Assembly: GCF_002155145.1 (NCBI RefSeq)
Contig: NZ_CP021323.1
Span: 2,790,001 to 2,854,000, forward strand
Reading direction: 5' to 3'
DNA from: Kushneria konosiri
GTDB lineage: Bacteria > Pseudomonadota > Gammaproteobacteria > Pseudomonadales > Halomonadaceae
DNA: 64,000 nt
Under the pieces are notes generated by a model, which saw only the letters and a program-made list of their open reading frames with translations, made no database searches and had not been told where the DNA came from. The position numbers and the translations under genes were made by a program. Positions 1-64,000 of this stretch are shown piece by piece; positions within the stretch are counted from its first letter, which is position 1; every line of letters starts with the position of its first letter.

Positions 1-2
1 CG

Positions 3-965
3 GGCGATGCCAATGCCGAGCAGGACGAGAAGGTTGGTGACAAGGTACTTGCTCCGGCAGCCCGCAAGCTGGTGGCCGAACACAACCTTGATGTCAACAA
101 AATCGAGGGCACCGGCAAGGGCGGCCGTATTCTGAAGGAAGATGTGCAAAAGGCCATTGAGGCCGGCAGTGCCAAAAAGGGTGGTGGCGAAAAGCCGGCG
201 ACCTCTTCTGGTACCGGTGTATCGCAAAAGGCCGCAGCGCCGGCAGGTGCGGCCATTCAGGGTGAACGTCCCGAACAGCGCGTGCCGATGAGTCGTCTGC
301 GTCAGACCATCGCCAAGCGTCTGGTACAGGCACAGCAGACCGCTGCCATGCTCACCACCTACAATGAGGTGGACATGAGTGCGGTGATGGCGCTGCGCAG
401 CCAGTACAAGGATGACTTCCTCAAGGCGCATGACGTGAAGCTCGGTTTCATGGGCTTTTTCGTCAAGGCCGCGACAGAGGCCCTTAAGCGCTTCCCGGAC
501 GTCAATGCCTCCATCGACGGTACTGATATTGTCTATCACGGCTATCAGGATATCGGTGTTGCCGTGTCCACGCCGCGTGGTCTGGTTGTTCCAGTGCTGC
601 GTGATACGGATTCCATGAAGCTGGCCGACGTTGAAAAGACCATCGGTGACTTCGGCAAGCGTGGCCGTGACGGCAAGCTCGGCATTGAAGACATGCAGGG
701 CGGCACCTTTACCATCACCAACGGCGGTATCTTTGGCTCGTTGATGTCGACGCCGATTCTCAATCCGCCGCAGACGGCCATTCTGGGTATGCACAAGATC
801 CAGGAGCGTCCGATGGCGGTCAACGGCAAGGTCGAGATTCGCCCGATGATGTATCTGGCGCTTTCCTACGATCATCGCATGATCGATGGCAAGGACGCGG
901 TCCAGTTCCTCGTGGCCATCAAGAGCCTGCTTGAGGATCCTGCGCGTTTTCTGCTTGACGTTTAA
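3..965 (+). CDS. odhB: Dihydrolipoyl succinyltransferase, E2 of 2-oxoglutarate dehydrogenase (5' truncated by window)
   Basis: The open frame runs in from the window edge. It encodes the peripheral subunit-binding domain ([13 protein letters not shown], about bases 45-85) that docks E3, an Ala/Gly/Lys-rich linker, and the catalytic acyltransferase domain ending with the active-site motif DHRMIDG near base 870. The lipoyl domain lies outside the window. E2 transfers the succinyl group from lipoate to CoA in the TCA cycle. The neighbours lpd, sucC and sucD fix it as the oxoglutarate E2, not the pyruvate E2. An ATG/GTG-initiated reading from base 72 would only be an internal start. Confidence 0.95.
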
Positions 966-975
966 GCCTTCCAAT

Positions 976-1009
976 CCCGCCCGGTCCTGCACCGGGCGGG
1001 CTGTTTTAT
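976..1009 (+). terminator. Intrinsic terminator/attenuator between odhB and lpd
   Basis: A perfect 10-bp GC-rich stem (976-985 with 991-1000) and a 5-nt loop are followed by CTGTTTTAT. Its place inside a TCA operon suggests partial termination that lowers expression of lpd and sucCD relative to the upstream genes. Confidence 0.7.
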
Positions 1010-1036
1010 ACCGATCGCCGGCAATATGCAGGATGA

Positions 1037-2500
<1,464 letters not shown>

Positions 2501-2523
2501 TGCATCGACATTGACGTTAACCT

Positions 2524-2585
2524 CACTTCGGTCGTCGCCGGAGTGAATCGGGATGGGGTGACAGGCCTTCGGTCATCGCCCCATC
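2524..2585 (+). other. Two tandem hairpins in the lpd-sucC gap
   Basis: The first stem pairs 2524-2531 with 2538-2545, including one G-T pair. The second pairs GATGGGGTGAC (2552-2562) with 2572-2585, with a small bulge. Neither is followed by a T-tract, so they look more like mRNA processing or stability structures than terminators. Confidence 0.4.
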
Positions 2586-2618
2586 AATCGAGTCCAATGC
2601 AACCAATGGCATGAGACG

Positions 2619-3785
2619 ATGAATCTTCACGAGTATCAGTCAAAACAGTTATTTGCTGATTATGGTCTGCCGGTCTCCAAAGGGTACGCGGTAGATACCC
2701 CCGAAGAAGCAGCCAAGGCATGCCAGAAAATTGGCGGGGAACGCTGGGTAGTCAAGGCACAGGTACACGCCGGTGGTCGCGGCAAGGCAGGCGGTGTCAA
2801 GCTGGTCACCAGCCCCGAAGAAGCCAGCGCTTTCGCCGAGCAGTGGCTGGGCAAGAACCTTGTCACCTATCAGACGGATGAAAAGGGCCAGCCGGTCACA
2901 AAGATTCTGGTCGAAAACTGCACCGATATCGCCACCGAGCTGTATCTGGGTGCGGTAGTGGATCGTGGTTCACGTCGCATCGTGTTCATGGCCTCCACCG
3001 AAGGTGGTGTCGAGATCGAAAAGGTGGCTGAAGAGACACCGGAAAAGATCCTCAAGGCCGAAATCGATCCTCTGGTCGGGCCGCAGCCCTACCAGGCGCG
3101 TGAACTGGCGTTCAAGCTGGGCCTGAACAAGGAACAGATCAAGCAGTTCACCAAGATTTTCCTGGGTCTGGCAAAAATGTTTGCCGACAAGGATTTTGCA
3201 CTGCTGGAGATCAACCCGCTGGTCATTACCGAAAGCGGCGATCTGCACTGCCTGGATGCCAAGATCAACCTGGACAGCAACGCGCTGTATCGTCATCCCG
3301 ATCTTGAAGAGATGCGCGATCCCAGCCAGGAAGACGAGCGTGAAGCCAACGCCCAGAAGTGGGAACTCAACTACGTGGCGCTCGATGGCAACATTGGCTG
3401 CATGGTCAACGGCGCAGGCTTGGCCATGGGCACGATGGACATCATCAAGCTCTCCGGCGGTCAGCCGGCCAACTTCCTTGATGTTGGCGGCGGTGCTACC
3501 AAGGAACGTGTCGCGGAAGCGTTCAAGATCATCCTGTCCGATACCTCGGTAAAAGCCGTACTGGTCAATATCTTTGGCGGTATCGTGCGTTGCGACATGA
3601 TTGCCGAAGGCATCATGGGTGCCGTAGAGCAGGTTGGTGTCAACGTGCCGGTCGTTGTTCGCCTTGAAGGCAATAACGCAGAGCTTGGCACGCAAAAGCT
3701 TGCCGATAGCGGCCTCAACATCATTGCAGCAACCAGCCTGACCGATGCGGCGCAGCAGGTGGTTAAAGCAGCGGAGGGCAAATAA
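2619..3785 (+). CDS. sucC: Succinyl-CoA synthetase, beta subunit
   Basis: This is an ADP-forming succinate-CoA ligase beta chain of 388 residues, the same length as E. coli SucC. It starts [12 protein letters not shown], the family's typical N-terminus. An ATP-grasp domain carries the glycine-rich GRGKAGGVK nucleotide loop, and a C-terminal flavodoxin-like domain contains [10 protein letters not shown]. With SucD it makes ATP from succinyl-CoA in the TCA cycle. Its TAA overlaps the sucD ATG by one base (TAATG), which implies translational coupling of the two subunits. Confidence 0.97.
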
Positions 3786-4657
3786 TGAGTATCCTGATTG
3801 ACAAGAACACCAAGGTAATCTGCCAGGGATTTACCGGTGGTCAGGGCACGTTCCACTCGGAACAGGCCATCGAATACGGCACCAACATGGTCGGTGGCGT
3901 GACGCCGGGCAAGGGTGGTCAGACCCACCTTGGCCTGCCGGTGTTCAACACCGTTTCTGAAGCCGTTGAGCAGACCGGCGCAGAAGCGACCGTCATCTAC
4001 GTACCGGCCGCCTTTTGCAAGGATTCGATCCTTGAAGCCGCCAATGCGGGCATCAAACTGATCATCTGTATCACTGAAGGCATTCCGACGCTGGACATGC
4101 TGGATGTGAAGGTCAAGTGTGACGAGCTCGGTGTGCGCCTGATTGGTCCCAACTGCCCGGGTGTCATCACGCCGGGCCAGTCCAAGATCGGCATCATGCC
4201 CGGCCACATCCACAAGCCCGGTCGTGTCGGTATCGTTTCTCGCTCCGGCACCCTGACCTATGAAGCGGTCAAGCAGACCACTGACCACGGCTTTGGTCAG
4301 TCTACCTGTGTCGGTATCGGCGGCGATCCGATTCCGGGCTCCAACTTCATCGATATCCTCGAGATGTTCGAGAAGGACCCGGCAACCGAAGCCATCGTCA
4401 TGATCGGTGAAATCGGCGGTACGGCAGAAGAGGAAGCAGCTCAGTACATCAAGGAGCATGTGACCAAGCCGGTCGTCGCCTACATCGCGGGCGTCACTGC
4501 GCCCCCGGGCAAGCGCATGGGTCATGCTGGCGCCATCATTGCCGGCGGCAAGGGCACTGCGGACGACAAGTTCCAGGCGCTGGAAGCTGCAGGTGTTCGC
4601 ACGGTGCGTTCGCTGGCTGAGATTGGCGACAAGCTCAAGGAAGCAACCGGCTGGTAA
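3785..4657 (+). CDS. sucD: Succinyl-CoA synthetase, alpha subunit
   Basis: The 290-residue alpha chain has an N-terminal CoA-binding Rossmann domain ([18 protein letters not shown]). Its phosphohistidine lies in the C-terminal [10 protein letters not shown] motif and carries phosphate between succinyl phosphate and ADP. The length matches E. coli SucD (289). The start overlaps the sucC stop by one base. This is the last gene of the operon and is followed by a strong terminator. Confidence 0.97.
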
Positions 4658-4677
4658 TATCAGCAGGTGCACGTGAG

Positions 4678-4708
4678 CAAAAAGGGGGCCATCCGGCCCC
4701 CTTTTTTA
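4678..4708 (+). terminator. Rho-independent terminator of the suc operon
   Basis: The stem AAAAGGGGGCC / GGCCCCCTTTT has a 4-nt ATCC loop and a run of six T. The A-rich left flank lets it also work on the minus strand, for the gene ending at 4731. Confidence 0.9.
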
Positions 4709-4730
4709 TGCGCGCTGAAAGTATCGAAAA

Positions 4731-5747
4731 TCAAAGGTCTGAAGGTTTGGCTGCCTTGCGGCCTTCAAAAACCTTTTTCAGAAGCGGGCGCCCGGCCATC
4801 AGCATGAAGATGGGGGCGCCCGCGATGAGATAGAAGTAATAGGTCACTGCCCGCCAGATCAGGATGGCGGCAGCGGCGGTGCTCTGGCCCACCATGGGCG
4901 CGAGCAGTGCCGAGGAGGACAGCTCGGCGCCGCCGGCACCGCCTGGTAGCAGCGTCAGCTGACCGGCCGCCATGGAGAGCATCTGTACCAGGAAGGTCCA
5001 CGCCCAGTCCAGATGTTGATTCAGTCCATAAAGCGTGACGAATAAAATACTGTAGCGCACGATCCAGTGGGCAATGCCCAGCCCAAAGGCCAGTGCCAGA
5101 GCCGAGCGAGGGAGCCGCAGGGTTTCGGTAAAGGCCTTCTTGAAGATCAGAATGCGCCTGACCATGGTCTGCTGTAGTCGCGGGCTGACCTTCATTTTGC
5201 TCAGCAGCCTGCCGGAGATCACCAGAAAGCGGCGATGGTAGAGCCCCATCAGGACCACACCCAGCAAAGCCAGACACAGCAGGGCCATCGGCAACACCAG
5301 CATCCAGCCCAGTCTGGCATCGATGGAGCGGGTAATGACATAGATCATCATGGCGATCATGGAACACAGAAAAAACAGCAGATCGATGATCTGATCCACG
5401 GCAAAAACGGCCGTGGTTTGTGCCGGGCGAACGCCACGACGGGTCAGCAGGGCGATCAGGGTAAGCGGGCCGCCGCTGCCCCCCGGGGTCGCGCAGATGG
5501 CAAATTCGGTGGCCATGACGGTTCCAGTGGCCCTCATCAATCCCATCTCACCGGCACGCCCGGCCAGCAAAACCCTGAGCTTGGCGCCGTTGAGCAGCCA
5601 GCACAGCAGTACCATGCCGAGCATCAGGGCAAAAATGCCGGGCGGAAAGCCGGGGAGCAGGTGCAGCAGATCGCGTCCGCCCAGCATCACGGGGATGGCC
5701 ATGACGGCAAAAAGGCCTGCTACCAGCAGCCAGAGTGTTCTTTTCAT
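4731..5747 (-). CDS. YbhN/UPF0104-family membrane protein (lysylphosphatidylglycerol synthase TM region)
   Basis: A 338-residue protein with about eight hydrophobic segments. It carries the family signature TPGGSGGP (about residues 87-94) and a later LLPGGAGGAE, the two glycine-rich elements of the MprF flippase-like fold. Proteins of this type lack the aminoacyl-transferase domain and are thought to move lipids or lipid-linked molecules across the inner membrane. It follows a deacetylase-like gene and a glycosyltransferase on the same strand (70-bp gap), so a glycolipid or envelope polymer substrate is a reasonable inference. The exact substrate cannot be read from sequence. Confidence 0.8.
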   Translation of the reverse strand: MKRTLWLLVAGLFAVMAIPVMLGGRDLLHLLPGFPPGIFALMLGMVLLCWLLNGAKLRVLLAGRAGEMGLMRATGTVMATEFAICATPGGSGGPLTLIALLTRRGVRPAQTTAVFAVDQIIDLLFFLCSMIAMMIYVITRSIDARLGWMLVLPMALLCLALLGVVLMGLYHRRFLVISGRLLSKMKVSPRLQQTMVRRILIFKKAFTETLRLPRSALALAFGLGIAHWIVRYSILFVTLYGLNQHLDWAWTFLVQMLSMAAGQLTLLPGGAGGAELSSSALLAPMVGQSTAAAAILIWRAVTYYFYLIAGAPIFMLMAGRPLLKKVFEGRKAAKPSDL

Positions 5748-5817
5748 GACGTTAACTGATCTGGAGGTGGGTCAAGTCTGAACATGTCACCACCGTATGG
5801 CAGTGATGCGTGCAAGG

Positions 5818-6591
5818 TCATGACGTCGCCGTGTTCATTGGTTTGGGATGTGATTGACGATGAAGCCAGCTGATTTTGGTGGTGGGTTGATACCCTTCCT
5901 CCAGCAGGCGACGGATCGTATCAATCCAGTAGCGTCGTGAAATGTCGTGGCGCATATCGACCGGATGCAGGCCCAGTCGAATCAGCGGTTCATGACGATG
6001 ACGTCGGCGGGCCCGCTCGTTGACGACCCAGGACATGCCACGACGCCAGCGACTCCGTGCGCTCCAGACCAGCGAAGGCGCCTTGATGGCCGTGTAGTCC
6101 GGCAGCCGGTAAAGGTTTTCCGGGTCGCTGGTGTAGGTGAACCCTTGGGTTTTGAGTGCTCGACGCGCACCTTCACCCAAAAGCCAGGCCGGGGCGACAA
6201 AACCTTCCAGCGGCCAGTCTTCACGACGAAAGAGCTCGGCACCTCGTTCCAGGCGTTCAAGCGCCTCATCGTAGCCAATGGGGTAGAACTCGCCTTCGTA
6301 GGTATAGAGTCTGCGCATGAAATAATCGCGCGGTGTACGCGGGGGCGGTGCGTCATCGCAGTGATAGAAGCCGTGCAGCGCCAGCTCGTCACCACGTGCC
6401 ATGCGCTGATGCAAAAGACGCAGCATGCCGGCATCTTCAAAGGTGTTGCTGCGATGATGAAAGTCAGGCACCACAAGCCAGGTCATGGGAATGTTGCCCA
6501 TGCCATCGATCTCCTCGACAAAGGAGCGATAATCGGGCCAGGTGGCCGGCGCTATATCATGCAGTACCAGTGCGAATTCGCGATCAGCCAT
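5818..6591 (-). CDS. DUF2334 polysaccharide deacetylase-like protein
   Basis: This 257-residue cytosolic-looking protein starts MADREFALVLHDIAPATW. The H-D pair near the N-terminus, a later H-x-R and the HGFYHCDD stretch fit the metal-binding NodB-like barrel of DUF2334. The family is related to polysaccharide deacetylases that remove N- or O-acetyl groups from glycans. The start codon overlaps the end of the upstream glycosyltransferase by eight bases, so the two are translationally coupled and probably act on the same glycan or glycolipid. No signal peptide is visible, so the substrate is probably handled on the cytoplasmic side. Confidence 0.75.
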   Translation of the reverse strand: MADREFALVLHDIAPATWPDYRSFVEEIDGMGNIPMTWLVVPDFHHRSNTFEDAGMLRLLHQRMARGDELALHGFYHCDDAPPPRTPRDYFMRRLYTYEGEFYPIGYDEALERLERGAELFRREDWPLEGFVAPAWLLGEGARRALKTQGFTYTSDPENLYRLPDYTAIKAPSLVWSARSRWRRGMSWVVNERARRRHRHEPLIRLGLHPVDMRHDISRRYWIDTIRRLLEEGYQPTTKISWLHRQSHPKPMNTATS

Positions 6592-7765
6592 GTTGTACGC
6601 TCGCCTCGGCCGTCGTGCTGATGCCCAGCAGCTCTCGATAATGGTGCGTCACACCCTGCACCACAATGTTCCAGTCATGATGGCGCTCTACGTGCGCGCG
6701 TGCCTTTTGACCCATTACTCTGGCGTCGTTTTCAAACAGGGCATGAATGTTTTGTACCATGTCATCGCTGTCCAGTGGCTGACACAGCATGCCACAGCCT
6801 TCCGGTACGTTTTCTGCCAGAGCGCCGGCCCGGGTCGCCACGACCGGTATCCCGCAGGCCATGGCTTCCAGTACGACCAGACCAAAGGTCTCCTGCGTAC
6901 CGGCATGCAGAAGGGCATCACTGCTGGCGAAATAGCGCGCGATTTCAGCGGTCGGGCAGAAGTGATTGATCACCGTGACGTTGTCCGGTACCTGAGTCGG
7001 CATGGAAGAGCCGACCAGCAGCAGATGGAAGGGAGGCGATGTGCCATTGGAGAGCTTTTGCATCGCTTCCAGCAGAATATGAAGATTCTTTTCCTGTGAG
7101 CCACGCCCGGCAAATACCAGCAGCCGAGTGTCCTCGGAAAGCCCCAGTTCGGTCTTGACGCTGTCGTCGCGAAGCGATGGGTGAAAGGTTTTTAGATCCA
7201 CGCCCAGTGGCTGCACGCGAACGTTTTGAATACCAAGGCCTTCCAGACGCTGCGCCATGACGTTACTGGGGGCCAGCACCCGATCATAGTGGCCGTACAG
7301 CCGTTTGATGTAGGTATTGATCAGCGGACGCGACCAGTTGCCGAGTCGGTTGCTGATCATGGTCGGCAGATCGGAGTGATAAAAGGCCACCAGCGGGATA
7401 TCAAGCTCGCGTGCTCCGGCAATGGCGGCCCAGCCCACCGTATAGGGGTCACCGGCCTCGATCAGATCCGGTCTGACATCGCGCAGGGCGCGACGCCACG
7501 GGCCTCGGGTCAGGGGGAAGCGATAGCCATTGCTGAACGGCAGAGGCGCCGCCGGCACATTGACCCGGTGGTCATCTTCCTGACGCGTATATGCCTCTCC
7601 CGGCACCAGCAGCGTATGTCGAATATCGTCGGTTGCGTTCAAACGGCGGCGTTTGGCATCGAGATAGGTACGCACGCCACCGCTGGATGGCGCATAAAAC
7701 ATGGTCATGTCGGCAATATGCACTACGCCGAACCCTCCTCGAACCGCACGTATTTGATCGGACAA
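6584..7765 (-). CDS. Glycosyltransferase family 4-like (GT-B)
   Basis: A 393-residue GT-B enzyme. The N-terminal acceptor domain begins VVHIADMTMFYAPSSGGVRTY, with the glycine-rich acceptor loop. The C-terminal nucleotide-sugar domain has VFAGRGSQEKN and the E-x7-E motif in ETFGLVVLEAMACG. It probably moves a sugar from a nucleotide donor to a lipid or glycan acceptor. It is first in a three-gene minus-strand unit with the DUF2334 and YbhN-like genes. The true start may be downstream at the Met of MTMFYAP, since the first 20 residues look unlike the family. Donor and acceptor are unknown. Confidence 0.85.
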   Translation of the reverse strand: MSDQIRAVRGGFGVVHIADMTMFYAPSSGGVRTYLDAKRRRLNATDDIRHTLLVPGEAYTRQEDDHRVNVPAAPLPFSNGYRFPLTRGPWRRALRDVRPDLIEAGDPYTVGWAAIAGARELDIPLVAFYHSDLPTMISNRLGNWSRPLINTYIKRLYGHYDRVLAPSNVMAQRLEGLGIQNVRVQPLGVDLKTFHPSLRDDSVKTELGLSEDTRLLVFAGRGSQEKNLHILLEAMQKLSNGTSPPFHLLLVGSSMPTQVPDNVTVINHFCPTAEIARYFASSDALLHAGTQETFGLVVLEAMACGIPVVATRAGALAENVPEGCGMLCQPLDSDDMVQNIHALFENDARVMGQKARAHVERHHDWNIVVQGVTHHYRELLGISTTAEASVQHG

Positions 7766-7904
7766 TGGATAACTGCCGGGCGCAGGTCACCAGCAGGCGC
7801 CCTAGTATAATGTGTCAATCTGATGACTGCCGCTGTAACGGGTAACAGACTGTAGTCGTCAGGCCGACAGCTGCTCGCCCTGATGATCAGGGCGAGCGTG
7901 TGGT

Positions 7905-9713
7905 TCAGGCAGGGCGTGCCACCAGCGACCGGGTCTCTTCACGGGCTTCAATCAGCACGACATTGAGCATGTCGCCCAGACGGTAGCGCAATTCACCGCC
8001 GATGGTAATCAGACCTTCCTTGTCATCGATGCTGACGGCGTCACGGTCGGTGTGCAGCATGGAAGCAGGGACAAAGGCCGAGGCACCGTTGGCGGGCAGG
8101 CGAACACGCAGGCCGCCGCGGCGAATGTCGACGATTTCGCCTTCAAAGGGTGTCTCGCTGGTCACGGCATCGGCCAGATAGCGGACATAGAGCCAGTCCT
8201 TGACGTCACGCTCTGCCATGCGGTTCAGGCGACGACGCTCGCTCAGGTGGTCGGTCACGGCCACTTCGGCTGCCTTGTCGTGCTCGGCGTCACCTCGCAG
8301 CACCTGCTTGATCAGGCGGTGATTGATCATGTCGCCGTATTTGCGGATCGGCGACGTCCAGGTGGCGTAGGCCGGCAGCCCCATGCCGAAGTGCGGGCCC
8401 GGTTCTGTCTGCATGACGCTATAGCCCTGAAAGCGGCGAAGGCGTGCATCAAGCCAGGCATCCTTGCGCTCATCGAGCTGATGGCGCAGTGTCCGCCAGG
8501 CGGCGATGTCGTTGAACTGTTCCTGGGTCGCCTCAACCGACTGGCTGGCCAGAAATGCCTGAGCCTGCTCGGCCTTTTCAGTGGCAATCCCCTGATGAAC
8601 GTTGAAGATGCCATGGCCAACGTGCTCGCTGAGAAGGCCGGCGCAGCAGACGTTGGCCGCAATCATGGCCTCTTCCACCATGCGATGGCCGATGCGACGC
8701 TCTTCGGTGACGATATCAAGGACGTTGCCGGTGTCATCGAGCTTGAAGACGTAGTCGGGGCGGTCGGCAAAGACCAGCGCATGCTGCTGACGCCAGCTCT
8801 GGCGAGCCTGCGTCAGGCCGGCCAGCGCCTTGAGCTGCGCCTCGCCCTGTTCAAACATTGGCGTCCAGGCCGGTGTCGTGCCTGCCTCAAGCGCCTCGAT
8901 GTAGTCAGAGACCTGCTCGTAGTTCAGGCGGGCCTTCGAGCGTACGGTAGCCGCTTCAAAGTGGTACTCACCGATGACGCCATCGGCACCGACTTCAAGC
9001 GTACAGACCAGCGCGGGCCGGTCTTCATCCTGCTTCAGCGAGCACAGGTCATCGGCCAGCGGCTCGGGCAGCATGGTGACGTTCTGACCCGGCAGATAGA
9101 CGGTGAAGGCGCGCTGACGGGCCTCCTGGTCGACGCGATCACCCGGTTCGACATAGGCCGTGGGGTCGGCAATGGCGACCTTCATGCGGAAGCGACCGTT
9201 GTCCAGTGCTTCGACGCTGAGGGCATCGTCCATGTCGGTGGTCGTGGCGTTGTCGATGGTGAAAAAGGGCACATCGGTCAGATCACGACGTTCCAGACCT
9301 TCCTCACGCATTGGCCATTGATCACCGGCGTCGGGTGAGGCCTGCTCCAGCGCATGACGCGCCAGCGTGACCCGCCATGGGACGGACGGATGAGTCCCTT
9401 CGGCGATGATCTCATCGACCTGGACGAAAAAGCCGCGATCGTTTTCACGTAGCGGGTGGCGAAGCAGATGAACCACCACCCAGTCACCTTCGTTGAGCGA
9501 GCTCTCCTCGATACTGCGATGGGTGCGAGCCCGCAGCGCTGTATTGATGGAGGGATGATCAGGAATGACAGATAGACGCCCGTCACGCTTTTTGACGCGA
9601 CCGATGAAGCGACTGAGTCCGGCTTCGATCAGACTTTCCGGCTCGACACTCTTGCGTTCTTTCTCCTCATTGAGCACGGCCTCGACACGATCACCGTGTA
9701 CAACCTGCTTCAT
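7905..9713 (-). CDS. rnb: Exoribonuclease II, main body (N-terminus split off by a frameshift)
   Basis: These 602 residues cover most of an RNB-family 3'-5' exoribonuclease. They include the rest of the cold-shock region, the catalytic RNB barrel with Asp cluster DMDDALSVE, and a C-terminal S1 domain ([15 protein letters not shown]). The enzyme degrades unstructured mRNA processively. The usual N-terminus is present in another frame at 9710-9862. One missing C in the run read as CCGCCCCCGCC (plus strand about 9716-9720) breaks the frame, and restoring it gives [15 protein letters not shown] and a protein of about 652 residues (E. coli RNase II is 644). As it stands, translation would have to restart at the ATG of an ATGA overlap. 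Confidence 0.9.
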
Positions 9714-9862
9714 GGCGGGGGCGGCACGAAAAAGGACTGGCCGTCGTCGGTTTCCAGAAAGCCGTAGCCCTTGTCGGTGGCCTTGATCACACCGGTCACG
9801 CGGGGCGTTTTTTCACGGATCTGTTGCTTGAGCTGGGCGAGCTGGCTGTTGTTCGAGAGCAT
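9710..9862 (-). pseudogene. rnb: RNase II N-terminal fragment (first cold-shock domain)
   Basis: The reading frame from the ATG at 9862 gives [15 protein letters not shown] and then [20 protein letters not shown], the start of an RNA-binding cold-shock domain. It stops after FFVPPPP. The next in-frame piece of RNase II begins four bases earlier in a different frame (ATGA overlap). The frame stays open upstream to 9937, but those codons lack family similarity. See the main body for the frameshift. Confidence 0.8.
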
Positions 9863-9961
9863 CTCGTTAATCGGTTGGGGAATCGGGGGCCCACTATAAG
9901 GCCTCACAGGAGCCGGTGAAAGAGGCACCCTTGCCACTTGATGGTGGCAAGGGCCGCCACG

Positions 9962-10588
9962 TTATCCCAGCACCTGGTCGATGGGATGGTCACCCTCGAG
10001 CAAAACAATCTCTTCAGGGGCGGAGGTCTGACGTTTGAGCAGCGTCAAAATGGCGGTCGCAACATTGTCACGCGAGACGTCACCGGTGCTCGCTCTGCTC
10101 TGATCGGTTTCGATGTGACCGGTGCCGGGGTCGTCACTGAGCCGACCCGGCCGCAGGATGACATGTTCAAGGCCCGAGGCCTGCAGGTAGGCGTCTGCCG
10201 CGCGCTTGGCCACCAGGTAGGGCCTGAGTTTCTCGGGGCCCTTGAGCGGGTCGACGTGCAGCGTGCTGACCATGAGAAACCGGCGAATACCATGCTCCCG
10301 GGCCAGATCAACGGCGCGCATGGCACCGTTGAGATCCACCATCAGGGTATGGTCCAGCCCGGTGGCCCCACCGGAGCCGGCGGTAAAGACCACCTGATCG
10401 CAGCCCTCGAAGACGTGATCCATATCGCCGGTCAGATCGCCCATGACAGTCTCGACGCCGATCGAGTCAAAAAAGGTATTTTGTTGCTCGTCACGTACCA
10501 TGGCACGTACGGCGTGACCGCTTTGGGCGGCCTGTTCGCAAAGGCGTCGACCAATCTGGCCATTGGCACCGATGATTAATGTGGTCAT
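9962..10588 (-). CDS. NAD(P)-binding atypical SDR (NmrA/YwnB-like)
   Basis: This 208-residue Rossmann-fold protein starts MTTLIIGANGQIGRRL, giving the GxxGxxG dinucleotide motif at residues 7-13. It continues with VMGDLTG and VVFTAGSGG. The lack of a canonical YxxxK catalytic pair and the short length fit the atypical SDR5-like group of NAD(P)H-binding proteins, often reductases or redox sensors. AGAGG lies just upstream of the start. It is divergent from nagA and no operon partner is evident. The substrate is unknown. Confidence 0.8.
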   Translation of the reverse strand: MTTLIIGANGQIGRRLCEQAAQSGHAVRAMVRDEQQNTFFDSIGVETVMGDLTGDMDHVFEGCDQVVFTAGSGGATGLDHTLMVDLNGAMRAVDLAREHGIRRFLMVSTLHVDPLKGPEKLRPYLVAKRAADAYLQASGLEHVILRPGRLSDDPGTGHIETDQSRASTGDVSRDNVATAILTLLKRQTSAPEEIVLLEGDHPIDQVLG

Positions 10589-10633
10589 GACGGATACCTC
10601 TTGTCTGGGAATCTTGTCCGAGGGAGCTGCAAA

Positions 10634-10651
10634 CCTTGCCTGAAGGCAAGG
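10634..10651. promoter_or_regulatory. Inverted repeat between the SDR gene and nagA
   Basis: CCTTGCC-TGAA-GGCAAGG is a perfect 7-bp inverted repeat in the 165-bp divergent intergenic region. It could be an operator for the nag operon or part of a 5' UTR hairpin. No regulator gene is adjacent to help decide. Confidence 0.35.
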
Positions 10652-10752
10652 CAGCGCTGAAGATACATTCTTATTGAGTTGGGGTGTCGTAAGCGGATAT
10701 CAATCGGAACACTTCAGCGCATGACATGAATGGGCACAATGGGACATGGGCG

Positions 10753-11853
10753 ATGACACTTGAAGGCAACATACTGACGCCGGAGGGGTGGTTCAAGGGT
10801 GAGCTGATGCTCCGACGGGGTCGAATCGTCGGCATCAGCGGAGCGCCGGTGAACCCTGATGACAATGATGCCCCGCGAATCATTCCGGGGTTTATCGATC
10901 TGCACGTTCATGGCGGTGGTGGTGCCGATCTCATGGAAGGTGGACAGTCTCTGGCCGTGCTGGCCCGCACGCATGCCCGCTTTGGCACGACCAGTCTGCT
11001 GGGTACCAGCATGACGGCCTCGCGCGAAGCGCTGATCAAGGCTTTCCAGGATGCCGGAAGGGTCCTGGCCTCACCGCCCGAACAGGCCGCCGACATCCTG
11101 GGCATGCATCTTGAGGGGCCCTTCATCAGCCCGGATATGCTGGGTGCTCAGCCTCCCCATGCCCGGCCAGGTACACTTGAGGCGTTTGATGAGCTCAATG
11201 CTCTGGCGCCCATTCGGGTCATTACCATCGCACCGGAAATCGAGGGGCACATGGCCCTGATCGAAGTGCTGGCCGGCCGGGGTGTCAGGGTTCAACTGGG
11301 CCACACCGCGGCCACACATGATCAGTGTGTCGAAGCGCTTCGCCTGGGCGCCCGAGGATTTACCCATCTTTATAATGCCATGAGCGGTCTGCACCACCGT
11401 GCACCCGGCGTGGTGGGAGCGGCGCTGGCGCATGCCGACTACGCCGAGGTGATCGGTGATCTGATTCATGTCGAACCCGGTGGCGTACTGGCCGCACGTC
11501 GTGCCATACCGCACCTTTATGTGGTGACCGATGCCACGGCCGCCGCCGGCATGCCAGATGGTGAATATCGGCTGGGTGAGCATCGGGTGTTCAAGCGCGG
11601 CAACAGTGTTCGACTGGCCGAGGGGGGCCTGGCCGGCAGTGCCCTGACCATGGATGTGGCGCTGCGTAATCTGATCGGTCTGGGACTGACGCTGGCGGAA
11701 GCGTCCCAGCGCCTGTCGCTGTGGCCGGCTCGTTATCTGGGCTTGAGCGATCGTGGTGTGCTGGCGCCGGGCCATCGAGCCGATATCGTGATGCTCGACT
11801 CGGATCTCGAGGTCCAGCAGGTGTGGGTCGGTGGTCATGAGGTGCTTCAGTGA
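10753..11853 (+). CDS. nagA: N-acetylglucosamine-6-phosphate deacetylase
   Basis: A 366-residue amidohydrolase that converts GlcNAc-6-P to glucosamine-6-P and acetate. It shows the metal-site HVHGGGG (about residues 51-57), the metal ligand Glu in MHLEGPFISP, His in LGHTAAT, the THLYNAM motif and the catalytic Asp in VVTDATAAAGMPDG. I chose the ATG at 10753 (MTLEGNIL), which has GGGA eight bases upstream and aligns with other NagA starts. An in-frame ATG at 10726 would add nine residues. It is the first gene of a six-gene plus-strand GlcNAc cluster. Confidence 0.95.
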   Translation: MTLEGNILTPEGWFKGELMLRRGRIVGISGAPVNPDDNDAPRIIPGFIDLHVHGGGGADLMEGGQSLAVLARTHARFGTTSLLGTSMTASREALIKAFQDAGRVLASPPEQAADILGMHLEGPFISPDMLGAQPPHARPGTLEAFDELNALAPIRVITIAPEIEGHMALIEVLAGRGVRVQLGHTAATHDQCVEALRLGARGFTHLYNAMSGLHHRAPGVVGAALAHADYAEVIGDLIHVEPGGVLAARRAIPHLYVVTDATAAAGMPDGEYRLGEHRVFKRGNSVRLAEGGLAGSALTMDVALRNLIGLGLTLAEASQRLSLWPARYLGLSDRGVLAPGHRADIVMLDSDLEVQQVWVGGHEVLQ

Positions 11854-11893
11854 CCTGTACCTTCCTTTTTGACCCTTGCCCGGGAGAGCCATC

Positions 11894-12913
11894 ATGTCCC
11901 TGATGCGTGACGAGGCGCTGAGTGCGCCACAACGAATTGCCGAGCAGGTGCGCATCAATCGCGACACCATGGTGCAGCTGGGCGAAGTGCTGCGTCATCA
12001 AACGTTTCACGCCGGCATGACGGTAGCTCGTGGGAGCTCGGATCATGCGGCCGGCTATTTTGCCCGACTGATGATGCAGATGACCGGGCAACCCTGTGCC
12101 TCTTTGCCGCTGTCACTGTGTACGCTGGACAATACCGCCTGGCAGCTTGATGGCACCCTGTCCCTGTCCGTGTCGCAATCCGGACGCAGCTTTGATCTGA
12201 TCGAGGCACAAAAGGCTCTGAAAGGTGGCGGTGCCCTGGCACTTGCCATGGTCAATGCCGTGGATTCGCCGCTGGCCCACGGCGCTGATCACGTGATCGA
12301 CCTGCAGGCCGGGGAAGAAAAAAGCGTTGCGGCGACCAAAAGCTTTCTGGCCACACTCTCGGCCAGTGCGTCACTGATGGCCCACTGGCGGCAGGATAAA
12401 TCCCTGCTGGACGCGCTGGACGCGCTGCCGGAGTCGCTGGCACAGGCCTGTCGTCTTGATTGGAGCCAAGGCGTGGAAGCACTGCATGACGTGGACAGGC
12501 TTTTGGTTATCGGTCGCGGTGCCGGCCTGCCCATCGCTCAGGAAGCTGCGCTCAAGTTCAAGGAAACCTGCGTCATTCAGGCCGAAGCCTTCAGCGGCGC
12601 CGAGATTCAGCACGGGCCAATGGCGCTGGTCGGGCGCGATTATCCTGTGCTGATTCTGGCGCCAGGGGGGCGCGCTCAGAAAGGGCTGGTCGAGCTGTCC
12701 GACACCTTCCGCGCGCGGGGCGCGCGAGTACTGCTGGCCGCGGATGCTTCGGTCACCTCGCGGGATCTCACCATTGCTGACGCGTCTCATGAAGCCCTGG
12801 CGCCACTTTGTGCCATTCAGAGCTTTTATCTGATGATTGAGGCGCTGTCGTGCGCAACGGGGCATGATCCCGACCGACCCGAATTTCTCAACAAGGTCAC
12901 GCAGACGCGCTGA
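11894..12913 (+). CDS. nagB-II: Glucosamine-6-phosphate deaminase, NagB-II (SIS) type
   Basis: A 339-residue protein with two SIS (sugar isomerase) domains. ARGSSDHAAG and SVSQSGRSFD bind the sugar phosphate in the first, and AEAFSGAEIQHGPMAL with a catalytic Glu lies in the second. It lacks the N-terminal glutaminase domain of GlmS, which marks the NagB-II group that replaces hexameric NagB in many proteobacteria. It makes fructose-6-P and ammonia from glucosamine-6-P. The start at 11894 has GGGAGAG upstream. It lies 40 bp after nagA and upstream of the PTS genes, so the pathway is complete. Confidence 0.9.
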   Translation: MSLMRDEALSAPQRIAEQVRINRDTMVQLGEVLRHQTFHAGMTVARGSSDHAAGYFARLMMQMTGQPCASLPLSLCTLDNTAWQLDGTLSLSVSQSGRSFDLIEAQKALKGGGALALAMVNAVDSPLAHGADHVIDLQAGEEKSVAATKSFLATLSASASLMAHWRQDKSLLDALDALPESLAQACRLDWSQGVEALHDVDRLLVIGRGAGLPIAQEAALKFKETCVIQAEAFSGAEIQHGPMALVGRDYPVLILAPGGRAQKGLVELSDTFRARGARVLLAADASVTSRDLTIADASHEALAPLCAIQSFYLMIEALSCATGHDPDRPEFLNKVTQTR

Positions 12914-12986
12914 CTGCCTGACTGCGTGAAGTTTCAAAGGATGGCCATGACGACGCCCGCCATGACAATGACAACAGGACCCTCTC

Positions 12987-15599
12987 ATGTCCGAGACCGC
13001 TGATCCGATGCTGGCCAGCACGCCGCTTTATGCGCCTCTTAAAGCGGTGCTGGTACCGCTTGACCAGGTGCCTGATCCTGTCTTTGCCCAGCAGACCATG
13101 GGGCCGGGCATCGCGCTCGAGCCTCTGGAGTCCCAGCTCTTTGCGCCCTGTGATGGGGAAATCGTGCATCTGGCGCGCACCCACCACGCTCTGACCCTCA
13201 AGACCGATCAGGGCTGCGATCTTCTGATTCATCTGGGCCTTGATACCGTGGACCTGGAAGGTGAAGGCATCACCGTGCATGTCGCACCGGGAGATCGCGT
13301 CCATCGGGGCGATCTGCTGTGGGAGTTTGATGCGGATCTGCTGGCCTGCCGGGCGTTGAGTCTCATTACGCCGCTGGTGGTGACCAGCAACGACCGATGG
13401 CGCTGTGAGTTGATGGATGCACCTGTGGGACGTGTGATCGAGCGGGGTGCCGAGTTGATGATGCTGGTAGCCACCTCGCAGGCATCGCCCACCGGGAAGG
13501 AGGGTGGCGGCAATAATGAATACCGCGAGCAGGTCACACTGGCGCTGGCAGCAGGGCTGCATGCGCGCCCGGCCGCGCGTCTTCGCGCCATTGCCCGAGC
13601 GCACGGTTGCACCCTGGTGCTGGAGCGCGGTGAACATCAGGCCGATGCTGCCAGCCTGACGGCCTTGATGGGCCTTTCCCTGCGCCATGGCGATACGCTG
13701 GATGTTATTGCGCGCGGTGCGGATGCTGCTGCAGCCCTTGGAGAAGCCGCAGCCCTTTTGACCACGCCGGAAGCCGTCGAGGATGATCCCGCCCACGATG
13801 AGTCGGCAGATGACAGGGCTGACACCGTGCCAACGGGGGATGACACCACCTGTCACGGTCTGATGGCCAGCCCGGGACTTGCCGTAGGCCCGCTGATACG
13901 TTTTGGGCGTTCACGCATCGAGATCAATGCTGACCGTGAGGAGGATGCAGAGGCTACCGAACGGGCGCTAGTGCAGGCGATCAATACGCTCAACGACACG
14001 CTGGCCACTGATATCGAGCAGGCGCGCCATCAGGGACGCCGCGAAGAAGCCGATATTCTGGAGGCGCATCAGGCCTGGCTGGATGATCCTGCTTTGCGTG
14101 AGGAGAGTCTGGCGTATATTCGGGCCGGGCGCAGCGCCGCCTTTGCCTGGCGGGAAGTGCTGGAAAGTCGCATCAATGAGCTGCGCCGCAGTCAGAGTCA
14201 GTTGCTGGCGGCACGTGCCGATGACCTGCGGGATCTGCAGGAGCGTCTGGTGGCGCTATTGGTGCCGGAGGCGGCCGCATTGGGTCACATCGAGATCGCG
14301 CCGGGCGCCATCGTGATGTTCGAAGAGATTACGCCATCGCAGCTGCTGGCGCTGGACCGTGTCTCGCCCGCCGGACTCTGTCTGGCAGGTGGGGGTACAA
14401 CCTCGCACGTGGCGCTGCTGGCGCGCGCCCGGGGATTGCCCTGCCTGGCCGCCATGGGCGCAGAACTTGTAGAGGTGATGGACCGCCAGGACGGCAGTGA
14501 CGTGATTCTGGATGCAGACAGGGGATCCTTGATTTTCAAACCTGCTCCGGACCAGCTCATCGAGGCCCGTGAGAGCGTCGAACAGAACCGGATACGGGCC
14601 GCGGCCGAGCAGCAAATGGCGCACGAGTCGGCGCGCACGATCGATGATGTGCCCATCGAGGTTTGTGCCAATGTGGCAGGGCAGGAAGAAGCGCGCGCCG
14701 CGTTTGATGCCGGCGCCGATGGCATTGGCCTGATGCGCAGCGAATTTCTCTTTATGGCGCATGCGCAGGCACCGGATCAGCAGACACAGCGCAGGAGTTA
14801 TCAGCAGGCGCTGGACGCCATGGGTGCGCACCGGGTCATTATCCGTACGCTGGATGTTGGTGCCGACAAGCAGCTCGATTATCTGTCGCTGCCTTCGGTC
14901 CCCAATCCGGCGCTGGGCACGCGCGGTGTTCGCCTGATGGCGCGTCATCAGGCGCTGCTGGACGTTCAACTGCGTGCACTGCTTGAGGTCAGGCCGCTGG
15001 ATCGTCTTCGTATCATGGTGCCGATGGTGTGTGATGCGGCAGAGCTTGTGGCCGTACGTGAGCGCATCGAGGCTCTGGCAGGTGAGATGAACCTTGACGG
15101 TCGGCCCGAACTGGGGGCGATGATCGAGGTGCCTGCTGCCGCCGTATGCGCCGATCAGATTGCCCGCGTGGCAGATTTTCTCTCCATCGGGACCAATGAC
15201 CTGACCCAGTACACCCTGGCCATGGACCGCGAGGACCCGGATCTGGCCGGGCGGGCCGATGTGCTGCACCCAGCCGTACTGCGATTGATCGACCTGACCG
15301 TCAAGGGGGCCGCCAGTCACCGATGCCCGGTGGGCGTGTGCGGTGCTGCTGCAGGCGATCCGCAGGGCTGGGCGGCGCTGGTCGCCCTTGGCGTTGACGA
15401 GTTATCGGTGGAGCCTGCACGCGTCGCCGCCGTCAAGGCCGGTATCCGACGACTGGACCGCGCGGCGCTGGCCCGAGCATTACGTGGATGGCTCGATGAA
15501 CCGATCGACAGTGTCACGCTGCGACAGCGCCTTGAGCAGTGGCTGAACGAGACGACTGCCAACAACAATGACAGGGGAGCACCTGACGATGCGATTTGA
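12987..15599 (+). CDS. nagF: PTS fusion protein IIA(Glc)-HPr-Enzyme I for GlcNAc
   Basis: This 870-residue cytoplasmic phosphotransferase joins three modules. The IIA(Glc)/Crr domain (about 1-165) has its phosphohistidine H82 in LLIHLGLD. HPr (about 175-260) has H192 in AAGLHARPAARL. Enzyme I (about 285-860) has H474 in GGGTTSHVALLA, the PEP-site MRSEFLFM, and the catalytic Cys785 in CPVGVCG. It carries phosphate from PEP to the IIB domain of the next gene, so this transporter needs no separate general PTS proteins. The architecture matches P. aeruginosa NagF (PA3760). Confidence 0.93.
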   Translation: MSETADPMLASTPLYAPLKAVLVPLDQVPDPVFAQQTMGPGIALEPLESQLFAPCDGEIVHLARTHHALTLKTDQGCDLLIHLGLDTVDLEGEGITVHVAPGDRVHRGDLLWEFDADLLACRALSLITPLVVTSNDRWRCELMDAPVGRVIERGAELMMLVATSQASPTGKEGGGNNEYREQVTLALAAGLHARPAARLRAIARAHGCTLVLERGEHQADAASLTALMGLSLRHGDTLDVIARGADAAAALGEAAALLTTPEAVEDDPAHDESADDRADTVPTGDDTTCHGLMASPGLAVGPLIRFGRSRIEINADREEDAEATERALVQAINTLNDTLATDIEQARHQGRREEADILEAHQAWLDDPALREESLAYIRAGRSAAFAWREVLESRINELRRSQSQLLAARADDLRDLQERLVALLVPEAAALGHIEIAPGAIVMFEEITPSQLLALDRVSPAGLCLAGGGTTSHVALLARARGLPCLAAMGAELVEVMDRQDGSDVILDADRGSLIFKPAPDQLIEARESVEQNRIRAAAEQQMAHESARTIDDVPIEVCANVAGQEEARAAFDAGADGIGLMRSEFLFMAHAQAPDQQTQRRSYQQALDAMGAHRVIIRTLDVGADKQLDYLSLPSVPNPALGTRGVRLMARHQALLDVQLRALLEVRPLDRLRIMVPMVCDAAELVAVRERIEALAGEMNLDGRPELGAMIEVPAAAVCADQIARVADFLSIGTNDLTQYTLAMDREDPDLAGRADVLHPAVLRLIDLTVKGAASHRCPVGVCGAAAGDPQGWAALVALGVDELSVEPARVAAVKAGIRRLDRAALARALRGWLDEPIDSVTLRQRLEQWLNETTANNNDRGAPDDAI

Positions 15600-17298
15600 T
15601 CCCATGGGGGCGCTTCAGCAGCTGGGCCGCTCTCTGATGCTGCCGATTGCGGTACTGCCGATTGCGGGGCTTTTGCTGCGCATGGGCCAGCCCGATCTGC
15701 TGGACATTGCCTTCATTGCCCAAGCGGGCAATGCCATTTTTGAACATCTGCCGCTGATCTTTGCCATCGGCGTGGCGGTGGGCATCGCCGATGACAGCAA
15801 CGGCGCCGCGGGGCTTGCCAGTGCGATCGGCTACCTGGTGATCACGGCGGTGCTTGAAGCCCTCAATCCCGACATCAACATGGGGGTGCTGGCCGGTATT
15901 ATCGCAGGCGTCGTGGCCGGGCTCTGGTATAACCGCTGCAAGAACATCGCGCTGCCCGACTATCTGGCCTTTTTTGCCGGGCGGCGTTTTATTCCGATTG
16001 TGACCGGTCTGACGGCCCTGGCGCTGGGATGGCTTCTTGGCTGGGTATGGCCGCCAGTGCAGCACGCCATCGATCTGAGCGGTCAATGGATGATCGACTC
16101 CGGTGAGCTGGGGCTTTTTGTCTACGGCGCCCTCAATCGTCTATTGATCGTGACCGGGCTGCATCACGTGCTTAACTCGCTGGTGTGGTTTGTGTTTGGC
16201 AACTATGAAGGCGCCACCGGTGATCTGCATCGGTTCTTTGCCGGAGACCCCAATGCTGGCAGCTTCATGGCAGGATTTTTCCCGGTGATGATGTTCGGCC
16301 TGCCGGCGGCCGCGCTTGCGATGTATCACACCGCCGCAAGGGATCAGCGCGCCCGGGTCGGGGGCATGCTCTTTTCACTGGCGCTGACGGCCTTTCTGAC
16401 CGGTATCACCGAGCCGCTGGAATTTACCTTTATCTTTCTCGCGCCGGCACTCTACGCAGTGCACGCCGTGCTGACCGGCGTTTCAATGGCACTGATGAGC
16501 TGGCTGGGTGTGAAGCTGGGCTTTACCTTTTCGGCCGGCACCTTTGATTATCTGCTCTCCTATGGTCTCTCCAGCCGTGGCTGGTTGCTGATCCCGGTCG
16601 GGCTTTTGTACGCGGTGCTGTATTACATGATCTTTCGCTGGGCCATCGTGCGTTTCGATCTGAAAACGCCGGGGCGTGAGGACGTGTCTCAGGCAGTGGT
16701 GGTCGAAGACAATGGAGAAGCGCCGGCGCGCGGCCCTGCCTTTATCAGGGCGCTGGGCGGTGGTGACAATCTGACCTCGGTCGGGGCCTGCACCACGCGG
16801 CTGCGGCTGGTGGTGCAGGATGTCGAGAAAATTGATGAGGCCACACTCAAGGGGCTGGGTGCCAGAGGCGTACTCAAGCTCAAGGGCGGTCACCTGCAGG
16901 TGGTGATGGGGCCAATAGCCGACGGCGTGGCCGAGGATATCCGCGCGGCCATGAAGGCCCGCGGCAAGGCGGTCGAGGTGCCGGAGACGGCCCGAACCAT
17001 GGCGCCGTCTGCCGAGCAGCCCGCGTCCGCCCAGACGTCGATGAAGGATGCCGATCTCTCTCGCTGGCTCGAGGCGCTGGGCGGTGTGGGGAATTTGCGT
17101 CGCAGCGAACTGGTGGCGCTGTCACGCGTGCGCCTTGAAGTCGAAGCGTCGTCACAACTTGATCACAGCGCGCTGTCCTCGCTGGGCGCGGCCGGAGTGC
17201 AGCCGCTGGGCGATCACTGTCTGCATCTGATTCTGGGTGAGCAGGCCTGGATCGTGGCGCAGCAGCTCGCAGCAGAGATTCAGCGCAATGGCCGCTGA
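15589..17298 (+). CDS. nagE: N-acetylglucosamine PTS permease IICB, with a second degenerate IIB-like domain
   Basis: A 569-residue membrane permease. The IIC domain (about 1-360) has some ten membrane segments and the glucose-family motif GITEPLEF. A IIB domain follows (about 383-460), with phosphocysteine C401 in GACTTRLRL. A second IIB-like unit (about 486-565) repeats the WLEALGGVGNL...RVRLEV...LGAAGVQPLG pattern, but its active-site Cys is gone (LVALSRVRLEV). It imports and phosphorylates GlcNAc. I chose the ATG at 15589, 10 bases after AGGGGAG. It overlaps nagF by 11 bases. Confidence 0.93.
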   Translation: MRFDPMGALQQLGRSLMLPIAVLPIAGLLLRMGQPDLLDIAFIAQAGNAIFEHLPLIFAIGVAVGIADDSNGAAGLASAIGYLVITAVLEALNPDINMGVLAGIIAGVVAGLWYNRCKNIALPDYLAFFAGRRFIPIVTGLTALALGWLLGWVWPPVQHAIDLSGQWMIDSGELGLFVYGALNRLLIVTGLHHVLNSLVWFVFGNYEGATGDLHRFFAGDPNAGSFMAGFFPVMMFGLPAAALAMYHTAARDQRARVGGMLFSLALTAFLTGITEPLEFTFIFLAPALYAVHAVLTGVSMALMSWLGVKLGFTFSAGTFDYLLSYGLSSRGWLLIPVGLLYAVLYYMIFRWAIVRFDLKTPGREDVSQAVVVEDNGEAPARGPAFIRALGGGDNLTSVGACTTRLRLVVQDVEKIDEATLKGLGARGVLKLKGGHLQVVMGPIADGVAEDIRAAMKARGKAVEVPETARTMAPSAEQPASAQTSMKDADLSRWLEALGGVGNLRRSELVALSRVRLEVEASSQLDHSALSSLGAAGVQPLGDHCLHLILGEQAWIVAQQLAAEIQRNGR

Positions 17299-18175
17299 TG
17301 ACATGCTGCTGGCAGGGGTGGATGGCGGTGGCAGTGGTACCCGGTTGAGGGCGCAGTGGCAGGGCCGTTGTGTCGAAGTCACGGGTGGCCCCTCCGGGCT
17401 GGCGCTGGGGGTGACTCAGGCTTGGCATACCATTCTTGATCTGCTGAAAAGTGCGCAGCAGGCACTGGACATCGATTTGCCTACCCATCAGTGTCGACTG
17501 GCACTGGGATTGGCCGGCGCCAATCAGTGGGCGTGGCGAGATGCCTTTATGCAGGCTGCGCCGGCATTGGCAGGCCTGAGGCTGGAAAGCGATGCCTTCA
17601 CCACTCTTGTGGGGGCGCATCGTGGGCAGCCAGGAGCCATTATCGCCCTGGGCACCGGCAGTGTGGGTGAGGCGCTGCACAATGATGGTCGACGCGTCAG
17701 CGTGGGTGGCTATGGCTTTCCATCCGGGGATGAGGCCAGTGGTGCCTGGCTGGGCCTGCGGGCGAGTCGCCATGCCCAGCATGCGCTGGATGGCCGCGTT
17801 TCTCCGGATGATTTTTCCCGCGCGCTGTGCGAGGCAATGTCGTCGCTTTCAACAGCGCCCGTCACCTGTGCCGCCACGCTGACGCACTGGCTTTCAAGCG
17901 CAGACCAGACCCGCTTTGCCGCGCTGGCACCGGTGGTTATCGAATACGGTGATCATCCGGCCGCCCAGGCACTGCTGGATCAGGCCGGTAAGGATATCGC
18001 GCTGATGTACCAGGCGCTGGATCAGGATAGACAGCTGCCGCTGTCCCTGTGTGGCGGTCTGGCCGCAGCACTGAATCCTCGTGTACCGGAAACACTCAAA
18101 CACCGGCTGGTGCCTGCTCAGGGTGCCAGCGTTGACGGGGCATTACAGCTGGCAGGCGAGCTGTGCCCGTCATGA
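17288..18175 (+). CDS. BadF/BadG-type N-acetylglucosamine kinase-like ATPase
   Basis: A 295-residue actin-like ATPase of the BadF/BadG/BcrA group. GVDGGGSGTRLRA is the N-terminal phosphate-1 loop, ALGTGSVGEA the second phosphate motif, and GGYGFPSGDEASGAWLG the family's hinge signature. Members of this branch phosphorylate GlcNAc or related amino sugars, for example those released from cell-wall recycling or chitin oligomers. The start at 17288 overlaps the nagE stop by 11 bases; a second in-frame ATG lies at 17303. Its place in the nag operon supports the amino-sugar role. Confidence 0.83.
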   Translation: MAADDMLLAGVDGGGSGTRLRAQWQGRCVEVTGGPSGLALGVTQAWHTILDLLKSAQQALDIDLPTHQCRLALGLAGANQWAWRDAFMQAAPALAGLRLESDAFTTLVGAHRGQPGAIIALGTGSVGEALHNDGRRVSVGGYGFPSGDEASGAWLGLRASRHAQHALDGRVSPDDFSRALCEAMSSLSTAPVTCAATLTHWLSSADQTRFAALAPVVIEYGDHPAAQALLDQAGKDIALMYQALDQDRQLPLSLCGGLAAALNPRVPETLKHRLVPAQGASVDGALQLAGELCPS

Positions 18176-18227
18176 CCGGGCTGGCAGACAGCTGCCAGCC
18201 CAACCCTTACCGTATAAAGGAGATTGC

Positions 18228-19025
18228 ATGACGCCTCATCTGATCGTGACCGATCTGGATCGAACGCTGCTCAACGCCGATCATGGCCTTGATGACATCA
18301 CCATCGACACCTTTCAGACGCTTGAGCGCCAGGGCCATTCACTGGCCATTGCTTCCGGGCGGCACTATCAGGATATTCGCGAGGTCAGACGTCAGCTCGG
18401 GGTCAATGCGCACATCATTTCGGCCAACGGGGCGCATCTGCATGGTCCGGACGATCAATTGATCCACGAGATTCTGGTCCCGCAGGATATCGTGCGGGCA
18501 CTGCTGAAGATGGAAGTGTCTGAAGAGGTGCGCATCAATCTTTATACCAGTGATCGCTGGCTGATCGATGCGCCCGAGCCAAAGCTTTTGGCCTTCCATG
18601 AAAGCACCGGATTTACCTATAACGTGGTCAACATGTCTGATGTTGACGGCCACCAGGTGGGCAAGGTGCTCTTTATCGGCGATCCCGTATTGCTCAAGGG
18701 GATTGAAACGCATATCCGTGCCCATTTTGAGGAGCGCACTCACGTCACCTATTCACTGGAAAATTCGTTGGAGGTGATGGAGCGAGAGGCCTCCAAGGGG
18801 CAGATGCTCCATCGTCTGGCCGCGCAGCTCGATATTCCCATCTCGCATACCGTCGCCTTTGGTGACAACCTCAACGATACAGACATGCTTCAAAATGCCG
18901 GCCGTGCGTTTGCGATGGGCAATGCCCATCCGCAGCTGCTGACCCGGGCCCCCAACGCCGAGCTGATTAAATCACACACCGAAGCCGGGGTGGCTGTGAA
19001 GCTGCGCGAGCTGTTTGCTCTCTAG
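18228..19025 (+). CDS. Cof-type HAD-superfamily sugar phosphatase
   Basis: This 265-residue HAD hydrolase of the Cof/YidA subfamily (cap type C2) has catalytic DLDRTLL (motif I, nucleophile Asp), IASGRHY (motif II), a conserved Lys region and FGDNLNDTDML (motif IV). It starts at the ATG of MTPHLIVTD with AAGGAGA upstream. It lies 52 bp after the kinase and is probably the last gene of the GlcNAc cluster. It likely dephosphorylates excess hexose phosphates, but the substrate cannot be read from sequence. Confidence 0.88.
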   Translation: MTPHLIVTDLDRTLLNADHGLDDITIDTFQTLERQGHSLAIASGRHYQDIREVRRQLGVNAHIISANGAHLHGPDDQLIHEILVPQDIVRALLKMEVSEEVRINLYTSDRWLIDAPEPKLLAFHESTGFTYNVVNMSDVDGHQVGKVLFIGDPVLLKGIETHIRAHFEERTHVTYSLENSLEVMEREASKGQMLHRLAAQLDIPISHTVAFGDNLNDTDMLQNAGRAFAMGNAHPQLLTRAPNAELIKSHTEAGVAVKLRELFAL

Positions 19026-19038
19026 GACAAAAGCGCAT

Positions 19039-19086
19039 CGCCGGGCCTGATCATCGAGGGTCAGGGCTCGATGATCAGGCCCGGCG
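19039..19086. terminator. 20-bp perfect inverted repeat between convergent genes
   Basis: Arms 19039-19058 and 19067-19086 are perfectly complementary over 20 bp, with an 8-nt loop. It sits between the HAD gene (+) and the ycjF-like gene (-). There is only CGGTTT on the plus side and GCTTTTG on the minus side instead of a long U-tract, so termination is plausible but not textbook. Confidence 0.6.
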
Positions 19087-19089
19087 GTT

Positions 19090-19926
19090 TCAAACGTGGT
19101 CCGCTTTCTCCCTGCCTGCCTTGCCATCGTCGACACGCTTCATCTGCTGCCAAAGCTGGCGGCGCAGGTCGGAAAGCTTCGGGGCGCGATCATCCTCAAA
19201 GGGCAAGGGGCGCAGCATTCTAAGCGTGCGAATGCCAAGGCGTGCCGTCAGCAGTCCACTGGCCATGCCCTGACCGGCACGACTGGACAGGCGGCTGGCC
19301 AGATTCATCGACAGAAGATCCATGCTCACCTCGGTGGCGATCTCACTGGCGCCGGCAAACGCCATGTTGGCCAGCACCGCCCGGAACAGGCGCAGGCGGC
19401 TGGCATAGCCCAGTTCCAGACCATACAGGGCGGCCAGGCGGTCGATCATGCGCAGGTTGCGCCAAGCCATCAGCCCCATGTCGATCAGCGTGACAGGGCT
19501 GACAGCCACCAGCAGGGCGGTTTCACTCGACATGCGGGTGATCAGGCGCCGGGCGCTGGCATCCCGCGGCGCCAGTACATAGTGGCTGAAAAGATCGCGG
19601 GTCTCGCGAGCGTTGTGATGGGCCTGGCGGGCCTGCAGGAAATCCTGCCAGTGCGGGTCGCGATGGCCCAGCCCCATCTGAACACGCAGGCGGTCGCACA
19701 GCTTTTGCATGTGATCGCCATCGATTCGGGTATCCAGGATATAAGAATCGATGTCCTCGCGCAGTCGCGCATGCCTGCGCAGTCGTTTGAGACGTACGAG
19801 TTCGCGCGTCAAAGAGGTGCCGGCCAGCGTGACGACCCCCAGCCCCAGTACGCTCCAGGCGCCGCTGACCCAGTCGCCGCCAAACCAGGCGTTTTGAAAG
19901 GTGTCGACGGCCTGAACGCCACCCAT
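19090..19926 (-). CDS. ycjF: YcjF-like (TIGR01620) membrane protein, C-terminal part (frameshifted gene)
   Basis: These 278 residues form the body of a YcjF/TIGR01620 protein: a membrane segment (WSVLGLGVVTLAGTSL), a basic helical region, then a conserved domain with SPVTLIDMGLMAWRNLRMI and LANMAFAGASE. The N-terminal third lies in another frame at 19950-20186. With one extra base in the C7 run at 20017-20023 (minus strand), the protein reads on through EQIDSALDHALAKPKKRRW into this segment. The ATG at 19926 is therefore probably internal. YcjF and YcjX are a conserved pair of unknown function linked to envelope or heat stress. Confidence 0.8.
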   Translation of the reverse strand: MGGVQAVDTFQNAWFGGDWVSGAWSVLGLGVVTLAGTSLTRELVRLKRLRRHARLREDIDSYILDTRIDGDHMQKLCDRLRVQMGLGHRDPHWQDFLQARQAHHNARETRDLFSHYVLAPRDASARRLITRMSSETALLVAVSPVTLIDMGLMAWRNLRMIDRLAALYGLELGYASRLRLFRAVLANMAFAGASEIATEVSMDLLSMNLASRLSSRAGQGMASGLLTARLGIRTLRMLRPLPFEDDRAPKLSDLRRQLWQQMKRVDDGKAGREKADHV

Positions 19927-19949
19927 GACCAGCGTGCCGGCCAGTACGC

Positions 19950-20186
19950 TTAAAAGCCCCCAGCGACGCTTTTTGGGTTTCGCCAGCGCATGGTCAAGGG
20001 CGCTATCGATCTGCTCGGGGGGGCTTCGTCTTCCAGTGGGTGGTGCACGCTGTCCAGCTGATAGCGCGCGCCCGGCGCCGGGTCTACCGGCACAAAGTGC
20101 TGTTCGAAGGCCGAGGCTTCAGAGGTTTTGGTGGTCGTGGCGTCACCCTGGACATCAAAGCGTCGGCCCGGACGTGGATCACTCAT
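19950..20186 (-). pseudogene. ycjF: YcjF-like N-terminal fragment
   Basis: From the ATG at 20186, which overlaps the ycjX stop by four bases (ATGA), 78 codons encode the hydrophilic N-terminus of the YcjF-like protein. After LEDEAPP the frame is lost at a run of seven C, and the remaining codons (SRSIAPLTMRW...) are nonsense up to the stop. Reading the run as eight C joins it to the downstream frame and gives one protein of about 365 residues. Confidence 0.75.
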
Positions 20187-21583
20187 CGCAGCTTGTCTCC
20201 CAGTAACCAGTCCAGCGCGCTGTCCATGCGAATGTGGGGCAGCGCTTCCCCCGAGCTCTGGGGCATTGGTTTGAAGGCCATGAAATCAAAGCCCTGACGC
20301 TGCCAGAAGTCGGCATCCGGCAGTCGTGAGGGCACTTCGCCCGGGAACATCAGTACCTCCTCACCCGACTCCGTCGTACCCTTGAGGGCGGGGTGACGCT
20401 TGCCATCCTGCTCGACGGTGCGGGCCTGGGTGGCGCGAATGGCGGCCAGCGACAGCGATCTGACCGGGACATCGGCGTAGCGTAGATCCCGCAAAGGTTC
20501 GGCCATCAACGCCTGTACCAGCGACAAAAGATTGTCATGCTGTTCAGGGGTAACGTGGTCAGCCTTGGTCGCGGCAATCGCCAGTCGGTCGATGCGTGGA
20601 TTAAAAAGCCGCGACAGAAGGCTGCGGCTGCCGTAATCAAAGCTCTGCATCAAAGTGGCGATGGCATGTCGCAGGTCATCGAACACGTCAGGCCCGGCGT
20701 TAAGCGCCGAGAGCACATCCACCAGCACGATCTGGCGATCAAAACGGCGGAAGTGCTGGCGGTAAAAGGGGCCGATCACGGTACGCTTGTAGTGCTCAAA
20801 GCGTCGCGCAAGCGTCTGATAGTTGCTGTCAGCCGGCAGCTCGGAAAGCTGTGCCGGGTCACCCAGCTGTTCCATCGGCAGTGGAAAGAACTGTAATACC
20901 GGTGCGCCATCGAGTTCGCCCGGCAGCAAAAAGCGCCCGGGTTGCACCCAGGTGTAGCCGCCTTCGTTGCGGGCGCTGTTGAGCGAGCGGGCATATTCGG
21001 CGCTGATATCGGCCAGCTGCTGCTCATCGGCCGTAGCGGCCGGGTCCAGATCACTGACGCGCTGCAAAAAGCCTTCGGCGAAGCGGCGCCGGCGCCCGAC
21101 AAGCTGAGTGCCAAGTGCTTCGCACCATTGCTGGTAGCTCTGGCGCAGCATGGGAAGGTCCAGTAGCCACTCGCCAGGGTAGTCAATCAGGTCCAGCGTC
21201 AGGGTGCGCTGTTCGCCCAGAAAATGACGGCTATTGGCACGACTCTTATAGCGAATCAGCAGTCGAAGCTCGCTGATGCCGCGTGTAGGTGAGGGCCAGT
21301 CAGGTGGCGTACCTTCAAGGGCCGTCAGCGCCTGATCATAGGGGAAACGAGGCACCGAAAGGTCCGGCTGGGTCTGGCGCTGTGCGCCCAGCAGACGGCC
21401 TTCCCGCGCGCAGCTCATCATGTCCAGTCGGGCATCAAGGCCCGCATGGCGCAACTGGTTGACCAGCGAGGTCAAAAAGGCGGTCTTGCCCGCGCGCGAC
21501 AGCCCCGTGACCGCCAGACGCACCTGCCGGTCAAGGCTGCGTTCAAGCCAGTCACCGGCATAACCCGGCAGCGATAGCGGCAT
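20183..21583 (-). CDS. ycjX: YcjX-family P-loop NTPase (DUF463)
   Basis: This 466-residue protein has a Walker A loop in GLSRAGKTAFLTSL (about residues 27-40) and LTLDLIDYPGEWLLDLP, a Walker B/G3-like DxxG segment. It also has NKxD-like ATKADHV. These fit the YcjX/DUF463 GTPase-like family. It is first in the ycjX-ycjF pair on the minus strand, with an ATGA overlap to ycjF. The E. coli pair belongs to the phage-shock/heat-shock-associated pspF-ycjXF neighbourhood; no psp genes are seen here. Confidence 0.88.
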   Translation of the reverse strand: MPLSLPGYAGDWLERSLDRQVRLAVTGLSRAGKTAFLTSLVNQLRHAGLDARLDMMSCAREGRLLGAQRQTQPDLSVPRFPYDQALTALEGTPPDWPSPTRGISELRLLIRYKSRANSRHFLGEQRTLTLDLIDYPGEWLLDLPMLRQSYQQWCEALGTQLVGRRRRFAEGFLQRVSDLDPAATADEQQLADISAEYARSLNSARNEGGYTWVQPGRFLLPGELDGAPVLQFFPLPMEQLGDPAQLSELPADSNYQTLARRFEHYKRTVIGPFYRQHFRRFDRQIVLVDVLSALNAGPDVFDDLRHAIATLMQSFDYGSRSLLSRLFNPRIDRLAIAATKADHVTPEQHDNLLSLVQALMAEPLRDLRYADVPVRSLSLAAIRATQARTVEQDGKRHPALKGTTESGEEVLMFPGEVPSRLPDADFWQRQGFDFMAFKPMPQSSGEALPHIRMDSALDWLLGDKLR

Positions 21584-21688
21584 GGTTGTCCTTGTTCATG
21601 ATCGTTGACGAATAGATGGTGTCGATTGTAGCGAATTGCTCGTCACGACGCCTGAATGCAATGTGATTGGTAACATGGCATTGAGCGT

Positions 21689-21698
21689 CTATAGTCAA
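21689..21698 (+). promoter_or_regulatory. Possible sigma-S-type -10 element upstream of the glsB-like gene
   Basis: CTATAGTCAA matches the extended sigma-S -10 consensus CTAYRCTTAA at 8 of 10 positions and lies about 85 bases before the start of a stress-type membrane protein. It is suggestive only. Confidence 0.3.
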
Positions 21699-21781
21699 GT
21701 CAGCACTGCACATGATCTGCAGGCTCCCCGGCCGGGGCAAGGGCATTACATTCAAGCAGGGTGGTTATCAGGGAGAAGACC

Positions 21782-22039
21782 ATGGGCATTATTCTTTGGC
21801 TGATCATTGGCGGTCTGGCAGGCTGGATTGCCGGCAAGATCATGCGTGGCGGCGGCTTCGGTATCCTCGGCAACATCGTTGTCGGTATCGTGGGGGCCGT
21901 ATTGGGTGGTGCCATCTTCAGCATGCTGGGCATCGGCTCCAACAACATCATCGGCTCGCTGGTGGTAGCCATCATCGGATCGGTGATTCTTTTGTGGCTG
22001 GTCTCTCTGATCAAGGGCAAGGGGAATGGCAAGGTCTGA
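21782..22039 (+). CDS. GlsB/YeaQ/YmgE stress-response membrane protein
   Basis: An 85-residue, glycine-rich, very hydrophobic protein with three membrane segments. The start MGIILWLIIGGLAGWIAGKIMRG is diagnostic of the transglycosylase-associated/GlsB family. The repeated GGxxGxxxG patterns suggest tight helix packing. E. coli YeaQ and YmgE are induced by envelope and general stress; the molecular role is unknown. AGGGAGAAG lies upstream of the ATG. It neighbours two catalase genes, consistent with a stress cluster. Confidence 0.9.
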   Translation: MGIILWLIIGGLAGWIAGKIMRGGGFGILGNIVVGIVGAVLGGAIFSMLGIGSNNIIGSLVVAIIGSVILLWLVSLIKGKGNGKV

Positions 22040-22062
22040 GCCTGCCAAATCCTTCTTCCTCT

Positions 22063-22087
22063 CGACGCCCGGTCCTGCCGGGCGTCG
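22063..22087 (+). terminator. Hairpin after the glsB-like gene
   Basis: CGACGCCCGG and CCGGGCGTCG form a perfect 10-bp stem with a 5-nt loop, 24 bases after the stop. There is no T-run, so termination strength is doubtful. Confidence 0.45.
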
Positions 22088-22183
22088 TCGTATCCGACCC
22101 TCTGTTTAACGCGGTCTCGGAAGCATTAGCGTTTCATCAAAGCCTGACAGCTCAGTTTTTGAGCGGGGTGTCCACACAGTATT

Positions 22184-22202
22184 GGCAATTGCCCAAATTG
22201 GG
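22184..22202. promoter_or_regulatory. Overlapping palindromes upstream of katA
   Basis: GGCAATTGCC (22184-22193) and CCCAAATTGGG (22192-22202) are two perfect palindromes that share two bases, 75-93 bases before the katA start. They look like paired operator half-sites or alternative hairpins. They do not match the OxyR ATAG-N7-CTAT pattern. Confidence 0.4.
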
Positions 22203-22276
22203 AAAGCCCATTAAAACCCTGTTGTTTGATTGTGTAAATTTATCGCTTGTTGATATCTCATACAGGAATGCAATCA

Positions 22277-23752
22277 ATGACCGATTCAGCTCCCATTCAC
22301 TACACCACGGCCAATGGTGCGCCCGTCCCCAATGATGATGCCAGCATCACTGCAGGCCGCAATGGGCCGCTGACCTTTGATAACTGGCGCCTGTTTGAAA
22401 AACTTGCCCATTTCAATCGTGAGCAGATTCCCGAACGGGTCGTGCATGCTCGCGGTAGCGCGGCCTTTGGCACCTTTCGCCTGACGCGCGATCTATCTGA
22501 TTTGACCATCGCCGATTTTCTGCGCGGTGTAGACACCGAAACTCCGGTGGCGCTGCGTTTTTCAACCGTGGCGGGAGGGCAGGATTCCGCCGACAACATT
22601 CGTGACGTACGCGGCTTTGCCGTCAAGTTCTACACGCGGGAAGGCAACTTTGATCTGGTAGGTAACAATACGCCGGTGTTTTTCATCCGGGAGCCGAGCA
22701 AGTTTCCCGATTTCATTCACACTCAAAAAAAGGATCCACGCACCAATCTGCCCAGTCAGCAGAACCAGTGGGAGTTCTGGGCCAACCATCCGCAGTCCTT
22801 CCATCAGGTGACGATTCTCAAGTCCGACCGCGGCATGCCCTACAGCTATCGCACCATGCACGGCTTCGGTTCGCACACGCTGAGCCTTTATAACGACGCC
22901 GGCGAGCGAGTCTGGGTGAAATGGCACTTCAAGACCAATCAGGGCATTCGTAACATGACGCCTGAAGAGGCGCAGGCATTGCCGGTCAATCATCACCAGG
23001 CTGATCTCTTCAGTCATATCGAGCGCGGTGATTTCCCTTCGTGGGCGGTCAAGTTACAGGTCATGACGGAAGCTCAGGCGCGCGACTATCACATCAATCC
23101 ATTCGATCTGACCAAGGTCTGGCCGCAGTCCGATTTTCCGCTGATGGAAATTGGTCAGCTCGAGCTCAATCGTAATCCGGACAACTATTTTGCCGAGGTC
23201 GAACAGCTGGCGTTCAGCCCGTCGAATTTTGTGCCCGGCGTCAGCGCTTCGCCTGACCGCGTACTGCAGTCTCGGCTGTGGTCGTATGCCGATGCACACC
23301 GCTACCGCCTGACGGTCAATTATCAGCAGATTCCGGTCAATCAACCGCGCTGCCCCGTTCATCACTATCAGCGTGATGGGCTCATGGCCGGCACCCAGCG
23401 TGAGTCGGGTGAGGGCGGACAGTATTCACGAACCAATTTCTATCCCAACGATCGTGTGGCGCAGGGCGCCCCGGCACCAAAAACCGCCGTCAGTGAACCC
23501 CCGATGTCGCTGGAGGAAAATGCCTGGGTGGGATATTACGACAACACGGATGAGGACAACTTCTCTCAGGCCGGCAATCTCTATCGCCTTTTTGACGAGG
23601 GAGAGCGTGAGCGTCTGACCACCACGATCGCGCATGATCTGACCGAGGTGGATGAGCACGTGCGTGAGCGTATCATTGCACAATGCTACGCGGCCGATGG
23701 CGATTACGGCGAGCGTGTTCAGGCCCATCTGGAAGCGCTTCTGGCCGATTGA
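22277..23752 (+). CDS. katA: Catalase, small-subunit haem type
   Basis: This 491-residue haem catalase belongs to the small-subunit group. The distal His lies in RVVHARGSAAFG and the distal Asn in DLVGNNTPVFF. The proximal haem-ligand Tyr is in SRLWSYADAHRYRL. It disproportionates hydrogen peroxide in the cytoplasm. I chose the ATG at 22277 (MTDSAPIHYTT), nine bases after AGGA; an ATG at 22268 is too close to that site. The end at about 490 residues and the absence of a C-terminal flavodoxin-like domain separate it from the KatE-type catalase that follows. Confidence 0.95.
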   Translation: MTDSAPIHYTTANGAPVPNDDASITAGRNGPLTFDNWRLFEKLAHFNREQIPERVVHARGSAAFGTFRLTRDLSDLTIADFLRGVDTETPVALRFSTVAGGQDSADNIRDVRGFAVKFYTREGNFDLVGNNTPVFFIREPSKFPDFIHTQKKDPRTNLPSQQNQWEFWANHPQSFHQVTILKSDRGMPYSYRTMHGFGSHTLSLYNDAGERVWVKWHFKTNQGIRNMTPEEAQALPVNHHQADLFSHIERGDFPSWAVKLQVMTEAQARDYHINPFDLTKVWPQSDFPLMEIGQLELNRNPDNYFAEVEQLAFSPSNFVPGVSASPDRVLQSRLWSYADAHRYRLTVNYQQIPVNQPRCPVHHYQRDGLMAGTQRESGEGGQYSRTNFYPNDRVAQGAPAPKTAVSEPPMSLEENAWVGYYDNTDEDNFSQAGNLYRLFDEGERERLTTTIAHDLTEVDEHVRERIIAQCYAADGDYGERVQAHLEALLAD

Positions 23753-23779
23753 TCGACCACGGCGGATCGCAGAAAACTC

Positions 23780-23814
23780 AAAGGCGGCCGGGCATGACCC
23801 GGTCGCCTTTTTTA
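23780..23814 (+). terminator. Rho-independent terminator of katA
   Basis: AAGGCGGCCGGG pairs with CCCGGTCGCCTT (one mismatch) around a CATGA loop, followed by TTTTT, 28 bases after the stop. Confidence 0.88.
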
Positions 23815-24080
23815 TGCCTTCATTTCTTGAAAATCTGTCCGGGACTGATGTCCAGGATCACCGATGTGGCTCAAAAGATTGCACAGGATAAGTTCTGATC
23901 AAATGGTTTTTGATCATTGCCTTTCAACGCAAAAAGTTCACCTACGCTTAAGGGCCGCAGCCTGCTGGGCCAGCGTTTAACACGCTGACCGGCGGGTGAT
24001 CGAGCGTTTCATGAAAGCGCCGCCGATGGACAGGCAGACCGGCAGTGTTTCATTGCCGTATTCGATGAGGAGCATGGACC
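23815..24080. other. katA-katE intergenic region
   Basis: The 328-bp gap holds the katA terminator, a sigma-S-like -10 element and a leader of about 120 bases that includes a CAGCGTTTAACACGCTG inverted repeat near 23972-23988. I find no coding sequence. Confidence 0.5.
23942..23951 (+). promoter_or_regulatory. Sigma-S-type -10 element for katE
   Basis: CTACGCTTAA fits the sigma-S extended -10 consensus CTAYRCTTAA at all ten positions. KatE-type catalases are classic RpoS-dependent genes, so the function fits. The predicted transcript would have a leader of about 120 bases. Confidence 0.55.
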
Positions 24081-26225
24081 GTGGCAGATAATCCTTATAG
24101 CGCATCCAATACCGATGGCCCGCATGACACTGATGTCAAGACCAGTGATCAGAGCAAGAATGACAACCTTGAGCCGTTTCGCAACGATGCTGAAGGTCAT
24201 GACCTGCGTACCAACAACGGCGTACGCATTGCCGACAACCACAACTCCCTGAAGGCAGGTGAGCGTGGTCCGACGCTGATGGAAGATTTCATCTTTCGCG
24301 AAAAGATGAATCACTTTGACCATGAGCGTATTCCCGAGCGCATCGTGCATGCCCGTGGTGCGGCCGCCCACGGAGTATTTGAGGCCTATCCGGAGGCCGA
24401 ACAGTATTCGAAGGCTGCCGTGTTCAGGGCCGGCCAGCAGACGCCGACCTTTGTTCGCTTCTCTACCGTTCAGGGCTCACGCGGTTCCAACGATACCGTG
24501 CGTGATGTGCGTGGCTTTGCAACCAAATTCTATACCGAGGAAGGCAACTGGGATCTGGTCGGTAACGACATGCCGGTGTTTTTCATCCAGGATGCGATCA
24601 AGTTTCCCGACTTCGTTCACGCGGTAAAGCCCGAGCCGCACAACGAAATCCCGCAGGGCCAGTCGGCGCACGATACGTTCTGGGATTTTGTATCGTTGAT
24701 GCCTGAATCAGCCCATATGGTGCTGTGGACCATGTCGGATCGCGCCTTTCCGCGCAGCTATCGCTCCATGGAAGGCTTTGGTGTGCATACCTTCCGGCTG
24801 GTCGACAAGCAGGGCAAGGCGCGTTTCGTGAAGTTTCACTGGAAGCCGCTGGCAGGCACCTATTCCTTCATCTGGGATGAGGCGCAGCTGCTGTGGGGGC
24901 GCGATCCGGACTTCAACCGACGCGAGATGGCTACCGACATCAGCAACGGCGACTATCTCGAGTGGGAACTGGGCGTCCAGATCATCGAGGAAGAGGACGA
25001 GCACAGGTTCGATTTCGACATTCTTGATGCCACCAAGCTGATCCCCGAAGAGCAGGTGCCGGTGACGCCGCTGGGCAAGATGACGCTTAACCGCAACCCG
25101 GACAATTACTTCGCCGAAACCGAGCAGGTGGCCTTTAACCCGGGACACATCGTGCCGGGCATCGACTTTACCAATGACCCGCTGCTACAGGGGCGCCTGT
25201 TCTCCTATCTGGACACCCAGATGCTTCGTCTGGGCGGGCCAAACTTCAAGGAAATTCCGATCAACCGTCCGGTCACGCCGGTGCACAATAACCAGCGCGA
25301 CAGTTTCCATCGCATGACGATCAACAAGGGTCAGGCCTCCTACGAGCCCAACTCGATTGATGATGGCTGGCCGCGTGAAACGCCGCCGGCGGCGGAAAAT
25401 GGCGGGTTTGAATCGGTCAACGAGCGCATCGATGCCCATAAGGTTCGCGGCCGCAGTGCGTCCTTTGCCGATCACTATTCGCAGGCGACCCTGTTCTGGA
25501 ACAGCCAGACGGACGTTGAAAAGGAACACATCGTACAGGCATACGGCTTTGAGCTTTCCAAGGTCGAGCGCCCGTGGATTCGTGAGCGCGTGATCCAGAA
25601 TATCCTGCCCAATATCGATCTCGATCTGGCCCGTCGCGTGGGCGAGATTCATGGTATTGAGGCACCGACCGAGAAGCCGGCTTCGGCTGAAGAACTGGGC
25701 AGGAGCACGCTGACCGAGTCGCCCTCGCTGAGTCTGATGGCGCGACTGCCCGGCAACATCAAATACCGCAAGGTAGCCATTCTGGTAGCGGACGGCGTTG
25801 ATGCCGATCAGGTGACGGCGCTGCAATCGAAGCTCAAGGCAGAAGGGGCAAAGGGCATGATCATTGCGCCGACCATGGCGCCGGTAAAAGCAAACAACGG
25901 CAATACCATTACGCCGGATGCCATGCTCAACGGTCTGCCGTCGGTCACCATGGACGCCGTATTGATTGCCGGTGGCGCGCAGAGCATCGAGACGCTCAAG
26001 GCGAGCGGTCAGGGGCGTTACTATCCGCAGGAAGCCTGGAAGCACCTGAAGGTGATTGCTGCCGTCGGTGAGGGCAAGGACCTTCTGGAAGCGGCCAATA
26101 TCAGGATGGATGAAGGCGTACTGACAGGTGACAGTGTTGACGCCATCTTTGACGACTTTAAAGCATTGCTTGGCCAGCATCGCGTCTGGAGCCGTAATCC
26201 GGAGGCCAATACCCAGCCAGCCTGA
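24081..26225 (+). CDS. katE: Catalase HPII, large-subunit type with C-terminal DJ-1/PfpI-like domain
   Basis: A 714-residue clade-2 catalase. The catalytic core has the distal His in [12 protein letters not shown], Asn in [11 protein letters not shown] and the proximal Tyr in [14 protein letters not shown]. From about residue 555 a flavodoxin/DJ-1-like domain ([28 protein letters not shown]) completes the HPII architecture. The start is a GTG at 24081 with GAGGAG eight bases upstream; the nearby ATG at 24074 is out of frame. The enzyme gives stationary-phase peroxide resistance. It follows a small-type catalase gene, so the organism has both kinds in tandem. Confidence 0.95.
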
Positions 26226-26255
26226 TATTGCCGATCATGTTCATGTTTTGATCAA

Positions 26256-26284
26256 CCAAAACCTCGGTCCGGCCGGGGTTTTTT
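26256..26284 (+). terminator. Rho-independent terminator of katE
   Basis: AAAACCTCGG pairs with CCGGGGTTTT (one G-T) around a 5-nt loop and runs into TTTTTT. Confidence 0.88.
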
Positions 26285-26434
26285 ATCAGCTGTGGAATTA
26301 ACACATTATGACCATCCGGAGTGGACGTTGGCACAAGAGCTGCGTATGTTGCTTGCCAAACCGGCATCTGTCAGTCATCTGCCAAAAGGCATGGCGGATT
26401 TGCCCCGCTTACGTCAGTGCTTCGAGTGGATATC

Positions 26435-27727
26435 ATGGCCTCTTCCAAAGAGCGTTTTATTGGGCTTGAGTGGCTGAGATTCTTTCTCGGCCTCTACATT
26501 GTCATTTTTCATACCCTGCACAACTATCCGTCGATCAGAAGCTGGTCGGGGTATGTCACCGATCTTGGTTTTTTCTCGACCAGTACCTTCTTTATTTTGT
26601 CCGGCTTTCTGCTGGCGCATGTGTATCTCAACGATCAGCACGAGATGCGTGAGCCGGCCAGAAGCTTCATGACCAAACGATTTGCCAACCTCTATCCGAT
26701 TCATATCGGGTCGTGTCTGCTGGCCATGGCGGTCTCGGCAGGCGTTGGCTATCTGGCCCTGACGGCGCAGGACGCGGGCACCTCACTGCGTTTTGTACTC
26801 TATGACGTCAACAATGACACCGGGATCGTCAATCCCGAAGCACTGCGCCACACCATGGGGGACGTCGAACTCTGGTTCAATGTCGTGCTCAACGTATTCA
26901 TGCTGCACGCATGGAATCCTTATTATCTGACGTTCAACCCGCCGTCCTGGTCCATCTCGGCACTGTTTTTCTTCTATCTGACCTTTCCCTTCATTGCGCC
27001 CAGGCTGATGAAGATCAAAAGAACGCGGCTGGCCATCCTGATCACCAATCTGGTGTATCTGGTGCCGCCTCTGATCGTGATCGCCTTTACGCCTTTTGAT
27101 ATGCCGGAAACGGGCATTTTGCACCGCAATCCGATTATTCGGCTGCCCGAATTCATCGCCGGTATTTTGCTTTGCGCCTTTTACATGCAGCAGAAAAATG
27201 CCGGCAAATTGTTGAACCTGCGCGGCAAGCTGGCGCTGGTGCTCTATATCGCGGTGTGCTGTCTGGTGGCGATCTGGCTGCTCGAGCACGGGCGTGCCTG
27301 GTATTATCTGCTGCATAACGGGCTGTTGCTCACGGCCGAAATGGCACTCATTTATCTGTGCGTGCATATCCCCACCCCGAGCAGTGAACGATTGACCCGA
27401 TTCGCCGGACGCCTGGGCGGAGCATCGCTGCCGATGTTTGCCCTGCATGTGCCGCTTTATGTCATCTTCAGTCGAAGCGAGCAGATTCTGAAGGGAGAGC
27501 CGTCCCTGTGTCCGGATAATCTGCGCCTGTGTCTGGCCGCGGCCGGTGAGAGTTCTGTATGGCTCTATCCGGTTTATCTGCTGCTGACCGTTATTCTCTG
27601 TATCCTTTTTCAGGAACAGTTTGTCGTTCGCATACGTCGCTGGATTCTGAGCTGGATGCTGCCCGCAGCGCCTGTACGGAACAAGACACACGCCGAGCGA
27701 ATGGCTGATCCGCAGGAACCCCGCTGA
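26435..27727 (+). CDS. Acyltransferase family 3 (OafA/YrhL-like) membrane protein
   Basis: This 430-residue protein has about ten membrane segments. It opens GLEWLRFFLGLYIVIFH, the family motif with the membrane-embedded catalytic His, and continues FILSGFLLAHVY. Acyltransferase-3 proteins transfer acyl groups to cell-surface sugars. A second conserved stretch, FNPPSWSISALFFFYL, matches the family's WSL/WSIS element. I chose the ATG at 26435 with GAGTGGA upstream; longer in-frame starts lack similarity. The acceptor is unknown and no adjacent glycan biosynthesis genes are seen. Confidence 0.88.
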   Translation: MASSKERFIGLEWLRFFLGLYIVIFHTLHNYPSIRSWSGYVTDLGFFSTSTFFILSGFLLAHVYLNDQHEMREPARSFMTKRFANLYPIHIGSCLLAMAVSAGVGYLALTAQDAGTSLRFVLYDVNNDTGIVNPEALRHTMGDVELWFNVVLNVFMLHAWNPYYLTFNPPSWSISALFFFYLTFPFIAPRLMKIKRTRLAILITNLVYLVPPLIVIAFTPFDMPETGILHRNPIIRLPEFIAGILLCAFYMQQKNAGKLLNLRGKLALVLYIAVCCLVAIWLLEHGRAWYYLLHNGLLLTAEMALIYLCVHIPTPSSERLTRFAGRLGGASLPMFALHVPLYVIFSRSEQILKGEPSLCPDNLRLCLAAAGESSVWLYPVYLLLTVILCILFQEQFVVRIRRWILSWMLPAAPVRNKTHAERMADPQEPR

Positions 27728-27793
27728 GACAAGGGGGCGGTCCAGGTTACAATATGGATCGTCCCTGTAAGGGCATGACCGAATCTTTGTCTC

Positions 27794-30076
27794 ATGAGGT
27801 ATTTTTTGAAAGAGAGCCTGCAGATCTGGTGCGCCCAGCGTCTGGCCAGCCGCGGCTGGCATCGTGAGGTGCCGCCCGAGCGTGGCATGAGTGTGTCCCG
27901 TGCCCTTGCTCGCCTGCGCAGTATGGAGATCGATGAACCCGGCGCCCTGGGATGGCAAATGATAGGGCGCCTTGACCAGTCTCAGCGCGATGAGGCGGTT
28001 ACCATGCTGGTGCTGGCCTTCAATGCGCAGTGGCTGGATGAACAGGCACTTTCGCAGTGGCTGAGCTGGCTTCAGGGAAGCCTTGCTCATGCGCCCTGGC
28101 CCGATCAGGGTGACAGCACCATCTGGCGTGCGCGCGCCCCCTTTGCCCCCATCATGATCGACAGCCTCTCAGCGGCCGAGCTGGAGCGTGAGCGCACCGG
28201 TCATTTTCTGAGTCATGTCTGGTCGATTCACGAGCGGGATGAGCTCATCCGCATGCTGCTGTGGCTGGCGGGGCAAGGGCACCGGCATGGCTGGGAGCTC
28301 GATCATCAACGTTTTAGTGCCATGAATACTGCCCAGCGGTTGAAATGGCATGCGCAGATGGCGCCGCAGGCCACCTATGCCGCCACGCTTGAGGCTTTTG
28401 TCGTTCAGGGGCAGCCTCGCGATGTGGCTGCGTGGGACTGGTTGCGTCTGGTGGATCTGGCCTGGGCCGGTATGGCCATGGGTTGGCTGGATCAGGACGA
28501 GGCCAGAGGGTTTGCCGCACACGGGGTGGACCTTCTGACGCGCCGCTATGACAGCTGGCATCAGGTGGCTCTGGCCTGGCAGCGTGGTCGCAGTCTGCAT
28601 GAAGGACTCGATCTGATGGAGAGCTTCACCACTGACTGGCAGCTGTTGCTGGAAGCCGATGACAGTCCCTGGCAGATACCGCTGCATCAATTGCTCGGGG
28701 ACGATCTTCGTGACCGCTCACGGGACATGATTCGTGGACTTCGAAGCAGCGCTCGCCATTGGGCGCTCGCCGTGGCCTCGGTCAGGGAGTCCGATCTGCT
28801 GTACCGGCAGGCGGTAGCACCCGTTGCCAGCGATGAGCAGCGTCAACAAAGCCGGGAATATCTTCACGAGGTGCTGGACTGGCGACCGGAAGAGGGGATC
28901 GCGGGACTATCACGTTTCTGGATGCCGGCTCAGGTGCATCATCTCAATCAGCTGGCGTCTGATGCACTGCATGGCAGGCTGCCGCCCGTCGAGACGCCCT
29001 TTGGAAACCCTTCTCCCGAGCTGCTGGCCTGTCGTCCGCGACTGGCAAGCTGTGCCTCGGTTTCAGCCACGATCATCATGGCTGAAAAGTATGCTTTCCA
29101 TCTTCAGATGTTTGAAAGCGCCGGCTACGGCGAAACCGAGGCACTGGCGCGCTATCACACAAGACTGGCGGCCACGCTTGATCGTCACTATCTGTGCGTG
29201 GATGCCATGCTGGAAGCCTGGGTGCGGTGGGAGCGGGCCCTGCCCGAGGACGGCAATCAGGAGTCTCTGGCCGAAGATATCGAATGGCATCGTCAGGATC
29301 CCGGTAGTCCCTTTCATTGGCTGACTGCGCCAACCGGTTTTCAGAGAGAGCCGGGCAAGCGGCCATCGCTGTCCCGGTTCACGGCACTTTCCCTGTCGGG
29401 ACCGCTCAATTCTGCGCTCTGGGGTGAGCCTGAGCCACAGTATGGCGCTCAGGTCAGTGACATTCGTGACTGGCTCGATAGCCACTACGGGATTGAGGGC
29501 ACGGTGGCGCTGATTCGCTTTCTCGATTTTCTGGTCGAGGCCGGAGACCGGCAGGAGTATTTGATCAATTATGGCCCCTATACGCTTAATCGACGGCGTC
29601 TGAAGGAAGAAATTGCCGTTCTTGAATCGGCGCAGCGCAGTGAAGACGAAGGCGTTCATCTGGAGCGTCTGCGACGCGTTTTGAAAAATGACCATCACTG
29701 TAACGATATCGACATGGCCGCATGGGATATCGCGCAGCTGGTGGATCTCGCCGCTGCTGGAAGGCAAATGGGCTGGTTGAGTCCTGACAGGTTTCACCAC
29801 TATCTGGACCAGGCGTTACAGCTGGCCTCTCATCATTACAGTGACTGGTGGGCCTACGGCGGGGGCATGCTGGCGGGTTACAGTTTTTTCATGGTGGCGA
29901 CCCCCGAGCGAGAGCATTTTCTTGCAGAGTTCAATCAGGCCATGACGGCCTGGCAAACCGGGCTGCCGCCACTGGCCGGTTGCTGGGCAAGTCTTGATTT
30001 TCCGGGAACTCAGGCAAGGCGGTGGCCTCCATTGCATGCAGACACATTGCCGGGTGATGAACGCATTCTGCACTAG
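27794..30076 (+). CDS. DUF1266 protein with two domain copies
   Basis: A 760-residue soluble protein, rich in Trp and His. The DUF1266 pattern (AWD.xRLVDL..GMAMGWLDxDEA ... SWxxxxxAWQRGR) appears near residues 213-275. It appears again near 640-700 as AWDIAQLVDLAAAGRQMGWL ... YSDWWAYGGGMLAGYSF. DUF1266 is found in E. coli YbeR/YbeU/YbeT-type proteins of unknown function. No signal peptide or membrane segment is visible. It lies 66 bp after the acyltransferase and may share its transcript. I assign no function. Confidence 0.7.
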   Translation: MRYFLKESLQIWCAQRLASRGWHREVPPERGMSVSRALARLRSMEIDEPGALGWQMIGRLDQSQRDEAVTMLVLAFNAQWLDEQALSQWLSWLQGSLAHAPWPDQGDSTIWRARAPFAPIMIDSLSAAELERERTGHFLSHVWSIHERDELIRMLLWLAGQGHRHGWELDHQRFSAMNTAQRLKWHAQMAPQATYAATLEAFVVQGQPRDVAAWDWLRLVDLAWAGMAMGWLDQDEARGFAAHGVDLLTRRYDSWHQVALAWQRGRSLHEGLDLMESFTTDWQLLLEADDSPWQIPLHQLLGDDLRDRSRDMIRGLRSSARHWALAVASVRESDLLYRQAVAPVASDEQRQQSREYLHEVLDWRPEEGIAGLSRFWMPAQVHHLNQLASDALHGRLPPVETPFGNPSPELLACRPRLASCASVSATIIMAEKYAFHLQMFESAGYGETEALARYHTRLAATLDRHYLCVDAMLEAWVRWERALPEDGNQESLAEDIEWHRQDPGSPFHWLTAPTGFQREPGKRPSLSRFTALSLSGPLNSALWGEPEPQYGAQVSDIRDWLDSHYGIEGTVALIRFLDFLVEAGDRQEYLINYGPYTLNRRRLKEEIAVLESAQRSEDEGVHLERLRRVLKNDHHCNDIDMAAWDIAQLVDLAAAGRQMGWLSPDRFHHYLDQALQLASHHYSDWWAYGGGMLAGYSFFMVATPEREHFLAEFNQAMTAWQTGLPPLAGCWASLDFPGTQARRWPPLHADTLPGDERILH

Positions 30077-30297
30077 CGCGCCAAAGAGTAACTGCTTGGT
30101 ATCCTTGAGTAACTTTTGTATGAATTTCGATTAATACTTTAGTCATGACAAGGGTGGTTTGATTAATTTTTAATACTCGCCACTTCCGATCAAATTCCTT
30201 AACATCCTGAATGCGTTGTGCTTGACGCCTTTTATTCTCTGACACGCAACACTTTCAGGATGCTTCCAGTGCTCGATCAACAAAAAGGGCCGTATAC

Positions 30298-30894
30298 ATG
30301 CGGCGAATAATCATGAGTGGTCTGGTTTGTCTGGCTTTGGGGGGGTGTGCAGCGTCGCAGCCCGGTTCACAGGATGGAGCGAAGGACATGGCAATGCTTT
30401 CGCTTTCGACGGTCAAAGCGTCGAAAGCGAAAGCAGGAAGAAACCAGGGCCAGCCTCCCCGATATGACTACACGTCTTTCGAGGATGCCTATTCGGTCGA
30501 TGTAGAAGCGGCATTGATGGCTGAATATGATACCTGGCAGGGGACACCCTATCGATATGGTGGCGAAAGCAGTAATGGCATTGACTGTTCGGCACTGGTC
30601 CAGCAGATCTTTCGTGACAGCTTCAACTTTGATCTGCCGCGCACAACGGCAGGCCAGGTACTGACCGGGCGTCGTATCGAGAAAACGGCCCTCAAGGCCG
30701 GGGATCTGGTCTTTTTCCGACCATGGCGCGGTGACCGACACGTTGGCATTTATCTTGGCGATGGCCGCTTCATGCATGCTTCAAGCTCGAAAGGTGTCAG
30801 GATTTCCCGGCTGGATAACCCCTACTGGAGTCGCCATTACTGGCAGTCACGCCGAGCGCTTGAAGTTAATGCGCTTGCCATGCGAACCCCCTGA
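30298..30894 (+). CDS. NlpC/P60-family lipoprotein endopeptidase
   Basis: This 198-residue lipoprotein has the lipobox LALGGC, with lipidation at about Cys17. The C-terminal NlpC/P60 cysteine peptidase domain has the catalytic Cys in NGIDCSALVQ, His in DRHVGIYLGDG and a following His in FMHASSSKGV. Relatives (Spr/MepS, NlpC) cut peptide cross-links in peptidoglycan and act in the periplasm anchored to the outer membrane. Codons for about residues 33-46 form a perfect 16-bp inverted repeat. A strong terminator follows within 20 bases. Confidence 0.92.
   Translation: MRRIIMSGLVCLALGGCAASQPGSQDGAKDMAMLSLSTVKASKAKAGRNQGQPPRYDYTSFEDAYSVDVEAALMAEYDTWQGTPYRYGGESSNGIDCSALVQQIFRDSFNFDLPRTTAGQVLTGRRIEKTALKAGDLVFFRPWRGDRHVGIYLGDGRFMHASSSKGVRISRLDNPYWSRHYWQSRRALEVNALAMRTP
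30396..30434. repeat. Perfect 16-bp inverted repeat inside the NlpC/P60 gene
   Basis: Arms 30396-30411 and 30419-30434 are exact reverse complements with a 7-nt spacer. The right arm codes for alternating Lys/Ala/Ser residues in a low-complexity linker. In the mRNA it would form a strong hairpin about 100 bases after the start codon. Confidence 0.9.
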
Positions 30895-30907
30895 TCGTTT
30901 TTTCTCG

Positions 30908-30945
30908 AAAAAGGGCCGATACCGTTGTGGTATCGGCCCTTTTTT
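30908..30945 (+). terminator. Rho-independent terminator after the NlpC/P60 gene
   Basis: AAAAAGGGCCGATACC / GGTATCGGCCCTTTTTT is a 16-bp stem with a 5-nt loop and a T-run, one of the strongest terminators in the window. Confidence 0.95.
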
Positions 30946-31061
30946 ATGCCGGATGAAATGATCTTGCAGGGTTTCTGACGTGATATTGCTCTGCTGGCTC
31001 TCTCGAACCCTTCAATCCTGTTGTTCAAATACTGCCTTGATGCTTCAAGTGTCGCTATTTA

Positions 31062-31090
31062 TTGTACAAAACATATAAATATATTATACA
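31062..31090 (+). promoter_or_regulatory. Sigma-70-like promoter upstream of the MTase-like gene
   Basis: TTGTAC (31062-31067) and TATACA (31085-31090) lie 17 bases apart in a strikingly AT-rich stretch, about 60 bases before the start at 31153. Confidence 0.6.
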
Positions 31091-31152
31091 GTGACGATGG
31101 TAAGTGATCGGCAGGATGCTGGTCAGGATCTTGATTTCAGGAATCATCAGGT

Positions 31153-31872
31153 ATGGATACCCAATATTCAGGGCTTTCGGCTCCTGCGGCTGATGTAATG
31201 CCGCCTTCAATGGCCTCGGCCGCCGTCGATGATGTACTTTCGACGCAATCCATTTGCAAGCGTTCGCACGGCCACGCCATATCACTGCTTGATATTGCGC
31301 CCCACCATCGCGTGCTCGATATGTATGGCTCCGGTCAGCAGCGCATGCATCTGATCGCCAGTAAACTGGACGAGCGTGGTGAACTGGTCGCCAATATCAT
31401 GGGAGCGCTGTCTCTGGAAGGTATCGAGCGCCGATATACCCCCAACAACGTCATCATGGCGCGTTTGAACGATCAACGGCTGTCCTCGGAAGAGGTAGGA
31501 GTCTTTGATCGTGTACTGCTTGATATCCCAGCACTGATTGGGCGCCATTTAACGCCACGTCAGCGTTCAGAGCGTTTGGTATCACTGCTGCTTCGTGCCA
31601 TTTCGCTTTGCCGGAATGGCGGGCGAGTGGTGTATATGACGCATGATCATCTGGCGCAAAACAATGAGATGGTGATTGACCAGGTGATAAACGATGCCCA
31701 CAAGGGCGTCGCGCTTCGCAATATCGTGCCCCCTCATGCGATCGGTAGCCCGGGCATGACCTTCTGTGGCGGCCAGCAGCTGGATCCAAGGATTGCAGGA
31801 ACTTTCCATATTGGTACCAAAGCGAGCAGTGACAAGCGCTTTCTGGCCGTTTTCGAGTGTGACTACAACTGA
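31153..31872 (+). CDS. RNA m5C methyltransferase-like protein (RsmB/RsmF/NSUN fold) lacking catalytic cysteines
   Basis: The 239 residues follow the NSUN/RsmF methyltransferase core in order. Motif I is RVLDMYGSGQQR in place of DLCAAPGGK, followed by GELVANI. Motif IV is DRVLLDIPAL in place of LLDAPCSG, then LCRNGGRVVYMTH in place of GG.LVYSTCS. A C-terminal FLAVFE strand closes the domain. Both cysteines needed for m5C chemistry and the glycine-rich SAM loop are altered, and the N-terminal and PUA-like parts of RsmF are absent. I read it as a pseudoenzyme or an RNA/SAM-binding protein, not an active methylase. The homology is inferred from motif order. Confidence 0.6.
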   Translation: MDTQYSGLSAPAADVMPPSMASAAVDDVLSTQSICKRSHGHAISLLDIAPHHRVLDMYGSGQQRMHLIASKLDERGELVANIMGALSLEGIERRYTPNNVIMARLNDQRLSSEEVGVFDRVLLDIPALIGRHLTPRQRSERLVSLLLRAISLCRNGGRVVYMTHDHLAQNNEMVIDQVINDAHKGVALRNIVPPHAIGSPGMTFCGGQQLDPRIAGTFHIGTKASSDKRFLAVFECDYN

Positions 31873-31944
31873 GCTGGTGTCAGCATCGACGCCACTTTCG
31901 ACCATCACTACAATGACGCCTCTTTTGCCTTCCCGGTACCGAGG

Positions 31945-32631
31945 ATGTCTTACCTGATCGTTCATCTGCGCCGCTCATGCCAATCCATTGGATCATGGGT
32001 GGCGTATCAGCTTATTGACCTGCGTGTATCACCGGCGGGGCTCGCACTGGCGGCCATCGCATCCGGGGTCGCCACACTGCCTGCACTTTATGCACATCAA
32101 ACGCTGCTGGCAGCGTTTTTTATCGCGCTGTATCGCCTCTTGAGCATTCTTTCGGGCCGGATTTCCAAAGCGATGGGGCACCTCGATATCAGGCAACGTT
32201 ATCTGCGCCCCTTCATGGAAATTATTCTGGTGCTGTCGGTCATGGGCGGACTGTCACTCTATCAACCCGAAAAATTTTTCCTGCCGGCGCTAGTGCTTTT
32301 AATCGTGACGCTCGTGTTTGATCTTGAACGACGATTGACTGCGCTGTTGCTGGAGGCTCAGGAGAGGGTTGCCAAAACCGGCAGGGTAGAACGCCTGATG
32401 GACGGAGTTACCGGTAGCCCGGGACGAACGATTCTTTTGATCGCTGCCTGTTATGAGCCAACATGGTTTTTCTGGAGTGCCCCGGGGTTTGCGGGGATCT
32501 GTCTGACGATATTGGTCTGGCGGCTGATTTCCAACTATCGCCAGTTGGGGATGCATTCAAGGGACTGGTTTTTTATTGAAGTCGAAACATCTGAACCTGG
32601 CGCATCGAGCGGGGCAGATTCTCAAGGTTAA
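31945..32631 (+). CDS. CDP-alcohol phosphatidyltransferase-like membrane protein lacking the catalytic Asp motif
   Basis: A 228-residue protein with five to six membrane helices. The N-terminal layout (SPAGLALAAIASGVATLPALY ... ALYRLLSILSGRISK ... FLPALVLLIVTLVFDLERR) resembles the YnjF-like CDP-alcohol phosphatidyltransferase group. The metal-binding pattern DxxDGxxAR(x8)GxxxDxxxD is replaced by LSILSGRISK...YLRPFME, so the essential aspartates are missing. GAGG lies almost against the ATG, so the exact start is uncertain. It is 72 bp after the MTase-like gene and likely cotranscribed with it. Function unknown. Confidence 0.5.
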   Translation: MSYLIVHLRRSCQSIGSWVAYQLIDLRVSPAGLALAAIASGVATLPALYAHQTLLAAFFIALYRLLSILSGRISKAMGHLDIRQRYLRPFMEIILVLSVMGGLSLYQPEKFFLPALVLLIVTLVFDLERRLTALLLEAQERVAKTGRVERLMDGVTGSPGRTILLIAACYEPTWFFWSAPGFAGICLTILVWRLISNYRQLGMHSRDWFFIEVETSEPGASSGADSQG

Positions 32632-32647
32632 AAAAGGACAGACATAA

Positions 32648-32673
32648 AAAAGGCAGCCCGCGGGCTGCCTTTT
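32648..32673. terminator. Bidirectional terminator
   Basis: AAAAGGCAGCCCG / CGGGCTGCCTTTT is a perfect palindrome with A- and T-runs on either side, between the plus-strand gene ending at 32631 and slyD on the minus strand. Confidence 0.9.
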
Positions 32674-32692
32674 AAACGCTAGGCGCTGGCAA

Positions 32693-33175
32693 TCAGTGCT
32701 GATGGCCGCCTTCGCCGTGCACGTGGCCGTGCTCGAGTTCTTCGGCGCTGGCTTCACGTACGGATTCAACGCTGACATCAAAGTTCAGGGTCTCGCCTGC
32801 GAGCGGATGGTTACCGTCAACAGTGACCGTGTCACCTTCAAGCTTGGTCACGGTGACCAGCAGCGGGCCGCCTTCGGTCTGTGCCTGGAACTGCATGCCC
32901 GGCTGAATGTCTTCAACGCCCTGGAAGGCATCACGCGGTACTTCCTGAACCAGAGAGGGCTGGACTTCGCCATAGCCTTCGCTGGGCTCAACGCGCGCCT
33001 GGAGAGTATCACCAGTGGATTTGCCTGCCAGTTCCTTTTCAAGGCCCGGAATAATGTTGCCGGAGCCGTGCAGATAGGAAAGCGGATCACGACCTTCAGA
33101 GCTGTCGAGGACTTCGCCAGCGTCGTTTTTCAGGGTGTAATGAAACGCTACTACCGTGTTCTCTGCGATCTGCAT
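32693..33175 (-). CDS. slyD: FKBP-type peptidyl-prolyl isomerase SlyD
   Basis: A 160-residue cytosolic PPIase-chaperone. The FKBP domain (LSYLHGSGNIIPGLEKEL, then NHPLAGETLNFDV) is interrupted by the IF chaperone insert (about residues 70-120). The tail HGHVHGEGGHQH is short and His-rich for nickel or zinc binding, though poorer in metal ligands than E. coli SlyD's. I chose the ATG at 33175 (MQIAENTVVAFHY) with AAGGA upstream. The frame is open further upstream to 33298 but without similarity. Roles include folding and hydrogenase nickel delivery in E. coli. Confidence 0.94.
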   Translation of the reverse strand: MQIAENTVVAFHYTLKNDAGEVLDSSEGRDPLSYLHGSGNIIPGLEKELAGKSTGDTLQARVEPSEGYGEVQPSLVQEVPRDAFQGVEDIQPGMQFQAQTEGGPLLVTVTKLEGDTVTVDGNHPLAGETLNFDVSVESVREASAEELEHGHVHGEGGHQH

Positions 33176-33465
33176 GATAAGGGTCCTTTTGCGTCGGTAC
33201 GTTTTAGGTTGCTCTGAAACTGTCGGGGGCATTGTCTCCATGGATGGCCTCCATGAATGCGTGCCGACGTGCTTGTTTACCAAGATGGCGACGGCCACAT
33301 GTTTTTCAACCCCGGGTGATCCATCAATTACGCTTTTTTTGCGATATCATGCCAACATGATGCTTGCCTGGATGCAGGGAGGCGTCATGACAGCCCGGCT
33401 GCACAGGCATTGTGCCCGGGGTCAAACCAAATTATAGATACTTAAATATTTGCGCAGGAGAGCTT

Positions 33466-33750
33466 ATGACCATTGCTGTCATCTGGATTGTAATCTTTGC
33501 CATTGCTACGGCTCTGGCATGGAAAGGCTGGGAAAGCGGCTTTGGCAAAATGGTCAATCGCTGGGTACCCGCCATGCTGCGCCTTGATGATGATCAGGGC
33601 AATCGCATTACATGGTCGGTCGTTGCCGGGGTGCTGTTGGCGACGCTGATGACCAACCCCGCTTCCATGCTGCTGACCCTGATTCTGATTGCCCTGATCG
33701 CTGTGATCGTTCGGGTCGTCATCCGCTTTGCATTGAGCAAGGTGCACTAA
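33466..33750 (+). CDS. Small membrane protein, unrecognised
   Basis: This 94-residue protein has one N-terminal membrane helix (MTIAVIWIVIFAIATALAW), a polar stretch of about 25 residues with WVPAMLRLDDDQG, and two C-terminal helices. AGGAGA lies eight bases before the ATG, so expression is likely. I do not recognise the family. It stands alone between slyD (divergent) and putP (convergent). Nothing in the sequence points to a function. Confidence 0.7.
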   Translation: MTIAVIWIVIFAIATALAWKGWESGFGKMVNRWVPAMLRLDDDQGNRITWSVVAGVLLATLMTNPASMLLTLILIALIAVIVRVVIRFALSKVH

Positions 33751-33831
33751 AACACAACGAGCGCCTCTGATCGTACCCGATAGGGAAATGACAGATCATC
33801 GTTTTGAAAGTGCTTTTACTGCATATCATCA

Positions 33832-33857
33832 AAAAGGGCTCCCTTGGGAGCCCTTTT
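33832..33857. terminator. Bidirectional terminator before putP end
   Basis: AAAAGGGCTCCC / GGGAGCCCTTTT with a TT loop, between the convergent small membrane gene and putP. It works in both directions. Confidence 0.92.
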
Positions 33858-33883
33858 GACGTTGCAACTGCTGTTGGAGGGTC

Positions 33884-35374
33884 TCAGCGAGTGATCTGCT
33901 TGTACTCACCGGAATCGTTGGTGGCCCGGCTGACCACCACGATGGCAATAAAGGAGGCGATGAAACCGGGAATGATTTCATAGACCCCAGGGCCACCCAG
34001 AAACGCTGCGTTCCAGCCCAGCGCAATCCAGACCATTACCGTCAGGGCTCCTGTGACCATCCCTGCGATGGCGCCAGCACCGTTGGTACGTGACCACATC
34101 AGTGACAGCAGAATCAGCGGGCCGAAAGCAGCACCAAAGCCTGCCCAGGCGTTACTCACAAGTCCCAGCACCTGAGAGTTCGGATCGGAGGCGATGAAGG
34201 CAGCCACGATACCTACCAGCAAAACGCTGACTCGACCTACCGTAACCGCTTCCTTCTCGGAGGCTTCCTTGCGAAGAAACAGACGATAGAAGTCTTCGGT
34301 CAGTGAGGATGAGGCCACCAGCAGCTGACTGGAGATGGTACTCATGATGGCCGCCAGCAGCGCGGCATAGAGGAAGCCGGTCACCAAGGGGTGAAACAGC
34401 AGATTCGCCAGGATGATAAAGATCGTTTCCGGATCATCGACCTGCATGCCGTTGCGGACGGCATAGGCCCGACCGAAGATCCCCAGCGAGACGGCACCAA
34501 TCATTGAAATGAGCATCCAGCTCATGCCGATGTTTCGAGCCACGGGGACATCCTTCAGGGAGCGGATGGCCATGAAGCGCACAATGATATGAGGCTGTCC
34601 GAAATACCCAAGCCCCCAGGTGACAGCCGACAGCCAGCCGACAAGGGTCAGCCCATCGGTCCAGGAAAGCAGTGTGGGATCAACCTCATTGAGGGTCTGC
34701 GAGGCCTGTGAAAAACCGCCGCCGCCTTCACCGAAGAGCACCACGGCCGGCATGATCACCAGCGCCAGCATCATGATACAGCCCTGTACGAAATCCGTCA
34801 GGCTGACGGCAAGAAAGCCCCCGACCACCGTATAGACCAGCACCACGCCCAGGGTAATGACGATGCCGGTGCCATAGTCGCCCAGGCCGCCGATATTGAT
34901 CAGACCGGAGAAGGCGCTTTGAAACAGCTTGCCGCCTGCGACCAGACCCGAAGCGGTATAGATGGAAAAGAAGACCACGATGACGATTGCGGATACCACG
35001 CGCAAGGCCATGGCACGGGTAGGAAAACGATTGGCCAGGAAGGCGGGAATCGTAATGGCGTTGCCATAGTGCACCGTCTGTTCACGAAGACGAGGGGCCA
35101 CCAGCAGCCAGTTGAAAAAGGCCCCTACCAGTAGCCCGACTCCAATCCAGGCTGATCCCAGGCCCGAGGCGAACATCGCACCGGGAAGTCCCAGCAGCAG
35201 CCAGCCGCTCATGTCCGATGCCCCTGCTGACAGGGCAGCGACCTGTGGGCTGAGCGTTCGACCACCGAGCATATAGTCTTCGGAGGTGGAGGTGGATGTG
35301 CGCATGGCGTACACGCCGATCGCGATCATGAGCGCAAAGTAAGCGAAAAGGCTGATCCAGACACCGATAGCCAT
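33884..35374 (-). CDS. putP: Sodium/proline symporter
   Basis: A 496-residue member of the SSS (solute:sodium symporter) family with about 13 membrane helices. Typical PutP stretches are SEDYMLGGRTLSPQVAALSAGASDMSGWLL near the start, AVSLTDFVQGCIM, and AGFGAAFGPLILLSLMW. It imports proline with sodium, useful for both nutrition and osmoprotection in a halophile. CAGGAG lies before the ATG. It lies 145 bp downstream of putA on the same strand, the usual put gene pair. Confidence 0.94.
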   Translation of the reverse strand: MAIGVWISLFAYFALMIAIGVYAMRTSTSTSEDYMLGGRTLSPQVAALSAGASDMSGWLLLGLPGAMFASGLGSAWIGVGLLVGAFFNWLLVAPRLREQTVHYGNAITIPAFLANRFPTRAMALRVVSAIVIVVFFSIYTASGLVAGGKLFQSAFSGLINIGGLGDYGTGIVITLGVVLVYTVVGGFLAVSLTDFVQGCIMMLALVIMPAVVLFGEGGGGFSQASQTLNEVDPTLLSWTDGLTLVGWLSAVTWGLGYFGQPHIIVRFMAIRSLKDVPVARNIGMSWMLISMIGAVSLGIFGRAYAVRNGMQVDDPETIFIILANLLFHPLVTGFLYAALLAAIMSTISSQLLVASSSLTEDFYRLFLRKEASEKEAVTVGRVSVLLVGIVAAFIASDPNSQVLGLVSNAWAGFGAAFGPLILLSLMWSRTNGAGAIAGMVTGALTVMVWIALGWNAAFLGGPGVYEIIPGFIASFIAIVVVSRATNDSGEYKQITR

Positions 35375-35436
35375 AGAATTCTCCTGTGTTCTGATTATTA
35401 GGCCGGAATGTTTCCTGCAAGCGTCATGAGCAGGCC

Positions 35437-35499
35437 GCGCGCGGATGGAAAACCCTTTTTGACGTTGTTTTCAACTACAAATGGTGATCCACCGCGCGC
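35437..35499. other. Long-range stem in the putA-putP gap
   Basis: GCGCGCGGATGGA (35437-35449) and TCCACCGCGCGC (35488-35499) can pair with a one-base bulge. The intervening 38 bases contain a smaller GTTG/CAAC hairpin near 35464. It could limit read-through from putA into putP. Confidence 0.35.
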
Positions 35500-35518
35500 G
35501 TGACTTATGGGGTCTGGA

Positions 35519-38500
35519 TCAACCATCACCCATGGCCAGCAGGGAGGCATTGCCCCCAAGCGCTGCCGTATTGATCGTCCGCGTTTTCTCATTGGCAAAG
35601 CGCAGCAGATAATGAGGTCCGCCAGCCTTGGGACCGGTGCCCGAGAAACCCTGTCCTCCAAAGGGTTGAACACCGACTACAGCACCGATGATATTACGAT
35701 TGACGTACACGTTGCCTACTCGAATGCGACTGGCCACGTGGTTGGTAAACGTCTCATTACGGCTATGCACACCAAAGGTCAGGCCGTAGCCGCGTTCATT
35801 GATGGTGTCGATGACCTGATCAATCTCGCTGGCCTTGAACGTTGCCACATGCAAAATGGGGCCGAACTGCTCGGTCTCCAGTGCATCGATACCATCGATT
35901 TTGAACGCCGTGGGTGCCACGAAGGTGCCGTTGGCTGCAATGGCCGGATCAATTTCGGTCTCTGCAATCAGGCGGCCTTCGCCCTTGAGTCGATCGATAT
36001 GGGCCTGGAGGCCTTTACGGGCATCCTCATCAATGACCGGGCCAACATCGGTGGCAAGCGTGGTGGGATCGCCAATATTGAGCTCGGCCATCGCACCCTT
36101 GAGGGTTTCGATGACGCGCTCGGCGATGTCCTCCTGAACGTACAGTACCCGCAGCGCCGAACAACGCTGACCGGCGCTCTGATAGCTTGAGGCCACCACG
36201 TCCTTGACGACCTGCTCGGGCAGGGCCGTGGAGTCCACGATCATGGCATTCAGCCCGCCGGTTTCTGCGACCAGTGTCGGCAGTGGTGCGTTCTCACGGG
36301 CGGCCAGCGAGCGATTGATCAGCTGCGCGGTCTGGGTGGAGCCAGTGAAGGCCACACCGGTAATGCGACGATCGCTCGATAGCACTGAGCCCACCGTTGC
36401 ACCATCGCCCGGCAGCAGCTGGACGACCTCACGCGGCATACCGGCTTCATACAGAAGCTCGATGACGCGGTGCGCAATCAGAGAGGTCTGCTCGGCGGGC
36501 TTTGCCAGCACGGTATTGCCGGTCACGGCAGCAGCGACAGTCTGACCACAGAAGATCGCAATCGGGAAGTTCCACGGGCTGATGGTGGCAAAGACGCCCT
36601 TGCCCTGCATGATGAGTTCGTTGGACTCTCCCGTAGGGCCGGGCAGTGCCGTGGCCGCTTCAAAGATTTCCCGGGCACGCGCAGCGTAGTAGCGGCAGAA
36701 ATCCACAGCCTCGCGAACTTCGGCGACGCCATCGGGCAACAGCTTGCCACCCTCCATGCAGCACATGGCCATCAACTCTGGCATATGCTTTTCCATCAGA
36801 TCGGCGAAGCGCTCCAGAATGGCGGCGCGCTCCTCGACCGGCGTGTCGTTCCAGTCAGGGAAAGCCTTCCACGCGACATCAATGGCACGTGAGGTTTCCT
36901 CGGCACTGGTCCAGCGCACCTTGCCGATCCTTCGGGTGTGATCCCAGGGGCAGATGACGTCGTGTTGCTCGCCGCTTTTGTCCTTCAGGTCGAATCCCAC
37001 CAGCGGGCCGGCGCTATAGTCACGCTCGAAAAAGGGCGTCATCTCAGCCATCAAAGGCTTGAACTGGCTGTTGACGTTAAGATTGATGCCCCGGGCGTTG
37101 CGACGCCCGTCAGGGAAGATCGCCTCGGGCATGGGGATTTGGCTGTTGAAATACTGGCCCACGCCGATCAGGTTCTCGACCGGGTGAACACACAGGGATT
37201 CGACCGGCACGCGCGGGTCGACCAGCTGGTGCACGAACGAGGAGTTGGCGCCGTTTTCAAGCAGGCGGCGTACGAGGTAGGGCAATAGATCCTTATGGGC
37301 GCCGACCGGGGCATAAATGCGACACCAGGTGCCTTTTGGGGCCTGCTTGAGAGCGGCTTCGTAGAGTGCCTCGCCCATGCCGTGCAGACGCTGGAACTCA
37401 AAGGCGCGATCCCCCTGATGAGCCAGATCGATAATGGTCGAAATGGTGTGCGCATTGTGGGTGGCGAACTGCGGAAACAGGCGGCCACGGGTGTTGTCGG
37501 AGAGCAGATAGGTCGCGCAGGCCAGGTAGGAGACATCCGTGCAGGCCTTGCGGGTAAAGACCGGATAACCGTCGACGCCAAGCTGCTGGGACTCCTTGAT
37601 CTCGCTGTCCCAGTAGGCACCCTTGACCAGACGAACGGGAATTTCATCCCCCTGATCGTTGGCGACATGTGTCAGCCACTGCAGTGCCGGCAGCGCACGC
37701 TTGGAATAGGCTTGAATAACAAGGCCGAATTTGCCCCAGCCTCGGCAGGCGCTGGAGGTATAGACCGCCTTGAAGACTTCAAAGGACAGCTCGAGCCTGT
37801 CCACTTCTTCGGCATCAATGGTCAGAGCTACATCAAGACTGCGCGCCAGCTCCGCCAGCTGTTGCACGGTGCCCACCAGTTCCTGAAGCACCTGTTCGCG
37901 GCGACCGGATTCATAGCGAGGGTGCAGCGCCGAAAGCTTGATGGAAATCGAGGGGGCAGGCGTGCTTGAAGAGAGCTTCTGGCTGGTCTTGCCAACAGCG
38001 CGGATAGCGTTGGTGTAATCGTCGAGATAGCGTTTGGCATCCTGACGTGTCAGCGCTGCTTCCCCGAGCATGTCGTATGAGTAGGTGTAACCCTTGTCAA
38101 ACTGCGGCTTCGAGCGCTTGAGCGCTTCATCGATATCACGGCCCAGTACGAACTGGCGACCCATGACCTTCATCGCCTGGCGCATGGCCTGGCGAATGAC
38201 CGGCTCGCCCATGCGGTTGACCATGCGATTGATGAAACCTGCCGGACGCCCATCCTGAGGATGATCCAGCTTGATGACACGCCCGGTGGTCAAAAGCCCC
38301 CAGGTTGAGGCGTTAACGAACCAGGACTCGCTTTGACCGGCGTATTTCTCCCAGTCACCGACACTGAGGCGATCCTCGATCAGGGCGTCGGTTGTGGCGG
38401 TGTCGGGCACGCGCAGCAGGGCTTCTGCCAGGCACATGAGCATCAGGCCTTCCTGAGTGCCCAGGCTGTACTGTTGCAGGAGCTCGTCAATGGAATCCAC

Positions 38501-38710
38501 CGCGGTATCCATGGCACGAACTTCGCGCACAAGGGCCGCTGTTCTATCAGCAATCCGCTTGAAATCCTTGTCATCGGTCTGCAGAAGTTCGATGAACTCC
38601 CGAACCAGATCATTTTCGTTAACGATGTAGTGATCGCTGATGCGGTCAAAAAGGGCTTCAGGCGCCTGCTGCCAGGTTTTGGCATCCAGTATTTGTTGGC
38701 TATTAAGCAT
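35519..38710 (-). CDS. putA: Bifunctional proline dehydrogenase / P5C dehydrogenase
   Basis: A 1063-residue enzyme that oxidises proline to glutamate. The N-terminal proline dehydrogenase barrel (about 80-470) contains KLSALHPRYE and VRLVKGAYWDSEIK. The P5C/aldehyde dehydrogenase domain follows (about 530-1040), with SPWNFPIAIFCGQTVAAAV, the Glu in ETGGLNAMIVD and the catalytic Cys in QSAGQRCSALRV. It lacks the N-terminal ribbon-helix-helix domain and the C-terminal extension of E. coli PutA (1320 residues), so it cannot repress its own operon. I chose the ATG at 38710 with AAGGAA upstream; the frame extends to 38761 without similarity. Confidence 0.95.
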   Translation of the reverse strand: MLNSQQILDAKTWQQAPEALFDRISDHYIVNENDLVREFIELLQTDDKDFKRIADRTAALVREVRAMDTAVDSIDELLQQYSLGTQEGLMLMCLAEALLRVPDTATTDALIEDRLSVGDWEKYAGQSESWFVNASTWGLLTTGRVIKLDHPQDGRPAGFINRMVNRMGEPVIRQAMRQAMKVMGRQFVLGRDIDEALKRSKPQFDKGYTYSYDMLGEAALTRQDAKRYLDDYTNAIRAVGKTSQKLSSSTPAPSISIKLSALHPRYESGRREQVLQELVGTVQQLAELARSLDVALTIDAEEVDRLELSFEVFKAVYTSSACRGWGKFGLVIQAYSKRALPALQWLTHVANDQGDEIPVRLVKGAYWDSEIKESQQLGVDGYPVFTRKACTDVSYLACATYLLSDNTRGRLFPQFATHNAHTISTIIDLAHQGDRAFEFQRLHGMGEALYEAALKQAPKGTWCRIYAPVGAHKDLLPYLVRRLLENGANSSFVHQLVDPRVPVESLCVHPVENLIGVGQYFNSQIPMPEAIFPDGRRNARGINLNVNSQFKPLMAEMTPFFERDYSAGPLVGFDLKDKSGEQHDVICPWDHTRRIGKVRWTSAEETSRAIDVAWKAFPDWNDTPVEERAAILERFADLMEKHMPELMAMCCMEGGKLLPDGVAEVREAVDFCRYYAARAREIFEAATALPGPTGESNELIMQGKGVFATISPWNFPIAIFCGQTVAAAVTGNTVLAKPAEQTSLIAHRVIELLYEAGMPREVVQLLPGDGATVGSVLSSDRRITGVAFTGSTQTAQLINRSLAARENAPLPTLVAETGGLNAMIVDSTALPEQVVKDVVASSYQSAGQRCSALRVLYVQEDIAERVIETLKGAMAELNIGDPTTLATDVGPVIDEDARKGLQAHIDRLKGEGRLIAETEIDPAIAANGTFVAPTAFKIDGIDALETEQFGPILHVATFKASEIDQVIDTINERGYGLTFGVHSRNETFTNHVASRIRVGNVYVNRNIIGAVVGVQPFGGQGFSGTGPKAGGPHYLLRFANEKTRTINTAALGGNASLLAMGDG

Positions 38711-38935
38711 AGTGAAGTTCCTTGCCGCGACGGGCAGCCAGCGCTGATGGAGGACACACATAAAGGCAGTGTACCGATGGCTGGCGGTTACAAGAGGATG
38801 GTGGCTCTTGCGACTTTAGGTCGCGGCGAGCAACGCCGTCTTGTCGATTTGCCGGAAAGGATTGTCAGATTGGCGGGAGTTGCGCAGCCCTTTGGGTAAG
38901 GCAAAAAAGCGGGCTTCTCATCAATGATTCTTTAG

Positions 38936-38948
38936 TCTTAATTTAAGA
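38936..38948. promoter_or_regulatory. AT-rich palindrome between the AraC gene and putA
   Basis: TCTTAA-T-TTAAGA is a perfect 13-base palindrome, 226-238 bases upstream of the putA start and just after the AraC-type gene. It is a candidate operator but no factor is known for it. Confidence 0.3.
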
Positions 38949-38972
38949 TGGCGCCCATCCCCGTAACAGGAT

Positions 38973-39746
38973 TTACGAGGAAGAGGGCTGGCGCAGCGCA
39001 CCGGGGGCATGACCGAAATGGCGCCTGAAGGCATGTGACAGGGCGCTTTGATTGGCAAAGCCCGAGCGTTCGGCAATATCGATCAGTGGTAGTCGGGATT
39101 CCAGCAACAGTTGTCGGGCGGCGTTCAGGCGCTTGCGTAAAATGTATTGATAGGGCGGTAGCCCGGTTCGGATACGAAAAAGCTCGGTGAAATGAGCGCT
39201 GGAAAGATGCACCAAGCCTGCCAGGTCTTCAACGCGAATGCCCCGGGCCAGATGCTGGTCAATATATTGATCGAGTCTGGCCAGATCGAGCCGGGACTGA
39301 GGCGTTGTCTGCCGGTCGAGCAGGCGATGGGAAAGAATCGAGAGCAGGGTGGTAATCAACAGATCGCGGTCGACGTCCGGCTGATGGGTAATCTCCTCGA
39401 CCATGAAGGTGAGATAGGCTCGGGCGGCACTGTCGAGTTCGAAATGCAGGGGGGAAGAGAACAGCTGGAAGTGATGGCGATAGGCACCTGACAGGCCCGG
39501 TGCATCGTCAAAGAGATCAAGCAGTAGCTGAGAGTTTTCCCCAATGCCACGGTAGCAATGCTCGCGGTCACCTGGAATGGTACAGCCCTGAAACGACGAG
39601 ATATGCAGTGGTTGCCCATCGATGATGATTTCCGCTTCGCCTGCCAGGCCAATCACGATCTGATGAAAGGGGTGCGAGTGCGCCTGGGAAATCTCCTCGA
39701 GGGGCGCGCGGCGAATGACGTTGGTACTGGTCAGCGAGATGGTCAT
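38973..39746 (-). CDS. AraC-family transcriptional regulator, probable proline-utilisation activator
   Basis: This 257-residue regulator has an N-terminal cupin sensor (HSHPFHQIVIGLAGEAEIIIDG) and a C-terminal pair of AraC helix-turn-helix motifs (IRVEDLAGLVHLSSAHFTELFRI and PLIDIAERSGFANQSALSHAFRRHFG). It lies directly upstream of putA on the same strand. Since this PutA has no DNA-binding domain, the AraC protein is the natural candidate to control putA and putP, much as PruR does in Pseudomonas. This role is inferred from position. Confidence 0.88.
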   Translation of the reverse strand: MTISLTSTNVIRRAPLEEISQAHSHPFHQIVIGLAGEAEIIIDGQPLHISSFQGCTIPGDREHCYRGIGENSQLLLDLFDDAPGLSGAYRHHFQLFSSPLHFELDSAARAYLTFMVEEITHQPDVDRDLLITTLLSILSHRLLDRQTTPQSRLDLARLDQYIDQHLARGIRVEDLAGLVHLSSAHFTELFRIRTGLPPYQYILRKRLNAARQLLLESRLPLIDIAERSGFANQSALSHAFRRHFGHAPGALRQPSSS

Positions 39747-39787
39747 GGCAATTCAATATCCGAACAAAAGACGCTTGTCGGCCCGGT

Positions 39788-40165
39788 TTAAAAGGCGCGT
39801 CGGTCATTGAGTGACAGTCTCGCCGCCAGATGCTCGCGCAGGGCGTGAATCTCTTCGAGTCCTGCGGCTGAAAACAGCGCGCCGCCCTGCTCGAAACGCC
39901 AGGGCTGGCCATGGTCATCCATGATGGTCTGACAGCGTCGGCGCACGTTCTCGAGATAAGGGTCGTGGCGAATCGGATAACCGACGATAGTATACCAGCG
40001 TGCTTCTGAAACGCGGTTTTCCAGCGTTTCGTCAAGCAGGTGCAGCAGATCGTCAGCGCTGGTGCGATATCGCGGCGTTCGTGACAAAAGCAGTGCCGCG
40101 ACCATGAAACCGCAGATCAGCAGACAGACGACAAAAGTCAGCAAAAAGGTAGCCATGGGAGTCAT
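39788..40165 (-). CDS. Single-pass membrane protein, unrecognised
   Basis: A 125-residue protein with an N-terminal membrane anchor (TFLLTFVVCLLICGFMVAALLL, residues 6-27). A cytoplasmic-looking domain follows, with ARWYTIVGYPIRHDPYLENVRRRCQ. An alternative start at the second Met (40156) would remove three residues. I do not recognise the family. It is on the same strand as the AraC gene upstream of putA, 41 bases apart. No function assigned. Confidence 0.65.
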   Translation of the reverse strand: MTPMATFLLTFVVCLLICGFMVAALLLSRTPRYRTSADDLLHLLDETLENRVSEARWYTIVGYPIRHDPYLENVRRRCQTIMDDHGQPWRFEQGGALFSAAGLEEIHALREHLAARLSLNDRRAF

Positions 40166-40219
40166 CGGTTGCTGGATCAGGACACCATTCTAGCATGTCC
40201 TGATCGATGACCGAGAGGG

Positions 40220-41272
40220 TCAGCGTTTGGGTAGGCTGTCGTTGATGGCGCCCTCGCGACTACGACGAATGCGTTTGAGCCAGAGCTGTCTGGCATGATG
40301 GCGAAGATTGGAGACATCGTCGGTTTCATCGACGATGTCCTGTCCCAGAATGGTTTCAAGAATATCTTCCATCGTCAGTACGCCCACCCAGTTGCCGTGA
40401 GTGTCATAGACCACGCACATGTGATGGTGATCATTGAGCATGCGAATAAATACCTGCTCAACGCTGTCCTCACTGTCCACCGAGTCGATCGGGTGCATGA
40501 TTGACTCAAGCGAGGCGCTATCGTCGGCATGGTAGGCATCCATCTTGTGGATATAGCCCATGGTCTGTTCCGGCGGCGTCATGACGGGATAACGCGTGAA
40601 GGGCAGATCGCTGTAACCGGCATCAAATTCGGCAACGGTCATTTCAGGCGTCACGGTGGTACATACCGTACGGGGTGTCATGACATCGCGGACCGGAATA
40701 TTATGCAGGTTCAGGATGTTGACAATTGTCTTGCCTTCATCGGCATCCACGACGCCGCGCTCCTGCCCCAGTTTTGCCAGCGCCTTGATTTCTTCACGCA
40801 CATCAACATCGTCTCCTGTGCTGTCACCGATTCGACGTGTGATCTGCTCGGACAACCATATAAAGGGCAGCAGCATCCAGATCATTCCCTTGAGCGTTGG
40901 TGCCAGTATCGGGGCCAGCTGGCGCCAATAGCGCGCACCAATGGTCTTGGGCAGGATCTCCGATAACACAAGAATCAAAAGCGTCATGACCGCTGAAGCC
41001 ACACCGATCCATGTTTCTCCAAAGACGGCTGAAACCTGTGCGCCTACACCCGTTGCGCCGGCCGTATGAGCGATGGTGTTAAGTGTCAGAATGGCGGCCA
41101 GCGGGCGGTCGACGTTGTCCTTGAGCTGGCGCAATGAGTGATGCAGGGCGGGTTTTGATTCCTGCAGGCGAGCAATATGGCTGGGGGTGAGAGAGAGTAG
41201 CGCTGCTTCAAGCACAGAACAGATAAAGGAAATGCCGATTGCAGTAAGGGCAAAAACGATCAGAAGGATCAT
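40220..41272 (-). CDS. CNNM-domain / CBS-pair membrane protein (HlyC/CorC family)
   Basis: A 350-residue protein. The N-terminal CNNM/DUF21 domain has four membrane helices (SFICSVLEAALLSLTPSHI; NTIAHTAGATGVGAQV; LVLSEILPKTIGARYW). A tandem CBS pair then begins at VRDVMTPRTVCTTV and ends VGVLTMEDILETILGQDIVDE. The CorC_HlyC domain after the CBS pair is missing. Relatives move or sense magnesium and cobalt at the inner membrane. Monocistronic as far as can be seen. Confidence 0.9.
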   Translation of the reverse strand: MILLIVFALTAIGISFICSVLEAALLSLTPSHIARLQESKPALHHSLRQLKDNVDRPLAAILTLNTIAHTAGATGVGAQVSAVFGETWIGVASAVMTLLILVLSEILPKTIGARYWRQLAPILAPTLKGMIWMLLPFIWLSEQITRRIGDSTGDDVDVREEIKALAKLGQERGVVDADEGKTIVNILNLHNIPVRDVMTPRTVCTTVTPEMTVAEFDAGYSDLPFTRYPVMTPPEQTMGYIHKMDAYHADDSASLESIMHPIDSVDSEDSVEQVFIRMLNDHHHMCVVYDTHGNWVGVLTMEDILETILGQDIVDETDDVSNLRHHARQLWLKRIRRSREGAINDSLPKR

Positions 41273-41607
41273 GGGGGCTCAGCGTCATGGTTAGTATGGC
41301 AATTAATGACATCTCTATTGGGGGGATAAATTAAGGAACCATTAAATTGGTCTGAATTGAGTAACGTCATGTAAATATTAAGATTGGCTTTTGGCTCAAG
41401 ATCAGAGATTTCAGGGCCAATATGAGCGCATTTTGTCGTCGTTTTGCGACATCAATTAAGTATATTTAATGTATTTTTTTCAAAATTAAATAATTTGATC
41501 ACAAAATATGCTTCTTTTAATACTTTAGCCTTGTAGGGTGATGAGTATAATTCGTCCGAAATTCTGATTATTAATTCATGTGATGTTAAAAGGCTTACGC
41601 ACTCGGC
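41273..41607. other. AT-rich intergenic region
   Basis: This 335-bp gap is far richer in A+T than its surroundings, especially 41450-41560 with long A/T runs. A minus-strand frame (41452-41910) passes through it, but its codons look unlike the neighbours. I see no recognisable site beyond a short TGTCG/CGACA inverted repeat near 41435. Confidence 0.5.
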
Positions 41608-41883
41608 ATGCAATCTCTTGACTCGCTCGAGCTGGCCATTCTGACCCGCCTGCTCAACACCGGCCGATATCAACGTGTCTACGTCAAGGCAATTGAGTTC
41701 GGAGTGACGGATGTCGAGTTTGCGCGTGCTATACGCTATCTCTTCCGTAGAGGGCTTATTGATGCAATATGGCAGAATCATGCCCGGCATCACCTGATAC
41801 TGCGTCTGTTCAAAGGCGCTGTCTTCGATCAATGCTGCGGGCGCATCACAGAGCATGGTCTGGATGTGATCATGACGGGCTAG
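41608..41883 (+). CDS. Small helix-turn-helix-like protein, unrecognised
   Basis: A 91-residue basic protein. Its third codon positions are strongly G/C, as in the surrounding genes, which supports it over the overlapping minus-strand frame. The pattern LDSLELAILTRLLNTGRY ... DVEFARAIRYLFRRGLIDAI ... GRITEHGLDVI looks like a winged helix in which the last segment resembles the 'ltekG' strand of small regulators. The ribosome-binding site is weak (AAAAGG about 16 bases upstream), so the start is uncertain. Function unknown. Confidence 0.5.
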   Translation: MQSLDSLELAILTRLLNTGRYQRVYVKAIEFGVTDVEFARAIRYLFRRGLIDAIWQNHARHHLILRLFKGAVFDQCCGRITEHGLDVIMTG

Positions 41884-42101
41884 AGAGCGTTTTCGAAGTA
41901 TTCCTGCCATTCACTCTTGCGTTATTGCCACGCATGCAAATATGCAGCTGCCAGCCCCGGTGGGAGCAACAGCCTGAAAAGCGGGAGCCAGAATGCGAGA
42001 AGCCATGCAAGGGCGTTCGAAGTGCCCTGCATGTCATGTGTTCATAACGTGCAGGCAGCTTAAAAGGGGCAGCACACTCTAAAGTGTCATGACACCGGCA
42101 T

Positions 42102-42134
42102 AAAAAAACCGCCACAACGAGGTGGCGGCCATGC
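42102..42134 (-). terminator. Minus-strand intrinsic terminator with no clear gene
   Basis: Read on the minus strand, CCGCCAC-TCGTT-GTGGCGG is followed by seven T. The only minus-strand frame ending nearby stops at 42163 and finishes with VVLIGKTFFFSR; it overlaps the tRNA region and is not recognised. The source transcript is unknown. Confidence 0.75.
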
Positions 42135-42286
42135 AAGGAACAGTTAAACCAAAACGCATTCCTCAGCGACTGAAGAAGAACGTCTTGCCTATTAAGACCA
42201 CCCTGTTGCCGGTTTGATCCCTAAAATCGAAATTTTTTTTACTCGATGCTTTTTCGCCCCAAAAACAGCACTTTGTAGCGCACGAC

Positions 42287-42315
42287 TTGTGTTTGCCGGT
42301 GGGGGCTCTTATGAT
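42287..42315 (+). promoter_or_regulatory. Sigma-70 promoter of tRNA-Gly
   Basis: TTGTGT (42287-42292), a 17-base spacer and TATGAT (42310-42315) place the transcript start only a few bases before the tRNA. Confidence 0.75.
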
Positions 42316-42324
42316 GAGCGCCAT

Positions 42325-42400
<76 letters not shown>

Positions 42401-42584
42401 GATCCCTCCCGGTACGTTTTCCAGCTACCTTCAGAGCCTCTACAAGGCAAGGCCTGCTATTACAGCGCTCTGTACGGCATCCTTGCAGCCTTAATGCCAT
42501 CCAGTCTGAATGAAAGAAAATGGGTCGATGATCGTCTGTGGGCGTCTTGTGCCCGAACGTGTCTGTGCGGCAGTTTCGGGGCAT
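42401..42584. other. Non-coding stretch after tRNA-Gly
   Basis: No coding potential or clear signal is seen between the tRNA and the end of the predicted minus-strand sRNA. There is no obvious tRNA terminator; the minus-oriented terminator at 42585-42614 lies downstream. Confidence 0.4.
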
Positions 42585-42614
42585 AAAAAAACCCCGACAT
42601 CCTTGCCGGGGTTT
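42585..42614 (-). terminator. Terminator of the predicted sRNA
   Basis: AAACCCCG (42614-42607) pairs with CGGGGTTT (42596-42589) and is followed by T residues to 42585 on the minus strand. Its loop carries the CsrA-type AAGGAT. Confidence 0.88.
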
Positions 42615-42720
42615 CATCCTCCAATGACAGACATTGCGGCCGACTACCTCTTCCCTGAGCGTCACTCTGATCCATCAGAGTGCCGAATGTCTGCACGCCA
42701 AGACTGTAAAAGGAAAGGTA
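42585..42720 (-). ncRNA. Predicted CsrA-sequestering sRNA (CsrB/RsmY/RsmZ-like)
   Basis: Read on the minus strand, about 135 bases carry five GGA motifs and no supported ORF. A perfect hairpin CACTCTG-ATGGAT-CAGAGTG (42663-42682) presents an ANGGAN hexaloop. CAGGGAAG (42650-42657) fits CANGGANG. TTGGAGGATG (42615-42624) follows a small CAATG/CATTG stem. The terminator (AAACCCCG / CGGGGTTT plus seven T) has GCAAGGATGT in its loop, again an AAGGAT hexaloop closed by C-G and G-U. CAAGGATGT equals the core of the published CsrA SELEX consensus RUACARGGAUGU. Such RNAs bind CsrA/RsmA and release its target mRNAs. The 5' end is approximate. Confidence 0.65.
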
Positions 42721-42725
42721 GAAAA

Positions 42726-42731
42726 GCTATA
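42726..42731 (-). promoter_or_regulatory. Candidate -10 of the predicted sRNA
   Basis: TATAGC on the minus strand; the -35 position (TACAAG) is poor and overlaps the palindrome just upstream, as expected for an activator-dependent promoter. Confidence 0.35.
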
Positions 42732-42738
42732 CAGACAT

Positions 42739-42756
42739 TGCAAGAAAACTTGTACA
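42739..42756 (-). promoter_or_regulatory. GacA/UvrY-box-like palindrome
   Basis: On the minus strand TGTACA-N6-CTTGCA has the same 6-6-6 spacing as the GacA/UvrY box TGTAAG-N6-CTTACA and matches 9 of its 12 defined bases. It lies just upstream of the predicted sRNA start. Confidence 0.4.
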
Positions 42757-42782
42757 TTTCATGAGTCTTCATGCTCGTTGCA

Positions 42783-42795
42783 ATACTTCAAGTAT
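42783..42795. promoter_or_regulatory. Palindrome upstream of the sRNA
   Basis: ATACTT-C-AAGTAT is a perfect 13-base palindrome about 65-75 bases upstream of the predicted sRNA start. It is a candidate second regulator site. Confidence 0.3.
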
Positions 42796-42918
42796 GGCGC
42801 TCGAGTCGTTGACGCTGTCGGGCCCGAGCATTCGCTCGACTCTGCGCTTTGATTTGTGGTGATCTTTCTGCTTTTGGCCACGCTTTAGCGACCCGCAACG
42901 GTTTTTGAAAGGGCAGGT

Positions 42919-43191
42919 TCAGCGCTGACTGAAAAAGTGAAGGACGCGGTCCACGCCCAGGCTATCCGACCAGGCCGCCGGTGTCTGGATGACCGCAATG
43001 AACATCTGATCTTCAACGTCCACATACTGTTCGAGATCGGCAAGAATCAGGTCGGGTGTGGCCATGGTTCTGACAAGCCAGGTGGTTTCAAGGATATGCA
43101 GGCTGTCTGGATAGGCTGCCAGTGCCCTGAGCAGGTGATGATATTCCTGGTCGGGACGCTTCAGGTCGCAGGTAATCATGTAGTCGGCCAT
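42919..43191 (-). CDS. SinR-family / Cas2-like ferredoxin-fold small protein
   Basis: A 90-residue protein, MADYMITCDLKRPDQEYHHL..., with the layout of small proteins annotated as SinR family. They share the beta-alpha-beta ferredoxin fold of Cas2 and VapD: an initial MITCDL strand, a helix (LLRALAAYP), ETTWLVRT as the third strand, and DQMFIAVIQT as the fourth. It is not a CRISPR gene, since no array or other cas gene is present. The start at 43191 has AGGAG upstream; the frame stays open to 43479 without similarity. Biochemical activity unknown. Confidence 0.7.
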   Translation of the reverse strand: MADYMITCDLKRPDQEYHHLLRALAAYPDSLHILETTWLVRTMATPDLILADLEQYVDVEDQMFIAVIQTPAAWSDSLGVDRVLHFFSQR

Positions 43192-43313
43192 GGATGGCTC
43201 CTGAAAAATGCTGCCCGCAAAACGTGCCGGCAGACCATAGGTCATGATGTTGTCGGTGCGAGCGCGAGTCGAATCAAGCGGTTTGCGTCGACGTATCCAT
43301 GCGTTGAAGCTGG

Positions 43314-44774
43314 CTAGCCGCCGGGGCCGGTTTCCATGCAATGCCGTGCCATGGCCGGGCCCTGCCTGAGGCGAGCATTGAGATCGCGCAGTGCCGTGCG
43401 CAAACCTTCTTCGATACAAGGGTGATAGAAGGGCATCTCCAGCATCTGTGCCACCGTCATGTGCTGCTGATGACACCATGCCAGTAGATGGCCAAGGTGT
43501 TCTGCCTGGGGGCCAAACATTTCGGCACCCAGAAAGCGCCCCGAGCCCTGCTCGCCGTAGACGCGCATCAGGCCACGATTCTGGCGCATAACGCGCGCAC
43601 GTCCCTGGTGTTCAAAATTGACCTCGCCGATGGCATAGCTGTCGCACGGACGCTTTTCGATCTCGGACCACGAGTGTCCGACGGCGGCAATCTGCGGGTC
43701 GGTGAAGACCACCGTCAGCATTGAGCGTCGACGGCCGGCACGAATGTTCGGATAGCGTCCGGCATTGTCACCGGCGATGCGTCCTTCATCCGAAGCCTCA
43801 TGTAGCAGTGGCAACTCGGCATTAACGTCGCCTGCGATAAAGATGGACGCAAGCGTGCCATCCTGGCGTTGACACTGCAGGGTATAACGATCAAATACCG
43901 GTAGTCCTTCGTTCATGCGCAGATCGGCGCGATCAATCGCCAGTCCTTCAAGATTGGGCGGGCGTCCTGTAGCGGCGAGCAGATAGTCAAACGACTCGGT
44001 GATCTCATGGCCGCTGTCACGTTCGACAAAGGTGATCTCTATATGATCATCGACGAGGGTGACGTTGCGCGTTTGCGCTTGCGGATCGAGATGGAATTCC
44101 TTGTTGAACTGCTGATCGGCGTAGTCGCGAATGTCAGGATCGCTGATCGGGCCGACAGATCCGCCAATACCGAACATGCGCACCCGTACGCCCAGCCGGG
44201 AGAGTGCCTGCCCAAGCTCCAGACCCACTACCCCTGGCCCGAATACGGCGACCGATTCGGGCAGGTCGTCCCAGTAAAAAAGGTCGTTGTTGGTCACAAG
44301 ACGCTCACCGGCGGCCTTGAGGAAGTCGGGGTAGTCGGGGATGGAGCCAGTGGCGATAACAATGCGTTCGGCATGAACGCGGGTATGCTCATCAACGATG
44401 AGGGTGTTGTGATCTTCAAAGATGGCGTGGCCTTGAAGGCGCTGTGTGGCATCGATCTCTTCTACCGAGTCAATGACGCCTGCCACGAAGTGATCGCGTT
44501 CGCGCTGAACGCGCGCCATGACCTCACGGCCATCGATGCGAATGTCACCGTCACAATGGACGCCAAAGGCGCCGGCATCGCGTGCGTGATGCGCGGCATC
44601 GGCGGCTGCAATCAGAAGCTTGCTGGGCATGCACCCGACTCTGGCGCAGGTGGTGCCATGGGGGCCGCCTTCGATCAGAACGATGTTGTCCGTGTATTCA
44701 CAGGCTGCGTGATAGGCCGCAAGGCCGGCGCTTCCTGCGCCGATGATCGCAACGTCTACATGTCTTTTCTGCAT
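43314..44774 (-). CDS. Dihydrolipoyl dehydrogenase-like flavoprotein
   Basis: A 486-residue pyridine nucleotide-disulfide oxidoreductase. It has FAD-binding GAGSAG at residues 10-15, the redox disulfide in TTCARVGCMPSK, the NAD(P)-binding GPGVVGLELG and the C-terminal HPCIEEGL His-Glu motif. It differs from the true E3 (lpd, 1064-2500) in length and its surrounding genes. It lies directly downstream of a peroxiredoxin-glutaredoxin hybrid gene, so it may serve as a thiol reductase for peroxide defence instead of a dehydrogenase-complex subunit. I chose the ATG at 44774 with GGAG upstream. Confidence 0.85.
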   Translation of the reverse strand: MQKRHVDVAIIGAGSAGLAAYHAACEYTDNIVLIEGGPHGTTCARVGCMPSKLLIAAADAAHHARDAGAFGVHCDGDIRIDGREVMARVQRERDHFVAGVIDSVEEIDATQRLQGHAIFEDHNTLIVDEHTRVHAERIVIATGSIPDYPDFLKAAGERLVTNNDLFYWDDLPESVAVFGPGVVGLELGQALSRLGVRVRMFGIGGSVGPISDPDIRDYADQQFNKEFHLDPQAQTRNVTLVDDHIEITFVERDSGHEITESFDYLLAATGRPPNLEGLAIDRADLRMNEGLPVFDRYTLQCQRQDGTLASIFIAGDVNAELPLLHEASDEGRIAGDNAGRYPNIRAGRRRSMLTVVFTDPQIAAVGHSWSEIEKRPCDSYAIGEVNFEHQGRARVMRQNRGLMRVYGEQGSGRFLGAEMFGPQAEHLGHLLAWCHQQHMTVAQMLEMPFYHPCIEEGLRTALRDLNARLRQGPAMARHCMETGPGG

Positions 44775-44817
44775 GCTTGAACTCCATTCCATGGATAAAC
44801 CGTCGAAGGTTGCGCAT

Positions 44818-44845
44818 ACAAAAACGGCCACCCAAAGGTGGCCGT
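44818..44845 (-). terminator. Terminator between the Prx-Grx and Lpd-like genes
   Basis: On the minus strand ACGGCCACC-TTTG-GGTGGCCGT is followed by TTTTTG. It would separate the two genes or allow partial read-through. Confidence 0.8.
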
Positions 44846-44870
44846 CATGATCAGGCGAATGATCGATTGA

Positions 44871-45617
44871 TCAGGCAACAGCCTGATCAAGATGCGCCTT
44901 GAGATCTTCTGCACCGCCGATATGGCGTCCATCGATCCAGACCTGCGGTACGGTGGCATGGCCGGTCATGGCGCGCAATGAGCGGCTGGTGATGTCGCGG
45001 TTGCCGATGGTGATGTCTTCATAGGCAATGCGGTTATCGGCCAGCGCCTGCTTGGCGCGTGCGCAGTGCGGGCAACCCGGCTTGCTGATAATGGTAGCAA
45101 AACTGGGACGCTCTGCCTGCGGATTGAGATAATCGAGCATGGTGTCGGCATCGGACACTTCAAAGGGGTCGCCCGGCTTTTGCGGCTCGATGAACATCTT
45201 GTCGATCTTGCCATCGCGAACGACCATCGAGTAGCGCCAGCTGCGCTTGCCAAAGCCCAGATCGGTCTTGTCCACCAGCATGCCCATGCCTTCGGTGAAG
45301 TCGCCGTTACCGTCGGCCAGAAGGGTCAGATGCTCGGCTTCCTGATGCTCGCCCCAGGCTTCCATGACGAAAGCGTCATTGACGGACAGGCAAAGGATTT
45401 CATCAACGCCGCTGGCGAAAAGCTGCTCTGCCAGTTCGTTATAGCGCGGCAGATGCGTGGAGGAGCAGGTCGGCGTGTAGGCACCCGGAAGGGAAAAAAC
45501 GGCGACGGTGCGGTTGGCAAAGATGTCCTTGGTCTGAACATCAATCAGCTCGCCGCCCTTGCGCTGCTTGAGGGTGACTTCCGGTACAAGCTGTCCTTCA
45601 CGATTTTGCAATTCCAT
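44871..45617 (-). CDS. Hybrid peroxiredoxin-glutaredoxin
   Basis: A 248-residue fusion. The peroxiredoxin-5 domain (about 1-165) has the peroxidatic Cys in GAYTPTCSSTHLP. A glutaredoxin domain (about 172-245) has the redox motif KPGCPHCARAK and the cis-Pro motif TVPQVWIDGRHIGG. The protein reduces peroxides with electrons from its own glutaredoxin and glutathione, as in Haemophilus hyPrx5. I chose the ATG at 45617 (MELQNREG), seven bases after GGAG; an ATG at 45629 is also possible. Its neighbour is the Lpd-like flavoprotein. Confidence 0.92.
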   Translation of the reverse strand: MELQNREGQLVPEVTLKQRKGGELIDVQTKDIFANRTVAVFSLPGAYTPTCSSTHLPRYNELAEQLFASGVDEILCLSVNDAFVMEAWGEHQEAEHLTLLADGNGDFTEGMGMLVDKTDLGFGKRSWRYSMVVRDGKIDKMFIEPQKPGDPFEVSDADTMLDYLNPQAERPSFATIISKPGCPHCARAKQALADNRIAYEDITIGNRDITSRSLRAMTGHATVPQVWIDGRHIGGAEDLKAHLDQAVA

Positions 45618-45793
45618 CGTTTGCTCCATGTGTTATTGAAATACTGCGGTGACAGGCACCGCTGCCAGAAAACGTGCTGCAGTATATGTGTTTGAGCCCT
45701 ATCGTTATATTTGAATAAGACAAAGGTCGTAATAGAAAGGGATAATTGGAAAGATTTGGCTAATATTATGACGCCTTCAGCACAGCCCTTTTC

Positions 45794-46273
45794 CTAGCGA
45801 TAGCAGTAGTGAATGTGTTCCTGCTTGCGTGGCCCCTCGACCGTCCAGGTCAGATCAAATCCGCTGTCTGTCATGATCAGTTCGCCGCTGTAGAGGTCGC
45901 GAACACACAGGTGCGGCGCAAGGCTCATCAGTCGATTCTCTTCAACCACCACCAGTGGAAACAGAAAGACCGCGTCTTCCGGCCCGCGGCGCTCGTGATA
46001 AAGCTCCAGGCGGTCTTCCACCACTTCAAAGCGATAGATGTTGCTAAAGGCCATCCGGCGGCCGTTGGCATGCGTGAAATGTCCCTTTTCATGAAAGCGA
46101 AGGGTTGGAGTGTCTCCGCTGACCGTAACCTCTCCAGTCCCCTGGCCGGCCCAGTCGCTTGAAGATTGCGGACCGGGGGAGGCGGTAAAGGAAAGCGTAC
46201 GGGTTGCCTTGAGGCGCTCGGTCAGGCGTATAATTGTTGTTAACCTTGAAAATCTATCTGGTTGACGAAGCAT
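45794..46273 (-). CDS. DUF6314-family protein
   Basis: A 159-residue soluble protein, probably a lipocalin-like beta-barrel. TLSFTASPGPQSSSDWAGQGTGEVTVS begins a series of short strands, and the C-terminal APHLCVRDLYSGELIMT...HIHYCYR matches the DUF6314 tail as I recall it. The first ATG (46273) abuts the start codon of the divergent transporter (CATATG), so the real start may lie further in. Function unknown. Confidence 0.6.
   Translation of the reverse strand: MLRQPDRFSRLTTIIRLTERLKATRTLSFTASPGPQSSSDWAGQGTGEVTVSGDTPTLRFHEKGHFTHANGRRMAFSNIYRFEVVEDRLELYHERRGPEDAVFLFPLVVVEENRLMSLAPHLCVRDLYSGELIMTDSGFDLTWTVEGPRKQEHIHYCYR
46229..46234 (+). promoter_or_regulatory. Consensus -10 box for the EamA transporter gene
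   Basis: A perfect TATAAT lies 40 bases before the ATG at 46274, inside the first codons of the divergent DUF6314 frame. The -35 is unclear (TTGCCT at a 19-base spacing). Confidence 0.5.
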
Positions 46274-47161
46274 ATGGGCTATCTACTCGGGGTCACACTC
46301 TTGTGGTCCTTCTCGTTCAGTCTGATCGGCGTGTATCTGGCCGGTCAGGTGGACAGCTATTTTGCCGTATTAACGCGTATCACGCTTGCCTGTCTGGTAT
46401 TTTTGCCTTTCCTTCGACCACGCCTGCTGGACCGGCGCCGAACGCTGGGGCTGATGGGGATAGGCGCCGTACAGCTTGGGTTGATGTATGTATGTTACTA
46501 CCAGTCCTTTGTGCTGCTCAGCGTGCCCGAAATTCTGCTGTTTACCATCTTTACGCCGATCTACATCGCGCTGCTGGATAACCTGCTGTGTCGTCGACTG
46601 GACATGTTCCAGCTGGCGATGGCCGGGCTTGCCGTGCTGGGGGCGGCACTGATTCGTTATCAGGCGCCCGGTGACGACTTCTGGACAGGCTTTTTCATGG
46701 TTCAGGGGGCGAATCTTTGTTTTGCGATTGGTCAGGTTGGCTACAGGCATCTCATGCGTGACGTTGAAGGGACATTCCCCGCGATGAACGTTTTCGGCTG
46801 GTTCTACGTCGGGGCGCTGCTGGTGGCCCTGCCGGCCTGGGTGTTGCTTGGCAACAGTGACCATCTGCCTTCGACGCCGGTGCAGTGGGGCGTGCTGGCC
46901 TGGCTGGGCATGGTGGCATCCGGCGCCGGCTATTTCCTGTGGAATCAGGGCGCCCGGCGGGTTGATGCCGCAACGCTTGCGGTCATGAACAATCTGCTCA
47001 TTCCTGCAGGGCTTCTGGTCAATCTATTGATCTGGAATCGCGATGCGGACCTGTCGCGAATCGCCCAGGGTGGGGCGGTGATGCTTCTGGCCCTGCTGGG
47101 CAGCGAGTGGTGGCGTCGCCGCTCAATGCGCTCATCTGCGGTCGCGGCTGAATTTTCATGA
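46274..47161 (+). CDS. EamA/DMT-family transporter
   Basis: A 295-residue inner-membrane protein with ten hydrophobic helices in two EamA repeats: GYLLGVTLLWSFSFSLIGVY at the start and FFMVQGANLCFAIGQVGYRH in the middle. The end of the second repeat has VASGAGYFLWNQGARRVDAA. Drug/metabolite transporters of this type export amino acids, amines or other small solutes. The start could also be a TTG at 46262. No adjacent gene suggests a substrate. Confidence 0.88.
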   Translation: MGYLLGVTLLWSFSFSLIGVYLAGQVDSYFAVLTRITLACLVFLPFLRPRLLDRRRTLGLMGIGAVQLGLMYVCYYQSFVLLSVPEILLFTIFTPIYIALLDNLLCRRLDMFQLAMAGLAVLGAALIRYQAPGDDFWTGFFMVQGANLCFAIGQVGYRHLMRDVEGTFPAMNVFGWFYVGALLVALPAWVLLGNSDHLPSTPVQWGVLAWLGMVASGAGYFLWNQGARRVDAATLAVMNNLLIPAGLLVNLLIWNRDADLSRIAQGGAVMLLALLGSEWWRRRSMRSSAVAAEFS

Positions 47162-47229
47162 GGGTGTGGTTTACCCCCGTGCGGCGCTGAACGCATAATG
47201 CCGGCTCGATGAAACAGTCTGGACAGGGC

Positions 47230-48111
47230 ATGACACAGTTCAACCGGGTAGGGTTGGTGGGGCGGCCTGACAGTGACAAGGTCGTTGAAACACTTGAGCG
47301 TCTCATGGTGTTTCTGGAATCGCGTGGGCTTGAGGTGCATCTCGAAACGGAGACCGCCAGGGCCTGCTCGATTCGACATCATGGCAGCATTTCGCTCGAG
47401 GAAATCGGTCGTCAGTGTGATCTGGCCATCGTGGTCGGCGGTGACGGCAGCCTGCTCGGGGCTGGACGCATGCTGTGCCGTTTCAATACGCCCATACTGG
47501 GGGTCAACCGCGGTCGACTGGGGTTTTTGACTGACATTAATCCCGATGAGGTCGAGCATCGTATTGATGAGGTGCTCAACGGGCAGTACGAAGTTGAAAG
47601 GCGCTTTTTGCTGGATACCGAGGTCAGGCGCGATGACGTCGTTATCGGGTCGGCCTGCAGCCTCAATGATGTGGTGCTTCATCCGGCTGCTGCAGTGCGC
47701 ATGATCGAATTCGAACTCTATATCGATCGTCAGTTTGTCTATCGCCAGCGCTCCGACGGGCTGATTGTTGCCACCCCGACCGGCTCCACGGCCTATGCAC
47801 TCTCCGGGGGCGGCCCCATCCTGCACCCCCGCCTCGAGGCCATTGTGCTGGTGCCCATGTTTCCTCATACCCTGTCGAGCCGGCCCATCGTGGTCGATGC
47901 TGCCAGTGATATTCTGCTTGAGGTCGTGGACAGCCACGATGCCGAGTTGCAGGTCAGCTGCGATGGGCAGATGAAAGTGGTGGTGCAGCCCGGCGATCTG
48001 ATCTCCATTAGAAGAAAGCCTGAACATCTGAAGCTGCTGCATCCGCCGGGTTACAGCTATTTCGAAGCCTGTCGCAGCAAGCTGGGCTGGAGCAGTGGCC
48101 TTGCTGGTTGA
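47230..48111 (+). CDS. nadK: NAD kinase
   Basis: A 293-residue enzyme that phosphorylates NAD to NADP with ATP. It has VVGGDGSLLGAGR (the GGDGS motif), LGVNRGRLGFLTD, and the NAD-binding SDGLIVATPTGSTAYALSGGGPI. The usual NE..I/H motif reads NDVVLHP here, so Asn is kept and the Glu is replaced by Asp. I chose the ATG at 47230 (MTQFNRVGLVG); the frame opens at 47209 with seven extra residues. Its end overlaps the phosphoesterase gene. Confidence 0.94.
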   Translation: MTQFNRVGLVGRPDSDKVVETLERLMVFLESRGLEVHLETETARACSIRHHGSISLEEIGRQCDLAIVVGGDGSLLGAGRMLCRFNTPILGVNRGRLGFLTDINPDEVEHRIDEVLNGQYEVERRFLLDTEVRRDDVVIGSACSLNDVVLHPAAAVRMIEFELYIDRQFVYRQRSDGLIVATPTGSTAYALSGGGPILHPRLEAIVLVPMFPHTLSSRPIVVDAASDILLEVVDSHDAELQVSCDGQMKVVVQPGDLISIRRKPEHLKLLHPPGYSYFEACRSKLGWSSGLAG

Positions 48112-49072
48112 GACAGAGCCCGACACCCCGGCCTTGAACACCGACGGTTTTGACCTGATCGGCGATGTTCACGGCTGTGGCGACCTGCTCGAAAGTCTGC
48201 TGGAGCAGATGGGATATCAACGGCGGAATGGCGTCTATACGCACGCTTCCCGGCGCGCCATCTTTCTGGGGGATCTGATTGACCGCGGTTCACATATTCA
48301 GAAAGCGCTCGAGATTGTGCGGACCATGGTGGATGCCGGCACCGCGCTGGTGGTGATGGGCAACCATGAAGCCCACGCCCTGAAACATTGTCTGGGGCAG
48401 GGTGGGCGGGGCTTTACCATGCCACGCGCAGGCGGGCGTAGTGAACGAGTCATGCTTGAGACGCTGCAGCAGTTCGAGCGGGCGCCAAGGCTTTGGGCGT
48501 CGTATCTCGAATGGTTTCTCGAGATGCCGCTTTGTCTTGAGTTTGAGCGTTTTCGTGTGGCGCATGCCTGCTGGGATGAAACGCTGCTGCGCCCTTTTCT
48601 CAATGATCATCCGGATGGTGGAATCGACAGGCATTTTCTGGCAGCAGCCAGCGTTCAGGGCAGTCCCGAGCACCGCATACTGGATCGCACGACACGCGGC
48701 ACGCAGCTTCGGCTGCCAAACGGACAGGTCATTCGTTCGATGGACGGTGCCCATCGAAGTGTTTTTCGCACACATTTCTGGGCGCGTTCGCCGCAGTCCT
48801 ATGGCGATGTGGTCTTTCAGCCCGACCCGCTGCCGCCCGAGTTTGAGGACCATCCGCTTCGCGACGAGGAACGCCGACGACTGGTGCATTATGAATCATC
48901 ACAACGTCCGCTTTTTGTCGGCCACTACTGGTGTGAGGGCATTCCAAGCCTGCCGACGGCCAATATTGCCTGTCTGGATTACAGCGCCGTGAGAGGCGGT
49001 CGGCTGGTGGCCTACCGGTTTGACGGAGAGTCAGCGCTTGATGCCGGGCGGTTTTGCTGGGTCAGCGCTTGA
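48095..49072 (+). CDS. Metallophosphoesterase (PrpE/ApaH-like)
   Basis: A 325-residue calcineurin-like phosphoesterase with the metal motifs DVHGCGD, GDLIDRG, GNHEAHA and a C-terminal GHYWCEG, which fit the PPP-type bimetal site. Relatives hydrolyse dinucleoside polyphosphates or phosphoproteins. The first start is GTG (48095), but the GGAG at 48089-48092 is better spaced for the TTG at 48101. It overlaps nadK by 17 bases, so the two are coupled. It ends the transcript before the terminator at 49181. Confidence 0.85.
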   Translation: MALLVETEPDTPALNTDGFDLIGDVHGCGDLLESLLEQMGYQRRNGVYTHASRRAIFLGDLIDRGSHIQKALEIVRTMVDAGTALVVMGNHEAHALKHCLGQGGRGFTMPRAGGRSERVMLETLQQFERAPRLWASYLEWFLEMPLCLEFERFRVAHACWDETLLRPFLNDHPDGGIDRHFLAAASVQGSPEHRILDRTTRGTQLRLPNGQVIRSMDGAHRSVFRTHFWARSPQSYGDVVFQPDPLPPEFEDHPLRDEERRRLVHYESSQRPLFVGHYWCEGIPSLPTANIACLDYSAVRGGRLVAYRFDGESALDAGRFCWVSA

Positions 49073-49180
49073 GAGGCAGGGGCGTCCCTGAAATAAAATT
49101 CGGATTTTTTTAATGCGTCCGGAACTTTTGAGTCACACTGTCGTCAGAGTAAGTGTTCCCTTGAATGATCCCTTGCTCTT

Positions 49181-49213
49181 GTCCGGCGGACCCTCTCCGC
49201 CGGACTTCTTTTT
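49181..49213 (+). terminator. Terminator after the nadK-phosphoesterase pair
   Basis: GTCCGGCGGA / TCCGCCGGAC is a perfect 10-bp stem with a 5-nt loop, followed by TTCTTTTT. Confidence 0.88.
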
Positions 49214-49284
49214 GTGTTTGTTATTCAACGTCCGAACCCATGAGCATGACCGGCTGGCAGGTCCCAGCCTCAAATGGAGTGAGC

Positions 49285-50175
49285 ATGCCTCAGGCGCTGC
49301 GTTTTCCTCTTGATGCCGATATCGAAGGGCTGCGTCACGCACTCTGGAAACATCGCATCGGACACCACTACTCGCGCGATCAAAATGGACAGGTACTCTG
49401 GCTGATAGAGGACGTTCAGCTTGAAAAGGCGCGTGAGCTGATCGACAAGTGGCACAGGGGCGAGGCCATGATTCTGGACGGTCAGGACGCGCCGGTTGCA
49501 CGTGCGGGTTCGGTCACTGGCGCGCTGCGCTCGGCACCGGTAACGACGGTGGTCATCGCCATGTGCCTTGCCGTGTTCGCCTGGCAGGGCATTGATAATA
49601 TTCAGGCGCTCACGGCACTGGCCATTGCGCCCATTGCCATCGAGGGCCAGCAGCTTTATGCCTCAACCCTTGGGTACGCTCTGTCGCAGGCGGAAATCTG
49701 GCGCTTGTTCTCGCCGGCCTTTTTGCACTTCAGCCTGATGCATCTGGTCTTCAATCTGCTCTGGCTCTGGTATTTTGGCCGCCAGGTAGAGGCACTTCAG
49801 GGGCGCTGGCGTCTGCTGGCCCTTCTGATCTCGGCCATGCTGGTGTCCAACCTGGCTCAGTACGCCACCGGCACCGTTCTCTTCGGGGGCATGTCGGGGG
49901 TCGTTTATGCCCTGGTCGGCTTCGTCTGGCTCTATTCGCGACTGGTACCCGGTAGTGGTTTTCAGTTTCCAGCCATGCTGATGGTGTTCATGGTGGGGTG
50001 GCTGGTGCTCTGCATGACGCCCGCGGCGGATTGGCTCGGCTTTGGCAACGTCGCCAACGAGGCCCATCTTGGCGGGCTGCTACTGGGGCTGGCGGCCGGA
50101 CTTCTGGGGTCACGCTTTCACCCACGCCGGACGGTGCCCCTGCCCGAAGACAGACACAAGGATATGGATGGATAA
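49285..50175 (+). CDS. glpG: Rhomboid intramembrane serine protease GlpG
   Basis: A 296-residue membrane protease. The N-terminal cytosolic domain (about 1-75, with HRIGHHYSRDQNGQVLWL) matches the GlpG cytoplasmic module. The six-helix rhomboid core then has the catalytic Ser204 in FGGMSGVVYAL, His261 in ANEAHLGGLLLG, and the conserved HLVFNLLWLW loop. It cuts transmembrane segments within the inner membrane. I chose the ATG at 49285 with GGAG upstream. It lies just before yeaC. Confidence 0.92.
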   Translation: MPQALRFPLDADIEGLRHALWKHRIGHHYSRDQNGQVLWLIEDVQLEKARELIDKWHRGEAMILDGQDAPVARAGSVTGALRSAPVTTVVIAMCLAVFAWQGIDNIQALTALAIAPIAIEGQQLYASTLGYALSQAEIWRLFSPAFLHFSLMHLVFNLLWLWYFGRQVEALQGRWRLLALLISAMLVSNLAQYATGTVLFGGMSGVVYALVGFVWLYSRLVPGSGFQFPAMLMVFMVGWLVLCMTPAADWLGFGNVANEAHLGGLLLGLAAGLLGSRFHPRRTVPLPEDRHKDMDG

Positions 50176-50178
50176 ACC

Positions 50179-50445
50179 ATGAGTGACATGAACTTTGAGC
50201 GCATGATCGAGCAGCTCACACCGCAGATGTATGAAGGCCTCAAGCGAGGTGTCGAGCTGGGCAAATGGCCGGATGGTCGCGCCCTGAGCGCCGAGCAGCG
50301 CGAGCTGTGCCTTGAGGCCATCCTTCGATTTGAAGCCAGGCACAATGTGGCGCCCGAGCAGCGCACGGGCCATATTGATCATCATGGCTGCGGCAGCGAC
50401 AAGCATGGCGAAGCCCGGGGCGACACCATTAAATGGGTCAACTAG
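50179..50445 (+). CDS. yeaC: YeaC-family protein (DUF1315)
   Basis: An 88-residue protein with the family core MIEQLTPQMYEGLKRGVELGKWPDGRALS and LEAILRFEARHNV, close to E. coli YeaC. The function is unknown. The His/Cys-rich tail GHIDHHGCGSDKH could bind a metal, which is my inference. It lies three bases after glpG and its last 13 bases overlap the DUF2797 gene, so glpG-yeaC-DUF2797 form one unit. Confidence 0.9.
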   Translation: MSDMNFERMIEQLTPQMYEGLKRGVELGKWPDGRALSAEQRELCLEAILRFEARHNVAPEQRTGHIDHHGCGSDKHGEARGDTIKWVN

Positions 50446-51329
50446 ACCTGGAATCGCTCTGGTGTCTCCAGACCCCCGCCGTTGAGAGGCTTGAACGGGT
50501 AGGCGGTCTTGCCCGGATGGCGATTACAGCGGATGCCACGGGTCGCGCGCACTATCAGCTGCGCGTTGGCGAGCGTGCAGAACCGCTCAACGCCTGGCTG
50601 GGGCATGATATTGCGCTGCGCTTTGACGGGCATATTGTCTGTGTCCACTGCCAGCAGGCCACCCGCAAGAGTTTTGGCCAGGGCCATTGCTATCGCTGTT
50701 TCAAACGCTTGGCTCGCTGCGATACCTGCATGATGGCACCCGAACGCTGCCACTATTTTCAGGGCACCTGCCGTGAGCCCGAGTGGGGCGAGCGTCACTG
50801 CTTTGCACCCCATGTGGTCTATCTGGCCAGCAGTTCGGGGGCCAAGGTCGGCATCACCAAGCCCTCACAGATGCCCACACGCTGGCTTGATCAGGGCGCA
50901 GTCCAGGCGCTGCCGATCCTGTCGGTCGCGTCACGTCAGCAGTCGGGGATGGTCGAGGCACTCTTTCGCAGTGAGATCAGCGACCGAACCCACTGGCAGC
51001 GCATGCTCAAGGGTGACACCGCTGACGTTGATCTCATCAACCTGCGGGATGATTTGATGACAAGACTGGCTCCGGGGCTTGCCTCGCTCAGGGCGCAGTT
51101 CGGAGAGGAAAACATTCGGCCACACCCCGAGCAGGCGGTGGCCCGCTTCGACTATCCGGTGCTGGCCTGGCCCGAGCGTGTCAGGGCCTTCAACCTGGAT
51201 CGCACCGCGCAGGTCGAGGGGCGGCTTATGGGGCTGAAGGGCCAGTATCTGATCCTCGATACCGGCGTGATCAACCTGCGCAAGTACACCGGCTATCAGG
51301 TCAGTGTGACGCTTTCGGCCCGCTCATGA
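50433..51329 (+). CDS. DUF2797 protein with Zn-binding cluster and GIY-YIG-like domain
   Basis: A 298-residue protein. The N-terminal part contains several Cys pairs: CVHCQQA, CYRCFKRLARCDTC and a later CHYFQGTC. This suggests one or two zinc ribbons at about residues 70-120. Next comes HVVYLASSSGAKVGITK, a degenerate GIY-YIG nuclease motif. The family is conserved in gammaproteobacteria and its role is unknown. It overlaps yeaC by 13 bases and converges on the RimK-like gene. Confidence 0.85.
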   Translation: MGQLDLESLWCLQTPAVERLERVGGLARMAITADATGRAHYQLRVGERAEPLNAWLGHDIALRFDGHIVCVHCQQATRKSFGQGHCYRCFKRLARCDTCMMAPERCHYFQGTCREPEWGERHCFAPHVVYLASSSGAKVGITKPSQMPTRWLDQGAVQALPILSVASRQQSGMVEALFRSEISDRTHWQRMLKGDTADVDLINLRDDLMTRLAPGLASLRAQFGEENIRPHPEQAVARFDYPVLAWPERVRAFNLDRTAQVEGRLMGLKGQYLILDTGVINLRKYTGYQVSVTLSARS

Positions 51330-52835
51330 ACCAGTCTGATGGCGCGCAGACGTCGGTATGAGCCGACGCTTGCGCTCCATCTGCTCCAGAAACCATGCCA
51401 TGACACGCCGATAAAGCTCCGGCCCCAGCACAACATCTTCCACCCCGACATCCAGGTTGGGGTTGTCGTTGACTTCGATGACCACCACTCGATCACCGCT
51501 TTGCTTGATATCGACCCCGTAAAGGCCGTTGCCAATCAGTCGGGTGGCCTTGAGCGCGGTTTTAATCACCTTCTCGGGTGCTTTTGCCGGGTCCATGGTT
51601 TCGAACCCGCCGCTGCGTACCCGTCCGCCGCTGTGGTCATAGATCTGCCAGTGGCCACGGGCCATGTAATAGCGGCTGGCAAACAGCACCTGACCGTCGA
51701 GAATGCCGATACGCCAGTCGTATTCGGTGGGCATCCACTCCTGAAGCAATAGCAGGGCAGAGTCCTCAAAAAGCCGCCGCGCCTCTTCGATCAACTGCTC
51801 TTTTGAGCTGATCTTGACCACCCCGCGTGAAAAGGCCCCATCGGGTATTTTCAGCACCTGCGGGAAAGCAAGGGTGTCGGCCAGTGTGCCCAGACGGTCA
51901 AGGTCGCCGCGATTGAGCAGATGTCCTTCGGGGGCTGGAATGCCGCGAGCACGTAACAGGGCATGCAGGTAAACCTTGTTGGTGCAGCGCAGAATCGACT
52001 GGGGATCATCGATCACGACCAGCCCTTCATGCTCGGCCCGGCGCGCCATGCGCCAGGTATGATGATCAAGACGCGTGGTTTCACGAATGAACAGAGCATC
52101 GAACTCGGCCAGTCTGCCTTCGTCACGTCGGGTGATCAGGCTGACGTCGATACCCATTGAGCGACCGGCGCGTATGAACTGCTTGATGGCGCTCTTGTTG
52201 CTGGGCGGCATGGCCTCTGATGGATCAACCAGAATGGCCAGGTCGAAACGATAGCGCCGTTTCGCAGCCGGAGTACGCCAGACCTGCCGGGAGTGGGCGT
52301 TCAGCGCCCGGGCAAAACGATCTTCTTCCTCCGGCGCCACGTCCTTGAGCGAGAGCGCCCGCAGACGTGCCAGCCGCCAGTCGCCGTGGCGTTTAACAAG
52401 CCGAGCTTCCATGATCGGGCAGGGCAGATGCGAAAAGAGCCGCCGCCCGAGTCGAGCCAGCGACTCGCTGCCGGTATCGCCAAAAAAAACCCGTAGATCC
52501 AGCCGCTCACCCTGCAGGGCGCCGCGACGGTTCAGATCGGCCATCATGTCGTTGAGGCCGTCGAGCTGCAGATCGATCAGTGCCTTGCGCTTGAGCTGAT
52601 TGAGCGTTTCCACGTCGGGCTGAACGCGCTGGCCGCGGGCCTGGGCCAGCAATGACACGTAGTAGCCGGTCTCCAGGTAGTCGAGACCACTGCACAGGTT
52701 GATGACATGAGTAGAGCGATCCTGATCCGTGCTTTCCTCGAGTGCCAGAAAATCATCGGCGCTGATCAGGTCATCACTGGGATAGTAGGGACGCCAATCA
52801 CTGGGGTGATCCACAACAATACGCAAACGTGACAT
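51324..52835 (-). CDS. RimK-family ATP-grasp protein with RLAN domain
   Basis: A 503-residue protein. The N-terminal half contains the RimK-like domain of family RLAN (LRIVVDHPSDWRPYYPSDDLISADDFL). The C-terminal half is an ATP-grasp ligase (FPQVLKIPDGAFSRGV, LLLQEWMPTEYDWRIGIL, then VIEVNDNPNLDVG with metal-binding residues). Such enzymes join amino acids or peptides to a carboxylate using ATP. The substrate is unknown and it need not be RimK itself. It converges on the DUF2797 gene with a six-base overlap. Confidence 0.86.
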   Translation of the reverse strand: MSRLRIVVDHPSDWRPYYPSDDLISADDFLALEESTDQDRSTHVINLCSGLDYLETGYYVSLLAQARGQRVQPDVETLNQLKRKALIDLQLDGLNDMMADLNRRGALQGERLDLRVFFGDTGSESLARLGRRLFSHLPCPIMEARLVKRHGDWRLARLRALSLKDVAPEEEDRFARALNAHSRQVWRTPAAKRRYRFDLAILVDPSEAMPPSNKSAIKQFIRAGRSMGIDVSLITRRDEGRLAEFDALFIRETTRLDHHTWRMARRAEHEGLVVIDDPQSILRCTNKVYLHALLRARGIPAPEGHLLNRGDLDRLGTLADTLAFPQVLKIPDGAFSRGVVKISSKEQLIEEARRLFEDSALLLLQEWMPTEYDWRIGILDGQVLFASRYYMARGHWQIYDHSGGRVRSGGFETMDPAKAPEKVIKTALKATRLIGNGLYGVDIKQSGDRVVVIEVNDNPNLDVGVEDVVLGPELYRRVMAWFLEQMERKRRLIPTSARHQTGS

Positions 52836-53087
52836 GACGCACTCCGCAGCCCTGGAAGGAATATGCGCATCATAGGACGTCGTTGACCATCGCGAAACAG
52901 TGTCAGCGACTCATGGCACATGATTGTGACGTTGCCATCATCGCGGCATGGGGTTGTCGGGACGGGCGATCAGCAGTCGGTGATTGCGTCTATAAACCAT
53001 GATGTCGAATGCACCACATGGCAGGGTCTTGTGAGCCGTAAAATGATAGGATTGCGGCCCTTTGGATTCTGGCCTGGAGAAGAACGC

Positions 53088-53567
53088 ATGGCTTTCACGC
53101 TGCGCGCAGCGGAGGGTAGGGATGCGGCAGCACTCAATGCCCTGGAGCGCACCTGTTTTGGCGATAATGAAGACAGCTTCAGCCCCTCACAGCTGAAGTA
53201 TCTGGTCACGAAGGCCAACGCTCAGACCCGTTTGATCATTGATGATGACGGCGAGCTGATGGGCTATGGAACGCTGCTGTTTCGTCGCGACGAAAAAAAG
53301 GCGCGTCTGTATTCCTTTTGTCTGCACCCGGACGTTCGCGGTCAGGGGCTGGGACAGCGCCTGCTGCTGGCACTGGAAGCGGTAGCGTTGACGCGAGGCT
53401 GTGACAGCATCTATCTGGAAGTGCGGGCCGATAACCGCGCGGCGATCTCGCTGTATCGCCGGATGGGTTACGAGGTGCTGCACTGGATGGAAGATTACTA
53501 CCACGATGGCTGCGCAGCCTGGAAAATGATTCGTGCGTTGGGAGACAGTCTCGACACGACGTCGTGA
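53088..53567 (+). CDS. GNAT-family N-acetyltransferase (RimI-like)
   Basis: A 159-residue acetyltransferase. The acetyl-CoA loop reads VRGQGLGQRLLLALE (R/Q-x-x-G-x-G/A), and LEVRADNRAAISLYRRMGYE is the RimI-like C-terminal motif. It may acetylate a protein N-terminus or a small amine. I chose the ATG at 53088 (MAFTLRAAEG) with GGAGAAG upstream; the frame is open from 52920. It is divergent from the RimK-like gene. Confidence 0.88.
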   Translation: MAFTLRAAEGRDAAALNALERTCFGDNEDSFSPSQLKYLVTKANAQTRLIIDDDGELMGYGTLLFRRDEKKARLYSFCLHPDVRGQGLGQRLLLALEAVALTRGCDSIYLEVRADNRAAISLYRRMGYEVLHWMEDYYHDGCAAWKMIRALGDSLDTTS

Positions 53568-53660
53568 TTCCCTGCAGGTCTCGGGAAAGGCTCTTCAGGG
53601 TTGGTGGTAGACGTCTCGGACGCTATGATCAGCGGTTCAAGTTTTCCGTGGGAGTGTGGC

Positions 53661-54101
53661 ATGTCGAGTCTTTCTCCGAAGCCCGACCAGGGGTGTCGGA
53701 CACGCTCTCCGATCCGTCGTGGCATCTGGATTGCCCTGGCAGCACTATGCTTTGGAATCGGGATCGTGGGCATTTTTTTGCCTTTGCTGCCGGCGACCGA
53801 CTTCATGCTGCTATCCGTTATCTGTGCCTCTCGGGGATCAAAACGCTTTGAGCGCTGGATCCGGCGCAATCGCTTTGCCGGGCCCCTGATTCGGGCCTGG
53901 GAAGAAGAACGTGCCATTCCTCTGCCCGCCAAGATCGTGTCGATTGCCATGATGTTTGTCAGTGCCTGGGTGATCTGGATTCACACCGGTTTCAATTGGC
54001 TGTTCTGGCTCTTGTGTCTGGTCCTTGTGATGGTGGGGGCTTTTGTGGCCACAAGGCCATTACCTTCCAGCAGATGGCGCGAGCGTCCAACAGATGGTTG
54101 A
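53661..54101 (+). CDS. DUF454 (YbaN-family) membrane protein, copy 1
   Basis: A 146-residue protein with three to four membrane helices. The DUF454 core is GIWIALAALCFGIGIVGIFLPLLPATDFMLL, then RFERWIRRNRFAGPLIRAWEEERAIPLPAK. E. coli YbaN has this pattern; the function is unknown. Its start at 53661 follows GGAG. A closely similar protein is encoded at 55844-56206, on the other side of the aldehyde dehydrogenase. Confidence 0.85.
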   Translation: MSSLSPKPDQGCRTRSPIRRGIWIALAALCFGIGIVGIFLPLLPATDFMLLSVICASRGSKRFERWIRRNRFAGPLIRAWEEERAIPLPAKIVSIAMMFVSAWVIWIHTGFNWLFWLLCLVLVMVGAFVATRPLPSSRWRERPTDG

Positions 54102-54110
54102 GCCATTAAA

Positions 54111-54141
54111 AAACGCCGCTTCATTCTGAAGCGGCGTTTTT
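54111..54141. terminator. Bidirectional terminator
   Basis: AAAACGCCGCTTC / GAAGCGGCGTTTT with a 5-nt loop, between the DUF454 gene (+) and the aldehyde dehydrogenase gene (-). Confidence 0.92.
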
Positions 54142-54186
54142 ATATCAAAGGCCTCTAGCGCTGAACGCGGTCAGACATGGAGGCTA

Positions 54187-55656
54187 TCAGCCGTAGTTGA
54201 CGTAGAACGTCTTGCTTTTGACATAGGCATCCAGCCCGTATTTGCCGTCTTCACCCCCCAGACCGCTGTTACGATAGCCCTTGTGGAACCCCTGGACCGA
54301 TTCACCGCCACCACGATTGACGTAAACTTCGCCGAAATCGAGCTCACGGGTCAACGCCATCAGCTTTTTCATGTCACGAGTGAAGACATACGCTGACAGG
54401 CCATATTCGGAAGCGTTGGCCAGCGCAATGGCTTCTTCAAAGCTCTCTACCTTCATGATGGGCACGACCGGACCGAAGATCTCTTCCTGCATGATCTTCA
54501 TATCGTTGTTGACCCCGGTCAGGATGGTCGGTGCATAGTAGCTGCCCTGATCATATTCACCACCGGTCAGCCGCTTGCCGCCGGTGACCAGTTCCGCACC
54601 GTCACGCTGTGCCTGCTCGACCATGGCATGAACCTTTTCAAGCTCGTCCCTGTTGATCTTGGGACCCATGTCGACATCACCGTCGGTCAGCGGGTTGCCC
54701 ACTTTCAGCCCCTCAACGCGTGATTTGAATCGCTCAAGGAAGCGGTCATAAATACCGGACTGCACGTACATGCGTTCATTGCAGGTGCAGATCTGCCCAC
54801 AGTTGTTAAAGCGCGAAGTGATGGCTGCGTCGATCGCCGGATCAAGATCGGCGTCATCCATGATGATGAAGGGCGCCTTGCCACCCAGTTCAAGACGTAC
54901 GATCTTGAGATGTTCGGCAGCCGCCTTGTTGATCTCGCGCCCGCCGCGGACGCTGCCGGTCATGGTGACCAGCTGGGTGATGGGGCTGGTCACCAGATGA
55001 TGGCCCACGTCCTGGCCACGGCCATTGACCAGATTGATCACTCCATCAGGAACGCCTGCCTGGCGTGCCAGTTCAACAATCTCCAGCGCGGTCAGCGGTG
55101 TCTCTTCCGAGGGTTTGAGAACAATGGTATTGCCTGCTGCCAGAGCAGGCCCCAGCTTGCGTCCGATCAATGCAGCAGGAAAGTTCCAGGCAGTGATGCC
55201 GACCACGACGCCGTGAGGCACCTTTTGAATCCAGATCTGTTCATCGGGATCGTCTGCCGGAATGATGTCGCCTTCAAGACGACGCGTGTTTTCGGCGGCA
55301 AAACGGATCAGGTCGCCGCACATGGCTACATCGGCACGGGATTCCGCCAATGGCTTGCCCTGTTCCGAGGTGATCAGATTTGCCAGTCGCTCGCTGTTGT
55401 CCTGAATCAGCGAGACCAGCTTGTACAACACATCAGCACGTTCAACCGCCGTTTTGCGTGACCATTCGGGAAACGCCTTCTGAGCGGCCTTCAGTGCCTG
55501 ATCAGCGTTGTCGGCGTTGGCCATGCCCACCCGGGCGATGATGTCACCGGTCGCAGGGTTGGTGACATCCAGCATGTCGCCGTCGCAATCGACCCACTGC
55601 CCGCCGATGAACTGGCGATAAACGTTGATGCCATTGTGTTGTGACTTCATGTCCAT
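54187..55656 (-). CDS. aldA: Aldehyde dehydrogenase, AldA-like
   Basis: A 489-residue NAD-dependent aldehyde dehydrogenase. It has AWNFPAALIGRKLGPALAAG, the glycine-rich GSVRGG, the Glu in LELGGKAPF and the catalytic Cys in RFNNCGQICTCNERMYV. The C-terminal GFHKGYRNSGLGGEDGKYGL is close to E. coli AldA (lactaldehyde/glycolaldehyde dehydrogenase). The substrate could be lactaldehyde, glycolaldehyde or another small aldehyde. The gene stands between two DUF454 genes with a palindrome upstream. Confidence 0.9.
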   Translation of the reverse strand: MDMKSQHNGINVYRQFIGGQWVDCDGDMLDVTNPATGDIIARVGMANADNADQALKAAQKAFPEWSRKTAVERADVLYKLVSLIQDNSERLANLITSEQGKPLAESRADVAMCGDLIRFAAENTRRLEGDIIPADDPDEQIWIQKVPHGVVVGITAWNFPAALIGRKLGPALAAGNTIVLKPSEETPLTALEIVELARQAGVPDGVINLVNGRGQDVGHHLVTSPITQLVTMTGSVRGGREINKAAAEHLKIVRLELGGKAPFIIMDDADLDPAIDAAITSRFNNCGQICTCNERMYVQSGIYDRFLERFKSRVEGLKVGNPLTDGDVDMGPKINRDELEKVHAMVEQAQRDGAELVTGGKRLTGGEYDQGSYYAPTILTGVNNDMKIMQEEIFGPVVPIMKVESFEEAIALANASEYGLSAYVFTRDMKKLMALTRELDFGEVYVNRGGGESVQGFHKGYRNSGLGGEDGKYGLDAYVKSKTFYVNYG

Positions 55657-55687
55657 ATTCTCTGACCTCCTGTCGGTTCGTATGGTC

Positions 55688-55699
55688 TGTCAATTGACA
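55688..55699. promoter_or_regulatory. Palindromic candidate operator upstream of aldA
   Basis: TGTCAATTGACA is a perfect 12-base palindrome, 32-43 bases upstream of the aldA start and about 150 before the divergent DUF454 start. It contains TTGACA on both strands, so an operator that covers the -35 is possible. Confidence 0.4.
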
Positions 55700-55843
55700 C
55701 GGATAGGATAGGCCCCATGTCGTTTGGCCGTCAGATTAACCGATGTGGTCAACGCAGGACGTACCAGCCAGTGAAAGGCGATGTTGGGCGCTTTCTGGCC
55801 CAGACTTTGATGGATATATCACCTGAAAGTTCGGGAGCGCACG

Positions 55844-56206
55844 ATGCGTTATGTATGGATAGGGTTGGCGGCGCTCTGCTTTTTGCTGGGTCTTGCTGGA
55901 GTGATACTGCCTTTGGTGCCTACAACGCCCTTGATGCTCGCCGCGGTCATACTGGCTTCAAAAGGGTCTCCACGATTTGCCCACTGGATTCGTCATCACC
56001 GTGTAGCCGGCCCTGCCATCAATAACTGGATGCAGGAACGCGCCATTTCAAGGCAGGCAAAGATGACAGCCGTACTGACCCTGACCCTGAGTGCGATACT
56101 GATATGGTGGACCATAGACGTGTTGTTCATACGCCTTGGGGTCTCCCTGTTGCTGATCCTTGTCGGTCTGTGGATCGTCACGCGTGCGACACCGGCCAGA
56201 CGTTGA
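55844..56206 (+). CDS. DUF454 (YbaN-family) membrane protein, copy 2
   Basis: A 120-residue protein, MRYVWIGLAALCFLLGLAGVILPLVPTTPLML, with RFAHWIRHHRVAGPAINNWMQERAIS. It clearly repeats the signature of the copy at 53661, but is shorter at the N-terminus. It has three to four membrane helices. The start has a weak GGGAG upstream. The two DUF454 proteins bracket aldA; whether they work with it is unknown. Confidence 0.88.
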   Translation: MRYVWIGLAALCFLLGLAGVILPLVPTTPLMLAAVILASKGSPRFAHWIRHHRVAGPAINNWMQERAISRQAKMTAVLTLTLSAILIWWTIDVLFIRLGVSLLLILVGLWIVTRATPARR

Positions 56207-56303
56207 ATGCCAGCCACTTCAGCGCCACGTTACGCTTTCTTTGAGCCGATCCGAGTCCCGGGCGTAGACTGTCAGGACGGTAATTCATTTTCAGGAGCCT
56301 TTC

Positions 56304-58934
56304 ATGGCCGAGCCACAAGCCATTTATCTCAGCGACTATCGTCCTCCCGCTTACCGCGTCGAGAAAACGGAGCTGACCTTTGACCTTGACTCGCATGCCA
56401 CGCGGGTCAAGGCGCGCCTTAAGTTACAGCGTCATCCCGAATACGACGCGCAGGCGGCATTGACGCTGTATGGTCATGGTCTGGTGACCGAGCGCGTGGC
56501 CATTGATGGTCAGACGCTGCTGGAAAGCGAATATCGCATCGACGGCGATCAATTGATTATCGATCAGGTGCCGGCCTCATGTGTACTGGATACCGAGGTG
56601 GTCATTGATCCGGCCAACAATACCGCGCTGGAGGGGCTTTACGTTTCCGGGCCGATGTTTTGCACCCAGTGTGAGCCCGAAGGATTTCGACGCATTACCT
56701 GGTATCCCGATCGCCCCGACGTGATGGCCGTGTTTACCACGACGGTCATCGGCGACAGGCAGCGTCAGCCGGTACTGCTGTCCAACGGTAACCCCATCGA
56801 GCGTGGCGAGTTGCCAAACGGTCGTCACTTTGTGACCTGGGAAGATCCGCACCCCAAGCCTTCCTATCTGTTTGCACTGGTCGCCGGCTCGCTGGAATGC
56901 GTGCGTGACAGCTTCACCACCATGAGTGGGCGTGAGGTGGCGCTTGAGCTTTGGGTCGAGGCGCAGAATCTGGAAAAGACCGACTGGGCGATGGCGTCGC
57001 TCAAGCGCGCCATGGTTTGGGACGAGCAGGCCTATGGGCGTGAATACGATCTGGATCTTTTCATGATCGTGGCCGTGGATGATTTCAATATGGGCGCCAT
57101 GGAAAACAAGGGGCTCAACATTTTCAACAGCGCGGCAGTACTGGCCAATCCGCAGACCACCACGGACGCCACCTTCCAGCGTATCGAAGGAATCGTGGCG
57201 CACGAGTACTTTCATAACTGGTCCGGCAACCGTGTGACCTGTCGCGACTGGTTCCAGCTGGCGCTCAAGGAAGGCTTTACGGTCTTTCGTGATCAGAGCT
57301 TCTCTTCCGACATCAACTCGGCGCCGGTCAAGCGCATTGAAGACGCTGCGTTGCTGCGCACCCTGCAGTTTGCAGAAGATGCGGGTCCGACGGCTCATCC
57401 GGTGCGTCCCGATCACTTTATCGAAATCTCGAATTTCTACACCCTGACCATCTATGAAAAGGGTGCCGAGATCGTGCGCATGCTCAGCAACCTGCTGGGC
57501 GAAGAGACCTTCCGCCGCGGCAGCGATCTCTACTTCGAGCGCTTTGATGGCCAGGCCGTGCGCGTCGAGGACTTTGTCGAGACCATGGCCGAAGTGTCAG
57601 GTGAAGACCTGACCCAGTTCATGCGCTGGTACGCTCAGGCGGGAACACCGCAGCTTGCGGCGAATGGCGATTATGATGCCGAGCAGCGCCGATTCACTCT
57701 GACCATTGCTCAAAGGACGCCACCCACGCCCGGACAGGATGACAAAAAGCCCTTGCATGTGCCGGTACGCATGGGGCTGATCGCCGCTGACGGGCAGCCG
57801 ATCGAGCTGATCCTCGGTGGTGAGTCGTACGGCACCGATACCGTGTTGCATCTGCGCGAAGTCGAGCAGCAGTGGGTCTTTGATAACGTTGATGAAGGGG
57901 CCGTGCCGTCGCTGCTGCGCGGACTTTCAGCGCCGGTTCGCCTTGAGTATCCCTGGTCGCGCGATGAGCTGTCACATCTGATGCGCTTTGACGAGGATGG
58001 CTTCAATCGCTGGGACGCCACGCAGCGATTGGCACTGATGGCGATCGAGGAAATGATGGTGGCTCATCAGCGTGGTGAGCTCATGGCGCTCGACGCTCGT
58101 TTGATCGAGGCCTTTCGTCATCTGCTGCGTGAGCCGACCGACGACAAGGCGGTGCTGGCCGAGATGCTGCGTCTGCCCAGCGAGGCGTGGATTGCCGAGC
58201 AGCAGAGCCATGTGGATATCGATGCCATTCATGGTGCGAGACGTGCTGCGATCGAGCAGCTGGCGGACAACCTGTTTGCCGAGTTCGAGAGTGTCTATCA
58301 CGCCAACCAGCAGACAGAAGCCTATGCGCCTACGCCCGAGCAAATTGCCTCGCGCAGCCTGAAAAACGTGGCGCTTTCCTATCTGGTCGCCAACGGTGAA
58401 CCCGAAGCCCTCAATATGGCACTCGCTCAGTATGAAGCCGATCACAACATGACGGATGTGCGGGCGGCGCTGACATTGCTGGCGCATTCTGATCGTGCGG
58501 ATCTGGGAGATCCGGCCATTCGCGCTTTCGGCGAGCGCTGGGCGCATGATTCGCTGGTCATGGATCAGTGGTTTGCCACGCAGGTGACGCGCCCTCAGGC
58601 CGATGCGCTGGAGCGCGTGCGTTTTCTGATGAATCACCCGGCCTTTTCGATCAAAAATCCCAACCGGGTAAGGGCACTTGTGGGGGCTTTCACCCAGCAG
58701 AACCGGGTCAACTTCCATCGTCTCGATGGCGAGGGCTATCGGCTGCTGGCGGACGTGGTCATCGAACTCAATCGTCTCAACCCGGAGATCGCCGCGCGCA
58801 TGATTGTGCCGCTAACGCGCTATCATCGCCTGGACGACAAGCGTCAGGCACTGATGCGCGGCGAGCTTGAGCGCATTCGCAAGGAGAATCTCTCGCGCAA
58901 CGTGTTTGAGGTGGTAGAAAAGGCGCTGGCCTGA
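56304..58934 (+). CDS. pepN: Aminopeptidase N
   Basis: An 876-residue zinc M1 aminopeptidase. It has GAMENKGLNIFN (substrate N-terminus binding), the zinc site HEYFHNW starting at H300, with the downstream Glu in LALKEGFTVFRDQSF, and the C-terminal ARM-like domain typical of the E. coli PepN group (870 residues). It trims N-terminal residues from peptides in the cytoplasm. CAGGAG lies upstream of the ATG. Confidence 0.96.
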   Translation: MAEPQAIYLSDYRPPAYRVEKTELTFDLDSHATRVKARLKLQRHPEYDAQAALTLYGHGLVTERVAIDGQTLLESEYRIDGDQLIIDQVPASCVLDTEVVIDPANNTALEGLYVSGPMFCTQCEPEGFRRITWYPDRPDVMAVFTTTVIGDRQRQPVLLSNGNPIERGELPNGRHFVTWEDPHPKPSYLFALVAGSLECVRDSFTTMSGREVALELWVEAQNLEKTDWAMASLKRAMVWDEQAYGREYDLDLFMIVAVDDFNMGAMENKGLNIFNSAAVLANPQTTTDATFQRIEGIVAHEYFHNWSGNRVTCRDWFQLALKEGFTVFRDQSFSSDINSAPVKRIEDAALLRTLQFAEDAGPTAHPVRPDHFIEISNFYTLTIYEKGAEIVRMLSNLLGEETFRRGSDLYFERFDGQAVRVEDFVETMAEVSGEDLTQFMRWYAQAGTPQLAANGDYDAEQRRFTLTIAQRTPPTPGQDDKKPLHVPVRMGLIAADGQPIELILGGESYGTDTVLHLREVEQQWVFDNVDEGAVPSLLRGLSAPVRLEYPWSRDELSHLMRFDEDGFNRWDATQRLALMAIEEMMVAHQRGELMALDARLIEAFRHLLREPTDDKAVLAEMLRLPSEAWIAEQQSHVDIDAIHGARRAAIEQLADNLFAEFESVYHANQQTEAYAPTPEQIASRSLKNVALSYLVANGEPEALNMALAQYEADHNMTDVRAALTLLAHSDRADLGDPAIRAFGERWAHDSLVMDQWFATQVTRPQADALERVRFLMNHPAFSIKNPNRVRALVGAFTQQNRVNFHRLDGEGYRLLADVVIELNRLNPEIAARMIVPLTRYHRLDDKRQALMRGELERIRKENLSRNVFEVVEKALA

Positions 58935-58943
58935 TCCCTCATG

Positions 58944-58975
58944 AAAAACGGCGCCCTCTCGGGCGCCGTTTTTTT
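58944..58975 (+). terminator. Rho-independent terminator after pepN
   Basis: AAAAACGGCGCCC / GGGCGCCGTTTTT with a 4-nt loop and more T. Confidence 0.94.
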
Positions 58976-59021
58976 GATGCCGACAGGCGATCGTCGAACA
59001 TCATGAGTGACTTGCAGCGAC

Positions 59022-59564
59022 TCAGGGCGCGATGGCGCGGGTGGCGTCGGTGAAGCCCAGCAGGGAAATACTGGTATCCAGACGCTGGCCGTTGGGGTCA
59101 AACAGGCTGACCGTGGCTTTGGTGCCGCCACGCAGCTGGCTGAGCAGCTGACCCTGCAGAGGCAGGTCGGCACGGCAGGCGTCATCCATGCAGACCTGGT
59201 ACGGGAAGGGGATCTCCTTGCCATTATCGACCTGAAGCTGCATGCCGGGGGCCAGGCGCACGCCCAATGGCAACAAAAAGACCATGACGGGATCACTGCT
59301 CTGCGGCGGGTAGGCCACGACAACCCGCATGACAGGACGTTTGCTGTCGGGACTGTTGACGAGCTGTGTCATGGTGCAGCGCGCATCATTGCCGCCGCCT
59401 TTGGGACAGCGAACCTCCCAGTCCCGGTATTGCTTGATATCGGCATCGGATGCGTTTTGTGGCTGCACCTGAGATTGGGCATGAGCCACGGGCACCATAT
59501 AGAGGGAAAATAGCGTCGCCATCAGGGCCAGAAACCCTGAAGCCGACATGCGGCGTAACAGCAT
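59022..59564 (-). CDS. Invasion-associated locus B (IalB) family protein
   Basis: A 180-residue secreted protein. The signal peptide (GFLALMATLFSLYMVPVAHA) is followed by the IalB core: YRDWEVRCPK, CTMTQLVN, PVMRVVVAYPP, LPLGVRLAPGMQLQVDNG and YQVCMDDACRADL. The pairs of Cys suggest periplasmic disulfides. IalB was named from Bartonella, but environmental bacteria have homologues of unknown role. Monocistronic. Confidence 0.87.
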   Translation of the reverse strand: MLLRRMSASGFLALMATLFSLYMVPVAHAQSQVQPQNASDADIKQYRDWEVRCPKGGGNDARCTMTQLVNSPDSKRPVMRVVVAYPPQSSDPVMVFLLPLGVRLAPGMQLQVDNGKEIPFPYQVCMDDACRADLPLQGQLLSQLRGGTKATVSLFDPNGQRLDTSISLLGFTDATRAIAP

Positions 59565-59727
59565 GTGCAGTCTCTCCTGTAAATGACGGGCACGGGTATG
59601 GCCACGCGCAGAGCGCTACCCGAAGCGCTACACACTAAGCCCTGAAGCCTTTTTTATAAAGCCTCTCGGCGGTGAAGAGTGCAGGATGGCGTTGGTGAAA
59701 ACGGATGCCCTTGAGTTCCCACAGGGC

Positions 59728-60228
59728 TCAGGGTGAGTTCACAAGATCGGTAGAAATGGGACGATTGCCAAATACCGGACGCAGCACAAAGTTGGAGTGA
59801 ACGCCGGTTACCCCTTCGATCGGAGTAATATGTTCCAGCAGCAGGCGCTGGTAATCGTCCATGTCTTCCACGCGGATCTTGAGCTGATAGTCGACTTCCT
59901 GGCCGGTAATCATCAGGCATTCGATGACTTCAGGCAGAGCGGCGACACGCTGTTCGAAATTGGCAAAGCGCTCGGGCGTATGCCGGTCCATGGAAATGTG
60001 GACCAGGGCCATCAGTCGATAGCCCAGCCTTCGGGCATCGACCTGTGCCTGATAGCCTGTGATCAACCCGCTCTCTTCAAGCGCGCGTACCCGCCGGAGA
60101 CAGGGCGATGGTGACAGGCCCACCCGATCGGCCAGGGCCTGATTGCTGATTCGGCCTTCCGTCTGAAGGATTTCGAGGATATGTCGATCATAGCGATCAA
60201 TCGCAATGGCAGGTTGTCTTTCGGACAT
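59728..60228 (-). CDS. Lrp/AsnC-family transcriptional regulator
   Basis: A 166-residue regulator. The N-terminal winged helix (DRHILEILQTEGRISNQALADRVGLSPSPCLRRV) binds DNA, and the RAM/ligand domain holds CLMITGQEVDYQLKIRVEDMDDYQ. An extra C-terminal tail of about 10 residues is present. It is divergent from leuA with a near-by inverted repeat, so it likely controls leuA and itself in response to an amino acid. Leucine is a guess from position. Confidence 0.9.
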   Translation of the reverse strand: MSERQPAIAIDRYDRHILEILQTEGRISNQALADRVGLSPSPCLRRVRALEESGLITGYQAQVDARRLGYRLMALVHISMDRHTPERFANFEQRVAALPEVIECLMITGQEVDYQLKIRVEDMDDYQRLLLEHITPIEGVTGVHSNFVLRPVFGNRPISTDLVNSP

Positions 60229-60242
60229 TTATTGGTGCCTTG

Positions 60243-60268
60243 TGCCAAGATAATGTTTAATATTGGCA
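60243..60268. promoter_or_regulatory. Inverted repeat in the lrp-leuA divergent region
   Basis: TGCCAA-N14-TTGGCA overlaps an AT-rich centre and a minus-strand TATAAT (60268-60273), so it could be the autoregulatory site of the Lrp-type protein. Confidence 0.45.
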
Positions 60269-60454
60269 TTATATTGCTTTATGTGGGGTCTTTGCCACGA
60301 TAATCGCAAGGACCTGTCATGTTGGCAGCGTTATACTGGCTCTACTGTCACAAGCAGTGCCGATGTGGCTCACGGGCGTGCTTCACGAGAGCGGCTCCCG
60401 ATGATGTCCCTGTTCAGGCATGAAACATCCCTTCAGCGCTTATCAGAGGTAGAC

Positions 60455-62146
60455 ATGACTGCTTTCAATCATCGCAAGTACAGCCCCGCGCCGCGTGTGC
60501 CCGCCTTCAATCGTCAATGGCCCGATCGCGATCTCGAATCCGCGCCGATCTGGGTCAGTGAAGACCTTCGCGACGGCAACCAGGCGCTACTGGAGCCGAT
60601 GAGCGTGGAGCAGAAAAAACGCTTCTGGAAGCAGATCATTCGTGTCGGCATCAAGGAAGTCATGGTCGGCTTTCCCTCGGCCAGTCAGCCGGATTACGAC
60701 TTCGTGCGCTGGTTGATCGAGGAAGATCAGATCCCTGAGGATGTCACCATTGCCGTACTGGTGCAGTGTCGTGAGCATCTGATCGAGAAGACGTTTGAAG
60801 CGCTGGTCGGTGTCAAGCGGGCCATTATCCATCTGTATAATTCAACATCGACCACGCAGCGCGAGCGTGTGTTCGAAATGGACCGCGACGGCATCATCAA
60901 TATTGCGGTCAGCGGCGCGCAGTGGGTCAGGGAGCATGCCGAGCGCTACCCGCAGGTTGACTGGCGCTTTCAGTATTCTCCGGAAAGCTTCTCGAGTACC
61001 GAACTCGATTTTTCCCTGGCCATTTGTGAAGCGGTCATGGACGTCTGGCAGCCCACGCCTGACAACAAGTGCATTTTGAACCTTCCCAATACGGTGGAGG
61101 TGGCCGGACCACACCATCATGCTGACCAGATCGAATATTTCTGCCAGAACATCAGTCGCCGTGACAGCGTGATTATCTCGGTCCACACGCACAACGATCG
61201 CGGCGGTGCGGTGGCGGCCGCCGAGCTGGCCCTGCTGGCCGGCGCCGAACGTGTCGAGGGCACGCTGCTGGGCAACGGCGAACGCACCGGCAACATGGAT
61301 ATCGTCACGCTGGCGATGAATCTCTACAGTCAGGGCATCGATCCCGAGCTTGACCTGTCGCGCCCTGACGAAATCATTCAGGTCGTGACCGAGTGTACCG
61401 GCATCACCATGCATCCACGCCATCCGTGGGTGGGGGAGATGGTCTATACTGCCTTCTCCGGCAGCCACCAGGATGCCATTCGTAAATCGCTCAAAAAGCA
61501 GGGCGACGACGAGCCCTGGCAGGTGGCCTATCTGCCGATCGACCCGCGCGATATCGGTCGCGATTATCAGGCAGTGATTCGCGTTAACAGTCAGTCCGGC
61601 AAGGGCGGTATGGCCTTTTTGCTTGAACGCGACTATGGCATCAGTCTGCCGCGCTGGATGATGCTGGCGCTGGCGCCTCATGTGCAAAAGGAAAGCGAGC
61701 GCTTGAGCGGCGAGCTTTCCAGCGAGTCCATCCGTCGGCTGCTGTTTAATACCTTCATGCGTGAAGGGCCGCTCTCTCTCGTGGATTATCGCCTGTCGCG
61801 CGCCAGTGAAGAAGGGCTGTCCATTACGCTTGAGCAGGGTGGCGAGCGTCTGGCGCTGGAAGGTAGCGGCAACGGTGCGATGTCGGCCTTCATGAACGCG
61901 TGGCAGCGTCACAGTGGCCAGCAGGTGGGCATTCTCGATTATAACGAGCATTCGCTGGGCGAAGACAGCGAGGCCAATGCCATCGCCTTTGTGCAGTTGA
62001 ATGTGGATGGCCAGCGAATCTGCGCCGTGGCCGAGGACAGCGATACCGTCAGCGCCTCACTCAAGGCGATCATCTCGGGTATCAATCTGTGCAATGAAAC
62101 GACCGGTGCACGGGATGGTCTGACAGCGATGGCTGACAGCGTCTGA
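60455..62146 (+). CDS. leuA: 2-isopropylmalate synthase (long form)
   Basis: A 563-residue enzyme that condenses acetyl-CoA with 2-oxoisovalerate, the first committed step of leucine synthesis. The DRE-TIM barrel carries SEDLRDGNQALLEPM (metal and catalysis), SVHTHNDRGGAVAAAELAL and GNGERTGNMD. A C-terminal LeuA allosteric domain (about 440-555) provides leucine feedback. The length fits the ~560-residue Pseudomonas-type LeuA. I chose the ATG at 60455 with AGAGG upstream; the frame opens from 60263. It is divergent from an Lrp-type regulator. Confidence 0.94.
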   Translation: MTAFNHRKYSPAPRVPAFNRQWPDRDLESAPIWVSEDLRDGNQALLEPMSVEQKKRFWKQIIRVGIKEVMVGFPSASQPDYDFVRWLIEEDQIPEDVTIAVLVQCREHLIEKTFEALVGVKRAIIHLYNSTSTTQRERVFEMDRDGIINIAVSGAQWVREHAERYPQVDWRFQYSPESFSSTELDFSLAICEAVMDVWQPTPDNKCILNLPNTVEVAGPHHHADQIEYFCQNISRRDSVIISVHTHNDRGGAVAAAELALLAGAERVEGTLLGNGERTGNMDIVTLAMNLYSQGIDPELDLSRPDEIIQVVTECTGITMHPRHPWVGEMVYTAFSGSHQDAIRKSLKKQGDDEPWQVAYLPIDPRDIGRDYQAVIRVNSQSGKGGMAFLLERDYGISLPRWMMLALAPHVQKESERLSGELSSESIRRLLFNTFMREGPLSLVDYRLSRASEEGLSITLEQGGERLALEGSGNGAMSAFMNAWQRHSGQQVGILDYNEHSLGEDSEANAIAFVQLNVDGQRICAVAEDSDTVSASLKAIISGINLCNETTGARDGLTAMADSV

Positions 62147-62171
62147 TCCCTGTTGACCTGTCGCCATTAAA

Positions 62172-62202
62172 AAGGCCTGCTGCCATCCCGGCAGCAGGCC
62201 TT
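62172..62202. terminator. Bidirectional terminator after leuA
   Basis: AAGGCCTGCTGCC / GGCAGCAGGCCTT with a 5-nt loop and A-rich left flank; T-run short on the plus side. Confidence 0.8.
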
Positions 62203-62226
62203 ATGGCGTTCTGTCTGGTATCAATC

Positions 62227-62781
62227 CTAATAGGGTGACAGCAGCAGGGTCTGGATATCCACGTCCATGGGCACTCGAAAGCTGCTGGCGCCAAGCACCA
62301 GCTGGTCAGCCAGACGAACGATCCGGGCATTAACAAACACCTCGCCTCGCGCGACGGCATAGGTGCCCAGCAAAACGGCGCTGGCATTATAGTTGTTGCC
62401 CAGTCGCTGCACGTTACGAGACAGGATCAACTCGCCGGTGTACTCCTCGATATAAAGACTGTCACGCAGCTTCACCTCGATAACATTGAGGCCCTGTTCG
62501 ACCAGTTTGGACATCATGGTTTCGGTCAGCGTCCGGCCGAGCGTGGAGGAGCGACCAAGCTGATCCACGTCGACAAAGGTGGTCGCAATGATGGTGTCAC
62601 TGGGCGACAGACGACCATGAGCATTCCTGACCAGCTGCTCGGCAGCCGTATCAACCCGGGAAAGCAGAGTGGGGCGCTCGGGCACGGTATTGTATCCCGG
62701 CAGGGAGGAGCAGCCCGTCACCAGCATGCAGAGCAGCAGTGCCACCGTTAAAGGCAGGCGAGAAAATCGTTGGCTTACCAT
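62227..62781 (-). CDS. FlgO-family outer-membrane lipoprotein
   Basis: A 184-residue lipoprotein with lipobox LVTGC. The FlgO-domain features are TAAEQLVRNAHGRLSPSDTIIATTFVDVDQL, LGRTLTETMMSKLVEQGLNVIEV and AVLLGTYAVARGEVFVNARIV. Vibrio FlgO is needed for flagellar motility and stability, but FlgO-domain proteins occur without flagellar genes nearby, as here. It overlaps the upstream lipoprotein gene by seven bases, so the two are translated together. Confidence 0.87.
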   Translation of the reverse strand: MVSQRFSRLPLTVALLLCMLVTGCSSLPGYNTVPERPTLLSRVDTAAEQLVRNAHGRLSPSDTIIATTFVDVDQLGRSSTLGRTLTETMMSKLVEQGLNVIEVKLRDSLYIEEYTGELILSRNVQRLGNNYNASAVLLGTYAVARGEVFVNARIVRLADQLVLGASSFRVPMDVDIQTLLLSPY

Positions 62782-63431
62782 TGCGATGAAACCCTCAGCC
62801 CGCTTCGGCTTTCGTAATGATTGCTGTCACCATCATTGATGTAATAAATGTTGGAAGACGAATATAACAGCGTGTCGAACTCGCTTGCGCGAGTGGTAAT
62901 GATGACTTCGGTATTGCCCACCTTGGTGATGTTACCGCCAAAAACATCAAGCAGTGCGGCGCCCGGGATCAGTGCCAGAGCCGGCTCGGACCAATGGTTG
63001 AGGGGCTGAAATGCCCATGCAACGCCTGCAGCGAGGAAGGTAAGGGCGCCCGGCGGTGGACGGATACTGCCACGGTCGCTGTGCGTGACGACCTGAACCA
63101 TCGGGTTGATGATCACGGAACCTTCGGGCTGGGTGCTGACCAGCGCGCCCTGCTGAACCAGCTGGCTTTCAAGCAGCGAATGATAGCCGCGCTCAAAAGG
63201 CGTCGACGGCTGTGGCGAGAAGACATAGAGAGGCCGGCTGCGAAGGCGCTGGTTGGCCATGATGCCGCGGGCTTCGTTGCGGGCCAGTACGTCCCAGTGA
63301 TGGGCGGCCTGCATGCGCTGCTGCTCGCTCATCTCCCAGGTGGTCGCCATGGGGGCCTGGGACGTATTGACTTTAAAACAGCCACTCAGCGTGACCGCCA
63401 GGCAGATGGCGCCCCAGATCCTTAACGACAT
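62775..63431 (-). CDS. Lipoprotein, partner of the FlgO-family protein (unrecognised)
   Basis: A 218-residue protein with lipobox LSGC at residues 15-18 and a periplasmic domain containing RSRPLYVFSPQPSTPFERGYHSLLESQLVQQGALV and NPMVQVVTHSDRGSIRPPP. Its last segment predicts a hydrophobic loop near residues 125-160. I do not recognise the family. The ATG at 63431 has AAGGAAAT upstream. It overlaps the FlgO-family gene, suggesting a shared envelope complex. Confidence 0.75.
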   Translation of the reverse strand: MSLRIWGAICLAVTLSGCFKVNTSQAPMATTWEMSEQQRMQAAHHWDVLARNEARGIMANQRLRSRPLYVFSPQPSTPFERGYHSLLESQLVQQGALVSTQPEGSVIINPMVQVVTHSDRGSIRPPPGALTFLAAGVAWAFQPLNHWSEPALALIPGAALLDVFGGNITKVGNTEVIITTRASEFDTLLYSSSNIYYINDGDSNHYESRSGLRVSSQW

Positions 63432-63602
63432 GAATTTCCTTCCCTTGATGACGCAGCTCTTGTGGGTCTGTGCCATGGTTGATCAGGAAGTTCTTATCGG
63501 CCATGTGAGCGCTGGCTTGAGCCCGGCCATGACGGATCAATCGATGCCATGGCCTTGTGTCCATCAGGCAGGAAGGAGGGTGATGAGGCGGCCGGTGTCG
63601 GG

Positions 63603-63896
63603 TCAGGGAATTAGCCACGACAGGACCAGAAGCCCCAGCACCAGCCAGATCAGGCCGCCAATGATGCCGCCGCGCAGTATGGCGCGTACACCATTGACCA
63701 GCAGCAAAAGGCCAATGACCAGAATCACCAGGCTGAACAGGGAGGGGCTGATACCCAGTGAACTGGTGAGCCCATCGATGAAACCGCCCATGGCGCCAAA
63801 AAGGTTGGCGAAAATGGAGGCCAGAAATTCCACAATGGCACGAATGATGTTGCCCAGCGTTTCGCCGACCCAGCTGAAAAAACCGTCTGACTGCAT
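63603..63896 (-). CDS. Small membrane protein with three hydrophobic segments
   Basis: A 97-residue protein. An amphipathic N-terminus (WVGETLGNIIRAIVEFLASIFANLFG) is followed by two strong membrane helices (LFSLVILVIGLLLLVNGVRAIL and GGLIWLVLGLLVLSWLI). I do not recognise the family. It is monocistronic as far as the window shows. Function unknown. Confidence 0.65.
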   Translation of the reverse strand: MQSDGFFSWVGETLGNIIRAIVEFLASIFANLFGAMGGFIDGLTSSLGISPSLFSLVILVIGLLLLVNGVRAILRGGIIGGLIWLVLGLLVLSWLIP

Positions 63897-63926
63897 GGTG
63901 AAGTTTCCGCTAAAGATGAGAGTGCG

Positions 63927-64000
63927 TCAGTTGCCAGGGGTACCGGCCTGCGCGCGCAGCCAGGCGATTTCCTGATCCCATATGGCAGGCTCGATGGTTT
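63927..64000 (-). CDS. C-terminal end of a gene running out of the window
   Basis: The last 23 complete codons before the window edge, read on the minus strand, end IEPAIWDQEIAWLRAQAGTPGN and a stop. The codon choice fits the neighbours, but the family cannot be named from so little sequence. Confidence 0.4.
   Translation of the reverse strand, partial: TIEPAIWDQEIAWLRAQAGTPGN

Follow-up and report, generated by a model that had tools for sequence, protein, structure and literature searches.

A 64,000-nucleotide stretch of the Kushneria konosiri genome (contig NZ_CP021323.1, positions 2,790,001 to 2,854,000; referred to here as the window) contains an open reading frame whose product is, by sequence profiles and predicted fold, a diverged member of the RsmB/RsmF/NOP2 (NSUN) superfamily of m5C RNA methyltransferases. 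None of the eight Kushneria orthologues of this pseudo-methyltransferase has either catalytic cysteine, and the gene is under purifying selection, not decaying. We favor the reading that it encodes a non-catalytic binding protein, repurposed from a methyltransferase core, and give this a probability of about 60%. An RsmF-like m5C RNA methyltransferase, probably gained from outside the family, would have been cut down to its Rossmann core; the catalytic cysteines, the signature of the SAM loop, and the acid of motif II would have been lost, presumably once and before the species split; and the resulting protein, presumably non-catalytic, would be maintained by purifying selection, its remodelled core binding a protein or a small ligand, possibly a structured RNA, without performing any chemistry. 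The features of the locus are listed in Table 1.

Table 1. Features at the pseudo-methyltransferase locus, with positions counted from the first letter of the window.
Feature	Position	Strand	Remarks
NlpC/P60 family gene	30298..30894	+	constant upstream neighbor
Hairpin and T-run after the NlpC/P60 gene	30913..30945	+	read from the sequence; separates NlpC/P60 from the pseudo-methyltransferase
Conserved AT-rich near-palindromic upstream element	31062..31090	+	TTGTACAA...TTRTAC; two TTGTACAA-like blocks
Possible leader hairpin, GGA in loop	31105..31125	+	two pairs changed on both sides among seven species
Pseudo-m5C RNA methyltransferase	31153..31872	+	239 aa; open frame, ATG start
Motif I	31309..31344	+	RVLDMYGSGQQR where relatives read RxLDxCAAPGGK
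Motif II	31378..31398	+	GELVANI; acid of AND/ANE is Ile in 8/8 orthologues
Motif IV	31504..31536	+	FDRVLLDIPAL for FDRxLxDAPCS; Asp kept, Cys lost
Motif VI	31606..31647	+	LCRNGGRVVYMTHD for LCKxGGRIVYSTCT; nucleophilic Cys absent
C-terminal strand region	31759..31860	+	TFCGGQQLDPRIAG...FLAVFEC, resembling W-x-G-x-x-L/F-D-x-x-L...GFFVAVLEK of intact relatives
Promoter-like site TCGACG-17-TACAAT	31886..31914	+	9/12 matches; between the two genes; 7/7 genomes
Degenerate CDP-alcohol phosphatidyltransferase-like membrane protein	31945..32631	+	228 aa; D-x2-D-G-x2-A-R...G-x3-D-x3-D lost
FKBP-type peptidyl-prolyl isomerase (SlyD-like)	32693..33298	-	downstream neighbor in 10/10 Kushneria genomes

A methyltransferase core and its altered motifs

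The K. konosiri protein scores 29.4 bits against Pfam PF01189 (cut-off 27), and all eight Kushneria orthologues exceed this cut-off, those of G000 and G072 only when adjoining pieces of frame are added. Its NCBIfam matches are weak, namely 36.6 bits to Thermus RsmF (NF041567, cut-off 690) and 29.7 bits to the NOP2 family (cut-off 210), and both RsmF equivalogs are missed, NF008898 with 14.7 bits against 588. A profile made from the alignment of the eight orthologues (A1) matched intact RsmF-like enzymes, represented by an alignment of five RsmF-like relatives and E. coli RsmF, with a probability of 99.6% (E 4.5e-25, 192 columns) in a profile-profile comparison. Searched against PDB sequences, A1 found human and yeast NOP2 and Thermus RsmF as its first matches (E 1.3e-9, 1.3e-8, and 6e-6 respectively). 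The methyltransferase-like protein proposed by an earlier, sequence-only reading of this DNA is thus borne out above chance by both the family model and the profile match.

An AlphaFold2 model of the protein (pLDDT 77.5, pTM 0.77) shows a class I methyltransferase fold, in which residues 1-10 and 12-35 have pLDDT below 50 and residues from about 36 to 239 form one methyltransferase core. Using VIA-align 2, this model was aligned with NOP2 (8esr_q, Z 23.4, rmsd 2.7 A over 198 residues), aTrm4 (3a4t_A, Z 21.0, 2.8 A over 192 residues), NSUN5 (2b9e, Z 20.5, 2.8 A over 193 residues), and RsmF (3m6u_B, Z 19.9, 3.0 A over 195 residues). The predicted fold is therefore Rossmann, and a non-Rossmann fold, named beforehand as the outcome that would speak against the assignment, did not arise. 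Genuine methyltransferases make up five of the 12 rows of the alignment on which the model was built, so the model may lean to their fold, and the sequence evidence weighs first.

The motifs of the superfamily are recognizable in the right order, as the sequence-only reading had noted, with DIPAL (residues 124-128) and THD (residues 163-165) at the positions of DAPCS and TCT. Its further observations, that both key cysteines are gone and that the glycine-rich SAM loop is altered, extend to the orthologues: motifs IV and VI are without Cys in all eight, and the loop AAPGGKT reads GSGQQRM or similar, with the glycine-lysine signature of motif I lost. The acid of motif II, which holds the ribose of SAM, is replaced as well. 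In NSUN enzymes, cytosine is attacked by the Cys of motif VI, and the product is released by that of motif IV (PMC9561284, PMC6409601). The former nucleophile position is His in seven of the eight orthologues and Ser in one, and the former releasing position is Ala in six, Val in one, and Phe in one, while two residues, the Asp of motif IV and the Thr preceding the old nucleophile position, are kept in 8/8. Nor has a Cys moved into the motifs from elsewhere, the other outcome named as contrary to the claim: C153 is invariant among the orthologues and also occurs in several intact relatives that have both catalytic cysteines, and C205 is found in 6/8. From these replacements, we infer that the pseudo-methyltransferase has no enzymatic activity.

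Of the SAM site, the predicted fold, the Asp in motif IV, and some of the glycine loop remain, and given these the protein may still bind SAM. A neofunctionalized enzyme, binding SAM or another nucleotide for a different chemistry, would be consistent with the retained Asp and Thr and with the His that most orthologues carry at the nucleophile position, but it would have to work without the acid of motif II (Ile in 8/8) and the glycine-lysine signature of motif I, with His or Ser as the old nucleophile and Ala, Val, or Phe at the motif IV Cys position, and we regard it as quite improbable. K. aurantia reads DTRF and TSS at the former catalytic positions where the other orthologues read DIPA or DIPV and THD or THG, so that these positions form no conserved new active site. 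This counts against the favored binding-protein reading too, as the functional part of the protein may lie outside the pocket. Since the replacing residues differ in this species, a single loss of the cysteines pre-dating the species split is itself something we infer.

Besides its catalytic residues, the Kushneria protein has lost about 14 residues after motif IV in comparison with intact relatives, as well as two parts present in the five aligned relatives, an N-terminal region (about 100 aa) and a C-terminal domain (about 165 aa). Two intact relatives (L154 and L161) likewise end directly after the core, so that a missing C-terminal domain is by itself hardly informative. These losses bear on an alternative in which the protein still binds rRNA or tRNA where an RsmF-type enzyme would, serving as an assembly factor or competitor that does not methylate. 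Its fold is that of RNA m5C enzymes with NOP2 among the best matches, the pI is 8.9 for residues 36-239 (6.8 for the whole 239-aa protein), and human NOP2 sets a precedent, since rRNA processing was rescued by its C513A mutant (PMC9561284). With the N-terminal region, the C-terminal domain, and the loop after motif IV gone, however, plain RNA binding becomes less certain, and we consider this alternative rather doubtful compared with the repurposed binding protein that we favor.

Selection, distribution, and origin

Among the seven closer species, dN/dS of the pseudo-methyltransferase gene is 0.10-0.25 in all 21 pairs (Nei-Gojobori), and in the seven pairs with K. aurantia (G090) it is 0.26-0.39. 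In the wider pairs, where dS reaches 1.89, synonymous changes approach saturation; the least diverged pair by dS (G072 and G036, dS 0.45) gives a dN/dS of 0.18. Its evolution is faster than that of the NlpC/P60 and FKBP genes on either side (0.03-0.16 and 0.02-0.07 respectively, eight of 28 pairs each), and the second gene of the locus (31945-32631) has a dN/dS of 0.21-0.40 in 21 pairs. A slowly decaying, functionless relic could account for this faster evolution, for values reaching 0.39 with K. aurantia, and for two adjoining genes that both lack their catalytic residues, but the open frame is intact in 8/8 orthologues, dN/dS among the seven species is low, many polar residues are invariant across all eight species, and the upstream element is conserved, which makes a relic highly improbable. 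The view that the gene is kept and not decaying has thus held.

The pseudo-methyltransferase is conserved in relatives, being present at one fixed locus in eight of ten Kushneria genomes and in none of 141 other family genomes (the family being f1 in the genome collection used, which we take as Halomonadaceae). Searching 201 family genomes with A1 returned the same eight Kushneria genomes and, outside the genus, two weak partial matches, one of which (L059) is RsmB-like by sequence and tree, the other (L058) being nearest to RsmB yet under the RsmB cut-offs. Together with L107 of the same family genus (g5), L058 represents a second fast-evolving protein nearest RsmB, with the motifs DACAGTGGK and DVPCSG, a stem branch of 1.75 changes per column, and its cysteines kept. 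Named genome records yielded 11 loci, of which the six close ones are Kushneria and the five distant ones (23-29% identical) are ordinary relatives from other phyla. The eight pseudo-methyltransferases form one group in the protein tree (100/100). In a tree of RsmB from the ten Kushneria and four other genomes, the eight carriers likewise form one group (95/97), in which K. aurantia branches first; the two Kushneria genomes without the gene (G082 and G103) fall outside it, at a position among other genera that the tree leaves without resolution.

The sequence-only reading had asked for a separate intact rsmB or rsmF, and the answer is divided. The RsmB of the same genome (L001) is intact, with DAPCSG and TCS in place and 530.6 bits against an NCBIfam cut-off of 375, and each of the ten Kushneria genomes also matches PF01189 strongly at another place (E 1.3e-53 or better), where DAPC is kept. 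RsmF, on the other hand, was found over the strict cut-off of equivalog NF008898 at no place in 61 family genomes. Below the cut-off, there is one place in 58 of the 61 genomes, which in G000 is RsmB, and there are two in G004, G028, and G056. Intact RsmF-like enzymes of other families miss NF008898 too (L145, L147, L150, and L151 are all under the RsmF equivalog cut-offs), which marks this cut-off as strict.

Across 369 genomes of the class, A1 matched 45, its own included, at E 1e-5 or better, and the best matches after the window's own (5.5e-26 and weaker) were for the most part RsmF-like proteins, about 450-500 aa long, that have DAPCS and TCT. The pseudo-methyltransferases were placed among RsmF-like enzymes in a 37-row tree (support 80/94 and 81/89), and the RsmF-like grouping reached 99/99.8 in a 34-row tree without the long lone rows L047, L048, and L049. 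Duplication of the genome's own RsmB was rejected (clade with L001, p-AU 0.00013). A clade with all seven RsmB-type rows was not rejected (p-AU 0.165), and the RsmF-like origin therefore rests on the 99/99.8 support together with the profile match. By these sequence comparisons, the closest intact relatives are RsmF-like rather than RsmB-like and belong to other Gammaproteobacteria. Descent from an RsmF of the family was also rejected, as A1 saw no intact relative within the 201 family genomes versus 44 other genomes matched in the class; an intact cousin that escaped notice within the family is unlikely, though PF01189 matches at two or three sites in many of its genomes. A search of 201 genomes for the C-terminal domain of the relatives, run without a positive control, found nothing. 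With intact relatives seen only outside the family, the most likely origin is horizontal gain, and the pseudo-methyltransferase gene was probably acquired from elsewhere. Phages and plasmids were rejected as its source, with only weak matches in two of 50,697 phage records and four of 72,556 plasmid records, and no relative of the protein was found in viral contigs.

The locus and a second degenerate enzyme

Instead of an isolated gene, as the sequence-only reading had it, the pseudo-methyltransferase is followed on the same strand by a second ORF 72 bp downstream (71-85 bp in 7/7 genomes with both genes), which makes a two-gene transcript possible. Its description as free-standing is nevertheless retained in part: the gap holds a promoter-like site in 7/7 genomes, so that the second gene may start its own transcription. 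Sites with 9/12 matches are equally common in shuffles of the scanned region (two found, shuffle mean 2.2). The stretch around TACAAT is strongly conserved, and the spacing of the site is fixed in the seven Kushneria genomes.

The second protein corresponds in position to CDP-alcohol phosphatidyltransferases (PF01066), which carry the motif D-x2-D-G-x2-A-R-x8-G-x3-D-x3-D. It is 25-28% identical to those of G082, G103, and G009 and 18% identical to that of G007, all at the same locus, but it differs from them in having no motif aspartate at all, each being replaced in all seven Kushneria copies that adjoin the pseudo-methyltransferase. Thus, FDGLDGALAR...GRFLDTCLD of G082 corresponds to LSILSGRISK...QRYLRPFME in K. 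konosiri, and the sequence now standing there is in turn conserved (RQRYLRP in 7/7). Three of the degenerate copies were scanned for PF01066 without any match; the phosphatidyltransferases of G082 and G103 match it with 40.9 and 32.8 bits (cut-off 22). Six relatives from genomes without the pseudo-methyltransferase comprise L116-L119 with the full motif (4/4) and L115 (G103) and L142 (G007), in each of which one motif Asp is Glu, so that some motif drift also occurs in the absence of the pseudo-methyltransferase. A structure model of the second protein, made with the six-helix membrane fold of such enzymes in view, is of poor confidence (pLDDT 53.4).

The gene order of an outgroup genus (G009) is a DUF1266-like gene similar to that in the window, NlpC/P60, CDP-alcohol phosphatidyltransferase, and FKBP, and in G007 NlpC/P60 and the phosphatidyltransferase are together, followed by other genes. 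In seven Kushneria genomes the pseudo-methyltransferase fills the slot between NlpC/P60 and the phosphatidyltransferase-like gene; in G082 and G103 this slot is occupied by a major facilitator transporter (PF07690 in G082), which indicates that the gap has received different genes. The transporter lies at L140:914-2104, with its counterpart in L141. K. aurantia has the pseudo-methyltransferase, and the phosphatidyltransferase gene was not found there. Judging from this order of genes, the arrival of the pseudo-methyltransferase goes with the loss of the phosphatidyltransferase activity or gene, which amounts to one or two events on the tree and may be a coincidence.

A functional link between the pseudo-methyltransferase and its membrane neighbor, or a shared transcript, is possible, and the presence of the first gene only in K. 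aurantia means that such a link is not required. That the pair forms a new two-component module of two former enzymes, a soluble RNA-methyltransferase core and a membrane phosphatidyltransferase core, with a dedicated operator and a sensor or scaffold role at the membrane, we consider unlikely; the missing neighbor in K. aurantia and the possible promoter of the second gene both speak against an obligatory pair.

Upstream, the NlpC/P60 gene is followed by a hairpin with GGGCC...GGCCC arms that seven species share; this hairpin is absent from the terminator-scan output. A strong promoter had been proposed for the pseudo-methyltransferase gene. No sigma-70-like site with 9/12 matches was found upstream of it, and what stands in this region is the conserved AT-rich near-palindrome. 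A pattern written from the copies of this element themselves, searched with up to three mismatches in ten Kushneria genomes, occurs at one place per genome in seven of the ten, where it is kept in 7/7, the G050 copy matching on both strands; K. aurantia has a stretch that resembles it by eye. A regulon was rejected, as the same search gave no second place in the ten genomes. For the leader hairpin downstream of the element, two pair changes on both sides were reached in 274 of 500 shuffles, its covariation score in four of 500, and it is weak by energy (z -1.44). A second AGGA lies near the start codon, besides the GGA in the hairpin. CsrA-type control through this GGA hairpin is a conjecture.

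Comparison with known systems

Pseudoenzymes are known in other methyltransferase families. In the titles and abstract beginnings of the open-access literature, we found neither a report of a bacterial pseudo-m5C methyltransferase nor one of an RsmF-type protein that is dead, yet conserved throughout a bacterial clade, beside a dead neighbor. An m5C core kept without its chemistry or accessory regions is a natural test of what the core can do by itself, and Kushneria offers a comparison of carriers and non-carriers at one and the same locus. The adjoining enzyme, likewise dead, provides a concrete, testable partner hypothesis.

The RsmF-like enzymes L145-L147, L149-L151, and L153 (about 450-500 aa) share the methyltransferase core with the Kushneria protein over its whole length, including the ending W/C-x-G-x-x-L/F-D...L/I-R/H...FxAVLE. 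They differ from it in keeping DAPCS (DVPCS in L153), TCT, AAPGGK/NK, and AND/ANE, all of which the Kushneria protein lacks. The RsmB of the same genome belongs to the same Pfam family, and is the intact enzyme.

Thermus RsmF (3m6u-3m6w) is the best Foldseek match of the model (E 4.3e-12; VIA Z 18.6-19.9, rmsd 3.0-3.1 A, 195-205 residues). Unlike the Kushneria protein, it is active on 16S rRNA, has its catalytic cysteines, and carries additional domains. The top VIA matches, NOP2/NSUN1 and archaeal Trm4, act in eukaryotic ribosome assembly and on archaeal tRNA respectively. NOP2 keeps its catalytic cysteines, and human NOP2/NSUN1 has a role that does not depend on catalysis (PMC9561284).
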